A stretch of DNA of 49,603 bases from Bacteriovoracaceae bacterium (GTDB lineage: Bacteria; Bdellovibrionota; Bacteriovoracia; Bacteriovoracales; Bacteriovoracaceae), in contig JAGLPP010000055.1 of assembly GCA_023137315.1 (NCBI GenBank), positions 1 to 49,603 of the forward strand, in the 5' to 3' direction. The notes under the pieces were generated by a model. That model worked only from the letters and a program-made list of their open reading frames with translations. It had not been told where the DNA came from and did no database searches. Shown here piece by piece: positions 1-49,603 of the stretch (its first letter is position 1; each line of letters starts with the position of its first letter). A program made the translations under genes and the position numbers.

Positions 1-66
1 ATAACAAAAGACGAATTGGATCACGCAATACAAATCATCAAAAAGGTCTTTGAAAACATAAAATAG
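1..66 (+). CDS. C-terminal end of a probable class III aminotransferase (partial)
   Basis: An open frame runs from the window edge to a TAG at 64-66 and encodes 21 residues beginning ITKDELDHAI and ending FENIK. The helical pattern T-(K/E)-(D/E)-E-L-D-x-A-(I/L)-x-I-(I/L)-x-K is common at the extreme C-terminus of class III (ornithine/acetylornithine/GABA-type) PLP-dependent aminotransferases. Only the tail is visible, so substrate and exact family cannot be given. It converges on the DsrE-like gene. If it handled ornithine it would fit with proC next door, since ornithine aminotransferase yields the substrate of ProC, but that is inference. Confidence 0.45.
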   Translation: MTKDELDHAIQIIKKVFENIK

Positions 67-78
67 AATCCATGTTTT

Positions 79-453
79 CTAAAAAACAACCAATTCAAAA
101 CCATCATCAATATATGATGTGATGGAGGCGTGTCCGTTCATTCCTGAAATCAGTGGGATATTTTCATCTTTTGCAATTTGAACAACATTTCTGTCACTTT
201 CAGGTTCATTACATCCATGACAAGAACGCTCGCATGCCCCTGCAATAATCCCCTTTTCCATTGCCTCGGTAAACAATTTGGAGAACATGGATTCCCTGTC
301 AGCAATATTGCGTATACTTTTGGTTGAAAACCCATCAAGAACAAGCTTTACTTCATGCCCTTTTTTCGAAAAATCCAAAGCATACATAAAAGCATGATTA
401 AGTTTACATACATCATCAGTAAATACTACAAACAACATTTTTCTTTTTACCAT
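79..453 (-). CDS. DsrE/DsrF-like small cytoplasmic protein
   Basis: A 124-residue protein without signal peptide. It opens with a hydrophobic strand (MLFVVFTDD), continues with an alpha/beta pattern (HAFMYALDFSKKGHEVKLVLDG) and ends in short strands around PLISGMNGHAS, as in DsrE-like proteins, which move or bind sulfur or small ligands. A cysteine cluster, CERSCHGC, sits near residues 75-82. The chosen ATG at 453 has a GAGGG ribosome site five bases upstream; an ATG at 465 would overlap the proC stop as ATGA. Either way it is translated right behind proC, and the two are probably one operon. The role is unknown; the cysteine cluster could bind sulfur or metal. Confidence 0.6.
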   Translation of the reverse strand: MVKRKMLFVVFTDDVCKLNHAFMYALDFSKKGHEVKLVLDGFSTKSIRNIADRESMFSKLFTEAMEKGIIAGACERSCHGCNEPESDRNVVQIAKDENIPLISGMNGHASITSYIDDGFELVVF

Positions 454-461
454 TTCATCCC

Positions 462-1283
462 TCATTTTTTTATCCGGCCGGTTTCTTTACCAAGCTCTTT
501 TGCTCTTTTATAAGCGGCATTAACCCCTTCATTAAAAACAGCACCTGTTCCAAGTTTTTCAAAACAGGAAATGGCGGCCTCTGTTGTACCCTTTTCAGAT
601 GTAACCATCTGTCTGAGATGTCCAGGAGACAGGGATGTTTCATCCCACAAATCCATGGCACCCTGAAAAGTCTGCCTGATCATTCTCAGACTCTCCTTAT
701 GGCCAAATCCCAACGATTCCGAGGCAGAAATTAATTTCTCAGCCACATAAAAAATATAGGCCGGCCCTGAACCAGAGATAGCTGTTGCCGCATCAATCAT
801 ATTTTCATCAAAAACCTCAAGCTCCTTTCCAAAGCTTTGAAAAACCATCTTTGAAAGAAGAATCTGCAAATGAGGTATGTTTTTTTCGGAATACCAGACA
901 GTCATCCCCTCTCCTATCCTCGCCGGTATATTGGGCATGGAGCGAACAATATTTTTATGTCCCAATAGCGTCTGCAAACTTTTAATTCCAATTCCGGCCA
1001 TGATGGAAATAACCAGCGCATCCTTCTTAATCCTTCCCCTGAGGTTTTCAAGAATATTCCCACATCCCTGTGGCTTGAGACAAATTATCAAAAGATCCGT
1101 TTTATCCATGTTCCTTACTGCACTTTTTGCAGTCTTCACACCGTAGTTCTTTGACAAGCGTCTTCTTTTTGATTCGTCAATATCAGCAATAACAAGCTGG
1201 TCGGATTCAACAATATGTTTGTTTAAAATTGAGCGGGTGATAATTTCACCCATAACTCCACCACCCAAAATGGTAATTCTCAC
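462..1283 (-). CDS. proC: Pyrroline-5-carboxylate reductase
   Basis: Catalyses the last step of proline synthesis, NAD(P)H-dependent reduction of 1-pyrroline-5-carboxylate to L-proline, in the cytoplasm. The 273 residues match the usual ProC length of about 270. The N-terminus carries the Rossmann dinucleotide loop (ILGGGVMGE, residues 5-13), the middle has the SGSGPAY motif, and the C-terminal domain holds the family signature SPGHLRQMVTSEKGTT followed by an A-x-x-x-A-x-x-R/K helix. Translation most likely starts at the GTG at 1283, behind a GGGGGAAA ribosome site. The DsrE-like gene follows at once, so the two are probably co-transcribed. Confidence 0.95.
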   Translation of the reverse strand: MRITILGGGVMGEIITRSILNKHIVESDQLVIADIDESKRRRLSKNYGVKTAKSAVRNMDKTDLLIICLKPQGCGNILENLRGRIKKDALVISIMAGIGIKSLQTLLGHKNIVRSMPNIPARIGEGMTVWYSEKNIPHLQILLSKMVFQSFGKELEVFDENMIDAATAISGSGPAYIFYVAEKLISASESLGFGHKESLRMIRQTFQGAMDLWDETSLSPGHLRQMVTSEKGTTEAAISCFEKLGTGAVFNEGVNAAYKRAKELGKETGRIKK

Positions 1284-1416
1284 ACTTTCCCCCGATTGTT
1301 TTTGTCGGATAAATTCCGGCCACCTCCTACATTATATCGACTCATTGCAATTCCATGAAGCATAAAATGGCACTTGGATTAATTTGGTGATAAACTTAAC
1401 TTGTTGGAGGGTGCTT

Positions 1417-2031
1417 ATGTTATCACCACATAAAATTTTTAAAACAAGTACAACCAAAAAGACTGCCATTTTACAACGTCTTCTCCCTGTCATTCATGAA
1501 ATAGCCGAACTGACAGACAGTCCTTTTTCCATGGCAATTGAATCATTTGATATTCTGGAAAAATCCGCAAACGATGAAAATGATTTTTTTTCATGCTTGT
1601 TGGAGGACACTGTCTTTTCCTCACTCTATCTTACATTTTATGAAACACTTTTTGTTGTTATCGGGGAAAACACAAAACTCTCCATTCCGATGATGGAGAA
1701 GTTTTCCGAGAACGCTGAAGAAAGAGAACAGCTCATCAACATCCAGACCTTTAATCACATCCGATATATTGAAAATAACGGTGCATGTCCAGGATGCATC
1801 TCCTGTGAAAACCATCATGACGTAAAAGACCTTGTTTCATACTATAATAAGCGTAATTTCGACTTTTTTATCAAACTATACATTGGTATGAAGACGATAC
1901 AGACAACTTTTGAAAAACTACTTTACAATATTTTGCCAAAACATCCAAACATGCTGGAAGGAATTACAAGTCAGGACATTCTTACCATCAGGCAGATTAT
2001 TTTCAATGAAGCTGAAAATAATCTTCAGTAA
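1417..2031 (+). CDS. Hypothetical protein with CPGCISC motif
   Basis: A 204-residue cytoplasmic protein that I do not recognise. The ATG at 1417 is preceded by a strong TTGGAGG ribosome site, which favours it over the earlier in-frame TTG and GTG. The sequence is mainly helical and acidic with no signal peptide or membrane segment. Its one notable feature is a tight cysteine cluster, CPGCISC, followed by ENHH near the middle, which could ligate a metal or an iron-sulfur group. It lies divergent from proC and convergent with the ClpX-like gene and has no obvious operon partner. Confidence 0.7.
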   Translation: MLSPHKIFKTSTTKKTAILQRLLPVIHEIAELTDSPFSMAIESFDILEKSANDENDFFSCLLEDTVFSSLYLTFYETLFVVIGENTKLSIPMMEKFSENAEEREQLINIQTFNHIRYIENNGACPGCISCENHHDVKDLVSYYNKRNFDFFIKLYIGMKTIQTTFEKLLYNILPKHPNMLEGITSQDILTIRQIIFNEAENNLQ

Positions 2032-2046
2032 GAAATACTCTATCTT

Positions 2047-3663
2047 TTATTTTTTATAGGAATTTTTGATCATAAGTTCAAAATAATTTGAAGGATCGGT
2101 GATTGCCTCTTTTTCAAGAATAAATTCCATGGTTCCATTATTCTGTTCAATAATTTTCAAACCATGGATAAAACCTTGAAAAAGTTCAGCCGTCATGGCC
2201 TCCACATTTCTTCCGGAATCCTTATATAACTCAAAATACTCTCCCAGAGCGTCATCGTTAAGTTTAACGATAATATTATGTTCATCGAAGAATCTTCTCT
2301 CACTCTCCCTGACCTTTTCCTCAAAAACCATTCGTCTTGAATAATAAGGATCGGCCATGATCTTCGAAAGCTCTTTTTTCGGATCATCCACCAGATCTTT
2401 TGTTACAACAAAGGACTTTATATCCGTTGACGGAAGCTCAAACTTAAAATCTCTGAAAATTTTCTCACAAACCGTCATAAGCGCACGCGCTCCCGTACTT
2501 TCTTCAAAAGCATACTCCGCAATTTCCCTTAACGCCTCGTCCTTGAAAAAAACCTCTATTCCATAAGCACTGAAAGCACGAATATATTGATAAATAATAG
2601 AGCCCTTTGATTCCTTCAAAATTCCGTACAGATCATCAATACTCAATGCCTGACATGAAAGTCTGACAGGAAGACGGCCTATAAATTCAGGCTCAAGACC
2701 AAAATCAATAAAATCCTTCGTATTGGCGTACTTGAAAATATCCTTTTCACTTTTCAACTTATCCTTTGATTTTGGAGACTTCAAACCTATGGCCCCTGTT
2801 CTGAGTCTCTTTCTGATAATATCGTCCAGTCCATGAAAGGCACCACTGACAATAAAGAGAATATGCTTGGTATTTATCACTTTTTTCGAGACCTTTCCTG
2901 AACGTTGAAAATCCATAAAAGCCTGCATCTGGGATGCCACGTCGTTTCCCGAACGAAGATCTATTTCCGTTTCCTCCATTAGCTTCAAAAGAGCGTGTTG
3001 TACGCCGCGACCTGAAACATCCTTTCCTCCATGCTCACTGCTTCCTGCAATCTTGTCAGCTTCATCAAAATAGATAATGCCATATTGAGCAAGCTCAATA
3101 TTATCCGAGGCCATATGAACGAGGTCCCTCACAAGATCATCCACGTTGGAACCAACATATCCCATTTCAGTAAAGCGTGTTGCATCGGCCTTTACAAATG
3201 GAACACCTATAAGCTTGGCAATAACCTTCACAAGATATGTTTTTCCCACTCCTGTGGGCCCGAGCATAATGACATTTTGTTTGGAATAGTTGTCATCATC
3301 AAGTTCAATATCCGGGTCCATGTCTGCTTCATGGCATTCCCGAACATGGTTGTAATGATCGCAAACAGCGATGGCCAGTGCCTTCTTTGCTTCATCCTGT
3401 TTTATGACATATTTATCAAGATAATTTTTAATATCCCTTGGACTATAGTCGAAATCAAGATCGAATTCGGGTCTTTCTTCAACTTCTTCAGGCTCTTCAA
3501 TCGTTTCATTACTATCAGAAACGCCGTCAAATCCAAATGGTTGGGCAACAATCTGAATATTCTTGCCAAACTTGTCACGCATAAATGTTTCGATCTCTTT
3601 TTGAATTTCATCAGGACTGGGAGGAGTTGGGTGACTGGGATTATCCTTTTCACGGTCTGACAT
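2047..3663 (-). CDS. ClpX-like AAA+ ATPase lacking the zinc-binding domain
   Basis: A 538-residue AAA+ unfoldase. The core is close to ClpX: Walker A GPTGVGKT (residues 135-142), pore-loop GYVG (168-171), Walker B FDEAD (199-203), DVSGRGVQHALLKLME, EFIGRLPV, and a sensor-2 TGAR. ClpX normally starts with a four-cysteine zinc-binding domain that recruits adaptors and substrates. Here residues 1-70 are instead an acidic, proline-rich stretch with no cysteines, and a C-terminal extension of about 110 residues follows the AAA+ module. The ClpP-docking loop appears as IGL (in TGAIGLKS), which still fits the [LIVMP]-G-[FL] consensus, so ClpP partnership is possible. The ATG at 3663 has an AGAGG site; an upstream start at 3735 would run into a perfect inverted repeat. 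Probably a second ClpX paralogue; no clpP is visible here. Confidence 0.85.
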   Translation of the reverse strand: MSDREKDNPSHPTPPSPDEIQKEIETFMRDKFGKNIQIVAQPFGFDGVSDSNETIEEPEEVEERPEFDLDFDYSPRDIKNYLDKYVIKQDEAKKALAIAVCDHYNHVRECHEADMDPDIELDDDNYSKQNVIMLGPTGVGKTYLVKVIAKLIGVPFVKADATRFTEMGYVGSNVDDLVRDLVHMASDNIELAQYGIIYFDEADKIAGSSEHGGKDVSGRGVQHALLKLMEETEIDLRSGNDVASQMQAFMDFQRSGKVSKKVINTKHILFIVSGAFHGLDDIIRKRLRTGAIGLKSPKSKDKLKSEKDIFKYANTKDFIDFGLEPEFIGRLPVRLSCQALSIDDLYGILKESKGSIIYQYIRAFSAYGIEVFFKDEALREIAEYAFEESTGARALMTVCEKIFRDFKFELPSTDIKSFVVTKDLVDDPKKELSKIMADPYYSRRMVFEEKVRESERRFFDEHNIIVKLNDDALGEYFELYKDSGRNVEAMTAELFQGFIHGLKIIEQNNGTMEFILEKEAITDPSNYFELMIKNSYKK

Positions 3664-3734
3664 ATCAACCTCTGTATCTAAGAGTAAAATGTAATTATCG
3701 CCAGCACATCCCCTTTGTAAACTCTTTTTAAACA

Positions 3735-3770
3735 TATTTCATGCGTCAATCATGGATGACGCATGAAATA
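3735..3770. repeat. Perfect 14-bp inverted repeat upstream of the ClpX-like gene
   Basis: Arms TATTTCATGCGTCA (3735-3748) and TGACGCATGAAATA (3757-3770) are exact reverse complements separated by 8 bases. The repeat lies between the divergent ClpX-like gene and the small exported cysteine protein. No U-run follows on either strand beyond a weak TGTTTAAAAAG on the minus side, so a regulator-binding site or 5' UTR hairpin is likelier than a terminator. Confidence 0.7.
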
Positions 3771-3832
3771 CTTGCCGAAAAACCACCATTAATCGTACAA
3801 TTATCAGTAAACTGATCCATTGGAGTTAAAAA

Positions 3833-4273
3833 ATGAAGACCGTTATATTTTCCATAATATTTTCCCTTGTTATCAGCAACACTTTTGCAGCAAATATTTC
3901 GTATGAGTCAAATAAAAAAAAGGCCCCTGGAAAAAAAGCAATCACTTTAAAAAAGAGAAGTACCGTTACAAATAAATCAACACTTGAAAATGAAAAAAAG
4001 AAAATGGAAAATTACAAACAGGATATGAATAACATCACAAATAACATATCAAAGCTGGCAAAAAAATGTACTGATGAAAAGGATACTGAATCATGCGATA
4101 AATTATCCGATACAATGGTAAAAATGTATGAGCTAAACTGCAAATATAAAATAATGCCAAATTCATGCAAGTTCTATGAGGATTATAAAAAACGACTGGC
4201 TAAATGCAAAAAAGACGGAATACGCCCCTCGGAGTGCCATAATTACATGAAGAAAAAAGAGGCTGGCAAATAA
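3833..4273 (+). CDS. Small exported lysine-rich protein with paired-cysteine repeats
   Basis: A 146-residue protein with a Sec signal peptide (hydrophobic stretch VIFSIIFSLVIS, probable cleavage after TFA near residue 20). The mature part is very basic. Its C-terminal half holds three units, each with two cysteines 8-9 residues apart: KCTDEKDTESC, NCKYKIMPNSC and KCKKDGIRPSEC, joined by short helices. This spacing suggests three disulfide-locked helical hairpins in the periplasm or outside the cell. The ATG has a TTGGAG site about 8 bases upstream. I do not recognise the family and can give no function. Confidence 0.75.
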   Translation: MKTVIFSIIFSLVISNTFAANISYESNKKKAPGKKAITLKKRSTVTNKSTLENEKKKMENYKQDMNNITNNISKLAKKCTDEKDTESCDKLSDTMVKMYELNCKYKIMPNSCKFYEDYKKRLAKCKKDGIRPSECHNYMKKKEAGK

Positions 4274-4300
4274 CATTCATTCACCTGACACGACTTAATA

Positions 4301-4987
4301 TCAAATCACCTCGAAAATATATACAAGACAAAAATAAACACCGACTCCAATAAAAATCACACCCGTGGCTATTCTGAACCAATATTCAAATTTTCCCACT
4401 TTTTTGAACACATTTCCAACCAAGCTCACTCCAAAAGTCATTAAAACTGAAAAAATAAAAACTGGAATTCCTGTTCCGATGCCGTACATTGATGGCAATA
4501 GTGTTGATGATGATAACTTGATTGAAAGAGGAATAAGACTTCCAAAAAAGAGTGCTGCTGAAACCGGGCAAAATGACAAGGCAAAAATTATTCCAAGCGG
4601 AAAAGCACCCAATATGCCGGCATTTTTGAAAATCTTTCGAATCATGTCTGAACTTCCAATAGACGGTAAATTCACTGAAATAAGTTCAAGTAAAAACATC
4701 CCCACGATTATCAGAAGTGGGCCTGAAATCTTATATATCTGAGTCTGTAGAAAATGTGACAAATTTGGAATGATATAAATACTTTTCATCACAATGACAG
4801 AAAGGACAACATAGGCAAACATCCTTCCAACTGTATAAAGAAATCCTGTTAAAAATACGCTTTTTTTACTTCCAATTTTTTTGGAGATAAATGATATGGC
4901 CGCAATATTCGTTGCCAATGGGCACGGACTTATTGAAGTCAACACACCAATCCAAAAAGCAGATGCCAGTCCGATCCATATTTCCAT
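4301..4987 (-). CDS. arsG: ArsG-family efflux permease
   Basis: A 228-residue inner-membrane protein with about six membrane segments, related to the DsbD/CcdA-type transporters. The N-terminal motif SISPCPLATN and a second one, LSFCPVSAALFFG, each carry the Cys-Pro pair typical of this fold. ArsG-family proteins are reported to export aromatic aminobenzylarsenicals. The ATG at 4987 follows a GAGGAG site that overlaps the arsF stop, so the two genes are translationally coupled. Last gene of an operon headed by an ArsR regulator. The family call rests on motifs and on the thioredoxin/ArsF/permease context; a plain thiol-disulfide (CcdA-like) function is the main alternative. Confidence 0.7.
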   Translation of the reverse strand: MEIWIGLASAFWIGVLTSISPCPLATNIAAISFISKKIGSKKSVFLTGFLYTVGRMFAYVVLSVIVMKSIYIIPNLSHFLQTQIYKISGPLLIIVGMFLLELISVNLPSIGSSDMIRKIFKNAGILGAFPLGIIFALSFCPVSAALFFGSLIPLSIKLSSSTLLPSMYGIGTGIPVFIFSVLMTFGVSLVGNVFKKVGKFEYWFRIATGVIFIGVGVYFCLVYIFEVI

Positions 4988-4988
4988 T

Positions 4989-5456
4989 TTATATCTCCTC
5001 AAGATATTTTTTTACTTCCTTCTTAATATAACGTTTAAACATATTTTTATCACGCACCAGGTTCCATATCTTTTCACAGTTAAACCACTTGTCTTCATTG
5101 CCATTTTTTTTCATGGATAATATAAATGACTTGGTAAAAAGCTTGTAATCTTGAATATAGTGTCTGTTCTCCTGGCGATCAACATTTATCGCCTGAAAAT
5201 TCAGGACCCCCTTCTTCATTTGTACCGAAAAATTTTCATCAAGAGCTTCGTTAATATATTTTTCCATCAATTCACAAGAGTAACATCTTGACGTTGTATG
5301 AAAGTAAAAAGCATCTATTTGTTTTTTAATTGGATTTCTTTTTTCTGCAATGGATGTCTCGATATTTGGTTGTTTACTTTCTTTGGCAACCAAATGAATT
5401 ATTGATGCAATTACAAATAATCCCAATACAACGGATATTATCTTTTTGACACTCAT
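4989..5456 (-). CDS. arsF: ArsF-like membrane-anchored nitroreductase subunit
   Basis: A 155-residue protein with one N-terminal membrane anchor or signal (IISVVLGLFVIASIIHLVA) and a thioredoxin-like extracytoplasmic domain. The key motif is TSRCYSCELMEKYINEAL, a CxxC in a redox-helix setting, followed by FQAINVDRQENRHYI and YKLFTKSFIL. This pattern fits the family annotated as ArsF, a subunit said to act with ArsE in reducing nitro groups of aromatic arsenicals. The AAGGA ribosome site precedes the ATG. It sits between the small thioredoxin and ArsG. The fold is clearer than the reaction: what is visible is a CxxC thioredoxin-like domain. Confidence 0.65.
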   Translation of the reverse strand: MSVKKIISVVLGLFVIASIIHLVAKESKQPNIETSIAEKRNPIKKQIDAFYFHTTSRCYSCELMEKYINEALDENFSVQMKKGVLNFQAINVDRQENRHYIQDYKLFTKSFILSMKKNGNEDKWFNCEKIWNLVRDKNMFKRYIKKEVKKYLEEI

Positions 5457-5466
5457 TATATATCCT

Positions 5467-5697
5467 TTATTTTATAAGTTTCTTGATGTCTTCGACATTC
5501 ACAACCTTGCCAACTGATTTTATCTCTCCGTTAACAACCAACGCAGGGGTCATCATCACTCCCATATTGGTTATCTCCTGAATATCTTCAACCTTTTCTA
5601 TTTCACAACCGATCCCTGACTCTTTTGCTGCTTTTTCAGCATTTTCGTAAAGCTGTTTGCACTTGGGACAACCTGTACCTAAAATTTGAATTTTCAT
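5467..5697 (-). CDS. Small thioredoxin-family protein (ArsE-like position)
   Basis: A 76-residue redox protein of the minimal-thioredoxin family. It starts MKIQILGTGCPKCKQL, so the active-site CPKC lies at residues 10-13, and keeps the cis-proline region MMTPALVVNGE. The ATG at 5697 is chosen because AAGGGG lies 8 bases upstream; the earlier GTG and ATG are too close to that site. Proteins of this kind often sit beside YraQ/ArsP-type permeases and arsR. Here it probably works with the ArsF-like CxxC protein, occupying the place of ArsE in arsEFG-type operons. Its electron donor is unknown. Confidence 0.85.
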   Translation of the reverse strand: MKIQILGTGCPKCKQLYENAEKAAKESGIGCEIEKVEDIQEITNMGVMMTPALVVNGEIKSVGKVVNVEDIKKLIK

Positions 5698-5715
5698 ATC
5701 CATCACCCCTTCTTT

Positions 5716-7017
5716 TTAGGCGTTAAAACCACCAAAAATCACTCCTGACACTGTTGCCATTACAATAACCAAAAAAACAAAAACAATTGTTTTTTTGGTT
5801 CCCATTACACTTCGGATAACCAACATATTTGGAAGACTCAGTGCCGGCCCGGCAAGCAGTAATGCCAGAGCAGGCCCTTGTCCCATTCCATTGCCAAGTA
5901 ATCCCTGCAATATCGGAACTTCAGTCAAAGTCGCAAAATACATAAACGCTCCAGCAATAGAGGCAAAAAGATTTGCTTTAATGGAATTTCCACCAACAAG
6001 ACCCGCAATCCATTCTTTAGGAATAATTCCTTCCGTTTCAGGCCGTCCTAAAAGAAATCCGGCAATAAGAACACCGAATAAAAGAAGTGGAAGGATCTGT
6101 TTGGCAAAAATCCAACTCGAAGAAAACCACTCTTTTGTTTCACTGTTTTCCGTATTAATGGTAAAAGACAACCCGATAAATCCAATAGAAAATGGAACCA
6201 GTGGGTTGTCGCCTATCACCAGTCTTGAAATTAACACCAAAATCATCACAACAAGCAATTTCCAAATTTTAACATCAAACCATTTCCATAAAATGGAATT
6301 GAAAAACAGATAAAAAACACTCGTTATAATCCACTTACTGGAATAAATTAAATACCAGATACCTGATGCTTCCTGAGGTTTTCCCCAATTCGCAAAAACA
6401 AGAATGCCAATCATTGAAAAAAAATAAATTGCATTTTTATATAATGGCCTCTTAATCTCCGGTTCCGGCATCATCATCTGTCTATCAAGCTTTTTCTTTT
6501 CTTCCTTGATAAATATCAAATGCATACAAAGACCAATCACGACACTAAAAACAACTGCCCCAACTGCTCTGGCAATACCAAGTTTAAGTCCTAGAATTTT
6601 TGCGGTTAATACTATCGCAAGAACATTTATTGCAGGGCCGGAATACAAAAATGCTGTCGCCGGACCAAGTCCGGCCCCCATCTTATATATTCCGGAAAAA
6701 AGAGGAAGAATAGTACAGGAACAAACAGCAAGAATTGTTCCTGAAACAGATGCAACTCCATATGCAATAAACTTATTGGCAGTTGCTCCAAGATATTTCA
6801 TAACTGATGCCTGGCTTATAAAAACAGAAACCGCTCCAGCTATAAAAAATGCAGGAATTAAACATAATAATACGTGTTCCTCTGCATACCACTTCACCAG
6901 TTGTAAAGATTCTATTACAGCATTATCAAAATTAATTTTCCCAACTGGAAGAAAAAAACAACCGAGGAATGCCACTACCATCCAAAATAATTTCTTCCAT
7001 TCAGTTTTCCATTCCAT
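5716..7017 (-). CDS. Permease of the YraQ/ArsP family (DUF318)
   Basis: A 433-residue integral membrane protein with about 8-10 membrane segments. Family hallmarks are the conserved AVCSCTILPLFSGIYKMGAGLGPATAFLYSGPAINV in the first half and the matching LTEVPILQ with GPALALLLAGPALSLPN in the second, an internal duplication. In ArsP, relatives of this protein export trivalent organoarsenicals, and the paired cysteines (CSC here) are thought to contact the metalloid. It lies 8 bases after arsR, with an AGGAA site before the ATG. Substrate is inferred from the arsenic context; some relatives in other operons have unrelated or unknown substrates. Confidence 0.85.
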   Translation of the reverse strand: MEWKTEWKKLFWMVVAFLGCFFLPVGKINFDNAVIESLQLVKWYAEEHVLLCLIPAFFIAGAVSVFISQASVMKYLGATANKFIAYGVASVSGTILAVCSCTILPLFSGIYKMGAGLGPATAFLYSGPAINVLAIVLTAKILGLKLGIARAVGAVVFSVVIGLCMHLIFIKEEKKKLDRQMMMPEPEIKRPLYKNAIYFFSMIGILVFANWGKPQEASGIWYLIYSSKWIITSVFYLFFNSILWKWFDVKIWKLLVVMILVLISRLVIGDNPLVPFSIGFIGLSFTINTENSETKEWFSSSWIFAKQILPLLLFGVLIAGFLLGRPETEGIIPKEWIAGLVGGNSIKANLFASIAGAFMYFATLTEVPILQGLLGNGMGQGPALALLLAGPALSLPNMLVIRSVMGTKKTIVFVFLVIVMATVSGVIFGGFNA

Positions 7018-7025
7018 GATAATTC

Positions 7026-7313
7026 CTATCTGTTTTTTATTACTTTCTCAATGCAATCAATATAATCAAGTACACATGGACATCTGAGTTTATAGAATAC
7101 ATTTTGTCCTCTTTTATCATCCGTTATTATTCCTGCATTTTTTAAAACCGAAAGATGTCTTGACAGTGTCGATTGATCAGCGTTTACCAAATCGTTTAAT
7201 TCACAAACACATTTTTCACCTTTTTTGAGCGCATCAATAACGATTAATCTTGTCGAATGGGCCATGGCCTTCAGAATTTCAGCTTTTTTTTTGAATTTTT
7301 CAATTTTGTTCAC
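7026..7313 (-). CDS. arsR: ArsR/SmtB-family metalloregulator
   Basis: A 95-residue winged-helix repressor. It has the family pattern ILKAMAHSTRL, then KCVCEL at the start of the recognition region (the CVC pair corresponds to the arsenic-binding ELCVC motif of ArsR), then DQSTLSRHLSVLKNAGII as recognition helix and a short wing. A second cysteine group, RCPCVLDYIDC, lies near the C-terminus and could complete a metalloid site. The GTG at 7313 follows GGAGG by four bases; an earlier in-frame TTG at 7337 would lie inside the palindromic operator. It should repress the five-gene operon and release DNA on binding As(III) or an organoarsenical. Confidence 0.9.
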   Translation of the reverse strand: MNKIEKFKKKAEILKAMAHSTRLIVIDALKKGEKCVCELNDLVNADQSTLSRHLSVLKNAGIITDDKRGQNVFYKLRCPCVLDYIDCIEKVIKNR

Positions 7314-7322
7314 ATCTCCTCC

Positions 7323-7354
7323 ATGTATATATTGCAATTATGCCATATATACAT
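7323..7354. promoter_or_regulatory. Candidate ArsR operator (10-bp perfect inverted repeat)
   Basis: Arms ATGTATATAT (7323-7332) and ATATATACAT (7345-7354) are exact reverse complements with a 12-base spacer. The element starts ten bases upstream of the arsR GTG, the usual place for autoregulation. It is AT-rich, as ArsR-family operators generally are. Binding by this ArsR is inferred from position. Confidence 0.6.
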
Positions 7355-7404
7355 AAAGGTTACAAGAACAAAATACTGTTGAAAAACAAACTCAATAACG
7401 AAAT

Positions 7405-7436
7405 GTCCGGGATTTTACATACATAAAATCCCGGAC
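7405..7436 (-). terminator. Hairpin downstream of the C25 protease gene
   Basis: A perfect 13-bp stem, GTCCGGGATTTTA (7405-7417) with TAAAATCCCGGAC (7424-7436), and a 6-base loop. It lies 40 bases after the protease stop codon. The tract after it on the minus strand (ATTTCGTTATTG) is only weakly U-rich, so it may be a terminator or a 3' protecting stem. It also separates the protease from the ars operator. Confidence 0.55.
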
Positions 7437-7475
7437 GTTATGAATATAAATGAATATTTTTCGATATATTTATCT

Positions 7476-10400
7476 TTATTTCAGGCCCACAGCGAGAACG
7501 TCATCCAACCATGCACAGTCTTCACCATGATCGGCGGAATAATCCTTTGAATACTCCCACTTCATAATATGTTTGCCTGAAGTAACCGTATAAAACTCAT
7601 TCGACCAGTCAACTTCCCCACTCCATTCACCCTTTTTTTCTCCATCAATATAAAAGGTGAGTTTGTCGTATTTTTTCTCGGAGGAAACACGCTTGTAAAA
7701 TGATATACTTCCAGGTTTTGCAAAATCCAGTTCAAGAATCATCGTGGATGACTGTCTTCTGGAAATCTCCCCGGATTTGACGGAATAGTTTCCACCATAA
7801 ACATTCTCGCTCACGACAGACCACTCGGCATTACCTTCGAAGGTCCAGTTGTTACCGGAAAAATCACCTGTTTCAAAATCATCCGTCATTCCAACAACCA
7901 CTCCATGATTATAAACCTTGTTAATCTCATCACCTGTAATTTCAAGTGAAAAATTGGCCAAAGTTCCATAACCAACGTTATTACCAAATGAAACCTCGTA
8001 ATCCACCACCTTTTCGCTTTGTGCCTTTATCACCCCCAATTCCTTGTCAGGATTATGAACATTAATATCCAGTCCTGATACAATCTGAGCGAGATTGGAG
8101 GCAAGTTCCGGAGTTGTGGCGTGACCTGTATTTTTAATTACATAGCGAATACTTCTTGTTTCCCCGGGATTCACGCCGGAATTTCCAATAATACGGCCTG
8201 AAATAGAAAGCTTTGGAGCATTAACCCTGATAGTAAAATAACTCTTGTATTCCTTCTTGGCATCATCTGTCACAATCAACTTGAATGGCACCATCATCTG
8301 GTCTTCAATATCCCTTTTGAAACGAACCTTGAAAGCATCTTCAAGCTTCACCATTTTACCTGGAGCTATGGACGCGACGGCTTGCTCACCGTCCACGATG
8401 GCATCAACATGTTCCGAGTCAGTTACGATTTTCGCCATAAGATTGTTTGATGTATCATTTCCAACATTGCGAAGAACGACATTAATTCCAACAGTCTCAC
8501 CGTAATCTGCCTGGTTGTTATTGTCATCGGAGACAGAATATTCGTGAAGACTAACATGTGGTCCATCAGGTGGAATCACTCCAATCTCCATGGCCTTGGT
8601 TTCAAGGTTGAAACCAGTTACTGTAAATTTGACTTTCCCTACCTTGAGATTGTGATTGATTGTTACTTTCCCGGAGGAATCAGTCACTCCTGTAAAACCA
8701 ACACCATTCTGATACAGGGAAACCATTGCTCCTGAAACAGGTCCATCAATTCCCGTGACTGTTGTTCCAAATGGAACACCTGCAAGAACGGAGTCATTGG
8801 AAAAATTTATTTTTTGCGGTTTATCCGATCTTACGTGAAGGGATGCATCCCCAAAAATCGTCCATGTCTGAATGGTTTTAAGATCATCGCTTCCATTTGA
8901 TTCGGCGTACATAAGACAAGCGGCATTCATTGCAAGAGAACCATAAGTGGTCCTTCCACTCGCAACACTGGTTCCGTTACCTGGATTCTGCGAATAATCA
9001 TAACCACCGATAAGAAGATCATTGAAATAATCCTGTCCTCTCATGGGTGGTGCCCAAGGCTGATTTATTGTGGACATCCACGCCCCAACTGCACCGCCAC
9101 CTTCTTTTTTAAGCCATGCCTCAGCAAAGGAATCTCCACCGCTTTTGTGAAACTTTCCGTTAACACAGGCCACGGAAACAATAAAAGGGAGTTTGATTGC
9201 ATTTTCAAGATCCGCAATATCCCTGTTTGAAAAACCACTTGTGGCCCATGAAGTCTCACTTCCGTGTCCAACATAATTTATAAGGCCAACGCCATGATCA
9301 ATCCAGTCTCCAACATTTCTCGAAGAGACTCCGGAATTTGCATATCCCTCGTGAACAGTTTCATAGGTGGACTCAAGAAGCCTGTGATCACGAATATTTT
9401 TCATATGAGCTTCATCAGACTCACCGTCATCACCAGTACTTGATCCGCCTTCTCCTGAAGCAATACCTATTGCCTTTTTATACCAGGTACCATTCATATC
9501 AGGATTCTTTTCATATTTTATCGTCTTATCCACCTGAATAGTTACATGCTCTGGAGTTTGTGCCGAAAACCTTCCTATAATGACGTCGGCATAACTATCA
9601 GTTCCAACCACACAACCAAGCATGGGATCCATTGGCGCACTCGATGGCCCAGTATCTGATTTGATATCCCCCCAGTCCCCGACAATTTGGACATAAAGAA
9701 TATCATTATCATTTTGATAAGCTTCCTTAATGATATTTTTAACATTGGTTCCGCGCGAAACCTGCTTTTTTAGTACAGTAAAACCCTTCTGCCTTTTCCA
9801 TTCAATATAAGGCCTGATGGCGTCCTCGTCCCGTGAAGTATAAATGACAAGAATTTTTCCCAAATCACCAAGGTAAAGATCCTTTGTCATGTTGTAGTTT
9901 AAAAATAAAGAGTCGTAGATATTGTTCATTGCAGGAAGAATGGTTGCTGACTTTCCTTCAAGAGGATTTACAGGAATTCCGCGTCCTCTTAAAACCTTGA
10001 TCCTGACACTTTTGTAAACCCGAAGAATCTTTTTTTCAGCATTATACCGAAAAGGATAAACATAAATATTTGCTCCTCTTACATCCCTTAAAATGAAAGG
10101 ACGTGATTTTTGCGCAATACGTTCCGGATACCATTCATCCACAACAGAGTTTTTTGCAATCTCGTAAGGTATATTTTCAGGATTCTGGTCACGATAGATG
10201 ACTCCCTTTGAAGGCAAAAGCGGATATGAAAGACGATAATCTGTATACTCACTGTCTGCAACACTGATCAACATATTATCCCTTGGGCCAAGCTGTAATG
10301 ATGCATGAATAAAAGGCAGCTCGGCAAATCCCTCTTTTCGAGTCACGACCCTTCCACCAAAATTAATCTTGGTCCATGTCCTTCCATCACGACTAACTTC

Positions 10401-10556
10401 ATCCAGGGAATAATCCCCCAACTTGTAATCAAGTTCGTAAATGGTCTTCTTATCCCTAACCTTTCTTAATTCCACATTAAAAGGTTTCGCGGCAAATGAA
10501 CCAGTAACAAACAAAATTAACAATATAAAAGAGAGTATTGTACGCAAAATCATCAT
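7476..10556 (-). CDS. Secreted gingipain-like cysteine protease (peptidase family C25)
   Basis: A 1026-residue exported protease. A Sec signal peptide (residues 1-22, ending SFAA) leads into a C25-type propeptide to about residue 225. The catalytic domain spans about 230-590, with GHGSET giving His431 and SVACVNG giving Cys464, 33 residues apart, the same spacing as His211/Cys244 in gingipain R. After it come immunoglobulin-like/CARDB-like repeats (about 600-860) and a terminal jelly-roll-like domain starting at DDFETGDF and ending CAWLDDVLAVGLK. There is no obvious type IX secretion tail, so it should leave by another route or stay on the surface or in the periplasm. The tandem ATGs follow a GGAAGG site. 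Neighbouring exported hydrolases suggest extracellular proteolysis. Sure of family, not of specificity. Confidence 0.93.
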   Translation of the reverse strand: MMILRTILSFILLILFVTGSFAAKPFNVELRKVRDKKTIYELDYKLGDYSLDEVSRDGRTWTKINFGGRVVTRKEGFAELPFIHASLQLGPRDNMLISVADSEYTDYRLSYPLLPSKGVIYRDQNPENIPYEIAKNSVVDEWYPERIAQKSRPFILRDVRGANIYVYPFRYNAEKKILRVYKSVRIKVLRGRGIPVNPLEGKSATILPAMNNIYDSLFLNYNMTKDLYLGDLGKILVIYTSRDEDAIRPYIEWKRQKGFTVLKKQVSRGTNVKNIIKEAYQNDNDILYVQIVGDWGDIKSDTGPSSAPMDPMLGCVVGTDSYADVIIGRFSAQTPEHVTIQVDKTIKYEKNPDMNGTWYKKAIGIASGEGGSSTGDDGESDEAHMKNIRDHRLLESTYETVHEGYANSGVSSRNVGDWIDHGVGLINYVGHGSETSWATSGFSNRDIADLENAIKLPFIVSVACVNGKFHKSGGDSFAEAWLKKEGGGAVGAWMSTINQPWAPPMRGQDYFNDLLIGGYDYSQNPGNGTSVASGRTTYGSLAMNAACLMYAESNGSDDLKTIQTWTIFGDASLHVRSDKPQKINFSNDSVLAGVPFGTTVTGIDGPVSGAMVSLYQNGVGFTGVTDSSGKVTINHNLKVGKVKFTVTGFNLETKAMEIGVIPPDGPHVSLHEYSVSDDNNNQADYGETVGINVVLRNVGNDTSNNLMAKIVTDSEHVDAIVDGEQAVASIAPGKMVKLEDAFKVRFKRDIEDQMMVPFKLIVTDDAKKEYKSYFTIRVNAPKLSISGRIIGNSGVNPGETRSIRYVIKNTGHATTPELASNLAQIVSGLDINVHNPDKELGVIKAQSEKVVDYEVSFGNNVGYGTLANFSLEITGDEINKVYNHGVVVGMTDDFETGDFSGNNWTFEGNAEWSVVSENVYGGNYSVKSGEISRRQSSTMILELDFAKPGSISFYKRVSSEKKYDKLTFYIDGEKKGEWSGEVDWSNEFYTVTSGKHIMKWEYSKDYSADHGEDCAWLDDVLAVGLK

Positions 10557-10929
10557 AAACCTTCCATGGTTAACGGATTTCCATCTAAATTATTGGTTAC
10601 TAATTATTTTACCTCTTTTTCGAGGTGCAGACAGCGGAGAAAATCTCTCCACCACAAGTGAATAACTCTGGTAACTCAAGCTACAATTGCAAAAAAGTCA
10701 AAACGCTTCATTATATTACAAAGGAAAAAGAAGCTCTAATCCACAAAAAAGACCAAAGGCAGCCTAAAAGGAGTTCTTTCAGTAAATTTGCGATGAGCAT
10801 TTATGGTTGTAATGTCCAAAATCTAAAACTTGCCTGAAGTAATATCGAAACTAGTATAAACTTGATCAAAAAATTAAGACCGGAGCAAATAATTCCTATA
10901 TTAGTGATTTTGAGCGGAAAAAATTTAAT
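10557..10929. other. 373-base stretch without a convincing gene
   Basis: It lies between the start of the C25 protease and the stop of the small exported protein, so it should hold the protease promoter. Short plus-strand frames are present, but they have no ribosome site and poor residue composition. Two weak stems can be seen (CCTC/GAGG near 10611-10624 and GGAGA/TCTCC near 10635-10650). I see no RNA gene or repeat. Confidence 0.5.
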
Positions 10930-11259
10930 TTAAAAATAATATTTTTCTTCTCCTTCATCAACTCTATAACCATCTTCCAAATATCGCCAATCAATTTCTA
11001 AATGCTCAATTTTTTCTCTTATAATTATGATATTATTCTCTCTTCCATATCGGTCCAACTCCTGAGGTGCTACCTTTCTTGAGATTCGGGCACACTCTTC
11101 TGGAGAGTTAATGTCAACAATTTGAGAATTTTTTGAAATATCTAGATCTATAAAAGCTCCTATAACATCCGCTTGTACACTAAAATAACAATCTCCTGCA
11201 TTTGCCAAATTAATTGATATTAAATTTATAACAACTCCTAATAAGAACAATCTTTTCAT
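10930..11259 (-). CDS. Small exported hypothetical protein
   Basis: A 109-residue protein starting at the ATG at 11259, which has a GGAGG site about five bases upstream. Residues 1-21 form a Sec signal peptide (LFLLGVVINLISINLANA, cut before GDC). The mature protein has two cysteines that could pair, an acidic middle (FIDLDISKNSQIVDINSPEEC) and a very acidic C-terminus ending EGEEKYYF. It is somewhat richer in AT than its neighbours. I do not recognise it. A strongly folded element lies just upstream and may be part of its leader. Confidence 0.65.
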   Translation of the reverse strand: MKRLFLLGVVINLISINLANAGDCYFSVQADVIGAFIDLDISKNSQIVDINSPEECARISRKVAPQELDRYGRENNIIIIREKIEHLEIDWRYLEDGYRVDEGEEKYYF

Positions 11260-11300
11260 AAATCCTCCTGGCATTTGCATGTATAATCTATTGAAAACAT

Positions 11301-11354
11301 GATACCACCTACAGTAATGCAGTGCATTAGGTTTAGTTCTGTGTGGTATTTTTT
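11301..11354 (+). terminator. Nested hairpin with U-run (terminator or end of a small RNA)
   Basis: Outer stem ATACCAC (11302-11308) with GTGGTAT (11343-11349), extended inward by ACAG/CTGT. An inner stem TAATG/CATTA (11315-11319, 11325-11329) closes a CAGTG loop. A run of five T follows directly on the plus strand (11350-11354). The shape is that of a factor-independent terminator on the plus strand, yet no plus-strand gene precedes it, so it may end an unannotated small RNA. Read on the minus strand it lies in the leader of the small exported protein. Confidence 0.5.
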
Positions 11355-11497
11355 ACAGACCTCAACGGCTCTCTATCAAAAAAGTGCATCTGGTTGAAAT
11401 CATAGAGATCACCTAGCGGAAGTTTCACGAAATAAACATCATTTTTCCAACAAAAAACTTTATCTTACTATTTAAACGGAATTAATTAATAAGGCAT

Positions 11498-12610
11498 CTA
11501 CTCTTCCCATTCACACTGCAAAAAACCAGGCTGATCTTCTGGTTTAAAATCCTTTGGAACAGTTTCCCTGGTCAGCGTCGACGCTATGTATAATTTTGAA
11601 TCGAAGTCAAATTGCTGATTTACATAATTCCAACTTGTATCAATCTTTGAAATGGACTCAGGTTCCAATGAAAATTTGTATATCTTGGTATCCGCCTCAA
11701 CAATCTTTTTATTTTTAATATATCCGTACTTTGCAGTCAGGTTACATTTCACCGGATGCTTGCAAATATTGAAAAAAACCTCACCGGCAAAAATACGGTG
11801 AACTTTCGTTGTATCCAATCTATTTCCAATTGTCCTTATATGGTGAACACACTGACCGGCCTTTTTTATCAAATGAAATTTTTCTTTCATTGGCAACGGT
11901 TCCTTCGGCTTGTAACCGCACTGTGGTATATGAACTTTCGCGCTATAATGGGTCTCCCTGTTTTTTTTATCCACAAGAAGAAGTCTCAAAGTTGCCCTTT
12001 CCTCTAAAAACTTTTTTCTTTTCAGGATCACAAACTCAGGATTGATGGAATAGACATCCAGATATTGCGACGGGGTCAAAACCAGATCGTACTCGTAGGC
12101 CTCAAGAAGTTTGTCAAAATTCACTGGTTTCCCGTTTTTTTGACGAAACCGCACCTTAAAAAGACATTCAACATCGGCCGTAAGATCAATTGACCCCTTA
12201 TCTCCACCAATCTTTCGAATCTCGGCCTGTATGTAGATCATCTTTTGAAGACCTCCCCTGTTTTCAAAAAGCATCTGCGGACGAACGATCTCCACATTGA
12301 CGACATTGTCCTTCCCTGCTCTTTCAATTTTAAAGGCCTTCTTTGGCAAAATATAAAGCTGCCAACGACCATCCAGTTTAATCCTGAGTGAAAACGTCCG
12401 GCCCTTGAGAGAGGAAACATCTGCACTTTGTTCCTGAATATGGATGATCATTTTTTCCCAGCCTTCAATAAATCCCTGGATTCCCAAAGGCATTGTGGAT
12501 TCAACTTTCTTAACATACTGCTGCTCCACACCACCCTTGTCTTCTGTGCTGGAACAGGAAAAAACAAGGAAAACCACAAGTAACTGAATAAAAATTGCTA
12601 ATCGTTTCAT
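11498..12610 (-). CDS. Putative lipoprotein, unknown function
   Basis: A 370-residue lipoprotein. The N-terminus MKRLAIFIQLLVVFLVFSC carries a lipobox ending in Cys19, followed by SSTED. Ser at +2 would favour outer-membrane sorting under the classical rule. The rest is a soluble beta-rich protein (GRTFSLRIKLDGRWQLYIL, SIDLTADVECLFKVRF, YSAKVHIPQCGYKPKEP) with four further cysteines in the second half. No catalytic motif is evident. The ATG has a TTGGAG site. It stands alone between the small exported protein and the divergent DUF362 gene. I do not recognise the family. Confidence 0.8.
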   Translation of the reverse strand: MKRLAIFIQLLVVFLVFSCSSTEDKGGVEQQYVKKVESTMPLGIQGFIEGWEKMIIHIQEQSADVSSLKGRTFSLRIKLDGRWQLYILPKKAFKIERAGKDNVVNVEIVRPQMLFENRGGLQKMIYIQAEIRKIGGDKGSIDLTADVECLFKVRFRQKNGKPVNFDKLLEAYEYDLVLTPSQYLDVYSINPEFVILKRKKFLEERATLRLLLVDKKNRETHYSAKVHIPQCGYKPKEPLPMKEKFHLIKKAGQCVHHIRTIGNRLDTTKVHRIFAGEVFFNICKHPVKCNLTAKYGYIKNKKIVEADTKIYKFSLEPESISKIDTSWNYVNQQFDFDSKLYIASTLTRETVPKDFKPEDQPGFLQCEWEE

Positions 12611-12690
12611 TTTGTCTCCAAGGCATAACTATAAATATGATAATCTAAGATTCTGAACTTGTGAAATCATAGACTATATAGGGGAAAAAA

Positions 12691-13764
12691 ATGACAACAG
12701 ATATCCATCTTCTAAAATTCAAAACAACAGATCCTGTCGATGATACACAAAAAAGAATTATGGAGCTTTTTAACAAAACCGGACTCGCCAACAAAATCGA
12801 AAAAGACGACATGACATCCGTCAAGGTTCATTTTGGCGAACATGGAAATACAACCTATCTCCCGGCACATTATGTTAAACCCCTTGTAAGTGTCATCAAA
12901 TCAAAAAAGGCCAAACCATTTGTTACGGACACAAACGTACTATACAAAAGTCGAAGGGATAACGCCGTCGATCATCTTACCTTGGCCAACGAACATGGCT
13001 TTTCACTGGAAACACTGGGTGCCCCGATTTTAATTGCCGACGGAATAGTGGGACACAATGATATACCTGTTCAAATAAATGCCCCGAATAATAAGGAGGT
13101 ATATCTCGCAACAGAATTCATCACCAGCAATTCAATTGTCGTTGCCACTCATGCCACAGGACATCTGGTCACAGGTCTTGGGGCCACCATAAAAAATCTT
13201 GGAATGGGAATGGCCAGCCGAAAAGGAAAACTCATCCAACATTCAGTCTCAAAACCAACGATATCTCCACAAAAATGTGAGGCATGCGGCCTTTGCATAA
13301 AATGGTGTCCAACAGACGCGATTTCCATAAATGCCAATCACGCTGAAATTAACAATGAAAAATGTATTGGTTGCGGCGAATGCCTGGCAATTTGCAGAAA
13401 AGATGCCGTCAAATTCAATTGGGATGCAAATTCCAAATTCCTGCAGGAACAAATTGTCGAACACGCACTTGGAATCGTAAAACAAAAAAAGGGAAAAATC
13501 GCCTACTTCAGCTTCCTTGTAAACATGACAAAGGATTGCGATTGTCTCAAACAACCAAAAAAATTCGTTCTGCCTGACATCGGGGTTCTGGCCGGTAATG
13601 ATCCAGTCGCCATTGATCAGGCAATTATTGATCTGACCGAAAAAGATGGAAAAAATCTCGCGGACCTCTCATACCCGACCATTGATCCAACCCCACAACT
13701 GGAATATGGCGAAAAAATCGGACTGGGCAGTAGAAAATATAATTTAATCCATGTTGATTTCTAA
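12691..13764 (+). CDS. DUF362 domain protein with two 4Fe-4S clusters
   Basis: A 357-residue cytoplasmic iron-sulfur protein. The N-terminal half is a DUF362 domain (KVHFGEHGNTTYLPAHYVKPL, VTDTNVLYKSRRDNA, HATGHLVTGLGATIKNLGMG). A bacterial ferredoxin-type module follows, with Cys196, 199, 202 and 206 (CEACGLCIKWCP) and Cys225, 228, 231 and 235 (CIGCGECLAICR), enough for two 4Fe-4S clusters. The C-terminal part completes DUF362 with GNDPVAIDQAIIDL. The family has no settled reaction; it is regarded as a redox or cluster-bearing protein. It is transcribed toward tRNA-Gln and gatED but is separated from them by a weak hairpin and a promoter-like sequence. Confidence 0.9.
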   Translation: MTTDIHLLKFKTTDPVDDTQKRIMELFNKTGLANKIEKDDMTSVKVHFGEHGNTTYLPAHYVKPLVSVIKSKKAKPFVTDTNVLYKSRRDNAVDHLTLANEHGFSLETLGAPILIADGIVGHNDIPVQINAPNNKEVYLATEFITSNSIVVATHATGHLVTGLGATIKNLGMGMASRKGKLIQHSVSKPTISPQKCEACGLCIKWCPTDAISINANHAEINNEKCIGCGECLAICRKDAVKFNWDANSKFLQEQIVEHALGIVKQKKGKIAYFSFLVNMTKDCDCLKQPKKFVLPDIGVLAGNDPVAIDQAIIDLTEKDGKNLADLSYPTIDPTPQLEYGEKIGLGSRKYNLIHVDF

Positions 13765-13776
13765 TATTATTCTAAC

Positions 13777-13797
13777 TCACCGCATGGTGTGATTTTT
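13777..13797 (+). terminator. Weak terminator-like hairpin after the DUF362 gene
   Basis: A short GC-containing stem, CACC/GGTG around a GCAT loop within 13778-13790, is followed by TGATTTTT. The stem is only 4-5 bp. It lies directly in front of the promoter-like sequence for tRNA-Gln and would insulate the tRNA-gatED unit from DUF362. Confidence 0.35.
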
Positions 13798-13825
13798 GTC
13801 GACAATTAAACACATTAGGTATAAA
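13796..13825 (+). promoter_or_regulatory. Promoter-like sequence for tRNA-Gln / gatED
   Basis: TTGTCG at 13796-13801 resembles a -35 box and TATAAA at 13820-13825 a -10 box, with an 18-base spacer. Transcription would start near 13832, about 16 bases before the mature tRNA. No other strong promoter is seen between the tRNA and gatE. Confidence 0.5.
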
Positions 13826-13847
13826 TTTTTTTGCATCGAAAGCTTGC

Positions 13848-13922
13848 TGGGGTGTCGACAAGTGGTAAGTCATCAGATTTTGATTCTGCCATGCGCAGGT
13901 TCGAGTCCTGCCACCCCAGCCA
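13848..13922 (+). tRNA. tRNA-Gln (anticodon TTG)
   Basis: A 75-base cloverleaf with CCA encoded. Acceptor stem TGGGGTG pairs with CACCCCA, followed by G and CCA. The D arm is GAC/GTC around a loop with GG. The anticodon loop TTTTGAT presents TTG (reads CAA/CAG). The T arm is GCAGG-TTCGAGT-CCTGC. The anticodon stem has four good pairs plus a T-C mismatch at 27-43. The first pair is U1-A72, as in bacterial tRNA-Gln, and the whole resembles Escherichia coli tRNA-Gln(UUG). It lies 45 bases before gatE with no visible terminator between, so the primary transcript may carry both. Confidence 0.97.
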
Positions 13923-13967
13923 TTTTATATTTTGTTTGTTAAAAATACCCCATATCCCCGAAGTGTT

Positions 13968-15938
13968 ATGAAAAATCTGGACCCTGTTCAAAACAATGAG
14001 CTGACCAAAAAAAATACTGGATATATCCCAAGAAAAAAAGCAACACAAAAAACCTACGATGACCTTGGATTCATGTCCGGACTTGAAATCCATCAACAGC
14101 TTAAAACAAAAAAGAAACTTTTCTGTCGCTGCCCTGCGGGCATCTATCAGGATTTCGATGATTTTGATGCCGAGATTGTTCGACACATGAGACCGACTCT
14201 ATCAGAACTTGGAGAATACGACGGCACGGCCTTAATGGAGTTTAAGACAAAAAAAGAAATCATCTATCGCATCAAGGATGAAACGGCCTGCACTTATGAC
14301 ATCGACGACACTCCTCCATTTCCAATAAATCGACAGGCCCTGGAATACGCTATTGAGATCGCGCTACTGACCGGACTTAATATTGTTGGTGAATTTCATA
14401 TTGCAAGAAAACAATATCTCGACGGTTCAATCCCCACCGGTTTTCAAAGAACCGGCATTGTTGGAATTGAGGGCGAAATCCCACTGAAAAACAAAAAAGT
14501 CAGAATCATACAAATGTCAATTGAAGAGGATTCATGTCGTGAAGTAAGCGATGTTCGACATACGAGAATCTATGCTACAGACCGCCTTGGAATGCCTCTT
14601 ATTGAAACAGTCACATATCCTGACATGAAACACCCCGACGAAGTTAAAGAAGCCGCTCACTACATACGATTTCTTGGACGCTCAACCGGAAAAGTAAGAA
14701 CAGGCAGCGGTGCTGCAAGACAGGACGTCAACGTGAGTATTGAGGGCGGAACACGGGTCGAAATCAAGGGAGTATCATCCATTGCCGCTATTCCTGAACT
14801 GGTACATAATGAGGCGTTCAGACAAAAGGCCTTACTGCTGATAAAAGATATTCTAAACGAAAGAATCAAAAACAGATTCAAAGTGAATTTCAAGGAACTC
14901 AATCCAAACGAGTTTGGAATTGACTACAAACCACTTCAAAACAGCTTGAAGGATGGTTTTAAAATTATCGCGATAAACCTCCCGCACTGCTCAGGCATCC
15001 TCAGTCACTTTACACAGACTGGAAAAAATTTCTCTGACGAAATCACAGACCGCCTGAAGGTTATCGCCTGTCTTGAACGACCAAACATGCTTCATAGTGA
15101 GGAGGAAAAATCCCCTATCACTGAAAAACAGTGGACGGATATTAAAAAAATTCTGAACGCAAAGAACGAAGATGCACAGATAGTTATCTGGACATCCGAT
15201 TTTGATCTCAAAATCGCAGTTGAAACAATCGAGGAAAGAATCGAACTTGCAATGAACGGCGTTCCAAATGAAACCAGAAAATCCATTCAAAACGGGCTGA
15301 CAATTTTTGAAAGAGTTCTTCCTGGTGCCGACAGGATGTATCCAGATACTGATTCCACCCCAATCCCAATAATTGAAAAAGATGTTGCACGTCTGGAAAA
15401 AAATCTGCCCGTCAGTATTTCAAGGAGATTCAAGGAACTGACTGATTGGAAAATACCAATTGACTCCTGGCCCTATCTCCTTCGATATAACCTCATACCA
15501 ATGATTGAGGATATTATAAAAAGGACCAATTTTCCGCCAAAATTCATCGCCACAACCTTTGCTCATCAACTAAAAGGCCTTGAGGGAAGAAATGGTGGAA
15601 AAAACACAATCTCCACTTTTAAAAAAGTAAAAAAACTTTTTGAATTCGTCTCCGAAAAGAAACTTCACTACGAAATTATCTGGGATATGCTTAAATTCAT
15701 TTACGAACATCCAAAAATGGATTTCGATTCAGTTTTAATTGAACTTGATTACAGTGATAGCAACATGAAAAAAATCCTTTCCGACGTTCCTGTAATGAGA
15801 GACATTTTTACACAAATTGCAAAAACAAAAAGAAAGGAAGCTGAAATAGATTGGATCATTGGTGAATTAAGAAAATTCGCCATTGGAAATATTCCAATGA
15901 ACGATTTAAGGGATGAGGTGGTAAAAACACTCTCGTGA
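13968..15938 (+). CDS. gatE: Archaeal-type Glu-tRNA(Gln) amidotransferase subunit E
   Basis: A 656-residue protein from the ATG at 13968; archaeal GatE is about 620-630. GatE activates Glu on Glu-tRNA(Gln) with ATP and amidates it using ammonia from GatD. Seen here: the GatB/GatE core motif SGLEIHQQL (residues 37-45), the HMRPTLSELGEYDG block (73-86) that marks GatE rather than GatB, DIDDTPPFPINRQAL, RQYLDGS-like KQYLDGSIPTGFQRT, RTGSGAARQDVNVSI, GTRVEIKGV, a central AspRS-like insertion (about 315-430), LPGADRMYPDTDS, and a C-terminal YqeY-like tail. GatB would lack the insertion. The ribosome site is weak, and a TTG at 13932 is in frame. gatD follows 7 bases after the stop. Its presence behind a bacterial tRNA-Gln is highly unusual. 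Confidence 0.96.
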   Translation: MKNLDPVQNNELTKKNTGYIPRKKATQKTYDDLGFMSGLEIHQQLKTKKKLFCRCPAGIYQDFDDFDAEIVRHMRPTLSELGEYDGTALMEFKTKKEIIYRIKDETACTYDIDDTPPFPINRQALEYAIEIALLTGLNIVGEFHIARKQYLDGSIPTGFQRTGIVGIEGEIPLKNKKVRIIQMSIEEDSCREVSDVRHTRIYATDRLGMPLIETVTYPDMKHPDEVKEAAHYIRFLGRSTGKVRTGSGAARQDVNVSIEGGTRVEIKGVSSIAAIPELVHNEAFRQKALLLIKDILNERIKNRFKVNFKELNPNEFGIDYKPLQNSLKDGFKIIAINLPHCSGILSHFTQTGKNFSDEITDRLKVIACLERPNMLHSEEEKSPITEKQWTDIKKILNAKNEDAQIVIWTSDFDLKIAVETIEERIELAMNGVPNETRKSIQNGLTIFERVLPGADRMYPDTDSTPIPIIEKDVARLEKNLPVSISRRFKELTDWKIPIDSWPYLLRYNLIPMIEDIIKRTNFPPKFIATTFAHQLKGLEGRNGGKNTISTFKKVKKLFEFVSEKKLHYEIIWDMLKFIYEHPKMDFDSVLIELDYSDSNMKKILSDVPVMRDIFTQIAKTKRKEAEIDWIIGELRKFAIGNIPMNDLRDEVVKTLS

Positions 15939-15945
15939 GGTAACA

Positions 15946-17331
15946 ATGCTCGACATGTTCAAAGGCCACAGGGGAAAAGCTCTCGAAACGCTGAAAAAAT
16001 TCAAGTCACGCGTTTGGAGTGATGCCATCGTAAAAACGACCCGTGGAGAATTCAAAGGCATCATCCTTCCACGCTCTGAAAATGACGATGATCGCCATAT
16101 CGTTTTAAAGCTTATCACCGGATATAATATCGGAATCAGTGTGGAGACAATTACCGATATTGAAGAAATCGGTTACAAGGAGGCCAACTACAAGATACCT
16201 GAAAAAGAATTTCCCTTCACTGAAGGCCAGGCCAATATCAAGCTTTTTGGAACAGGTGGAACAATCGCCTCCCGACTTGATTACAGAACCGGTGCAGTCA
16301 TTCCTGCGTTTTCGCCAGGAGAACTCTACGGCGCCGTTCCCGAACTCGCAGACATCTGCAACCTTAAGACTGAAAAAATCTTTGCCGTTTTTTCAGAAAA
16401 CATGGGATCAGAACAATACATGAAACTTGCCAAAGCAATTGGCAAGGAGATCAAAAGAGGAATTGACGGTATTGTCATAGGACATGGAACAGATACCATG
16501 CACCACACTGCCGCTGCACTTTCCTTTATGATACAAAATCCCCCGGTTCCAATAGTCATGGTTGGGTCTCAACGATCAAGTGACAGGCCGTCATCAGACG
16601 CGGCCTTAAATCTTATGTATGCAACAAAGGCCGCCTCAGAATCAGATATTGCCGAGGTCATGGTATGCATGTTTGGATCAACTTCAGACGATTATGGACT
16701 TCTTCACCGCGGAACAAGAATAAGAAAAATGCACTCATCATATCGCTCCACGTTCAGAACCATTGGAGATATTCCACTGGCAATGATTACAAGAGACAAG
16801 ATCACCACCATTCAAAAAAAATATCACAAAAGAAAAAAAACAACGAAAGAAATGAAAATCATTCCGGCATGGGAGGAGAAAACCACCCTCCTTTATTACT
16901 ACCCGGACATGATGCCGGATATGATTGATTCCATGATAAACAATGGCTACAAAGGATGTATTATCGCCGGTACAGGACTGGGCCACGTAAACAAGCCACT
17001 ATACCCTGCTCTGGAAAGGGCCGTAAAAGCTGGTATGCATATCTATATGACCGTACAAACCCTCTGGGGCTACACCCATATGAGTGTTTATGAAACCGGA
17101 CGTGATCTTATGAGTATCGGAGTGATTCCTGCCGAAAACATGCTCCCGGAAGTTGCCTACGTGAAACTCGCCTGGGCTCTTGGACAGTCAAATGACCGCG
17201 AGGAGGTAAAGAAAATCATGCTCACTCCCGTTTGTGGCGAAATCACCGAACGCGAACCATATAACGGTTACCTCATTTTTCAAGGTGGCATCCCGGAAGT
17301 TGAGGATTTCATAAAAAAAGTACACAAATAG
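15946..17331 (+). CDS. gatD: Archaeal-type Glu-tRNA(Gln) amidotransferase subunit D
   Basis: A 461-residue asparaginase-fold amidase that frees ammonia, from glutamine or asparagine, for GatE. The N-terminal beta-barrel domain specific to GatD is present (residues 20-75: TTRGEFKGIILPRSE, IVLKLITGYNIGI), so this is not a plain asparaginase. All catalytic residues of the fold can be placed: Thr106 (GTGGTIAS), Tyr113, Thr182 and Asp183 (GHGTDTM), and Lys261 (GTRIRKMHSS). Later motifs include IIAGTGLGHV and VQTLWGYTHMSVYETG, both GatD-like. The GAGG ribosome site overlaps the gatE stop codon, so the pair is translationally coupled and the enzyme complete. A lysine-rich loop near residues 285-305 is somewhat longer than expected. 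Confidence 0.96.
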   Translation: MLDMFKGHRGKALETLKKFKSRVWSDAIVKTTRGEFKGIILPRSENDDDRHIVLKLITGYNIGISVETITDIEEIGYKEANYKIPEKEFPFTEGQANIKLFGTGGTIASRLDYRTGAVIPAFSPGELYGAVPELADICNLKTEKIFAVFSENMGSEQYMKLAKAIGKEIKRGIDGIVIGHGTDTMHHTAAALSFMIQNPPVPIVMVGSQRSSDRPSSDAALNLMYATKAASESDIAEVMVCMFGSTSDDYGLLHRGTRIRKMHSSYRSTFRTIGDIPLAMITRDKITTIQKKYHKRKKTTKEMKIIPAWEEKTTLLYYYPDMMPDMIDSMINNGYKGCIIAGTGLGHVNKPLYPALERAVKAGMHIYMTVQTLWGYTHMSVYETGRDLMSIGVIPAENMLPEVAYVKLAWALGQSNDREEVKKIMLTPVCGEITEREPYNGYLIFQGGIPEVEDFIKKVHK

Positions 17332-17435
17332 ACCAATTTGCTGTGTAAAACAACCTGACAAAAAATTTAACATAAATCCTGTTTATTCCGAAAAACATAT
17401 ACGTACATCTTTAATCAACTGAAAAAAGGAATTGG

Positions 17436-18302
17436 ATGAAAATTATTCAGGTCGGTTTTCTTGTAATAACTTTTTTTCTTTCGCTTGAATCCATTGGTTC
17501 AAGTGATTGCATGAAAAGCATGAGAAATATTCTGGTCAGAAGACACGATCGAATCCAAACCATTAGAAGCATTACAGGAAAGATCAAGAAAGTTATGGCC
17601 GATCTTGCCAGGCATGATAAAAATACCAGTGAACACTCTTTTGCTGTGGCCCAAATTTCTGCCAGAATGGGAAAAAGGATGGGGTTTTCCGGTTTAGAGC
17701 AGTCAGAACTTGTTTTTAGCGCATTAATACATGATATTGGAAAACTTGAAGTACCACTTGAAATTCTTACCAGTAACGCAAAACTAACCAATAAAGAATT
17801 CACCATTATGAAAAACCATGTTGGTATATTTCTGGACAAGAAAATCACAGAGGTCATTGGATATACTGATAATCTTACTGAAAAAAAGATATGGAAGCGT
17901 TTAAAAACAATCGCATCCCAGCATCATGAAAAATACAATTCCAAAGGCTACATACAAGGCCTCAACAGTAATGAGATTGAGCAAATATCCCAGATTATTG
18001 CACTGGCCGATGTATGGGATGCCATGCGTGCGAAAAGATCGTATAAAAGACCATTTAGCCTCAAAAAAACATTTGCTATCATTTCAACAGGTGCTTCCAG
18101 TGGGGACTTCAATCCGAACCTGTATCAAACATTTAAAAAAATAATTATCAAGTATGAGTATGAAAATCTGGAAAAATTGAAATTAAAACTCCAGAAAATG
18201 AGAAGTGATCCAAAATTCGTTGCAAATGATGAGTACGAATATATAAAAAACATGCTTGGAGCGGATTTGGAGTATCTCGCAAGCTTGAATTCACCTTTTT
18301 AA
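17436..18302 (+). CDS. Exported or membrane-anchored HD-GYP-like phosphohydrolase
   Basis: A 288-residue protein. Residues 1-22 are a hydrophobic signal or anchor (VGFLVITFFLSLESIGSSDC). The HD-GYP-type metal ligands are in place: His67 (SEHSFAVA), His99-Asp100 with Lys103 (HDIGKLEVP), His128, His163/His164 (QHHEKYNSKGY) and Asp192 (LADVWDAM). The GYP triad itself reads GYI (171-173). HD-GYP enzymes hydrolyse cyclic di-GMP or related dinucleotides and normally sit in the cytoplasm. Here no second domain lies between signal and catalytic part, so the enzyme would face the periplasm unless the leader is an uncleaved N-in anchor. The end overlaps the convergent PLD gene by four bases. Confidence 0.85.
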   Translation: MKIIQVGFLVITFFLSLESIGSSDCMKSMRNILVRRHDRIQTIRSITGKIKKVMADLARHDKNTSEHSFAVAQISARMGKRMGFSGLEQSELVFSALIHDIGKLEVPLEILTSNAKLTNKEFTIMKNHVGIFLDKKITEVIGYTDNLTEKKIWKRLKTIASQHHEKYNSKGYIQGLNSNEIEQISQIIALADVWDAMRAKRSYKRPFSLKKTFAIISTGASSGDFNPNLYQTFKKIIIKYEYENLEKLKLKLQKMRSDPKFVANDEYEYIKNMLGADLEYLASLNSPF

Positions 18303-20686
18303 CGTTCAATGGATTTTAGTGTATAAATCATCTCCACAAAACCACGTACGTAAGAAAGAAAACTTTCAACGGTAAAACCCTGTGATTTTATTTTTTGTCC
18401 ATAATCCGAGTTTTCAAAATCCTTGGTATCTGCAACTTTGGAACCACGAACAGAATCATTCCAGTTTTTCCAAAAAAGCATGTCATGTGTTTTTTGGGCT
18501 CCGGAATCAATCACCTCCACCTGTGTTTCCCGAAAGGCCCCAATCATTGTCATATAGTCCTTATTGGCAGAACCAACTATCAAGGACGGATTTCCATCCT
18601 TGACTTTTGAACCTTTAGAGGAAAATCCATCCACGGAAAGAGTCTTTCCATGGTGTTCGGCAACGAAAATATCCGAATGGTTGTGAAGCTTCCATTTTAC
18701 CTCAATCCCGGCATCCTTCATCATTTTTAGATACAGCAAATTGGGCATTCCTGGAAAAGGTGCTCCCTCATGAATGAAACCTTCAAGAATTACCCTGACC
18801 TTGACTCCTTCACGTTGTTTTTTTATAAGAGCGCGGATGATTCTGACATCATAGAGAAATTGATCATTGATAATAATCTGTTTTTTTGCCTGCAAGATTG
18901 AAAAGATATTCTGTGTAATGGAACTGACAACAAAACTCCCTACGCTGTTTTCTCCAATTCTAACAAGCGCATTGCCTTTTGTTTCGGCCATTACTTTTGT
19001 AATTTTAACTTCTTTATCATTTTCATCAATTGAATATCTCTTTAGAATATCAATTGGTGCGAGCATTAATTTTATTTTCTGGAAGCGATTACCTGCCATA
19101 CCATAATTTTTGGCCCATCCCTTTTCGTAGACATCATTATAAATTCCTGCAAAAAAATCATCCGACCGCCAGTTCTCTTTAAGGGCATCATAGAGATCCT
19201 TCCAATAATTATCAAGAACGACAACTGCCGCAGGGCCTTCCACCATAATAACCTCATCATTGCATATGGCACCTGAAATATCCGTCATGTTTTTTGATCC
19301 TACAAAGGCAACTGGATTTCCATCCGGCTTGTCACCATCTATGACAAGAACCTTGCTATGGTCCGCCTTTGCTTCGATATACAAGGACATTTTTTTGTCG
19401 AAACCAAACTTCTCCCACGCACTATCTCCGAGTTCACCATCAAGAAACGAGGGTAGACCTGAGACATTTTTAAAAACAAATGAGGGAAGAGCAAGCATCC
19501 TGTCCGGATGTACGGCCATAAATGCCCGCAAAAAATTAAAAACAGGTGCCATCTCTTTTTTGTGTCCAAAGTGATTGATATTGTCGTGTAGAAAAATTAT
19601 TTTCAAATCCGATCTTTTAATCAGCTCCCTGGTAAGGGAAACGGCCATCGTTCCACCCCAGAAAAATATATCGAAAAATATCGTACTCTTTGCGTTTTTT
19701 ATGGCCTTTAACATCTTTGGAAATATCTGATTCTCAGGGTTTGAACTCTTATAGGATTGCCAGATAATGTTTTTCTTCACATCAAACGCATCTACTGGTC
19801 TGCCATCTGAAAATACATCATAAATTGGTGTCTTTGACGTTCTTATTATTTCACTCATTTCCTCGACCATTTCCTGGTCTGTTTTGCCTGCCCATCGCTC
19901 CTTATACTTTTTCACAATATCATTATGGTATGATTCCAGTTTTTTAAGATACTTTTCATCCCAGCTTCTACGGTTTTCGTTAAGGGAGGTCACCTTGTTT
20001 CCCTTGATAAAACCAGTTCTTGATATTACCACGCCTGGAGCAGACGGAACCTGTTCGCTCAAATCAATCGAAGCGTATGGCAGTTTACCGTAAGCCTTTA
20101 TAATTCTCAGTCTTGGAAAGCTGTTCACAAGACAGTTTCGAATAAGGCCGGACCTCTGTATTGGAGTACCTTTAAGACGGGAAATACAGGCAGTGGCCTT
20201 ATTGATGTGTCCCATATAAGTCTTGGTATCACCGAGAGTTTTAAGCCATCCTCCAACGGCCTTTGCAATATTGATATTACCTTTTCCCGGCACCCTGACT
20301 GCCACATCGTATCGTGGATCTTCCACAATCTCATTTAAAGCAAGACGTTTCTCAACATAATAAAGTGTAATCAATTCATTTAGATTTTTTTTGTTGTCTT
20401 TGAAATTCAGATAAGTGATGGCATTCAACACGTTTGGACTTCTTATGAAGCTCAGAGAGTATTTAAACGGATAGGTATACTTTCCAGAAATACTTTTATG
20501 TGAAAGATAACGATTGATAAGAAGCTGGCGTTTTGCACTTAAAAATCTGGAACTGACATTATTGAAATTAAACTGGATATAGTTTTTAAAAAACAGTTTT
20601 TCCGTAAGATCCACTTTCGCAGCATGTGCTGGTGTAATGGAAAACTGTAAAAGGACAATAAGAATCAGTATTGCTGTTTTTTTCAT
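18299..20686 (-). CDS. Secreted phospholipase D-like protein with two HKD motifs
   Basis: A 795-residue exported enzyme of the PLD superfamily. The signal peptide ends at TPAHA (residue 22). An N-terminal region of about 280 residues has no recognised domain. The first HKD motif is HSKVLVID (His443, Lys445, Asp450) followed by GSKN; the second is HGKTLSVD (His679, Lys681, Asp686) followed by GSAN. Two motifs form one active site that cleaves or transfers phosphodiester bonds through a phosphohistidine. The substrate could be phospholipid, cardiolipin or nucleic acid. It begins 4 bases after the stop of the exported 416-residue protein, so the two are one operon and may work together in the envelope or outside the cell. 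Confidence 0.9.
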   Translation of the reverse strand: MKKTAILILIVLLQFSITPAHAAKVDLTEKLFFKNYIQFNFNNVSSRFLSAKRQLLINRYLSHKSISGKYTYPFKYSLSFIRSPNVLNAITYLNFKDNKKNLNELITLYYVEKRLALNEIVEDPRYDVAVRVPGKGNINIAKAVGGWLKTLGDTKTYMGHINKATACISRLKGTPIQRSGLIRNCLVNSFPRLRIIKAYGKLPYASIDLSEQVPSAPGVVISRTGFIKGNKVTSLNENRRSWDEKYLKKLESYHNDIVKKYKERWAGKTDQEMVEEMSEIIRTSKTPIYDVFSDGRPVDAFDVKKNIIWQSYKSSNPENQIFPKMLKAIKNAKSTIFFDIFFWGGTMAVSLTRELIKRSDLKIIFLHDNINHFGHKKEMAPVFNFLRAFMAVHPDRMLALPSFVFKNVSGLPSFLDGELGDSAWEKFGFDKKMSLYIEAKADHSKVLVIDGDKPDGNPVAFVGSKNMTDISGAICNDEVIMVEGPAAVVVLDNYWKDLYDALKENWRSDDFFAGIYNDVYEKGWAKNYGMAGNRFQKIKLMLAPIDILKRYSIDENDKEVKITKVMAETKGNALVRIGENSVGSFVVSSITQNIFSILQAKKQIIINDQFLYDVRIIRALIKKQREGVKVRVILEGFIHEGAPFPGMPNLLYLKMMKDAGIEVKWKLHNHSDIFVAEHHGKTLSVDGFSSKGSKVKDGNPSLIVGSANKDYMTMIGAFRETQVEVIDSGAQKTHDMLFWKNWNDSVRGSKVADTKDFENSDYGQKIKSQGFTVESFLSYVRGFVEMIYTLKSIER

Positions 20687-20690
20687 GTTA

Positions 20691-21941
20691 TTACCTTATC
20701 TTGGAAAGAATTAAATCAACAAGTCCGCTTCCCGCGGCCTTTTCCTTGATCGTAGTCAGTTGCTGTTCTATTTTTTTATTGACTTCATTTTGAAATTGGC
20801 CGTCAACTCCTTCGTTGTTGAAACATCCGAACGTCTTGCGTGCCTTGCCGAATTTAAATCCTGCCGAAGCGTAGAGATTCATGCTGCTCACCTGTGCTTT
20901 TTCAAGCTCCATTGTCAAATCGTATATCCGAAGATCAACCGGTTTGCCTTTTACAAAAAAACCAAGAAGTGACGGGGCAGCCTTTTTCTTTAATGTACCC
21001 TTTAAATATATTGCCGAACTATGTCTGTGACCGCATTTGAAGATTGATCCCCTCTTGTCATCAAGCATGACAAATCCTGAATGATCCTTGTTCCATCCAC
21101 CAAAAGGACCAAATTTCACATCGGCCTGTGCGGCAGAATCTTCATCAAGTTTTTGCGTCAGGGTCATCATTATAACCGGCGCCTTATCTGCAACTTTAAC
21201 CTTCGGAATCACAAGATGGGAAAAATCCACCTGTTCGTTGCCTATATTGTCCATTGGTAGTTCCCTAGGGGTGAGTCCAAGTACTGTTTCGATTGTAACC
21301 TTGCTATTATTTTTTTGTAGTGTGATATTCACCACTGCACTTATAAAATAAAATGGTGAGGATTTTTTGTCATAGCTGTGTTCGATAATCGTTTTTATGT
21401 TATTTGCAATTTTTTCATTGAAATCCAACGGCTTGCCAAGAAAATCCCCACCAACCTTGAATCCCGAAAATGAAATTGTATTGCTTGTACCCGGATAAAG
21501 TACTTTCTTGTAGGCCCATGGCAGATACCCCATGAAAATATGTTCCGGTTTATCGGAAAGCTCGTGATTTATTTCACCTACAGCAGAAATCATGGACTTT
21601 TTGAAAACGGAAACTGCATTCAACAGGATATTTTTAACATCAATGTCCCCTGCAATAAAAGAACCCTGCAGTGATCCAATCAGTGGAAAAAAAGAACCGA
21701 CCATTGCCTCTTTTAATTTTTCCACTTCAATTTTATTTTTCATGGAGAAAATTGACAGCTTTGATACATCGGCCAGATCTGGCAACGGTTCATCAATAAA
21801 TAATGTGTAGCTAAGATCATCGTAGTCAGCATATTTTTTTGATTCCAGATGTTGATTGCAAAAGGCAGTTTGAGAAAATGCGACAACCAAGAAAACCGCC
21901 AGAACGCTGATATACACACACCTGTTAAATCGTTTATTCAT
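20691..21941 (-). CDS. Exported protein of unknown function, partner of the PLD-like enzyme
   Basis: A 416-residue protein with a signal peptide (VYISVLAVFLVVAFSQTAFC, probably cut after the cysteine near residue 29). The mature part is a beta-rich soluble protein with repeated stretches such as SGFKVGGDFLGKPLDFNEKIANNIKTIIE and NSKVTIETVLGLTPREL; the C-terminal NEVNKKIEQQLTTIKEKAAG is helical. The amphipathic pattern slightly recalls lipid-binding (SMP/BPI-like) tubular folds, but I cannot confirm this. The AGGAGA site is ideal. It is the promoter-proximal gene of the PLD operon, so a lipid-related or chaperone role is the natural guess. Confidence 0.75.
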   Translation of the reverse strand: MNKRFNRCVYISVLAVFLVVAFSQTAFCNQHLESKKYADYDDLSYTLFIDEPLPDLADVSKLSIFSMKNKIEVEKLKEAMVGSFFPLIGSLQGSFIAGDIDVKNILLNAVSVFKKSMISAVGEINHELSDKPEHIFMGYLPWAYKKVLYPGTSNTISFSGFKVGGDFLGKPLDFNEKIANNIKTIIEHSYDKKSSPFYFISAVVNITLQKNNSKVTIETVLGLTPRELPMDNIGNEQVDFSHLVIPKVKVADKAPVIMMTLTQKLDEDSAAQADVKFGPFGGWNKDHSGFVMLDDKRGSIFKCGHRHSSAIYLKGTLKKKAAPSLLGFFVKGKPVDLRIYDLTMELEKAQVSSMNLYASAGFKFGKARKTFGCFNNEGVDGQFQNEVNKKIEQQLTTIKEKAAGSGLVDLILSKIR

Positions 21942-22076
21942 ACTTTCTCCTAGATATCATTGATGATAAGTGAGACCAGTGTATAACAACTTAACGCAGA
22001 GCAACAGGGTGTGTGTAAAAATAATCCTATTTTATCTTTCAAAATTCTATAATTTTAATTTAGGGAAGTGCGGATT

Positions 22077-24989
22077 TTATTTTATTATTGTGACTAACGC
22101 GTCGTAGACCTCTTCCTGGGAAAATGGTTTTTGTAAATATGTATTCACCAAATCACTGTCATCCATGTCCTCACGTGAAACATTACCGCTCAATAAAATA
22201 AATGGTGGCGAATTATTTTTTTGTTCTTGCACCTTCATTATCAATTCCAATCCATCCATTTTTGGCATTTGCATATCGGTTATAACAATATCATATTGCG
22301 ATTCTTTCATGATTTTTTGAAACGCAATCTCCCCATCGCATGCCTCATCAACTTCCAGGCCAAATTCGGTCAACATCTCAGACAAAATCTCCCTGATGTC
22401 CTCCTCATCCTCAACTATAAGTATTTTTCCAGTAAGTTTTTGAAACCGCGATTCTTCAACAGAACTCTCTTCTGTTGGTTTATGTTCAACAAAACTCGGT
22501 AAAATGACACTAAATGTGGAACCTTTTCCATATAATGAGTCAACCAGAATTTCACCATGCATTTTACATATTATGTCATTGGATATTCCCAACCCAAGGC
22601 CTGTTCCTTCTCCCACCCCCTTGGTTGTAAAAAATGTATCAAAAATTTTATGAATATTTTCCTTTTTTATTCCATGGCCATTATCCGAAATGTCCACAAC
22701 CAGTTGATTCATGTCATTATTATACAAGTGTATATCGATTTTCTTTTCAGATAAACTATCCTCCATGGCATCCTTGGCATTGGATAAAAGATTTATAATA
22801 ACCTGTTGGAGTTGTCCCCAATTACCATCAACAATACTGTTTTCAGCATTAAATTTTTTTGTAATTTTAATTCCATGATTGATGTAGATTGTTTCAATCA
22901 AAGAAAGTGTTTCCACAAATAGATGATTAACATCAACTGGTTCCAGTTCATCATTATTCATATTTGCGTAAATTCTCAATCCACCTACAATATTTTGTAT
23001 TCTGGAAATTGCAGCACTCTGTTTTGAAAGTGCGTTATTCAATATCTCCACATCAAAATTATTATTACTGATGGAATTTTTCATAACTTCACAATTTCCA
23101 TATATAATCGTCAGAGGATTATTTATTTCATGGCCCACGCCAGCGGCCAATTCACCTATTGAAGCAAGTTTCGCCGCCTGAAACACCTGCTTTTGCATAT
23201 CCTGTCTTTCTTTTTGGGCACGTTTAATATCTGAAATATCACTTACCACCGAGAAACTTCCACCAATCGACCCGTTTTCGCTTAACACTGGCGCGTGGGA
23301 AACAAGTACCTGTAATCGATCTCCGTTTTTTCTAATCATTTCAAATTCAGATCTTACCGTAGTCCCCCAACCATCACCGCAGTCGCTGAAATTTTCATTA
23401 AATACTTTCTTGTTTTCAATATCCAGATAGTCGTCTATTGAAGTATTATTCAATTCATCCTGGGAATAACCTGTGATCTGGCACAGTGCCTTGTTTGTAA
23501 AAAGAATAACTCCATTTTTATCGTTGATACAAATACCGTCATGCATTGTTTCAATCAAAGTTCTATATTTCAGTTCACCATCCCTGATTAATTCCTGATT
23601 CCTTGCATATTCGGACATATCCCTCGCCACGCAGACCAATCCAATAATTTCGCTATCATTGTCTTTGATTTTTGAGCAGGTAACCTCGACCGGCAAATTG
23701 GAACCGTTATTCTTTACAAATATCCGATCCGTCTGTCCCATTGTACTTTTTTCAAAAAAGGAAGCAACGTCATCCTGGCCATCGTTTGTCATGGTACTAA
23801 TGTTCTTATTTAATAAATCCTCTTCAGAAAATCCAAGTATTTTTGTGACAGAATCACTTATTTTTGTAATTGTCCCGCTTGTATCCAAAAATAGAAGCAT
23901 ATCATTCATTGAATTGACCACTTTATCCATTTCATACTTCTGTTTTTTCGTGGCAGTATCAAGTTCCCTGTTTGCCTTTTGTAATTTCTCCACCACCGTT
24001 TTCAACGAATGACTTAAAACCCCTATTTCATCATTTCCGTCAGGCAACCACTCAAGTTGTTTGTGGCCCGCTAATATTTTTTTCATCAATTCAATAATCT
24101 TTAAAATTGGATTTGTGATTTTTTTGCCCCATATAATCCCATGAAGGGCCAACAGCAGAATAGTTAAAAATCCGAATATTATTATCAGTCGTACAGCAAC
24201 AATAACTTTTTCACCAACATCTCTTTGCTTGACACCAAATAAAATGAAGGTATTTCCAGGATCAATCCCACTAATGGGAATCATCGCAACTGATATATTA
24301 TTTTTTTTAAAATCGATAATTTTTTCGGAATACTGAATATCCATTAACGATTCAATATTTGACAAAAAATCAGTATCCGAACCTCTAGTCATTATATTTT
24401 TGTCGCTGATAAGCAAACAACTTAGAAAATTATCTGAAAAACGAAATCGCTTTGAAATAAGCAACACACCAGATATCTGTGCACCGGATAAAATTGCTGT
24501 CATCGCCACAATGAGAACAGATTTCTTTTGATGATAACTAAAGAACACACGATCCCCTAAATGACGAACATTTTCTATTTCATCGTTCAAATTTAAATTA
24601 TAGGTATCCAGTGCCAATCCGACAGAAGATATGATTTTTTTGTCCTTGCCGATTATCATGATACTTTCAAATTCATTTTTCTCTTTCAGAAAATTAAGAT
24701 ATGCATCCGGTTGATACTTTTTCCGCAACTCCATGGGAACTGTCATTCTACTGTTTAATACCATTTCACGTGCCTTTTCCAAAAAAGAGGATTTGGTACC
24801 GTCTAGTAATTTTTGATTTATTTTTTTTAGATGCTCTAAATCACTGTGGGAATTCTCAAGTAATCTATTTTTCTCGAAGGTAACAAAAAATGAAACGCCT
24901 AGAATAAAAAGCAACAAATACGGTATGAGTATTGTTGCCATAATTCTGAAGGTAATTGAATATCTATACTGAACAACTTTATTCACCAT
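22077..24989 (-). CDS. Hybrid sensor histidine kinase with C-terminal receiver
   Basis: A 970-residue membrane signalling protein. Order: membrane segment (about 16-38), periplasmic sensor region (39-262, probably Cache-like), membrane segment (264-287), HAMP linker (288-342), PAS (about 352-460), PAS (about 472-585), HisKA dimerisation with phospho-acceptor His620 in GVGHEINNPL, HATPase with NLLSNAKDA, DNGHGI and GEGTGLGLGIS, and a receiver with EDEED, phospho-acceptor Asp905 (IVITDMQMPKMDG) and the conserved Lys in LQKPF. The ligand is unknown. No separate response regulator or effector gene lies alongside, so phosphate probably passes to a partner encoded elsewhere. Ribosome site is weak (GGAAAA). 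Confidence 0.95.
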   Translation of the reverse strand: MVNKVVQYRYSITFRIMATILIPYLLLFILGVSFFVTFEKNRLLENSHSDLEHLKKINQKLLDGTKSSFLEKAREMVLNSRMTVPMELRKKYQPDAYLNFLKEKNEFESIMIIGKDKKIISSVGLALDTYNLNLNDEIENVRHLGDRVFFSYHQKKSVLIVAMTAILSGAQISGVLLISKRFRFSDNFLSCLLISDKNIMTRGSDTDFLSNIESLMDIQYSEKIIDFKKNNISVAMIPISGIDPGNTFILFGVKQRDVGEKVIVAVRLIIIFGFLTILLLALHGIIWGKKITNPILKIIELMKKILAGHKQLEWLPDGNDEIGVLSHSLKTVVEKLQKANRELDTATKKQKYEMDKVVNSMNDMLLFLDTSGTITKISDSVTKILGFSEEDLLNKNISTMTNDGQDDVASFFEKSTMGQTDRIFVKNNGSNLPVEVTCSKIKDNDSEIIGLVCVARDMSEYARNQELIRDGELKYRTLIETMHDGICINDKNGVILFTNKALCQITGYSQDELNNTSIDDYLDIENKKVFNENFSDCGDGWGTTVRSEFEMIRKNGDRLQVLVSHAPVLSENGSIGGSFSVVSDISDIKRAQKERQDMQKQVFQAAKLASIGELAAGVGHEINNPLTIIYGNCEVMKNSISNNNFDVEILNNALSKQSAAISRIQNIVGGLRIYANMNNDELEPVDVNHLFVETLSLIETIYINHGIKITKKFNAENSIVDGNWGQLQQVIINLLSNAKDAMEDSLSEKKIDIHLYNNDMNQLVVDISDNGHGIKKENIHKIFDTFFTTKGVGEGTGLGLGISNDIICKMHGEILVDSLYGKGSTFSVILPSFVEHKPTEESSVEESRFQKLTGKILIVEDEEDIREILSEMLTEFGLEVDEACDGEIAFQKIMKESQYDIVITDMQMPKMDGLELIMKVQEQKNNSPPFILLSGNVSREDMDDSDLVNTYLQKPFSQEEVYDALVTIIK

Positions 24990-25120
24990 TATAATTTTCC
25001 AGAAACCATATGAAAATTATAATTTTTTTCGACAATAATTGCCAAAAATTTTTATGTGGACATGTATTCCCGACATAAATGATTCAATAAATATATTGAT
25101 CGAACTTTCCACGAATCCCA

Positions 25121-25150
25121 AAAAAAACTCCCTTTCACGAAGGGAGTTTT
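25121..25150 (-). terminator. Factor-independent terminator of the 32-residue basic gene
   Basis: A perfect 11-bp stem, AAAACTCCCTT (25124-25134) and AAGGGAGTTTT (25140-25150), with a 5-base loop. Read on the minus strand it ends in a run of seven T (25127-25121). It lies 28 bases after the stop codon of the small basic gene and is the clearest terminator in the window. Confidence 0.85.
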
Positions 25151-25177
25151 AAAAAAAATGTTATTTAATATTAAAAA

Positions 25178-25276
25178 TTATTTCTTGCGTCTGTTCTTCA
25201 TATTCTTACGATATCTGCTTCCTCTTTTCCTTCTACCCTTTGAATGCTTTCTTCTATGACGACTGCCATCTGCCAT
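25178..25276 (-). CDS. Very short, highly basic protein (32 residues)
   Basis: The frame starts at the ATG at 25276, six bases after a good AGAGG ribosome site, and stops at 25178. The product begins MADGSRHRRKHSKG and ends MKNRRKK, with 18 of 32 residues Arg, Lys or His and no hydrophobic core. Such composition is typical of small ribosomal proteins (bTHX, bL36, AURKAIP1/COX24-type), which fold only on rRNA; the likeness to bTHX is faint. A dedicated strong terminator follows. Length is below normal gene-finder cut-offs. I take it as a real, probably well expressed RNA-binding or ribosome-associated protein, with family unresolved. Confidence 0.7.
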   Translation of the reverse strand: MADGSRHRRKHSKGRRKRGSRYRKNMKNRRKK

Positions 25277-25376
25277 GCCTAACCTCTTCGCTAAAGATAT
25301 TATTATTTGCCAAAGAAATTAACCAAAAAAGGCCTGTTTCGCAAGTCTTTTTTCCATATGAGTAAATAAATATTGC

Positions 25377-26243
25377 CTACTTCCCCATATCCTTTTTGAG
25401 CTTGATAAGATAACGGACAACGTCATATTCCTCATCTTTTCCCCATCGAAACCCGCTGTTTTGCATATGCTTTTGTATTGAAGCGTTCATTTTTATCATG
25501 GCCTCGCCAAAAGCACGCTTCAGACTTTCTGGAAGGGACTTTCTACCTACAACGGCCCCACCTGGAATAATTTCGGAGGTCCAGAGGATCCTGAATTCCT
25601 TTTTGTTAACCTTTCCGGCAAGGGCCATACGATCCAGATCAACATCATTTGTAGCTGCCAAATCAACAGAACCATTTTTAACTGACAGAATTGAGGCAGG
25701 ATGTGAGCCTGAAAACATGACCTTTTTGAAAAATTTCTGTGGATTGATCTGTGGATGTGCTCTCTTGAAACGAATATAGGGAACAAGATATCCCGAGGTT
25801 GAATTGGGATCAATAAATGCAAATGTTTTTCCCTTCGCATTTTCAAGTTTTAAAATTCCAGAATCGGCGCGTGTAATGATTATTCCACGGTAACCATGAA
25901 AACCACGCTCATTGATTTCCTTTACAATAATTTCAGCCCCGGCCCGGTTTTTTGCCTCAATATAGGTTTTTGCCCCCAAATAGCTAAAATCTATGTGATC
26001 GTGCGCCATTGCCGTTATTATCCCGGCGTAGTCAGTTGCTGTGATAAGCTTTACTTTGATACCGAGTTTTCTCTCAAGATGTTCTGCCATAGGGCCAAAA
26101 CGATGGTTCACATTAGCCGTTCCACCCTCAATTGGAATAACACCTATTTTTATGACAGACGGCCATTTACTTTTGGCCATGACACAAAATGCAAACAGAA
26201 ATAAACAAATGATAATGATAAATTTTTGCCGTTTTAGTTTCAT
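25377..26243 (-). CDS. PhnD-like phosphate/phosphonate substrate-binding protein
   Basis: A 288-residue exported solute-binding protein. After a signal peptide ending FCVMA, the mature part opens with IKIGVIPIEGGTANVNHRFGPMAEHLERKLGIKVKLI, followed by DFSYLGAKTYIEA, FIDPNSTSGYLVPY and VDLAATNDVDLDRM, the usual periplasmic-binding landmarks of the PhnD/PtxB family. In operons these deliver phosphonate, phosphite or similar anions to an ABC permease. Here no permease or ATPase gene is adjacent, so this is an orphan; such orphans often act as sensors. The ATG at 26243 has AAAGG six bases upstream; the ATG at 26249 abuts that site. Confidence 0.88.
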   Translation of the reverse strand: MKLKRQKFIIIICLFLFAFCVMAKSKWPSVIKIGVIPIEGGTANVNHRFGPMAEHLERKLGIKVKLITATDYAGIITAMAHDHIDFSYLGAKTYIEAKNRAGAEIIVKEINERGFHGYRGIIITRADSGILKLENAKGKTFAFIDPNSTSGYLVPYIRFKRAHPQINPQKFFKKVMFSGSHPASILSVKNGSVDLAATNDVDLDRMALAGKVNKKEFRILWTSEIIPGGAVVGRKSLPESLKRAFGEAMIKMNASIQKHMQNSGFRWGKDEEYDVVRYLIKLKKDMGK

Positions 26244-26353
26244 AACCATCCTTTTTCACTAGTTTTCTCACCTTCTTGAAAGATTTACAAGATACTTTTA
26301 TGACTGTAAATTTTTATATACAATTTGCCGGGCCGTTTACCTTTTAAGGATAC

Positions 26354-27499
26354 ATGACAATGAATGCAACAAAAATTCTGCTATCATCCATTTTCGTTTT
26401 TTTATCCTTCACAGCAATGGCCGATAGCGGATTCAAACTAGCCACTTACAACATTGGCCTCGCCCATACTTTCGTTCCAATGGCCAAGGCCAGAAGAGCA
26501 CATATCATTGAAAATCTCACTGGTCTTGATGCTGACGCAGTTTGTATTCAGGAGCTTTGGACTCCGGAAGATATATTGAAATTTCAAAAAACACTCGATA
26601 AAAGTTTTCCATATCAGCATGTGGTTTCCCAACATCAGAAATTTGCATCAAAAACACCTGCCTGCTCCATAAGAAGGATTTTTGGCAAAAATTCAGTCGG
26701 TCGTTGTATTTTTGGCAAATGTCGTAAAAAGAAAGGTGATGAGTTCACCAATTGTGTAATCAATGATTGCAATGATGCGATCAAAAAGCTCAAAAACAAG
26801 GACAAAGATTGCGCTCAGGCCCTGTTCGCGCAGGTTGGAAAAAACTTTATCAAAGGAATCATGTCAATAATCGTACCATTTAAAAAAGTAGGTCTTTTTG
26901 CGTGGGAAGGTTCATCAGGTCTGGCCTTTTTTTCAAAACATCCAATTCTTGAAACAAAAGAAATGGATTTTTTTGATATTTCCACAATGACCAGAAGATC
27001 GAGCATCTACGCCATGATCAATGTTGGAGGTGTTCCAAAACATATTTTTTGCACACATCTTACCGCCAATATGAAAAGAATTCCCTACGTCGGAAATTTT
27101 GATTCCTGGACAACCGAATCCAAAGAGCAGGCCACAAAACTGGTGGAGTTTGCAAAAAAGACAACAGGCGGAAAACCACACTATATTGCCGGTGATTTCA
27201 ATTGCAGTTTTCCAGATCCGGACAATGGTATCTCCTCAAATGCCATTGAAACATGCAATGTATTCAAAAATAACGGATATCTTGACCCTGTCATGGCCAC
27301 AGGCGAGTGCACATACTGCGAAAACAATTCACTCAATGACGAAAACACAACAACCTCGACGATAGATCACATCTTCGTCAAGGGAGCAGGCATGGCGAAC
27401 ATCGAAGCACAGATTATCATGAAAAAGAAGGTGGAACTTGCCAACGGTAAAACTTCCCACCTTTCAGATCACTTTGGGGTGATCCTTGAACAACAATAA
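26354..27499 (+). CDS. Secreted endonuclease/exonuclease/phosphatase-fold hydrolase
   Basis: A 381-residue exported enzyme of the DNase I / sphingomyelinase fold. Signal peptide to about residue 23 (FTAMA). Fold motifs: LATYNIGL (Asn33), CIQELW (Glu67 as metal ligand), CTHLTA, AGDFNCS, TIDHIF and the terminal LSDHFGV with the catalytic His. An insertion of about 90 residues after KFASKTPAC is rich in cysteine (CSIRRI, GRCIFGKC, NCVINDCND) and should be disulfide-bonded outside the cytoplasm. Substrate may be DNA, RNA or sphingomyelin/phospholipid head groups. It precedes the SpoIID gene by 23 bases in the same direction, so the two are probably co-expressed. Confidence 0.88.
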   Translation: MTMNATKILLSSIFVFLSFTAMADSGFKLATYNIGLAHTFVPMAKARRAHIIENLTGLDADAVCIQELWTPEDILKFQKTLDKSFPYQHVVSQHQKFASKTPACSIRRIFGKNSVGRCIFGKCRKKKGDEFTNCVINDCNDAIKKLKNKDKDCAQALFAQVGKNFIKGIMSIIVPFKKVGLFAWEGSSGLAFFSKHPILETKEMDFFDISTMTRRSSIYAMINVGGVPKHIFCTHLTANMKRIPYVGNFDSWTTESKEQATKLVEFAKKTTGGKPHYIAGDFNCSFPDPDNGISSNAIETCNVFKNNGYLDPVMATGECTYCENNSLNDENTTTSTIDHIFVKGAGMANIEAQIIMKKKVELANGKTSHLSDHFGVILEQQ

Positions 27500-27522
27500 A
27501 AAACTGCAAAAAAAGGGATATT

Positions 27523-29022
27523 ATGAAAAAGCATTTTTTAATGATTTGTCTTTTAGTAACTGCTGTCTCACACGCTGAGATTGACGAATATGCAGCGTTG
27601 AACATGCCCGTCATGAGTCAGACCAATGATCTTTCATTCCTGTATGGTGGGACAAATAAAAACAATTTAAGGGATACCTCTCCTGATCTGCCAAATAAAA
27701 ATCTTCGTGTGAAGATTTTTCCCCATACCGACAATCGTGCCCCACACAGAAGGGATAATGTGCTTTTTTACTCCCGTCTGGTTTCCCTGGGAAATCTCGC
27801 CCTCTATGACGGAGAGGAGATTATATGCACATCAAGGGAAATACAAATCAATCTGGCTGACGACTATACAAAAACTTTTTATTGTTTCGATGAAAATAAA
27901 ATCATCCCGTTTAATATTAATGCCGGCGTATCCCTGGCAAAATACCGTGTAAGTCCACTTGAAAATCATCCCACCCAGGTTCAAAGGGCCGGACACGATA
28001 ATAATTACTTTTATAGGGGGGACATTGAAATATTTCCTTACCAAAACAAAATAATCCTGGTCAACATTGTTGACATGGAAACATACCTCAGAGGTGTTGT
28101 TCCGGGGGAAATTTTTGTTTCCTGGCCTTCTGACACGGTTTCGTCCCAGAGTGTGGCCGCAAGAACTTATGCCTATTATCACCTGACACGCATGCTACAA
28201 AATCCTGCCAGAATTTATCACTTTGATGATACCACCAGCTATCAGGTTTATATCGGCGATTATCGCATTTTCAAGGAAAAACAGTACCAAAGACTTTTAG
28301 AAAAATTCGCAGGACTTGAGACAGGTTCCACTGAACACGAAGATCTTGCCAAAGTCCTGGAATATCTCGAAGAATTTATCATGCCACATCTAGACAGATT
28401 TTTCGAGGCAATGGAAAGAACCAAAAACCAGGTAATGACTGTTCGTAAAAATGGAAAAAACCGCATTTTCCAGTCATACTTTCACGCTGCTTCCGGAGGT
28501 GCCACCGTAAAGGCCGGTGATATTGCGTTTTCCGACTGCACTCCATGTGCTGAAGTTTTGGATTATACGGAAACAGAAATTGAACAGGACAGTTTTGCAA
28601 CAAAATATCTCAAACCGTATGAGTTCTGGACAAGAAAAAAATCGTTAAAGCAAATTGAGACCTCCTTAAAACGTGCTGGTCTGCTGAAATCCCGCGATGT
28701 CATGACCTCCATTATTTTTCCTGACGGCTTAAATCCATATCCTAACAGAAGTAAATATGGCCATTTCACAACCATGCCATTGCAACTTAAAAACAGATCA
28801 AAAACTGTAAAGGGGTATCCGTTTAAAAGTGCGATAGGACTTCCCAATATCAAGTATGATATTGAAAAGAATGATGATGGGACATACATTTTCAAAGGAA
28901 GGGGTTATGGCCACAGCACTGGACTCTGCCAGTGGGGGGCCTACTTCAAGGGAAAACAAAATATTTTCTATGAAGACATTCTAAAACATTATTATCATGG
29001 TATTCATATTGTAAGACTTTAG
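27523..29022 (+). CDS. SpoIID/LytB-domain peptidoglycan protein, exported
   Basis: A 499-residue protein with a signal peptide (LMICLLVTAVSHA, to about residue 18). The SpoIID/LytB domain spans about residues 165-497: VDMETYLRGVVPGEI with the probable catalytic Glu196, SQSVAARTYAYYH, QSYFHAASGGAT, and the C-terminal GRGYGHSTGLCQWGA. SpoIID is a lytic transglycosylase on denuded glycan strands; LytB-type relatives enhance amidases. Between SQSVAAR and AASGG lies an extra helical insertion of about 60 residues (KQYQRLLEKFAG to FEAMERTKNQ). The gene follows the secreted nuclease closely. In a predator it could act on prey wall; cell-division remodelling is an equally good reading. Confidence 0.9.
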   Translation: MKKHFLMICLLVTAVSHAEIDEYAALNMPVMSQTNDLSFLYGGTNKNNLRDTSPDLPNKNLRVKIFPHTDNRAPHRRDNVLFYSRLVSLGNLALYDGEEIICTSREIQINLADDYTKTFYCFDENKIIPFNINAGVSLAKYRVSPLENHPTQVQRAGHDNNYFYRGDIEIFPYQNKIILVNIVDMETYLRGVVPGEIFVSWPSDTVSSQSVAARTYAYYHLTRMLQNPARIYHFDDTTSYQVYIGDYRIFKEKQYQRLLEKFAGLETGSTEHEDLAKVLEYLEEFIMPHLDRFFEAMERTKNQVMTVRKNGKNRIFQSYFHAASGGATVKAGDIAFSDCTPCAEVLDYTETEIEQDSFATKYLKPYEFWTRKKSLKQIETSLKRAGLLKSRDVMTSIIFPDGLNPYPNRSKYGHFTTMPLQLKNRSKTVKGYPFKSAIGLPNIKYDIEKNDDGTYIFKGRGYGHSTGLCQWGAYFKGKQNIFYEDILKHYYHGIHIVRL

Positions 29023-29026
29023 GCGT

Positions 29027-30271
29027 CTATCTTTTTTTCTTGATATGTTCCACAACATTAAGGGCCTTCAGCATCCCATCGGCGACATATGATAATTCGC
29101 GTTTTTCAAGATGCTTTATAATTGAGTGAAAATCGATTCTTCGTGCAAGGACAAAACCGAACCATGAAATGGAGAGACCGCGTACAATAATGAGCATGTA
29201 ATCCCCGGGGGCCATGCGTGTAAAAAAATAAATAACAAGCGAAATAAAAATAAATGGAATAAAATATCTTTTGGAAAGAATGTCCCTGCCACCTTCAAGC
29301 AGTGATGATTTCCAACTGGACCTGTGAAGAATACTTATATTCGTCTTAATTTCAGGATTTAATTTATTGATCCTGAATTCAAGTTTTTCCAAAAATCCTG
29401 AATACTGGAAAAAATATCCCGCACACGCAATGATTATTCCAATGAGTGATTTTACAACCAGGGCCAGAAGAACAATATGCCAGAATCCAAGTCCTGAAAA
29501 TCCCACCCATGAGAAAAGCTTGTGGAATGCGTTCATATAGGCTTCAATAAATACGGTTCCGAAAAGTATGTATTTAATTGCAAGACTCATTATAACTGTG
29601 GAAAGGCCCATAAGAACCGAACCAAGCAACACGGAAAAAAAGTTCCAACCAAAAATCCATGACGGTGCAACCAGAAGGGTTCCCTGAACAAAGATATAGA
29701 GCATTGGTCTAAGCTTGCTCCCTGTAAGCGAAAATGATTTCAACCCCGCTGTTATCAACACAATCCAAAATAGTCCACGACCTTTAAGATCCTTTCCAAA
29801 TAAAATAAGCATGAAGTTTTGCAACCCGGCCAGAAATGTACCCTTGAATGGAACGTGAAAGCCCCTGAGGGTGGAGCCCAGGCCTACTTCAACCAATGAT
29901 GTCATGGAGGCATAAAGACCTATTTTTTCGCCATCGCCCTTTTTAAGTGATGAAAGAATTTTTTTTTCAATAAGATTTGAATTCATCTTATCAAAATCAA
30001 GGATCATAACATGATCCATTGAATACTTTTTCCTGAAATTTTCAAGTTGGGATTTTGTTATCGACAAAATGAGATTTGGAATATTGTTTTTCAATATCGT
30101 TGGAATCAGTTCATGATTATCAAGAACAAATATATCCGGCCTTTTTTGGTAATGACCGGAAACTCCTCCAATTTTCCAATTTTTTTTCAAACGATTCGTG
30201 AATTCTTCGAAAAATGAGGTCTTTTCCGGAGAGGTATCGCCTGTAATAATAATAACATTGCATTTTTGCAT
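29027..30271 (-). CDS. Polytopic membrane protein with degenerate P-loop-like N-terminus
   Basis: A 414-residue protein with two halves. Residues 1-115 are soluble and start CNVIIITGDTSPEKTSFFEEF, resembling a THEP1-type NTPase P-loop but without the full GxxxxGK[ST], then KIGGVSGHYQKRPDIFVLD and NLILSITKSQLENF. Residues 120-400 hold about seven to eight membrane segments, beginning VEVGLGSTLRGFHVPFKGTFL, which recalls small-molecule transporter membrane domains of the ECF S-component kind. I cannot assign a family. It ends 4 bases after the convergent SpoIID stop and is not visibly in an operon. The fusion of a dead NTPase-like domain to a channel-like domain is unusual. Confidence 0.75.
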   Translation of the reverse strand: MQKCNVIIITGDTSPEKTSFFEEFTNRLKKNWKIGGVSGHYQKRPDIFVLDNHELIPTILKNNIPNLILSITKSQLENFRKKYSMDHVMILDFDKMNSNLIEKKILSSLKKGDGEKIGLYASMTSLVEVGLGSTLRGFHVPFKGTFLAGLQNFMLILFGKDLKGRGLFWIVLITAGLKSFSLTGSKLRPMLYIFVQGTLLVAPSWIFGWNFFSVLLGSVLMGLSTVIMSLAIKYILFGTVFIEAYMNAFHKLFSWVGFSGLGFWHIVLLALVVKSLIGIIIACAGYFFQYSGFLEKLEFRINKLNPEIKTNISILHRSSWKSSLLEGGRDILSKRYFIPFIFISLVIYFFTRMAPGDYMLIIVRGLSISWFGFVLARRIDFHSIIKHLEKRELSYVADGMLKALNVVEHIKKKR

Positions 30272-30290
30272 CTATACTATCCGCGTTTGT

Positions 30291-30367
30291 ATTTTCCATA
30301 CAGGAAAATCCAAACTGCCAATGGGGTATGCCCGCCGTTCATTTGAAAAGTGAACCGGCATGGGTAT
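30291..30367. repeat. Two tandem hairpins in a divergent intergenic region
   Basis: The first is ATTTTCC (30291-30297) with GGAAAAT (30303-30309). The second is larger and imperfect: the stretch around CCCGCCGTTCA (30331-30341) pairs with TGAACCGGCATGGG (30351-30364) with one bulge and a small internal loop. Both lie between two divergent genes, nearer the membrane-protein start. They could fold in its 5' leader or bind a regulator. No U-run follows. Confidence 0.4.
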
Positions 30368-30513
30368 GATTGATTGTTACACTCTAACTTGTAATTACGC
30401 AAGGCCATGGGCCCTAAAACCGGCTAATTAATATAATATTTCCATACCTTACATATTTCTTATGACTTTTAGAATTTTTCAAAATAAAAGGTACTCACAA
30501 GAGAGGAGATATT

Positions 30514-31650
30514 ATGAAACCAACACTTATTGCTGTTTTATTGATGCTTTCTGGTTTTTCCGTTTTTGCTGAAGATCAAGCAACATATGAAAAAAATCTT
30601 TTTAACATGTTCACCACCAATATTTGCCATGAACCACTTAAAGCTATCTGCGCAGATACTCTAAAGATAAGAGAAAAACGGGCGAAAAAGATTAAACTCA
30701 TGAAAGAGGAAATCGCGGAACTTGCAAAACCGAACATCCAGGCAAGAGTCGCAAAGCTTCCAAATCCCGATGATTATTTCATTTTCAGAAGACTTTTTTA
30801 TACAATTTACAACTCCATTCAGACTTCCATTATTATTAATCAGGAAGTAGTGAAAATTGCCCATAAAAAATACGGAAATATTGATCTGAATATCATGACA
30901 CCGGCCCTTGAGGACAGGGTAAAGGATTTTATCTACAGATCCATAAATGAATCATCAATTGATGAATCCTCCAAGATCACCTTCAAAAACATTATTCATG
31001 AGGTTGAACTTCTCACATACGGTGAATTTATCGAAAAAATTGGTATGGATGAAAACTCCATCGCACTACAAAGTCCATGCGGCCCATCCACTCTACAGAA
31101 CAACGCCTTCGCCTGGACACAAGAGAATAAAAAATATGTTCTTGTTTGCCCTGGATGGCTTATATCCAATGGCAATATTGCAAACGAAAAAGAGCGATTT
31201 CATAATGTTCTCATGGTGCTGGCCCACGAAATGTCACATCATATTGATTCAAGGGAGTATCCAAAGGCATATTCCGGAATCAAAAACTGTTACAAAAAGC
31301 ATTACGCCAGCGATTTAAAACCACAAGGAAAGGATAGAAGATCATGCAGATGGTTTCCAAAATCATGTCCTGAAAAAGTTGTTTCAAGCCACCTTTTTGA
31401 ACTCGTTGCCGATTCCTGGGCCTTCAATGTTCTTGACCTTCATATGAAAGATGAAAATATGGGATATCTCTCCGGAAAAAAAATGATTCAGACCTCAATG
31501 ATGAAACTTTGCGGAAGCATAGACGAGGGTATCCATCCTTCTGGTGATTTCAGAATGGAAAAGATGCTTACAAGACATCCAGGTATCAGAAGTAATCTTG
31601 GCTGTAGTGCCCATCTTGGTGATTCCCGTCCTGCCTGTAATATAAAATAA
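30514..31650 (+). CDS. Exported HExxH metalloprotease-like protein
   Basis: A 378-residue protein with a signal peptide to about residue 19 (LLMLSGFSVFA). The zinc motif is AHEMSHHID (His238, Glu239, His242), and a downstream FELVADSWAF supplies Glu296 in an ExxAD setting, the arrangement of gluzincins of the M48/M56 kind. Cysteines are numerous in the second half (NCYKKHY, RSCRW, KSCPEKV, LGCSAHL, ACNIK) and suggest disulfides. About 220 residues precede the motif and are helical and of no known family. The GAGAGGAG ribosome site is strong. It is not an integral membrane HtpX type. Likely a periplasmic or secreted peptidase; substrate unknown. Confidence 0.8.
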   Translation: MKPTLIAVLLMLSGFSVFAEDQATYEKNLFNMFTTNICHEPLKAICADTLKIREKRAKKIKLMKEEIAELAKPNIQARVAKLPNPDDYFIFRRLFYTIYNSIQTSIIINQEVVKIAHKKYGNIDLNIMTPALEDRVKDFIYRSINESSIDESSKITFKNIIHEVELLTYGEFIEKIGMDENSIALQSPCGPSTLQNNAFAWTQENKKYVLVCPGWLISNGNIANEKERFHNVLMVLAHEMSHHIDSREYPKAYSGIKNCYKKHYASDLKPQGKDRRSCRWFPKSCPEKVVSSHLFELVADSWAFNVLDLHMKDENMGYLSGKKMIQTSMMKLCGSIDEGIHPSGDFRMEKMLTRHPGIRSNLGCSAHLGDSRPACNIK

Positions 31651-31858
31651 AACGTGTAATCCAATACATTTGTATTGATTTCCAACATGTGTTTATATTT
31701 TTAACTAATTTGTGTCACCAGTGGCCATCTGTATCCCGAATTAAAAATGTTTTTTCAACTAGTTATAACTTTTCAAACTGGTATCTGACTTGCAGCATTA
31801 GTTCGAGCGAACGGGCAATGGATGGCCCACAAATAACTCAATGGAAGAGGAGGTCTTT

Positions 31859-32452
31859 TTGAAAACATTTATCAAGATGATTGGTGTTTTTTTCATCACA
31901 ACTTTTGTTTTTTCCAGTACCTCCCAACCTGTAATTAGAATTTCTGTAAATAAATACATTGAAAATGTAATTCATAATGATAGCACAGAGAAAATAAATG
32001 TCGTTTATGACTTCATGGAAAAGGATACCAAACAAAGTCCTGATTTTTCGCGATATATGCTTTTTCCAATCCTGATGGGAATTCTAGAAGCAAACGTGTC
32101 TTCAAAATCAAAGGTCAAGGCCATAAATGAAGCAATTAAGCTTGCAAACGTCATGGAGCTTAAATCCGTTCAAAACCATTGTTATGAAGCGATAACTGAT
32201 ATTGAGAATATAAGCTGTATGAAAAATCTTCTGAAAAAATTTCCACAAAATCGCTTTGTAATGGATTTTTTAAATACACAAAAAATCATCCTTGGCTCTT
32301 GCATCAAAATGAAAACATATAAGGATGAAGCAAAATGTTTTGAAAAAGTCGTTGAGAGATCAGGTATTGAACTTCTGAATGACAGAACAGTTCAGTGTCG
32401 CAATATCAAGGGTGATCTTTCACGTGTTTTCTGCTTTCGCGAATTTATTTAA
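31859..32452 (+). CDS. Exported hypothetical protein
   Basis: A 197-residue protein. The TTG at 31859 is preferred because GGAGG lies exactly five bases upstream and because it leaves a clean signal peptide (MKTFIKMIGVFFITTFVFS); the earlier ATG at 31841 lies before the ribosome site. The mature protein is helical, with NVVYDFMEKDTKQSPDF, SKVKAINEAIKLANVM and six cysteines in the second half (HCYE, SCMK, SCIK, KCFE, QCRN, FCFR) at intervals that suggest repeat-like disulfide-linked helices. I do not recognise it. It comes 47 bases before the membrane operon and could be its first gene. Confidence 0.65.
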   Translation: MKTFIKMIGVFFITTFVFSSTSQPVIRISVNKYIENVIHNDSTEKINVVYDFMEKDTKQSPDFSRYMLFPILMGILEANVSSKSKVKAINEAIKLANVMELKSVQNHCYEAITDIENISCMKNLLKKFPQNRFVMDFLNTQKIILGSCIKMKTYKDEAKCFEKVVERSGIELLNDRTVQCRNIKGDLSRVFCFREFI

Positions 32453-32499
32453 CATAAAGACGGTTGTCACTTTTTAGTGGAAGTTGGTATTATCCTCGA

Positions 32500-32961
32500 A
32501 TGGAAAATGATGGCCCTATTACGATTGTCAGGACAACCAATGAAGGCATTGACCCAGGTCAACCAATCAAGTGGGATTCATGGCCATTTCGTGATGAGAA
32601 AAAATTAAAAAGTTACCTGCTTGTTCTTTGTATAATCCTAAGCGGCCCTTTGTTTTTTTATGTACTGGGTTCCCTTTACGCCATTCTGGCACCTGCTCTT
32701 TTATTTTTCTCGCTCAATGGATATTTCCTTCCCCGTAAATACGTTCTTGATGAAACGGGAATAACCAGTCGTTTGCTATCCTTTGAAAATCATAAAAGTT
32801 GGAATTATTACAATCGTTACTGTATAAGTAAGGAAGGAATATTTCTCTCTCCCTTGTCTAACCCTTCGAGGCTGGACTCTTTTCGGGGATTATTCTTGAA
32901 GTTTAACAAAAAAGTAGACATGGAAAAGGTTGTCAAACTGGTAAAAAAACAACTGGATTGA
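32500..32961 (+). CDS. Membrane protein with bacterial PH-like domain (first core gene of the DUF6754 operon)
   Basis: About 153 residues. An N-terminal cytoplasmic stretch (PIKWDSWPFRDEKK) leads to a hairpin of two membrane segments (LLVLCIILSGPLFFYVLGSLYAILAPALLFFSLNGYF), then a PH-like domain: KYVLDETGITSR, NHKSWNYYNRYCISKEGIFLSPLSNPSRLDSFRGLFLKF, with a closing helix. The start is uncertain: the ATG at 32500 has no good ribosome site, and an in-frame TTG at 32464 would add 12 residues. The gene is 4 bases from the next one. Bacterial PH proteins of this kind are thought to be scaffolds at the inner membrane; here it opens a run of membrane genes. Confidence 0.7.
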   Translation: MENDGPITIVRTTNEGIDPGQPIKWDSWPFRDEKKLKSYLLVLCIILSGPLFFYVLGSLYAILAPALLFFSLNGYFLPRKYVLDETGITSRLLSFENHKSWNYYNRYCISKEGIFLSPLSNPSRLDSFRGLFLKFNKKVDMEKVVKLVKKQLD

Positions 32962-32965
32962 AAAA

Positions 32966-33313
32966 ATGAACCTTGCAAGTTTTAAAAACGCCATTGCTCA
33001 TGCCTTCGCCGTTGAAGACGGTCGTGATGAAATCACCACTGAAGATATTGCTCTTCTTGATAAAATTGCAAATTTTCTTGTCAGAAGAAAACTTACAGTT
33101 CCGGCCATCATGTTTTTGGAAACAATGAGTCCACTTAATTTCGTTGGAAGCCAGATTATGACCTTTATGAGGCCGACTCTTGGAACTCTTCTCACAAAAT
33201 TCGAATATAATCGACTGGAAAAAATTCTCGAAAAAAGATGTTCCATAAAACTTTTAGTTGAACGAATAGAACAGATGGAACAAAAACCGAAAAAAAAAGA
33301 TAATAAAAGGTGA
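32966..33313 (+). CDS. Small helical protein of the DUF6754 operon
   Basis: A 115-residue soluble protein without signal peptide. It starts MNLASFKNAIAHAFAV, has a conserved-looking core LLDKIANFLVRRKLTVPAIMFLETMSPLNFVGSQIM, and ends in a basic helical tail (EQKPKKKDNKR). The core recurs, as far as I recall, in hypothetical proteins next to DUF6754 genes in other phyla. It may sit on the inner face of the membrane complex. It ends 11 bases before the TTG start of the DUF6754 gene. Confidence 0.75.
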   Translation: MNLASFKNAIAHAFAVEDGRDEITTEDIALLDKIANFLVRRKLTVPAIMFLETMSPLNFVGSQIMTFMRPTLGTLLTKFEYNRLEKILEKRCSIKLLVERIEQMEQKPKKKDNKR

Positions 33314-33324
33314 TGGAGGTTTCT

Positions 33325-34545
33325 TTGAAAAAATTACTTCTCATGCTGACGATTTTACCGATCCTTGCCTGGGGAAATTTAATGCCTCCGGATGGCGTGG
33401 ATGTTTTTGATGCACCAAACGACAACGGAAAATCCCTGTTTGTTGTTTGGAAAAGGACGACTAACGAGACGGAAAACACTTTTTACACCATCTTTGTATC
33501 GGAAAATCCCGCCGGTCCTTTCCATACACAGGGTGCCATGTCCGCTGCCTTGAATTTCAAAAGCGATTATAAATCAGTTTTTGGACTTAAAAAAGAAAAC
33601 AGTAACTGGCACGCCTACAAATTGGACAGCTTTATAATTGTGGACGGCAAAAAATCCAAAAATAAAATGATCGCCCCCAACACCAGGTACTTTATAAGAA
33701 TAGGAGTGAAAGAAGGGAAAAATGGACTTTTATCCATGCATCCTGAAACATTTGAAGTCATTCCATGCGGAAATTGGTTTGCCTGGAACAAGCTTAATAG
33801 TTTTATCCTGTTTCTCTTTCTTATGATTGTGATTCTTCTTTTCATCAATATTGCCAAACGAAATCCGAATTTATTTATAAGAAGAATTGCCGGTCTTGAG
33901 GCCATGGACGATGCCATGGGACGTGCAACCGAGATGGGAAAATCAGTTCTTTTTGTCCATGGATTGAAATATATTCATGAGGTTCCCACCATCGCAGCAA
34001 TTAATATTCTTGGAAGGATTGCCAAGAGAGTGGCCGAGTTTGATACTGAACTAAAAGTTGCCAACTGGGATCCTGTAATTCAGCAAGTCAGTCGTGAAAC
34101 GGTTAAGGAATCCTACATCGAAGCAGGACGTCCAGATGCTTACAAAGAAGAAAATGTTTATTTTGCATCCTCCGAACAGTTCAGCTATGCAGCAGCAGTT
34201 GAGGGATTGATGGTAAGAGAAAAGCCTGCGGCAAATTTTTATTTTGGTTATTTTTATGCAGAATCACTTCTGCTTTCTGAAACAGGAAATTCAGCAGGTT
34301 CCATTCAGATAGCAGGAACCGATGCATTTACACAGATTCCGTTTTTCATTACAACTTGTGATTACACGTTGATTGGAGAGGAATTGTATGCGGCAAGTGC
34401 CTATCTTTCCAGGGAACCAAAACTTTTGGGAAGTCTAAAGGGACAGGATATCGGAAAACTTGCAATCATCCTTGTACTGATTATTGGAACATTGTGTACA
34501 ACTTTTGGCTATTTGGGTTTCGCCCAAATATTCTGGCCGATGTAA
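33325..34545 (+). CDS. DUF6754-type membrane protein with FN3-like exterior domain
   Basis: A 406-residue protein read from the TTG at 33325, five bases after GGAGG, with a signal peptide (LLLMLTILPILAWG). An FN3-like domain follows (about 20-140: PPDGVDVFDAPNDNGKS, FVVWKRT, TFYTIFVSENPAGPF), then a membrane segment (FILFLFLMIVILLFINIA), then a cytoplasmic domain of about 190 residues with GLEAMDDAMGRATEMGKSVLFVHG, ILGRIAKRVAEFDTELKV, SYIEAGRPDAY, SSEQFSYAAAVEGLM, ANFYFGYFYAESLLLSETGNSAG and YTLIGEELYAASAYLSREP, and a terminal membrane segment. This cytoplasmic block is the DUF6754 pattern and looks like an ordered alpha/beta scaffold. Function unknown. It is the largest and most distinctive member of the operon. 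Confidence 0.8.
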   Translation: MKKLLLMLTILPILAWGNLMPPDGVDVFDAPNDNGKSLFVVWKRTTNETENTFYTIFVSENPAGPFHTQGAMSAALNFKSDYKSVFGLKKENSNWHAYKLDSFIIVDGKKSKNKMIAPNTRYFIRIGVKEGKNGLLSMHPETFEVIPCGNWFAWNKLNSFILFLFLMIVILLFINIAKRNPNLFIRRIAGLEAMDDAMGRATEMGKSVLFVHGLKYIHEVPTIAAINILGRIAKRVAEFDTELKVANWDPVIQQVSRETVKESYIEAGRPDAYKEENVYFASSEQFSYAAAVEGLMVREKPAANFYFGYFYAESLLLSETGNSAGSIQIAGTDAFTQIPFFITTCDYTLIGEELYAASAYLSREPKLLGSLKGQDIGKLAIILVLIIGTLCTTFGYLGFAQIFWPM

Positions 34546-34556
34546 GGGAGTAATAA

Positions 34557-35210
34557 ATGAACTTTTGGAAAAAAACCTTACCGCTTTCCATAGCCTTCAT
34601 ACTTGGTTGGATAGGGATTCTCGGAGACTATATCCCACATCAGACAAGTGAGGAATTAACTAAATCCATCATGAAAGGATTGATCATTGTTTTTGCAATT
34701 GTTGCCTTTCTCGGACTTTATAGTCTTTTACAAATGCATTGGAGCAAGATTAAAAGAAAAAATGTCGGTTGGGGATATTCACTTCTGGTTTATATCGGTT
34801 TTTTTGTCATGCTTTTTTTCGGCCTTTATAATCAAGGTGAATTCTTTTGGAATACGCAAGTGGAAAGAGGGCAGATTCAATGGCTTTACCAGTACGCTTT
34901 CACTCCGTGCCAGGCAACAATGTTTTCAATTCTTGCATTCTTTATCGCCTCGGCGGCTTACAGAACGTTCAGGGCAAAATCAATTGAGGCCGGTATTCTA
35001 CTTCTTGCCGCAGTTTTGGTCATGTTTGGAGTTGTTCCAATTTCCGGTATGATTTGGAAAGGTTTTCCGGAAATTGCCCAGTGGCTTTTGGAATATCCCA
35101 ATATGGCGGTAAAAAGAGCTATCTTTTTTGGTATTGCCCTTGGTGCTATTTCCACTTCGCTTAGAATTATTTTCGGTATTGAACGTTCCTACATGGGAGG
35201 TGGCGAATGA
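34557..35210 (+). CDS. Six-segment membrane protein of the DUF6754 operon
   Basis: A 217-residue integral membrane protein with about six segments. The most conserved-looking stretch is YAFTPCQATMFSILAFFIASAAYRTFRAKSIEAG near residues 113-147, with a Pro-Cys pair at a helix start. No transporter or enzyme motif is recognised. It begins 11 bases after the DUF6754 stop behind a GGGAG site and its stop codon overlaps the next start (ATGA). The tight coupling suggests stoichiometric production with its neighbours. Confidence 0.8.
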   Translation: MNFWKKTLPLSIAFILGWIGILGDYIPHQTSEELTKSIMKGLIIVFAIVAFLGLYSLLQMHWSKIKRKNVGWGYSLLVYIGFFVMLFFGLYNQGEFFWNTQVERGQIQWLYQYAFTPCQATMFSILAFFIASAAYRTFRAKSIEAGILLLAAVLVMFGVVPISGMIWKGFPEIAQWLLEYPNMAVKRAIFFGIALGAISTSLRIIFGIERSYMGGGE

Positions 35211-36046
35211 TGGAAAAACTGTTTAACATTGACAGAAGAATCATCTTTGTTTTTATTGCGCTTTCAGTTTTAATCCCTTTTCTTGTGGATTTTGATCTTC
35301 CTATTGTCGCCAATAAAAATGTTAAAAAAGTTTACAACAAGATAGAGAACGTCGGAAAAAAAGGTGGGACCATTCTCATGTCTTTTGACTTTGACAACTC
35401 CACCAAAGCGGAGCTTGAACCTGCAGCCATTGCCATTCTTTCACATGCCTTTATGAGTGGAGCAAAAGTTGTAGGCATAGGCAACTGGCCAAATGGAGTT
35501 GCGCTTGCCAAGCAGATCTTTGCCAAAGTCTCAAAAGAGTATAAAAAAGAAAATGGAAAAGATTGGGCCTATCTTGGTTATAAATCAGGCGCAGGGTTGT
35601 TCATGAGAAGTCTTTCCACCGATTTTCAGGGAACATTGCCAACAGATTCAAGGGGAATAAAAACAAGTAAATTGCCGATTACAAGAAATATAAGAACAAT
35701 ACGCGATATTGATTATGTAATTTCACTTTCTGCGGGAAATGGCGGGATTGAAGAATGGATTGTCTTTTCCCAATCAAAATTCAATTATGACTTTGGCGGA
35801 GCCTGTACAGCTGTAATGGCCCCCGACTTCTTTCCTTTCCTCCAGTCAGGACAGCTAAGCGGATTACTCGGCGGTCTTGCCGGAGCGGCTCAATATGAGA
35901 AACTTATTAATAAACCTTCCACTGCGACCAAGGGAATAAAACCTCAATCCGTTGCACATCTTGTTTTAATTTTCTTTATTCTGTTTGGTAATATCTGTTT
36001 TCTGGGTAATCGTTATCTGGAAAAAAGAAAGAGAGGTCAGCAATGA
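35207..36046 (+). CDS. Bitopic membrane protein with a large soluble domain (DUF6754 operon)
   Basis: A 279-residue protein with a membrane segment at each end (IIFVFIALSVLIPFLV near 11-26 and LVLIFFILFGNICFLG near 250-266). The roughly 220 residues between are soluble: KGGTILMSFDFDNSTKAELEPAAIAILSHAFMSGAKVVGIG, DWAYLGYKSGAGLFMRSL, IRDIDYVISLSAGNGGIEEWIVFSQSKF, and ACTAVMAPDFFPFLQSGQLSGLLGGLAGAAQYE. The pattern is Rossmann-like alpha/beta. Both start (ATGA with the preceding gene) and stop (ATGA with the next) are overlapped. With both termini likely on the same side, the domain should face outward. No known enzyme signature is recognised. Confidence 0.8.
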   Translation: MMEKLFNIDRRIIFVFIALSVLIPFLVDFDLPIVANKNVKKVYNKIENVGKKGGTILMSFDFDNSTKAELEPAAIAILSHAFMSGAKVVGIGNWPNGVALAKQIFAKVSKEYKKENGKDWAYLGYKSGAGLFMRSLSTDFQGTLPTDSRGIKTSKLPITRNIRTIRDIDYVISLSAGNGGIEEWIVFSQSKFNYDFGGACTAVMAPDFFPFLQSGQLSGLLGGLAGAAQYEKLINKPSTATKGIKPQSVAHLVLIFFILFGNICFLGNRYLEKRKRGQQ

Positions 36047-36798
36047 GCACCAGTACAATAAAAAAAGACTCCATTATAATTGTTATATTCTTCGCAATAC
36101 TAATAATAATTAATGGAATATTACTGGGAACTGGAAGTCTTAAATGGGGATGGGACGGAATCGGTATCATGGTGGCAGCTGCTTTAACTATTGCCCTGTA
36201 CAGCTTTCTTTACAAGGATAATCCCATCTTTAAAATTGCCGAGCATTTATATGTCGGGCTTGCAACTGCATACCTGTTCATCGTTACATGGTACAACGTA
36301 ATCCTGCCGGATGTGATTTTTGCATTTCGCGATCTTGGAAATGAAACTTCAAACTGGGCAATTTTGGGTAAAACAATCTCTGTGTCAATTCCAACAATAC
36401 TTGGTCTTCTGGTTTACACCAGACTCGTTCCCAAGTTCAGTTGGCTCAGTCGTATAACCTTTGCCGCATTGATTGGTTTTGGAGCTGGATTTACGATTCC
36501 CAACTACATTAATTCCCATATCTTAAAACAGGCACAACCAACGATGGTTGCCCTCTGGGGAGCTGGTGGAATACAGTGGGGGGCATTGTTGATTTTCATT
36601 GTCGTTATCAGTACCCTCGTTTATTTTTTCTTTTCCGTTGAGCATAAGGGTCCTGTCGGTTGGACGGCGAAATTGGGAATTTGGTTTCTCATGGTTTCGT
36701 TTGGAGCGTCCTTTGGCTATACTGTCATGGCAAGAATTTCGCTTCTTATCGGAAGAGTTAATTTTCTATTCTCCGATTGGATTCCACTTATTAAATAA
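36043..36798 (+). CDS. Eight-segment membrane protein, last gene of the DUF6754 operon
   Basis: A 251-residue integral membrane protein with about eight segments. Recognisable stretches are FKIAEHLYVGLATAYLFIVTWYNVILPD, LGLLVYTRLVPKFSWLSRI and FAALIGFGAGFTIPNYINSHILKQAQPTM. Arginine and proline inside segments suggest a channel or an assembly platform rather than a simple anchor. Its start overlaps the previous stop as ATGA, and its end overlaps the convergent lipoprotein gene by eight bases. Family unknown to me apart from co-occurrence with DUF6754. Confidence 0.8.
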   Translation: MSTSTIKKDSIIIVIFFAILIIINGILLGTGSLKWGWDGIGIMVAAALTIALYSFLYKDNPIFKIAEHLYVGLATAYLFIVTWYNVILPDVIFAFRDLGNETSNWAILGKTISVSIPTILGLLVYTRLVPKFSWLSRITFAALIGFGAGFTIPNYINSHILKQAQPTMVALWGAGGIQWGALLIFIVVISTLVYFFFSVEHKGPVGWTAKLGIWFLMVSFGASFGYTVMARISLLIGRVNFLFSDWIPLIK

Positions 36799-38269
36799 AA
36801 CAAGGTGCTGCACCAAAACTGATGGAATAGACCTTTTGCGCCCCGGCCCTGTAAAGAAGATAACGAATCTTTTCCACAGACACACCGGCTGCCAGATTAT
36901 CATTTATCAAAAAAACGACTTTACCGTTAACATCCATGTTAATCCCCTGTGGCACATAGTCTGATCCTACAAGGCTCGCCACCTCTTTTGCGAGAAAATG
37001 AGTCGCTCCAATTGCACTTGTTTTATTTGAAACACCAATAACAATATCAGGATCGAATTTATCCGCATATTTTTTGATCTGTGTGGCATAATTGTGAACA
37101 ATTTCAGTCGCCACTGCTGGGCCTCTTTTCCTTCTTAGCTTTCGTATACGCATGGAATACCAGCTCATTTTATGTCCGGCCTCATTCCTTGGGATATATT
37201 CATCCAAAATAATATTATGTGGATCATTTTTTCTTTGTTTCCAGAGAAGCCTTGCCGTTTTACTAAAAGAATTTTTCCCACCTGTCTCAAGAAGAATTCC
37301 TGAATGCACCAGGTTCTCACCTTTTTCCGCAAACACTGAAAGAACCAGCGAAACAACAAGCTCCTCCTCTTTTTTTGAATACACACGCTTTTTAAGCTTT
37401 CCTAAAAGAATCACAGGATCAACTTCCATCCCTTTCGTGCTTGAAACCCTCCTCCAAATTTCAAGATAATCCCCGTTTTTATTGTTTTTGACGGCATCCG
37501 TGAAGGCATACATCGAATAAAAAAGTGCTTCTTTTCTTTCATCACGGTGAAGCGGCGGAATCAGACCATTATGTAAACTCACCTTTTCAAGTTTTACATT
37601 TTTATATTTTCCACTCTTATAGAGAATATTCTCGTTCACTGACACACCAATCCGTTTAAAAAGTTTCCGGACCGGCCCATGTGAAAGTGCCCATTTATCA
37701 ACAAAAATTTCAATTTGCATCGACCGTGGGCCGATTTTATTCAGCTTTAGTTCATGCAATGCTTGAACAAGATGCAAGGAATCCGAAAGAAAATACCCGC
37801 TTTCATTTGAAATCTTTTCTATCTTCCAATATTTTTGCCCCCACAAATACTGTCCAACAAGCTCCATTCTACCAGCGAAGGCCACTTCTCCATCTTCCAA
37901 AAGTGATGAATGTCTGACAAAAAGCTCTTCTCCATCAAACGGCAGGGTTCCTATGGTTTCATCGACTCCATAAAAATTTCCCCATCGATCCATCACCACA
38001 ATTAGTTTTATCCTGTTTGTTTTCACGTCCTCCCGAATAAAACCTGGAGAAAGAATTTTTCCGTGGTAAAAACTCAATCTCGACAACTCCTGCAATGTTT
38101 TGTCAAATTTATAGATCCTCTCCCGCAAGACTCCGTTATGGCCATTGAGGTCTGGTTGTATACCGCAAATTTCAGCGCCTCCCGGGCCACCTACACCTCT
38201 CAACTGATTTCCACTGCAGGAAACAATTACAAGAAAAATGAATGTCACAAAAAAAATTCTTAAAATCAT
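36791..38269 (-). CDS. Lipoprotein with phosphoribosyltransferase-like C-terminus
   Basis: A 492-residue lipoprotein with lipobox ending in Cys18 (FLVIVSC). The middle is unrecognised (DRWGNFYGVDETIGTLPFDGEE, KNNKNGDYLEIWRRVSS). From about residue 395 the sequence reads DPDIVIGVSNKTSAIGATHFLAKEVASLVG and then VVFLINDNLAAGVSVEKIRYLLYRAGAQKV (451-480), the layout of a type I phosphoribosyltransferase with its PRPP loop. The loop lacks both acidic residues and the Thr-Thr-Gly of an active one (NDNLAAG instead of DDVxTTG), so binding without catalysis is likely. It lies 65 bases after the TatA-like gene on the same strand; no ribosome site is clear. Exporting such a fold on a lipid anchor is odd. 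Confidence 0.7.
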   Translation of the reverse strand: MILRIFFVTFIFLVIVSCSGNQLRGVGGPGGAEICGIQPDLNGHNGVLRERIYKFDKTLQELSRLSFYHGKILSPGFIREDVKTNRIKLIVVMDRWGNFYGVDETIGTLPFDGEELFVRHSSLLEDGEVAFAGRMELVGQYLWGQKYWKIEKISNESGYFLSDSLHLVQALHELKLNKIGPRSMQIEIFVDKWALSHGPVRKLFKRIGVSVNENILYKSGKYKNVKLEKVSLHNGLIPPLHRDERKEALFYSMYAFTDAVKNNKNGDYLEIWRRVSSTKGMEVDPVILLGKLKKRVYSKKEEELVVSLVLSVFAEKGENLVHSGILLETGGKNSFSKTARLLWKQRKNDPHNIILDEYIPRNEAGHKMSWYSMRIRKLRRKRGPAVATEIVHNYATQIKKYADKFDPDIVIGVSNKTSAIGATHFLAKEVASLVGSDYVPQGINMDVNGKVVFLINDNLAAGVSVEKIRYLLYRAGAQKVYSISFGAAPCFI

Positions 38270-38334
38270 CTACCGTGCTATTCGGTAAATTCTGTAGATT
38301 CCATTACGAAAGTGGGAATAATAATTTCAATAGG

Positions 38335-38484
38335 TTAGTCGGAAGATCGGTCATTCAGACCTTTTTTGAAGTTCTTTATGCCTTTTCCAATAGAGTGCCC
38401 GAGTTCAGGGATTCTTTTGACTCCAAAAAGTACAAAAATGGCAACCACTATCAGAAAGATTTCACCTGTACCAAGTCCAAACAT
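38335..38484 (-). CDS. tatA: TatA-like twin-arginine translocase subunit (49 residues)
   Basis: A 49-residue protein, too short for most gene finders. It starts MFGLGTGEIFL, has one membrane segment (IFLIVVAIFVLFG), the hinge FGVKRIPELG and an amphipathic helix (HSIGKGIKNFKKGL), all standard for TatA, and then ends with a very short tail. Glu8 holds the polar position of the membrane helix. TatA assembles the protein-conducting pore for folded substrates. It begins 11 bases after the stop of the TatB-like gene. No tatC is in the window. Confidence 0.85.
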   Translation of the reverse strand: MFGLGTGEIFLIVVAIFVLFGVKRIPELGHSIGKGIKNFKKGLNDRSSD

Positions 38485-38495
38485 AATAACCCCGC

Positions 38496-38702
38496 TTATT
38501 GCTTTAGTTGTTCAGTTTCATCGGATAATTCTGTTTTACGCTCCTCCCTGTGAAGTTCCTCAAGAAAACCATCCTTGGCCTTGTGAAACTCCCTAAAACC
38601 TCTCCCCATCATTCTTGCTATTTGTGGAATTTTTTTCGGTCCCAGAAGGATCAATGCCAAAAAGATAATTACAAGAATTTCACCGGCACCAAATCCGAAC
38701 AC
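38496..38702 (-). CDS. TatA/TatB-family protein, TatB-like
   Basis: A 68-residue protein from the GTG at 38702, which follows GGAGG by five bases; the ATG at 38744 lies before that site and would give an atypical N-terminus. It reads MFGFGAGEILVIIFLALILLG with Glu8, then the hinge GPKKIPQIARMMG and an amphipathic helix continuing into an acidic tail (LEELHREERKTELSDETEQ). The LGPKKIP hinge and longer charged tail suit TatB more than TatA. Together with the next gene it gives a TatB-TatA pair behind an ABC exporter. Confidence 0.82.
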   Translation of the reverse strand: MFGFGAGEILVIIFLALILLGPKKIPQIARMMGRGFREFHKAKDGFLEELHREERKTELSDETEQLKQ

Positions 38703-38779
38703 ACAGGCCTCCAATCGCGTAAACAGACAAATCAAAGTGTACATGCAAGAAAGGACAAAATCCAGTGCATATATAAATG

Positions 38780-40492
38780 TCAGGTAGCCGGATTGATTGT
38801 GGACCAGTGTTTTGTCAGGTCATTCGGTTTAATGAATGCCATACCTTTATCATCCAAAAAGAGGATTCTATCGGCCCTCGCAGCAGTGGAAAGGCGGTGG
38901 GTAACCACGATACATGTAGTATCATGATAGGATTGACCGAAAAAGTCCCAGAACTTTTCCTCTGTTTCGGCATCCATTGCTGCAGTACAGTCATCAAGCA
39001 GCAAGAGAGAAGGGTTTCTGATCAAGGTTCTGGCCAAGGCCAGTCTTTGCTTTTGTCCGCCTGAAAGAGAGGCCCCTTTCTGTCCAACAATAGTTTCAAT
39101 TCCGTCACGAAAGGAATCCACCTCATCTTTGATCATGGCATGAGTAAGTACCTTATCAATTTCAGGGCCTGTAAAATCATCTCCCAGCAGAATGTTTTGT
39201 CTGATGGTTTCCGAAAAAAGAATATTTTCCTGTCTTACGTATCCCACCTGCCTGACAAAACTTTTGCGTTCAAGTTCCGAAACTAGATGGCCATTAACGA
39301 TAATTTTTCCTTTCTCCAGCGTAAGATTGGCACTTATGAGTTCCAGAAGAGAACTTTTACCACTGCCAACACCTCCCATAATGGCAATCTTTTCGCCTTT
39401 ATTGATGGTGAGATTTATATTTTTAAAAACATCATGCCCTTTATCCTCGTAACGCCAGCTAATATCTTCAAGCACCAATGATTCAATTTGTTTAATTTTC
39501 ACACCAAGTGGATTGGGATCAAGATCATGGCCTACAGTTTCAATTTCCATCAAGCGATCCACGTACTTGAAAATCTGCTTGGATGAGGCATAGAAGAGGC
39601 TTAAAGTCCATATTGGTTCTATCAGGTTTTGCAAATATAGAATAAACATGACCAGGGTTCCTATTGTCATCCGACCTTTGACGGCCAGATAACCACCAAT
39701 AAAAATAACGATTATTGAACCTGCATGGTTAACAAGCATTGCGGAAAGATGAACCAGCTGATTTACCAGTAAAAACTTTTTTTCCTTCGCCACCCGGTCA
39801 ACTGTGGCCTTGCTATAAAGATCATGCTGATGCTTTTCAGAAAGAGTGGTTTTTATCACCCGAATCCCGGAAAAGCTGGTCTCCAAAATATTATTACAAT
39901 GAGAAATGGATTTCTGCTTATCTATTGTGTAGGTGATTATTTTACCATCCAACAGATGGAGAACGTACAACAGCACAGGTAATGGGAGAAAAGTACAAAG
40001 TGTTAGAGGGACCGAGTACCAGAACATAACACCAAGAGTAAAACACAGAATCAAAATGGCCTCGAGTGGCCTGAGAATTCCAGAGCAGGAGTACCACATT
40101 ATTCGCATCCAATGTCCATCGATATCATCTGTCAGACGTGTAATTAAATCCCCAGTCTTGAACTTGTTAAAAAATAATGAGGTTTTGGTTGTCAGCCATT
40201 TATAATAATCTGTTCTGATCATTGAGGCGTAGACCAGGTTAAGATATCCCCTGAGGAATGGAAGTCCCCCACGAAGTACTTCATTAACCACGGAGAAAAC
40301 AACAAAAAGCAGGATCAAATGGTAGACATGATCTGATTTAAAATCACCGCTCAGCTCATCAATAATAAATTTTAAAAATAGAGGAAAACCGGTCTTTGCA
40401 GCAATTGTTAAAACTGTAATGATCATGGCCAGTACCATGCGCCACTTTGTTTTTTTCCAATATTGTGAGAACCAGAGCATGTATCTTTTCAT
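38780..40492 (-). CDS. ABC exporter half-transporter with degenerate Walker B (MdlA-like)
   Basis: A 570-residue subunit: six membrane segments (residues 18-300) and an ATPase domain. Walker A is GGVGSGKSS (373-381), the signature is canonical LSGGQ (476-480), and Walker B ends LLLDD with Asp501 where the catalytic Glu should be. This is the pattern of MdlA-type subunits, which form a heterodimer with one inactive ATP site. The start overlaps the stop of the other half-transporter (ATGA), so the two are made together. Substrates of such exporters range from peptides to lipids and drugs; none can be assigned here. Confidence 0.93.
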   Translation of the reverse strand: MKRYMLWFSQYWKKTKWRMVLAMIITVLTIAAKTGFPLFLKFIIDELSGDFKSDHVYHLILLFVVFSVVNEVLRGGLPFLRGYLNLVYASMIRTDYYKWLTTKTSLFFNKFKTGDLITRLTDDIDGHWMRIMWYSCSGILRPLEAILILCFTLGVMFWYSVPLTLCTFLPLPVLLYVLHLLDGKIITYTIDKQKSISHCNNILETSFSGIRVIKTTLSEKHQHDLYSKATVDRVAKEKKFLLVNQLVHLSAMLVNHAGSIIVIFIGGYLAVKGRMTIGTLVMFILYLQNLIEPIWTLSLFYASSKQIFKYVDRLMEIETVGHDLDPNPLGVKIKQIESLVLEDISWRYEDKGHDVFKNINLTINKGEKIAIMGGVGSGKSSLLELISANLTLEKGKIIVNGHLVSELERKSFVRQVGYVRQENILFSETIRQNILLGDDFTGPEIDKVLTHAMIKDEVDSFRDGIETIVGQKGASLSGGQKQRLALARTLIRNPSLLLLDDCTAAMDAETEEKFWDFFGQSYHDTTCIVVTHRLSTAARADRILFLDDKGMAFIKPNDLTKHWSTINPAT

Positions 40493-42273
40493 TCCTCTCC
40501 TCCAAACAAGTTACTTCTGTTTTGTTTCAGGAAATAGGAATGATAGATTCCTTCATGACTCATGAGTTCATTGTGGTCTCCGCGTTCCACTATTTTTCCA
40601 TCAGAGAGAACCAGAATATTATCCGCATCCACTATGGTGGAAAGCCTGTGGGCCACCACTATCGAGGTTCTGCCAGAGGTTAGTTTTTTAAGACTTTTTT
40701 GAATTAAAGCTTCGGTTTGAGGATCGACTGAACTGGTGGCCTCATCCATAATCAGAATCTCAGGCGAAAAAGTGAGAGCACGGGCGAACGACAGTAGTTG
40801 TCTTTCTCCATAGGAGAAATTTCCGCCTTCTTCGGCCAAAGAGGTTTTTATTCCATCAGGCAAACGTGAAATAAATTTCCAGGCATCAACATGTCTGGCC
40901 GCCTGCTCCACCTGAAGCGTTGGAATATCCTTGCGAAAAACCCTGAGGTTTTCCAATATATTATCGGGAAAAAGATAGATGTCCTGTAAAACAAGTCCCA
41001 AAAAGGAACGAAGGTTTTGACGTGAAATGTCCCGGATGTCAACGCCATCAATTAGAATTGATCCACTCAAAGGATCATAAAAACGACATAGCAGGGAGAT
41101 AATGGTGCTTTTACCGGAACCAGTCGGACCAACTATGGCCACCGTACTGCCTTTTTCAATCTCAAAGGAAATATTATCCAGAACCGGCTCACCTTCCACA
41201 TAGTGGAAACTTACATTTTTAAATTCTATTTTTTTCTGGAAAGTATGAAGGATTACCGGTTGTTTTGGATCATTTACCAGGGACTTGGTCTCCAGAATTT
41301 CAAAGATACGATCACTCGCCCCAAGGGATTTCTGGATTTCACTGACCTGTTCCGAAATGATTATCAGTGGATGAATGGAACTCATTATATACTGGATAAA
41401 CATCCACACCGTCCCGATGGTAATGAGTTCCGCAGCAATCCAACCCACACTTTTATATAAAATAACGGCGATAACCATGTTGGGAGTTATTAGCAGGATG
41501 GACCAGATCATTGTTTGAAAAAAATGGATTTTTACCGAGTATTTCCATTTTTCTTCGTTCATATCATCAAACTTCTTTTTGGACCACGCGATGTTGCCCA
41601 TGCTACGGATAGTGGAAATACCCTTGATGTGTTCTGCTAAAAAACCGGTAATGCTGGCGTAAATTTCACGCTCTCTTCTAAACATTGGACGCATTTTTTT
41701 AAAGGCAACGTAAGAAATAACAAAGTAAATCGGGGCGATTACAATTACAAACAAGGTCAGTTTGTAGTTAACCCATGTCATAATACACAAGGAAATAATC
41801 AGGTTCAAAGAGGCCCAAACCAAATTAAGCCCCACTGCTGAAAAAAGCATGTAGAGTTGCTGGGCATCGGATTCAATTCGACTGATAAGTTTTCCTGTTC
41901 CATGTTTATCAAAAAAAGAAATGGAGAGATTAAACATATGCTTTAAAAGCTTGAGCTTGACTTTACCAACTATCTCAATTCCCATGTATCCAACAATCAA
42001 CTGTTGCACAAACTGAATACCAACGGAGAAAAATAGAACTCCAAAATATAGAACCCCCACTTTTAAAATGGCATCCATACTTCTGGATGGAATCGCATTA
42101 TCAATAAGCTCACGAAAAATAAGAGGAAGAATAGCACCTAAGAAAGTTGCAAAACTGATAGTAATAACTGCCAAAATAATCGTTTTTTTGTAACCACTGA
42201 AGAATGGAAGAATTTTCTTGATGGAACCCGGATTAATCTTTCCTGGTGCCACATCTGTATCAAATTTTCTCAT
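40489..42273 (-). CDS. ABC exporter half-transporter with altered signature (MdlB-like)
   Basis: A 594-residue subunit: six membrane segments (about 30-310) and an ATPase domain with Walker A GPTGSGKST (382-390), Walker B LIMDEATS including the catalytic Glu511, but a signature that reads FSYGE (486-490) instead of LSGGQ. Put together with the neighbour, the degenerate ATP site combines that neighbour's Asp501 with this FSYGE, while the active site combines Glu511 here with LSGGQ there. This is the classic asymmetric heterodimer (MdlAB, TmrAB, TM287/288 type). It heads a minus-strand run that continues with TatB- and TatA-like genes. Confidence 0.93.
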   Translation of the reverse strand: MRKFDTDVAPGKINPGSIKKILPFFSGYKKTIILAVITISFATFLGAILPLIFRELIDNAIPSRSMDAILKVGVLYFGVLFFSVGIQFVQQLIVGYMGIEIVGKVKLKLLKHMFNLSISFFDKHGTGKLISRIESDAQQLYMLFSAVGLNLVWASLNLIISLCIMTWVNYKLTLFVIVIAPIYFVISYVAFKKMRPMFRREREIYASITGFLAEHIKGISTIRSMGNIAWSKKKFDDMNEEKWKYSVKIHFFQTMIWSILLITPNMVIAVILYKSVGWIAAELITIGTVWMFIQYIMSSIHPLIIISEQVSEIQKSLGASDRIFEILETKSLVNDPKQPVILHTFQKKIEFKNVSFHYVEGEPVLDNISFEIEKGSTVAIVGPTGSGKSTIISLLCRFYDPLSGSILIDGVDIRDISRQNLRSFLGLVLQDIYLFPDNILENLRVFRKDIPTLQVEQAARHVDAWKFISRLPDGIKTSLAEEGGNFSYGERQLLSFARALTFSPEILIMDEATSSVDPQTEALIQKSLKKLTSGRTSIVVAHRLSTIVDADNILVLSDGKIVERGDHNELMSHEGIYHSYFLKQNRSNLFGGEE

Positions 42274-42395
42274 GTTATCTCTTTTGCCTCACTATATAGG
42301 AGAGCGGAAACAGTAAGACCAGACAATTGTAATAAATCATCAGTTATAATCGGCTAAATCATACACGGAACATAACTTGCAATCTAAATAGTAAC

Positions 42396-42431
42396 GGCAT
42401 TAATGCCATAATAAAAACAAGTGGTTACCAC
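42396..42431. promoter_or_regulatory. Two palindromes upstream of the ankyrin gene
   Basis: GGCATTAATGCC (42396-42407) is a perfect 12-base palindrome, and GTGGTTACCAC (42421-42431) is a perfect inverted repeat with one central base. They lie 13 bases apart in the divergent region between the ABC exporter and the ankyrin gene, where regulator sites are expected. No regulator can be named. Confidence 0.4.
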
Positions 42432-42480
42432 GGCGTAGTCTGTCTGATTTTTAGACACATGCCAAAGGTATGGAGATTTT

Positions 42481-44631
42481 TTGAAAAAGGTCATACTCGT
42501 TATATTACTACTCTTTTCATATCAGTCGTTTACTGCTGAAAATGTCAATCTGAAGCTTTTTAAGGCCATCATTGCAAACGAGCAAAAAGAATTTGAAAAA
42601 CTTCTCAAAGACAAAAAAACCAACGTCAATGCCAAAAATAAAAAACACGTCACCCTGCTAATGGCCGCCATCTACAAAAAAAGAACAAACATGGCAAAAA
42701 TGCTCCTGGAACATGAAAAAATTGACATCAACATTGTCTCAAAAAACAAACTCAATGCTCTAACACTTGCCGCCTCCATGGAAAACAGTGAAATTCTCGA
42801 AATTCTTCTTGAGCGAAAAGACCTGACCGTCGATATTCAGGATTACAAGGGAAATACGGCCCTTATGTACCTTGCCTCAAGTGACTACAGCACCCTTTTG
42901 GAAAAACTACTCTCACATAAACCAAAAATCTCACTTAAAAATAACGATGGTGAGTCCGCCTTGATTTTTGCCTGTAAGGCGGCAAAACCAAATCATATCA
43001 ATTTTCTTCTGGACAATGATGCCGACCCGAATGATTCCGATTCACAAAAAATGTCTGCATTCATGTATATGATTGATCTTATGATGAAAAAAGAAGTACT
43101 TCTTCAATATGTCGATCAAATCAAGAATCTTGCACAAAAAAGAAATGTTGACCACGCAAACATTCTCCATTTTGCAATAGACAACTCAATGACCGCTCTT
43201 GCAAAAATCCTTATTGCAAAAAATATGGATATTAATGCCAAATTGAAAAACGACGCCACTCCGTTGAATATTGCCATCTACAGGAAAAATGTTGAAATAG
43301 TGGAAGAGCTACTAAAAAATAATGCAAACCCTGATAATCTAATAGAAAAAACCGGACGAACCCCGCTCTTTGACGCCATCAATACAAAAAACACAAAGAT
43401 AGTAAGTCTTCTTTTGGACTACAATGCCAGTATCAACCACATTGCAAAAAACGGAACCACACCACTTATTTGGGCCGTTCTAACCGGTTCAGAAAAAAAT
43501 GTTGAAATATTGCTTTCAAAAAATGCTGATGTCCTTGTTCAGGACAAAAACAATATCGATGCTTTGACATACACGGCCTTTTCCGGCAATGAGAAAATCT
43601 TTTCCATGCTTTCCGAACAAATCATCTGGAATTCAATTGATCTTTCGCGAAAACAATCAATCTATCTAAGTGCCATCATATCAAACAACCTTGAGATCAT
43701 TAAAAAAATAAGTGATATACAGGAAAATTACACAGACTTTTTAAATAATACAATAACTCCGGACACCTTTGCCTTGAAAGAATTCATTGATCCAAATACA
43801 GGAAAAAGAGAGATTGAAATACTTAACTTAAACGCCACCGAAAAATCACTGTTTGAACCGGCATTAAGCTCATCCATCTCTCAAGGCCACTACCTGATTT
43901 TTAAACATCTTCTTGAAAATAATGTTGTCATTCAGGATATTGAAAAAAATCTTAACATGGCCGTAAGTAAAAATGTCATAATGGATTACGAGGAGGAGTT
44001 TGAGGAAAATGGATATCATAAAATTATATTTAAACTCCTTTCAAACAAAATTTTTTCCACCGAATTCATTGAACAAATACTACAAACTTCAATATTGAAT
44101 GGTGATTATCTGACAGCTCATCAAATTCTTGAACGGGCCCCGAAAAATATCATCGAAAGCACTGATGGCAAGGGAAAAACGCTCTTAATGCTGGCGGTCC
44201 TTGGAGAAAATATTCATATTGTAAAACTCATCCATTCCCGAGATCAATCGGCCATTGATATAAAAGACGACGACACAGGTAATACGGCCCTGCATTTTGC
44301 AGCACAGAGGGCCCTCACCGGGATTGCACTATGGCTAATCAGTGCCAATGCCAATGTTGATCCCACGGATGATAAAAACAGAACACCTCTTATGTATGCA
44401 GCTCAAAACAGTAATTTTGAATTACTTGAGAAATTACTCGAACTTGGTGCCAATCCAAACCAAAAAACAACCTTTGGCCATACACCTATTCGATATGCCA
44501 TTGGAAGAGGTGATAATATTGATTTTGGAATCATCTCCATGCTTATTAATCACGGCGCAAATCCAGAAGAAGCAATCAAGATACTAAAAAGAAAAGGGAT
44601 AAAAGTGCCTGAATTCATACTACAACAATAA
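42481..44631 (+). CDS. Exported ankyrin-repeat protein
   Basis: A 716-residue protein read from a TTG five bases after GGAG. A signal peptide (VILVILLLFSYQSFTA) is followed almost entirely by ankyrin repeats, about a dozen or more, with typical starts such as GNTALMYLA, GESALIFAC, DATPLNIAI, GRTPLFDAI, GTTPLIWAV, GNTALHFAA, NRTPLMYAA and GHTPIRYAI. Between about residues 385 and 560 the repeats are degenerate. Ankyrin stacks bind proteins; one exported to the periplasm or beyond could bind host, prey or envelope proteins. It stands alone between the ABC operon and a convergent isomerase gene. Confidence 0.9.
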   Translation: MKKVILVILLLFSYQSFTAENVNLKLFKAIIANEQKEFEKLLKDKKTNVNAKNKKHVTLLMAAIYKKRTNMAKMLLEHEKIDINIVSKNKLNALTLAASMENSEILEILLERKDLTVDIQDYKGNTALMYLASSDYSTLLEKLLSHKPKISLKNNDGESALIFACKAAKPNHINFLLDNDADPNDSDSQKMSAFMYMIDLMMKKEVLLQYVDQIKNLAQKRNVDHANILHFAIDNSMTALAKILIAKNMDINAKLKNDATPLNIAIYRKNVEIVEELLKNNANPDNLIEKTGRTPLFDAINTKNTKIVSLLLDYNASINHIAKNGTTPLIWAVLTGSEKNVEILLSKNADVLVQDKNNIDALTYTAFSGNEKIFSMLSEQIIWNSIDLSRKQSIYLSAIISNNLEIIKKISDIQENYTDFLNNTITPDTFALKEFIDPNTGKREIEILNLNATEKSLFEPALSSSISQGHYLIFKHLLENNVVIQDIEKNLNMAVSKNVIMDYEEEFEENGYHKIIFKLLSNKIFSTEFIEQILQTSILNGDYLTAHQILERAPKNIIESTDGKGKTLLMLAVLGENIHIVKLIHSRDQSAIDIKDDDTGNTALHFAAQRALTGIALWLISANANVDPTDDKNRTPLMYAAQNSNFELLEKLLELGANPNQKTTFGHTPIRYAIGRGDNIDFGIISMLINHGANPEEAIKILKRKGIKVPEFILQQ

Positions 44632-44633
44632 CG

Positions 44634-45362
44634 TCATAAATTTTCTTTGGAATATCTTACCGATTTGGAAACAGCATCATACGACTTTTGAAAATCCACG
44701 AACATTTCCAAATCGGAATCATTCAGAAGATCTTTGCCATGTAAAAACATCTCCAAAAATGGTATTGAATCATTACCCCAAAAAAGCTCATTATCCGCTA
44801 TAAATGTCGGAACACCAAAAACGTTGTTGGAAATGGCATTTTTTGTATTTTCCTTCAGGGATAATCCGCATTCTTTACCAGAAATTTTATCCATAAGCTC
44901 ATCCGCAGGAAGTTTTATTGACAAGAGAATATCCTTCAACACTTCCTTGTCACCAATATCTCTTCCCTCCGCCCAACCGGCCATAAAAATCGCATCAATA
45001 ATTTCAAACTGTTTGTTTGATGTTTCCTTTAGTGACAATCTTAAAGCATGCAGGGAATTGAATGGCAATCTGCCTGGGATGTTAAAGGGAATCAGATTTT
45101 GTCTGGCAACCCTTTGACATGTTTTAAATAAATAATCCCTTTTGGGTGGAATCTCCGCAGGGCCGGTGTCCGTATAATTTTTTATAACTTTTATCATAAA
45201 AACCGGAATCAAATCAATACTCAATTTTTGATCCAAAACCTGCTTTCTCACCCAATGCCAGGAAAGATATGAATATGGGGAAAGAAAATCGAAATAATAA
45301 GAGATAACTTTATTCTGTTTTATATGCAGTCCTTTATGTAAACGATGGTTATCAGCTACCAT
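44634..45362 (-). CDS. DsbA-fold isomerase (2-hydroxychromene-2-carboxylate isomerase family)
   Basis: A 242-residue cytoplasmic protein of the kappa-GST/HCCA isomerase family. Landmarks are YYFDFLSPYSYLSWHWV with serine where DsbA has its CxxC, NIPGRLPFNSLHALRL, AGWAEGRDIGD and FGVPTFIADNELFWGND with the cis-proline. Members isomerise aromatic-degradation intermediates with glutathione or act on related substrates; no degradation genes lie nearby. Family members usually start a few residues before the FDFLSPYSY strand, but here the only ATG (45362) lies 25 residues upstream, within a hairpin loop and without a ribosome site. An AUA at 45323, six bases after AAAGGA, fits better in length but would be an exceptional start. 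Confidence 0.82.
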   Translation of the reverse strand: MVADNHRLHKGLHIKQNKVISYYFDFLSPYSYLSWHWVRKQVLDQKLSIDLIPVFMIKVIKNYTDTGPAEIPPKRDYLFKTCQRVARQNLIPFNIPGRLPFNSLHALRLSLKETSNKQFEIIDAIFMAGWAEGRDIGDKEVLKDILLSIKLPADELMDKISGKECGLSLKENTKNAISNNVFGVPTFIADNELFWGNDSIPFLEMFLHGKDLLNDSDLEMFVDFQKSYDAVSKSVRYSKENL

Positions 45363-45385
45363 ACAATAAGGTCGCTGATAACCAT
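45345..45385. repeat. Perfect 12-bp inverted repeat at the isomerase start
   Basis: ATGGTTATCAGC (45345-45356) and GCTGATAACCAT (45374-45385) are exact reverse complements with a 17-base spacer that contains the annotated ATG. In RNA the stem would hold the start codon in its loop, so it could control translation; in DNA it could be an operator between the isomerase and the lipoprotein gene. Confidence 0.65.
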
Positions 45386-45392
45386 ATTATAA

Positions 45393-46031
45393 TTATTTTT
45401 GAGAGGAAGGTTTTCTTCCACTCTTTTCAAGAGTTTCAATCATATCAAAACTATTTGAAACCATATTTATAGAAGAGGCATTATATCCACCAAAGGATAA
45501 TGTTCCTTTTTTATCCTGAATCTTTGTAATCCATTTCCAGGTCATGTTTTTTGAATCAAACAATCCAATGTGAAGAAGTACGGGCTTTCCGTTCTCATAA
45601 AACTTCGGTCCACCATTTTCAATTGCAAAGGCAAAATGGTAATTTCCAAATTTCTTTGTAACTCTGGAGATAAATTTTCTAATCCTTGGATTCTTGTGTA
45701 ATTGCTCAACCTGGCTCACGTTATCAAGCGAATGAATAAGTTTACCATAGGAATTCTTGTTACGACCCTGGATCAGTTTATAAAGAACAGTCCCTCCCGG
45801 AATAACCTTGTCCTTTCCATACAGTTCGGCCCAGGCACTTACTACAGAGCTGTCCAATTTCTTGGCACCTTCTGATTGTCGTCCTTCAAAATCGGTAACC
45901 GGAAATACAATTAATTTGGAAACCTCTGTCTTTAAATCCGGACGGTGATAAACAACATGTGGTTTCGGACCAAATGTCCCACAAGACGAAATAATAGCTG
46001 ATAATAATACTACAACAAAAAGATGTTTCAT
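45393..46031 (-). CDS. Putative lipoprotein, unknown function
   Basis: A 212-residue lipoprotein with lipobox ending in Cys17 (LSAIISSC). The mature part is beta-rich and soluble: TEVSKLIVFPVTDFEGRQSEGAKKLDS, then PGGTVLYKLIQGR, FAFAIENGGPKFYENGKPVLLHIGLFDSKNMTWKWITKIQDKKG. The opening strand followed by an alpha/beta layout resembles lipoproteins of the CsgG/TolB-N-like type that assemble at the outer membrane, but I cannot verify this. GGAG-type ribosome site present. It lies upstream of the isomerase gene, separated from it by the inverted repeat. Confidence 0.75.
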   Translation of the reverse strand: MKHLFVVVLLSAIISSCGTFGPKPHVVYHRPDLKTEVSKLIVFPVTDFEGRQSEGAKKLDSSVVSAWAELYGKDKVIPGGTVLYKLIQGRNKNSYGKLIHSLDNVSQVEQLHKNPRIRKFISRVTKKFGNYHFAFAIENGGPKFYENGKPVLLHIGLFDSKNMTWKWITKIQDKKGTLSFGGYNASSINMVSNSFDMIETLEKSGRKPSSQK

Positions 46032-46213
46032 GGATTCTCCTTATGAATTTTAAATTAAACCTTCATTATAGATTGCATCTTTTCTGTAGCAAGAGGAATA
46101 ATCTGCAATTATAACCTACCCAACTTATAGTCAATTCAGGCATTTTATTGCAAATACATATACATATGGTGTAGAAATTCAATAGTATCAAAATAAAAAA
46201 TGAGAGAATATAA

Positions 46214-47023
46214 ATGTTAGTGGCATTATCACCCATATTGGTGGAATGGAAAAATCGAATTTGCAATGAGGAAAGAATTCTAAGTAGAATTAACAAGGCC
46301 GTTCAAAATAAGGCCAACGTCATATGCTTTCCAGAATATTGTATAACAGGTTACAATTATTTGTTTGATGATGAGTCCGCCAAACAAGCTATAAATATTA
46401 ACAACGATCCATTTGTTAATAAAATTAAAGCTGAAACCAAAGATAAAAATATTGACATTATATTTGGATGTCTGGAACAGGATCATGAAGATATCTTTAA
46501 TAGTTCTTTATACATTTCCGGCGGAGAAATTTTGGGAAAGCACCGAAAAATAATGGAAGGTGGCCCCATCAGCAAGGGAAAAACCGTTAACTGTTTTAAA
46601 ACAAAACTTGGCAGTGTATCCATGATTCTCTGTGGTGATATCTTTAACGACTTCGTTATTGCCGAACTCGTCAAAAAACAACCCTATATAGTATTTATGC
46701 CAATGGATAGATGCCTTGGTAAAATGGATTTTTGCTCTAACTTTAAAAATGATTGCGATGATTTGGATTGTGAAAAAGAGGATTCTTCCAAAAATTGCTA
46801 CAAACCGGAATATTCGGACCATATTGAGGCATGGAACAAACGAGCAAAGTTGGATTACTGCTCTCAGGTTCAAAAATATGGTTGTACGACCATTATTGTA
46901 AATGCGTTGGACAATAATCATGAAAAGGCCTGTGGCGGTGCTTTGTTTATCAATAAAACAGGAAAAATTGTCAACGAAGTAAATTATGGCAGCGATACAA
47001 TTCACTACATCAAATTAGACTAA
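46214..47023 (+). CDS. Carbon-nitrogen hydrolase (nitrilase superfamily)
   Basis: A 269-residue cytoplasmic enzyme of the nitrilase fold. The catalytic triad can be placed: Glu41 (CFPEYCITGY), Lys112 (GKHRKIMEGG) and Cys140 (MILCGDIFND). Family members split amides or nitriles. The protein is short and contains an unusual acidic, cysteine-rich insertion (CSNFKNDCDDLDCEKEDSSKNC, around residues 176-197) after the catalytic Cys, which might bind a metal. Subfamily cannot be decided from motifs. The DNA from here to the window end is richer in AT than what comes before, which hints at acquired genes. Confidence 0.85.
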   Translation: MLVALSPILVEWKNRICNEERILSRINKAVQNKANVICFPEYCITGYNYLFDDESAKQAININNDPFVNKIKAETKDKNIDIIFGCLEQDHEDIFNSSLYISGGEILGKHRKIMEGGPISKGKTVNCFKTKLGSVSMILCGDIFNDFVIAELVKKQPYIVFMPMDRCLGKMDFCSNFKNDCDDLDCEKEDSSKNCYKPEYSDHIEAWNKRAKLDYCSQVQKYGCTTIIVNALDNNHEKACGGALFINKTGKIVNEVNYGSDTIHYIKLD

Positions 47024-47110
47024 GTCAGCAAAAAAGACATTTCGATAACGATGTATTACTATTTTCAACATTCATCTCAATCATAAGAAGTATTATAAAA
47101 CAGGTAAGAT

Positions 47111-47587
47111 ATGATTTTAAAAGATTATTCACAACAAGACTTTAATGATTATTTAAACCAAAGTGAAAATAATTATGCCAAAGAGATACAAAAATCTCGA
47201 AATATATCTTTTAAGGAAGCACTTGAAATCTCCAACCAAGAGTTTCAAAAAACCTTACCTGATGGATTTAACACCAAAGATAATTACTTCTATAAGATCG
47301 TCTCTAACAGTCAAGACTTTGGTATGTTTTGGATATGCACTTTTCTAGAACATGAATTAAAAAAGGTTTTTATTTATGATTTTGAAATAAAAAAACAGTT
47401 TCGCGGGCAAGGATATAGTAAAAAAGCTATTTCGTTAATTGAGGATATGGCTCGAGAATTGTCAGCCAAAGCTATTGGTTTACATGTTTTTTTTCACAAT
47501 GAAATTGCTTACAAGCTATATAAAAGTTTAGGTTATAAGGAAACCAAAACTGGTAAGAAAAGTTCTGAGATGGAAAAGTATCTATGA
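47111..47587 (+). CDS. GNAT-family N-acetyltransferase
   Basis: A 158-residue acyl-CoA-dependent acetyltransferase. The acetyl-CoA binding motif A is IKKQFRGQGYSKKAISLIEDMA (R/Q-x-x-G-x-G/A form), preceded by the strand KKVFIYDFEI and followed by GLHVFFHNEIAYKLYKSLGYKET, the typical motif B end. The first 60 residues are helical and lysine/glutamine rich. The substrate is unknown. Its stop overlaps the start of the next gene by four bases (ATGA), so the enzyme and the esterase-like protein are made together, an arrangement seen in small-molecule or antibiotic modification. Confidence 0.88.
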   Translation: MILKDYSQQDFNDYLNQSENNYAKEIQKSRNISFKEALEISNQEFQKTLPDGFNTKDNYFYKIVSNSQDFGMFWICTFLEHELKKVFIYDFEIKKQFRGQGYSKKAISLIEDMARELSAKAIGLHVFFHNEIAYKLYKSLGYKETKTGKKSSEMEKYL

Positions 47588-48546
47588 TTCGCCAGACATT
47601 CATAAAATCTATCAAAAATAACATACATGGATTAGTCCCCTCAATATTTAATATAGTTAATAATTATGACATGATCGGTTTTGGAGAAACTCCTCATAGG
47701 GTTAATGAATATTATCCAATAATATCAATGGTGATAAAAAACCTTGTGGAAAAGAATCACAATATTCTGATTCTTTTAGAAAAAGGATGGTGGTTGGGAC
47801 CTGATTTCAAAAAATATCTGAATGGAAATGAAAATGATTTTTTGAATATTATCAAAAATGACCCGAAAGCTTCTGCTGGCCAAGTATCTTTTTATAAGGA
47901 GCTTGCTTCTCTAAGTCAAAAAAACCCAAACATGCTTAACTGTTCTTTTATTGATATTTTTACGCATCAAGAGAATAAACATTTTTTTGATATAGCAAAC
48001 TCAATCTCATTTGATAAACTCAAAAAATCAAATCAGGCTTTCGATGCATTAAAAAATGGACACTGCCTACTAAGAGAAAATTTTCTTTTTCAAGAGTCTC
48101 TATCTCAAATAAAAAAGAAACATTTTAGTAAAATTATTCTTCTCCTTGGTGGAATACATATTAGATCAAAAGGTGGCACTCCTAATGGAGTTGATTTTGT
48201 TGAATCTCTTTATTCCAGATTAAAAAAAGAACTCTCCATAGACAGTATCAACTTTACCTTTTTAGCCTTATCAGGGCATCATGGCATATTAAAAAAACAA
48301 AATGAAAAAATTATCTCAATTTCACAAAAATTACCAAAACTTGATTCAGATATGGAGCTTTTGAAAAGCACCATAAGAGATTTTGAGCAAAGTTACGGCC
48401 TAATTAAATCCTCAGATATTATTACTCATCAAGATATGAATAACGATTTTCTTGAATGGATTAACAGCTATGATTATATACTCCCCTGTAAGAAAATTAC
48501 CCCAGACCTCAACCCTTTTTCCTATTCAGTTCGAATCAACTTTTGA
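47584..48546 (+). CDS. Erythromycin-esterase/TIKI-like protein
   Basis: A 320-residue cytoplasmic protein. An early motif, MIGFGETPHRVNEYYP, with Glu and His, is followed after about 30 residues by ILILLEKGWW. These recall the GE-(A/S)-x-H-G and later E positions of the erythromycin-esterase-like and TIKI/ChaN-like fold. A second half motif, IILLLGGIHIRSKGGTP, fits the C-terminal strand with His. If active, it would hydrolyse an ester or act as a protease-like hydrolase. The relation is distant and rests on these motifs only. Translation is coupled to the GNAT gene. Confidence 0.6.
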   Translation: MIRQTFIKSIKNNIHGLVPSIFNIVNNYDMIGFGETPHRVNEYYPIISMVIKNLVEKNHNILILLEKGWWLGPDFKKYLNGNENDFLNIIKNDPKASAGQVSFYKELASLSQKNPNMLNCSFIDIFTHQENKHFFDIANSISFDKLKKSNQAFDALKNGHCLLRENFLFQESLSQIKKKHFSKIILLLGGIHIRSKGGTPNGVDFVESLYSRLKKELSIDSINFTFLALSGHHGILKKQNEKIISISQKLPKLDSDMELLKSTIRDFEQSYGLIKSSDIITHQDMNNDFLEWINSYDYILPCKKITPDLNPFSYSVRINF

Positions 48547-48773
48547 ACTCACAAAAGATTAATAAAAACAATAGGATAAAGTGCCGTGCCCGAACTACCC
48601 GAGGCGTCTTTCTGACTTTTTTAAAACCCAAGAAAATCGCGTAACTACAATGATAAAGAGCCTTTGCCACGTTTTCGTTTTTCATCTTGTTTCATTATTT
48701 TTAACGATGTTTCACTGATTCGGCGGGATTGGCGGGTTGGAGTAAATGCCAAACTTAACTTGGCCGGAAATTA

Positions 48774-49001
48774 TCAAGAGGCTTTTTTCATCTTCTCAAG
48801 TCCCTCTATGATGAAACTTCTCATTAAAACTTGGTACGGAATACCTTTTTTATTGGCAATTTTTTTCAGCTCTTCCACAACTTCAGGAGATAAAGAAACA
48901 CTTGTAGGCATTTTTCTACCAATCTTTCTGGATTTTCTTACCTCGTCTTCATCAAATTCAACTTCATCATAATCTGATTTTGATTTAGCATATTTCTTCA
49001 T
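48774..49001 (-). CDS. BrnA/CopG-like antitoxin
   Basis: A 75-residue protein from the ATG at 49001, five bases after GAGG. The N-terminus is acidic and flexible (SKSDYDEVEFDEDEVRK); the C-terminal half reads MPTSVSLSPEVVEELKKIANKKGIPYQVLMRSFIIEGLE, a ribbon-helix-helix DNA-binding domain. It overlaps the 3' end of the upstream BrnT-like gene by 17 bases, the usual toxin-first order of brnTA. It should neutralise the toxin and repress the operon. Confidence 0.85.
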   Translation of the reverse strand: MKKYAKSKSDYDEVEFDEDEVRKSRKIGRKMPTSVSLSPEVVEELKKIANKKGIPYQVLMRSFIIEGLEKMKKAS

Positions 49002-49320
49002 AAATACCTCTTTCCTTTTTATTTGCAAATCTTGCACTTATTGGGCGGATTTTTCCCTCTCTAATAGTAAAACAAATAAAAATAACTTCATTTGTATTCG
49101 CTTTACCAACCATCCCATATCGTTCTTCATCAACACTCGGATGATATTGCTCCCCGAGGGCCAACAAATTATTATCTAAAAAACATGACTCAACCATCTG
49201 GATTGTTACACCATGCTTTTCTTTACTCTTAACCATATTTCCTTCATCCCAATCAAAGATAAAATCACTTTGAGATTGCAAGAACTCCAAAAGCCAATAA
49301 ATAAACTTAAATTTTGCCAC
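48985..49320 (-). CDS. BrnT-like ribonuclease toxin
   Basis: A 111-residue toxin. The BrnT core is clear: FDWDEGNMVKSKEKHGVT, ERYGMVGKANTNEVIFICFTIREGKIRPISARFANKKER. BrnT is a RelE-fold ribonuclease that blocks translation. Compared with typical BrnT it has about 20 extra residues at the N-terminus (KFKFIYWLLEFLQSQSDFI). The GTG at 49320 is chosen because GGGAG lies five bases upstream; a GTG at 49326 is also possible. Genes run toxin first, antitoxin second. Confidence 0.85.
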   Translation of the reverse strand: MAKFKFIYWLLEFLQSQSDFIFDWDEGNMVKSKEKHGVTIQMVESCFLDNNLLALGEQYHPSVDEERYGMVGKANTNEVIFICFTIREGKIRPISARFANKKERGIYEEIC

Positions 49321-49447
49321 CTTCACTCCCTATTTATGTAGTGTAACACACTACTGAAAATAATCAAAGGTGATTGCAATTTTTAATTGGTAGCATGGTT
49401 CATTTTATTATGAAATTAAGGGGTTATCATCTGTGAGATTTCAATGA

Positions 49448-49603
49448 GTGGATCAGTTTCACCGCAATAACACAATTTACGTATTTGGCATTATATCACG
49501 TAAGTTAGATTCTTATAAATCTAACTGGCCATCAATTTTTCAGAAAGATATATCCATTAAAGTTATTGATGAAATTTACGAGATATTCCAGAATGTTGTG
49601 GAT
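49448..49603 (+). CDS. Possible 5' part of a gene cut by the window edge
   Basis: An open frame of 52 codons from a GTG at 49448, right after a TGA, to the last base. The translation (starts VDQFHRNN, later ISIKVIDEIYEIFQNVVD) has a plausible alternation of charged and hydrophobic residues. The ribosome site is weak (GAG 10 bases upstream), and the frame may be chance. The 120 bases before it contain no gene. Confidence 0.3.
   Translation, partial: MDQFHRNNTIYVFGIISRKLDSYKSNWPSIFQKDISIKVIDEIYEIFQNVVD

Follow-up and report, generated by a model that had tools for sequence, protein, structure and literature searches.

The locus analyzed here raises two questions: from where a bacterium obtained the GatDE amidotransferase, and whether this enzyme is its only source of Gln-tRNA(Gln). 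A 2022 review describes GatDE as now present in archaea only and ascribes its non-transfer to co-evolution with the archaeal tRNA-Gln (PMC9499178), and according to a 2014 survey (PMC4206432), the two routes to Gln-tRNA(Gln) were not known to occur together in any bacterium. No papers on bacterial gatD or gatE were found in a weak search covering the open-licence literature only. The window is the whole stretch of DNA analyzed, 49,603 nt (contig JAGLPP010000055.1, here C175), from the Bacteriovoracaceae bacterium assembly GCA_023137315.1 (here G000), which comprises 3.15 Mb in 223 contigs and is 95% complete and 0.98% contaminated. A first-pass annotation of the window had proposed an archaeal-type GatDE, acquired horizontally from archaea, cotranscribed with its tRNA-Gln, and implied to be the sole route to Gln-tRNA(Gln).

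Structure of the locus

The gene for tRNA-Gln(UUG) (13848-13922, + strand) is the single tRNA gene found in the window using ARAGORN and the sole tRNA-Gln detected in the G000 assembly, the tRNA set of which is incomplete. It has U1-A72, G2-C71, G3-C70, the discriminator G73, and an encoded CCA. The gene for Glu-tRNA(Gln) amidotransferase subunit E, gatE (13968-15938, + strand), encodes 656 aa from an ATG start and matches NF003107 (478.5 bits, cut-off 456, profile positions 4-624 of 630) and TIGR00134 (395.5 bits, cut-off 319.6). A longer open reading frame starting with TTG at 13932 is less likely because the genes of two relatives, G017 and G163, have an ATG that aligns to the one at 13968. 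GatB models also match the window GatE, but far under their cut-offs. After a spacing of 7 nt, gatD (15946-17331, + strand), for the asparaginase-like subunit D, encodes 461 aa, matches NF003217 (508.6 bits, cut-off 310) and TIGR02153 (also above cut-off), and has the domains GatD_N (PF18195), Asparaginase (PF00710), and Asparaginase_C (PF17763). Archaeal structures were matched by both proteins using phmmer, 2d6f_C (E 6e-83) and 1zq1_C (E 1e-79) by GatE and 1zq1_A and 2d6f_A by GatD. When aligned with 2d6f and 1zq1, the catalytic motifs GLEIH, FCRCP, EED, and RQDVNVSI of GatE and GTGGTIA, HGTDT, and RKMHSS of GatD are intact; with both proteins above the NCBIfam equivalog cut-offs, the two genes are intact, as first annotated. 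Elsewhere, the window encodes an ankyrin-repeat-like protein (42481-44631, 716 aa) and a ClpX-like ATPase (2047-3735, 562 aa) that scores under the ClpX cut-off.

The gap between tRNA-Gln and gatE (13923-13967, + strand) is 45 nt, and no + strand terminator-like site was seen when it was scanned; gatE-gatD lies directly behind the tRNA gene. A promoter-like site, TCGACA-17-TAAATT (13799-13827, + strand), was found 5' of tRNA-Gln in a consensus scan; as a bare match it is weak, with 11 such sites in the region and 8.2 expected. Its -35-like TCGACA is identical in G000, G017, and G163, and the -10-like region is partly conserved. The order of tRNA-Gln and gatE is the same in G017 and G163, and the gap is also short there. 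The short gaps, the gap free of terminator-like sites, and the TCGACA kept in relatives make it likely that tRNA-Gln, gatE, and gatD are co-transcribed as a single transcript, in agreement with the first-pass annotation.

Host and inheritance of the locus

Two neighboring genes, outside the function itself, serve as syntenic markers. One encodes a peptidase C25 protein (7476-10556, - strand; PF01364) and the other a protein with no match in Pfam or NCBIfam (11498-12610, - strand). G017 and G163 have orthologues of both next to the cassette, with 54% identity for the former and 48-50% for the latter. The synteny with two bacterial relatives identifies the host as a bacterium and rules out archaeal contamination, which had been named beforehand as an observation that would overturn the proposal; together with the family matches, it upholds an archaeal-type GatDE in a bacterial genome.

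GatE was found above the cut-off in 2 of the 30 genomes in the set of relatives (G000 and G017 only) and in 3 of 369 genomes of the phylum (G000, G017, and G163), which belong to two sister genera in one family; the GluRS tree places G000 and G017 as sisters (99). In all three genomes, tRNA-Gln directly precedes gatE at an orthologous locus. Because tRNA-Gln and orthologous flanking genes adjoin gatE in each of them, the tRNA-gatE-gatD locus is, judged by gene order, one insertion that was then inherited.

Bacterial GatDE and its origin

A scan of GTDB genomes added 35 bacterial GatE loci, in most of which gatD follows immediately; no tRNA-Gln was found in the flanking DNA examined at any of these loci of other groups (0/35). 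At two of the loci (L085 and L117), GatE is encoded, and no gatD was found in the flanking DNA examined. The window GatE and GatD are deeply nested in a bacterial gatE-gatD clade that spans Ignavibacteriota, Kapaibacteria, Aminicenantes, Cloacimonadota, and further groups. The GatE, GatD, and GlnRS of L094 (Ignavibacteriae) and L095 (Desulfobulbaceae) are nearly identical, and the label or bin of one of the two is probably wrong. No GatD relatives were found in viral contigs, and plasmid searches returned one archaeal GatE (Natrinema) and, on the GatD side, mostly ordinary asparaginases.

The GatE tree has 42 rows; the GatE and GatD trees each include two archaeal rows, with the archaeal Natrinema GatE left out. 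The GatE of the window and of G017 falls inside an 8-row bacterial clade that includes Aminicenantes and Cloacimonadota (100/99), and GatD falls in a matching 7-row clade (SH-aLRT 97). GatE identity is 54-64% to the nearest bacterial proteins and 44-54% to the Ignavibacteriota and Kapaibacteria rows vs 34% to archaeal proteins. For GatD, identity to the nearest bacterial proteins is 72-83% (83% to G017 and 72-76% within the clade), with 67-71% to Ignavibacteriota and Kapaibacteria and 44-47% to archaea. The operons of Aminicenantes, Cloacimonadota, Modern_marine.mb.68, and RS_7_18 (L084, L086-L088, and L113) share the gene order and the clade of the G000 operon but have no tRNA-Gln in the flanking DNA examined, and some of these genomes have no GlnRS. 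Those of Ignavibacteriota and Kapaibacteria have the same gatE-gatD order, and most of the genomes also have GlnRS, but they lie outside the window clade. The archaeal enzymes of Methanothermobacter thermautotrophicus (2d6f) and Pyrococcus abyssi (1zq1) share with G000 the two full-length subunits, the catalytic motifs, and GatD_N; G000 differs from them in the identities given above, its bacterial host, its GlnRS, the position of gatE-gatD behind tRNA-Gln, and U1-A72.

The first-pass annotation took the genes to have come from archaea, a view considered here as a direct transfer into the G000 species or a recent ancestor. The protein family was described from archaea and the matched NCBIfam models are named gatE_arch and gatD_arch, but the far lower archaeal identities and the nesting of both proteins in bacterial clades, in trees with two archaeal sequences each, make such a transfer highly improbable; the present trees refute it, barring an archaeal lineage, as yet unsampled, that belongs within the bacterial clade. 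Nesting in a long-known bacterial clade with this gene order had been named as the result that would speak against archaeal acquisition: the nesting and the gene order were found, although the clade is not a long-known one. Since GatE and GatD fall in bacterial clades and identity is highest to bacterial relatives, the donor of the G000 and G017 genes was most likely a bacterium. An ancient archaeal origin of the entire bacterial GatDE clade is possible. That GatDE is "only being found in archaea" (PMC9499178) does not hold for this host; the phrase is a statement of distribution and does not define the enzyme.

Routes to Gln-tRNA(Gln) in G000

Two G000 proteins match PF00749, namely, GluRS on C217 and a full-length GlnRS on C212 (TIGR00440, 773 bits, cut-off 425.8). 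In G000, PF02934 (GatB_N) finds GatE alone and no GatB, and TIGR00132 gives no match to GatA. Thus, the genome search proposed in the first-pass annotation confirmed the absence of GatA and GatB, but GlnRS is present, on a contig of matching composition, and GatDE as the sole route in G000 is rejected on this ground. GatCAB and GatDE perform the same chemistry on Glu-tRNA(Gln), and GatB and GatE both have GatB_N, but GatCAB also serves Asn-tRNA(Asn). AsnRS is present in G000, split across two contigs. Both G000 (C138; L261:691-2013; NF003483, 502 bits, cut-off 353) and G017 (C31; L264:965-2236; 478 bits, cut-off 353) encode an archaeal-type aspartate--tRNA(Asn) ligase alongside AsnRS and without GatCAB.

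If C212 were a binning error, GatDE would be the sole route in G000 too. G000 is a draft of 223 contigs, no GlnRS was detected in the sister G017, and the G000 GlnRS does not adjoin GluRS, unlike that of G002. This is nevertheless improbable: the tetranucleotide correlation of C212 is 0.94-0.96 with the rest of G000 (0.84-0.86 with G017 and 0.35-0.68 with other family members), its GlnRS clusters in a quick tree with the other GlnRS of the family (SH-aLRT 99), on the longest branch, the G000 tRNA-Gln retains G73, and contamination of the assembly is 0.98%. Because the composition of C212 matches G000 and its GlnRS groups with the family, G000 most likely has two predicted routes to Gln-tRNA(Gln), GlnRS and GatDE. 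Among 25 genomes from other groups in which the GTDB scan had found GatE, GlnRS is above the cut-off in 18, with a contig-edge fragment in one more, and was not found in the other 6. By these gene counts, coexistence of GatDE and GlnRS is a pattern among GatE-bearing bacteria.

The sister genus and other relatives

Neither GlnRS nor GatA was found in G017 (95% complete). The discriminator is A73 in both tRNA-Gln copies of G017 and in the gatE-linked tRNA-Gln of G163; it is G73 in G000 and the five GlnRS-only relatives read (G002, G006, G009, G015, and G018). G73 and U1-A72 belong to the bacterial Gln identity for GlnRS (PMC9976931). U1-A72 is present in the tRNA-Gln of G000, G017, and G163, and A1-U72, a property of the archaeal GatDE substrate, is found instead in the tRNA-Gln of the G009, G015, and G018 group. 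A73 agrees with a loss of GlnRS in the sister genus, although other members of the family likewise show variation at the discriminator. Since GlnRS was not found and A73 replaces the identity base G73, GatDE appears to have taken over Gln-tRNA supply in the sister genus, the absence of GlnRS being that of one genome, G017.

Searches for GlnRS, GatB, and GatE found none in eight genomes of the same family (G004, G005, G007, G008, G010, G012, G014, and G016; 85-100% complete), each with tRNA-Gln and one full-length GluRS. For GatA, seven of the eight have no match at E 0.001; in G008, two pieces of one amidase-like frame match TIGR00132 with 128 bits vs a cut-off of 481, and as this is well under the cut-off, they represent an amidase relative, not a GatA equivalog. 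G010 and G012 retain a GluRS-TyrRS pair at the position of the GlnRS-GluRS-TyrRS of G002, and A73 is present in 4 of the 8 genomes. A second AsnRS-type synthetase was rejected as the missing enzyme, the seven genomes other than G008 having 3-4 PF00152 proteins each, the same as GlnRS-bearing relatives. It is a tentative and rather doubtful idea that the family repeatedly replaces its route (GlnRS, then GlnRS plus GatDE, then GatDE alone) and that these eight further genera use an unrecognized enzyme. GlnRS without GatCAB in several family members perhaps recalls what was described for Bacteriovorax marinus (PMC4206432).

Proposed function

The most probable explanation is that an inherited GatDE operon of bacterial origin would provide a second route to Gln-tRNA(Gln), with GlnRS later lost in the sister genus. 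An ancestor of the sub-lineage would have gained gatE-gatD from a bacterial operon pool, the operon would have settled beside tRNA-Gln, and the unit would have been passed down to two sister genera, G000 retaining the family GlnRS and thus two routes and the sister genus relying on GatDE alone. GluRS would place Glu on tRNA-Gln, GatD would release ammonia from Asn or Gln, and GatE would activate the Glu carboxylate with ATP and amidate it to Gln-tRNA(Gln). This working scheme is that known from the family, and it is from sequence that we infer that GatDE is active, that its genes are co-transcribed with tRNA-Gln, that the G000 GluRS forms Glu-tRNA(Gln), and in which direction the change went.

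The main doubts are whether the G000 GluRS charges tRNA-Gln and how GatE would accept a U1-A72 tRNA. Published GatDE recognition involves A1-U72 (PMC9499178), and because the tRNA-Gln of G000 has the bacterial U1-A72, recognition would have to differ. The single GluRS of G000, the closest solved relative of which is Thermotoga maritima GluRS1, has Lys at the position of Thermus thermophilus Arg358, which may disfavor charging of tRNA-Gln. T. maritima GluRS1 is reported to be non-specific (PMC3927822) and has Arg there; the site therefore does not settle GluRS specificity and was dropped as a test.

Alternatively, GatDE may be corrective, with GlnRS making most Gln-tRNA and GatDE rescuing Glu-tRNA(Gln) mischarged by GluRS or GlnRS. 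The coexistence with GlnRS in G000 and most GatE-bearing bacteria tested fits this role, as does the finding that most GluRS of such genomes have Lys or Arg at the site of Arg358. Such a role is unlikely as the general explanation, however, because GatDE must be the main route in G017 and several other GatE-bearing bacteria in which GlnRS was not detected, and the linkage to tRNA-Gln suits main supply.

Implications

Several bacterial phyla include members with GatDE, most of which also have GlnRS, contrary to the statements cited at the outset (PMC9499178 and PMC4206432). The GatDE described here, if working, acts on a tRNA whose identity elements are bacterial. A role in Asn-tRNA synthesis, which can account for GatCAB together with GlnRS, does not account for GatDE together with GlnRS, insofar as GatDE is, to current knowledge, specific for Gln. 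With both routes in one sister genus, and only GatDE plus an altered discriminator base in the other, the pair would allow a stepwise study of synthetase replacement.
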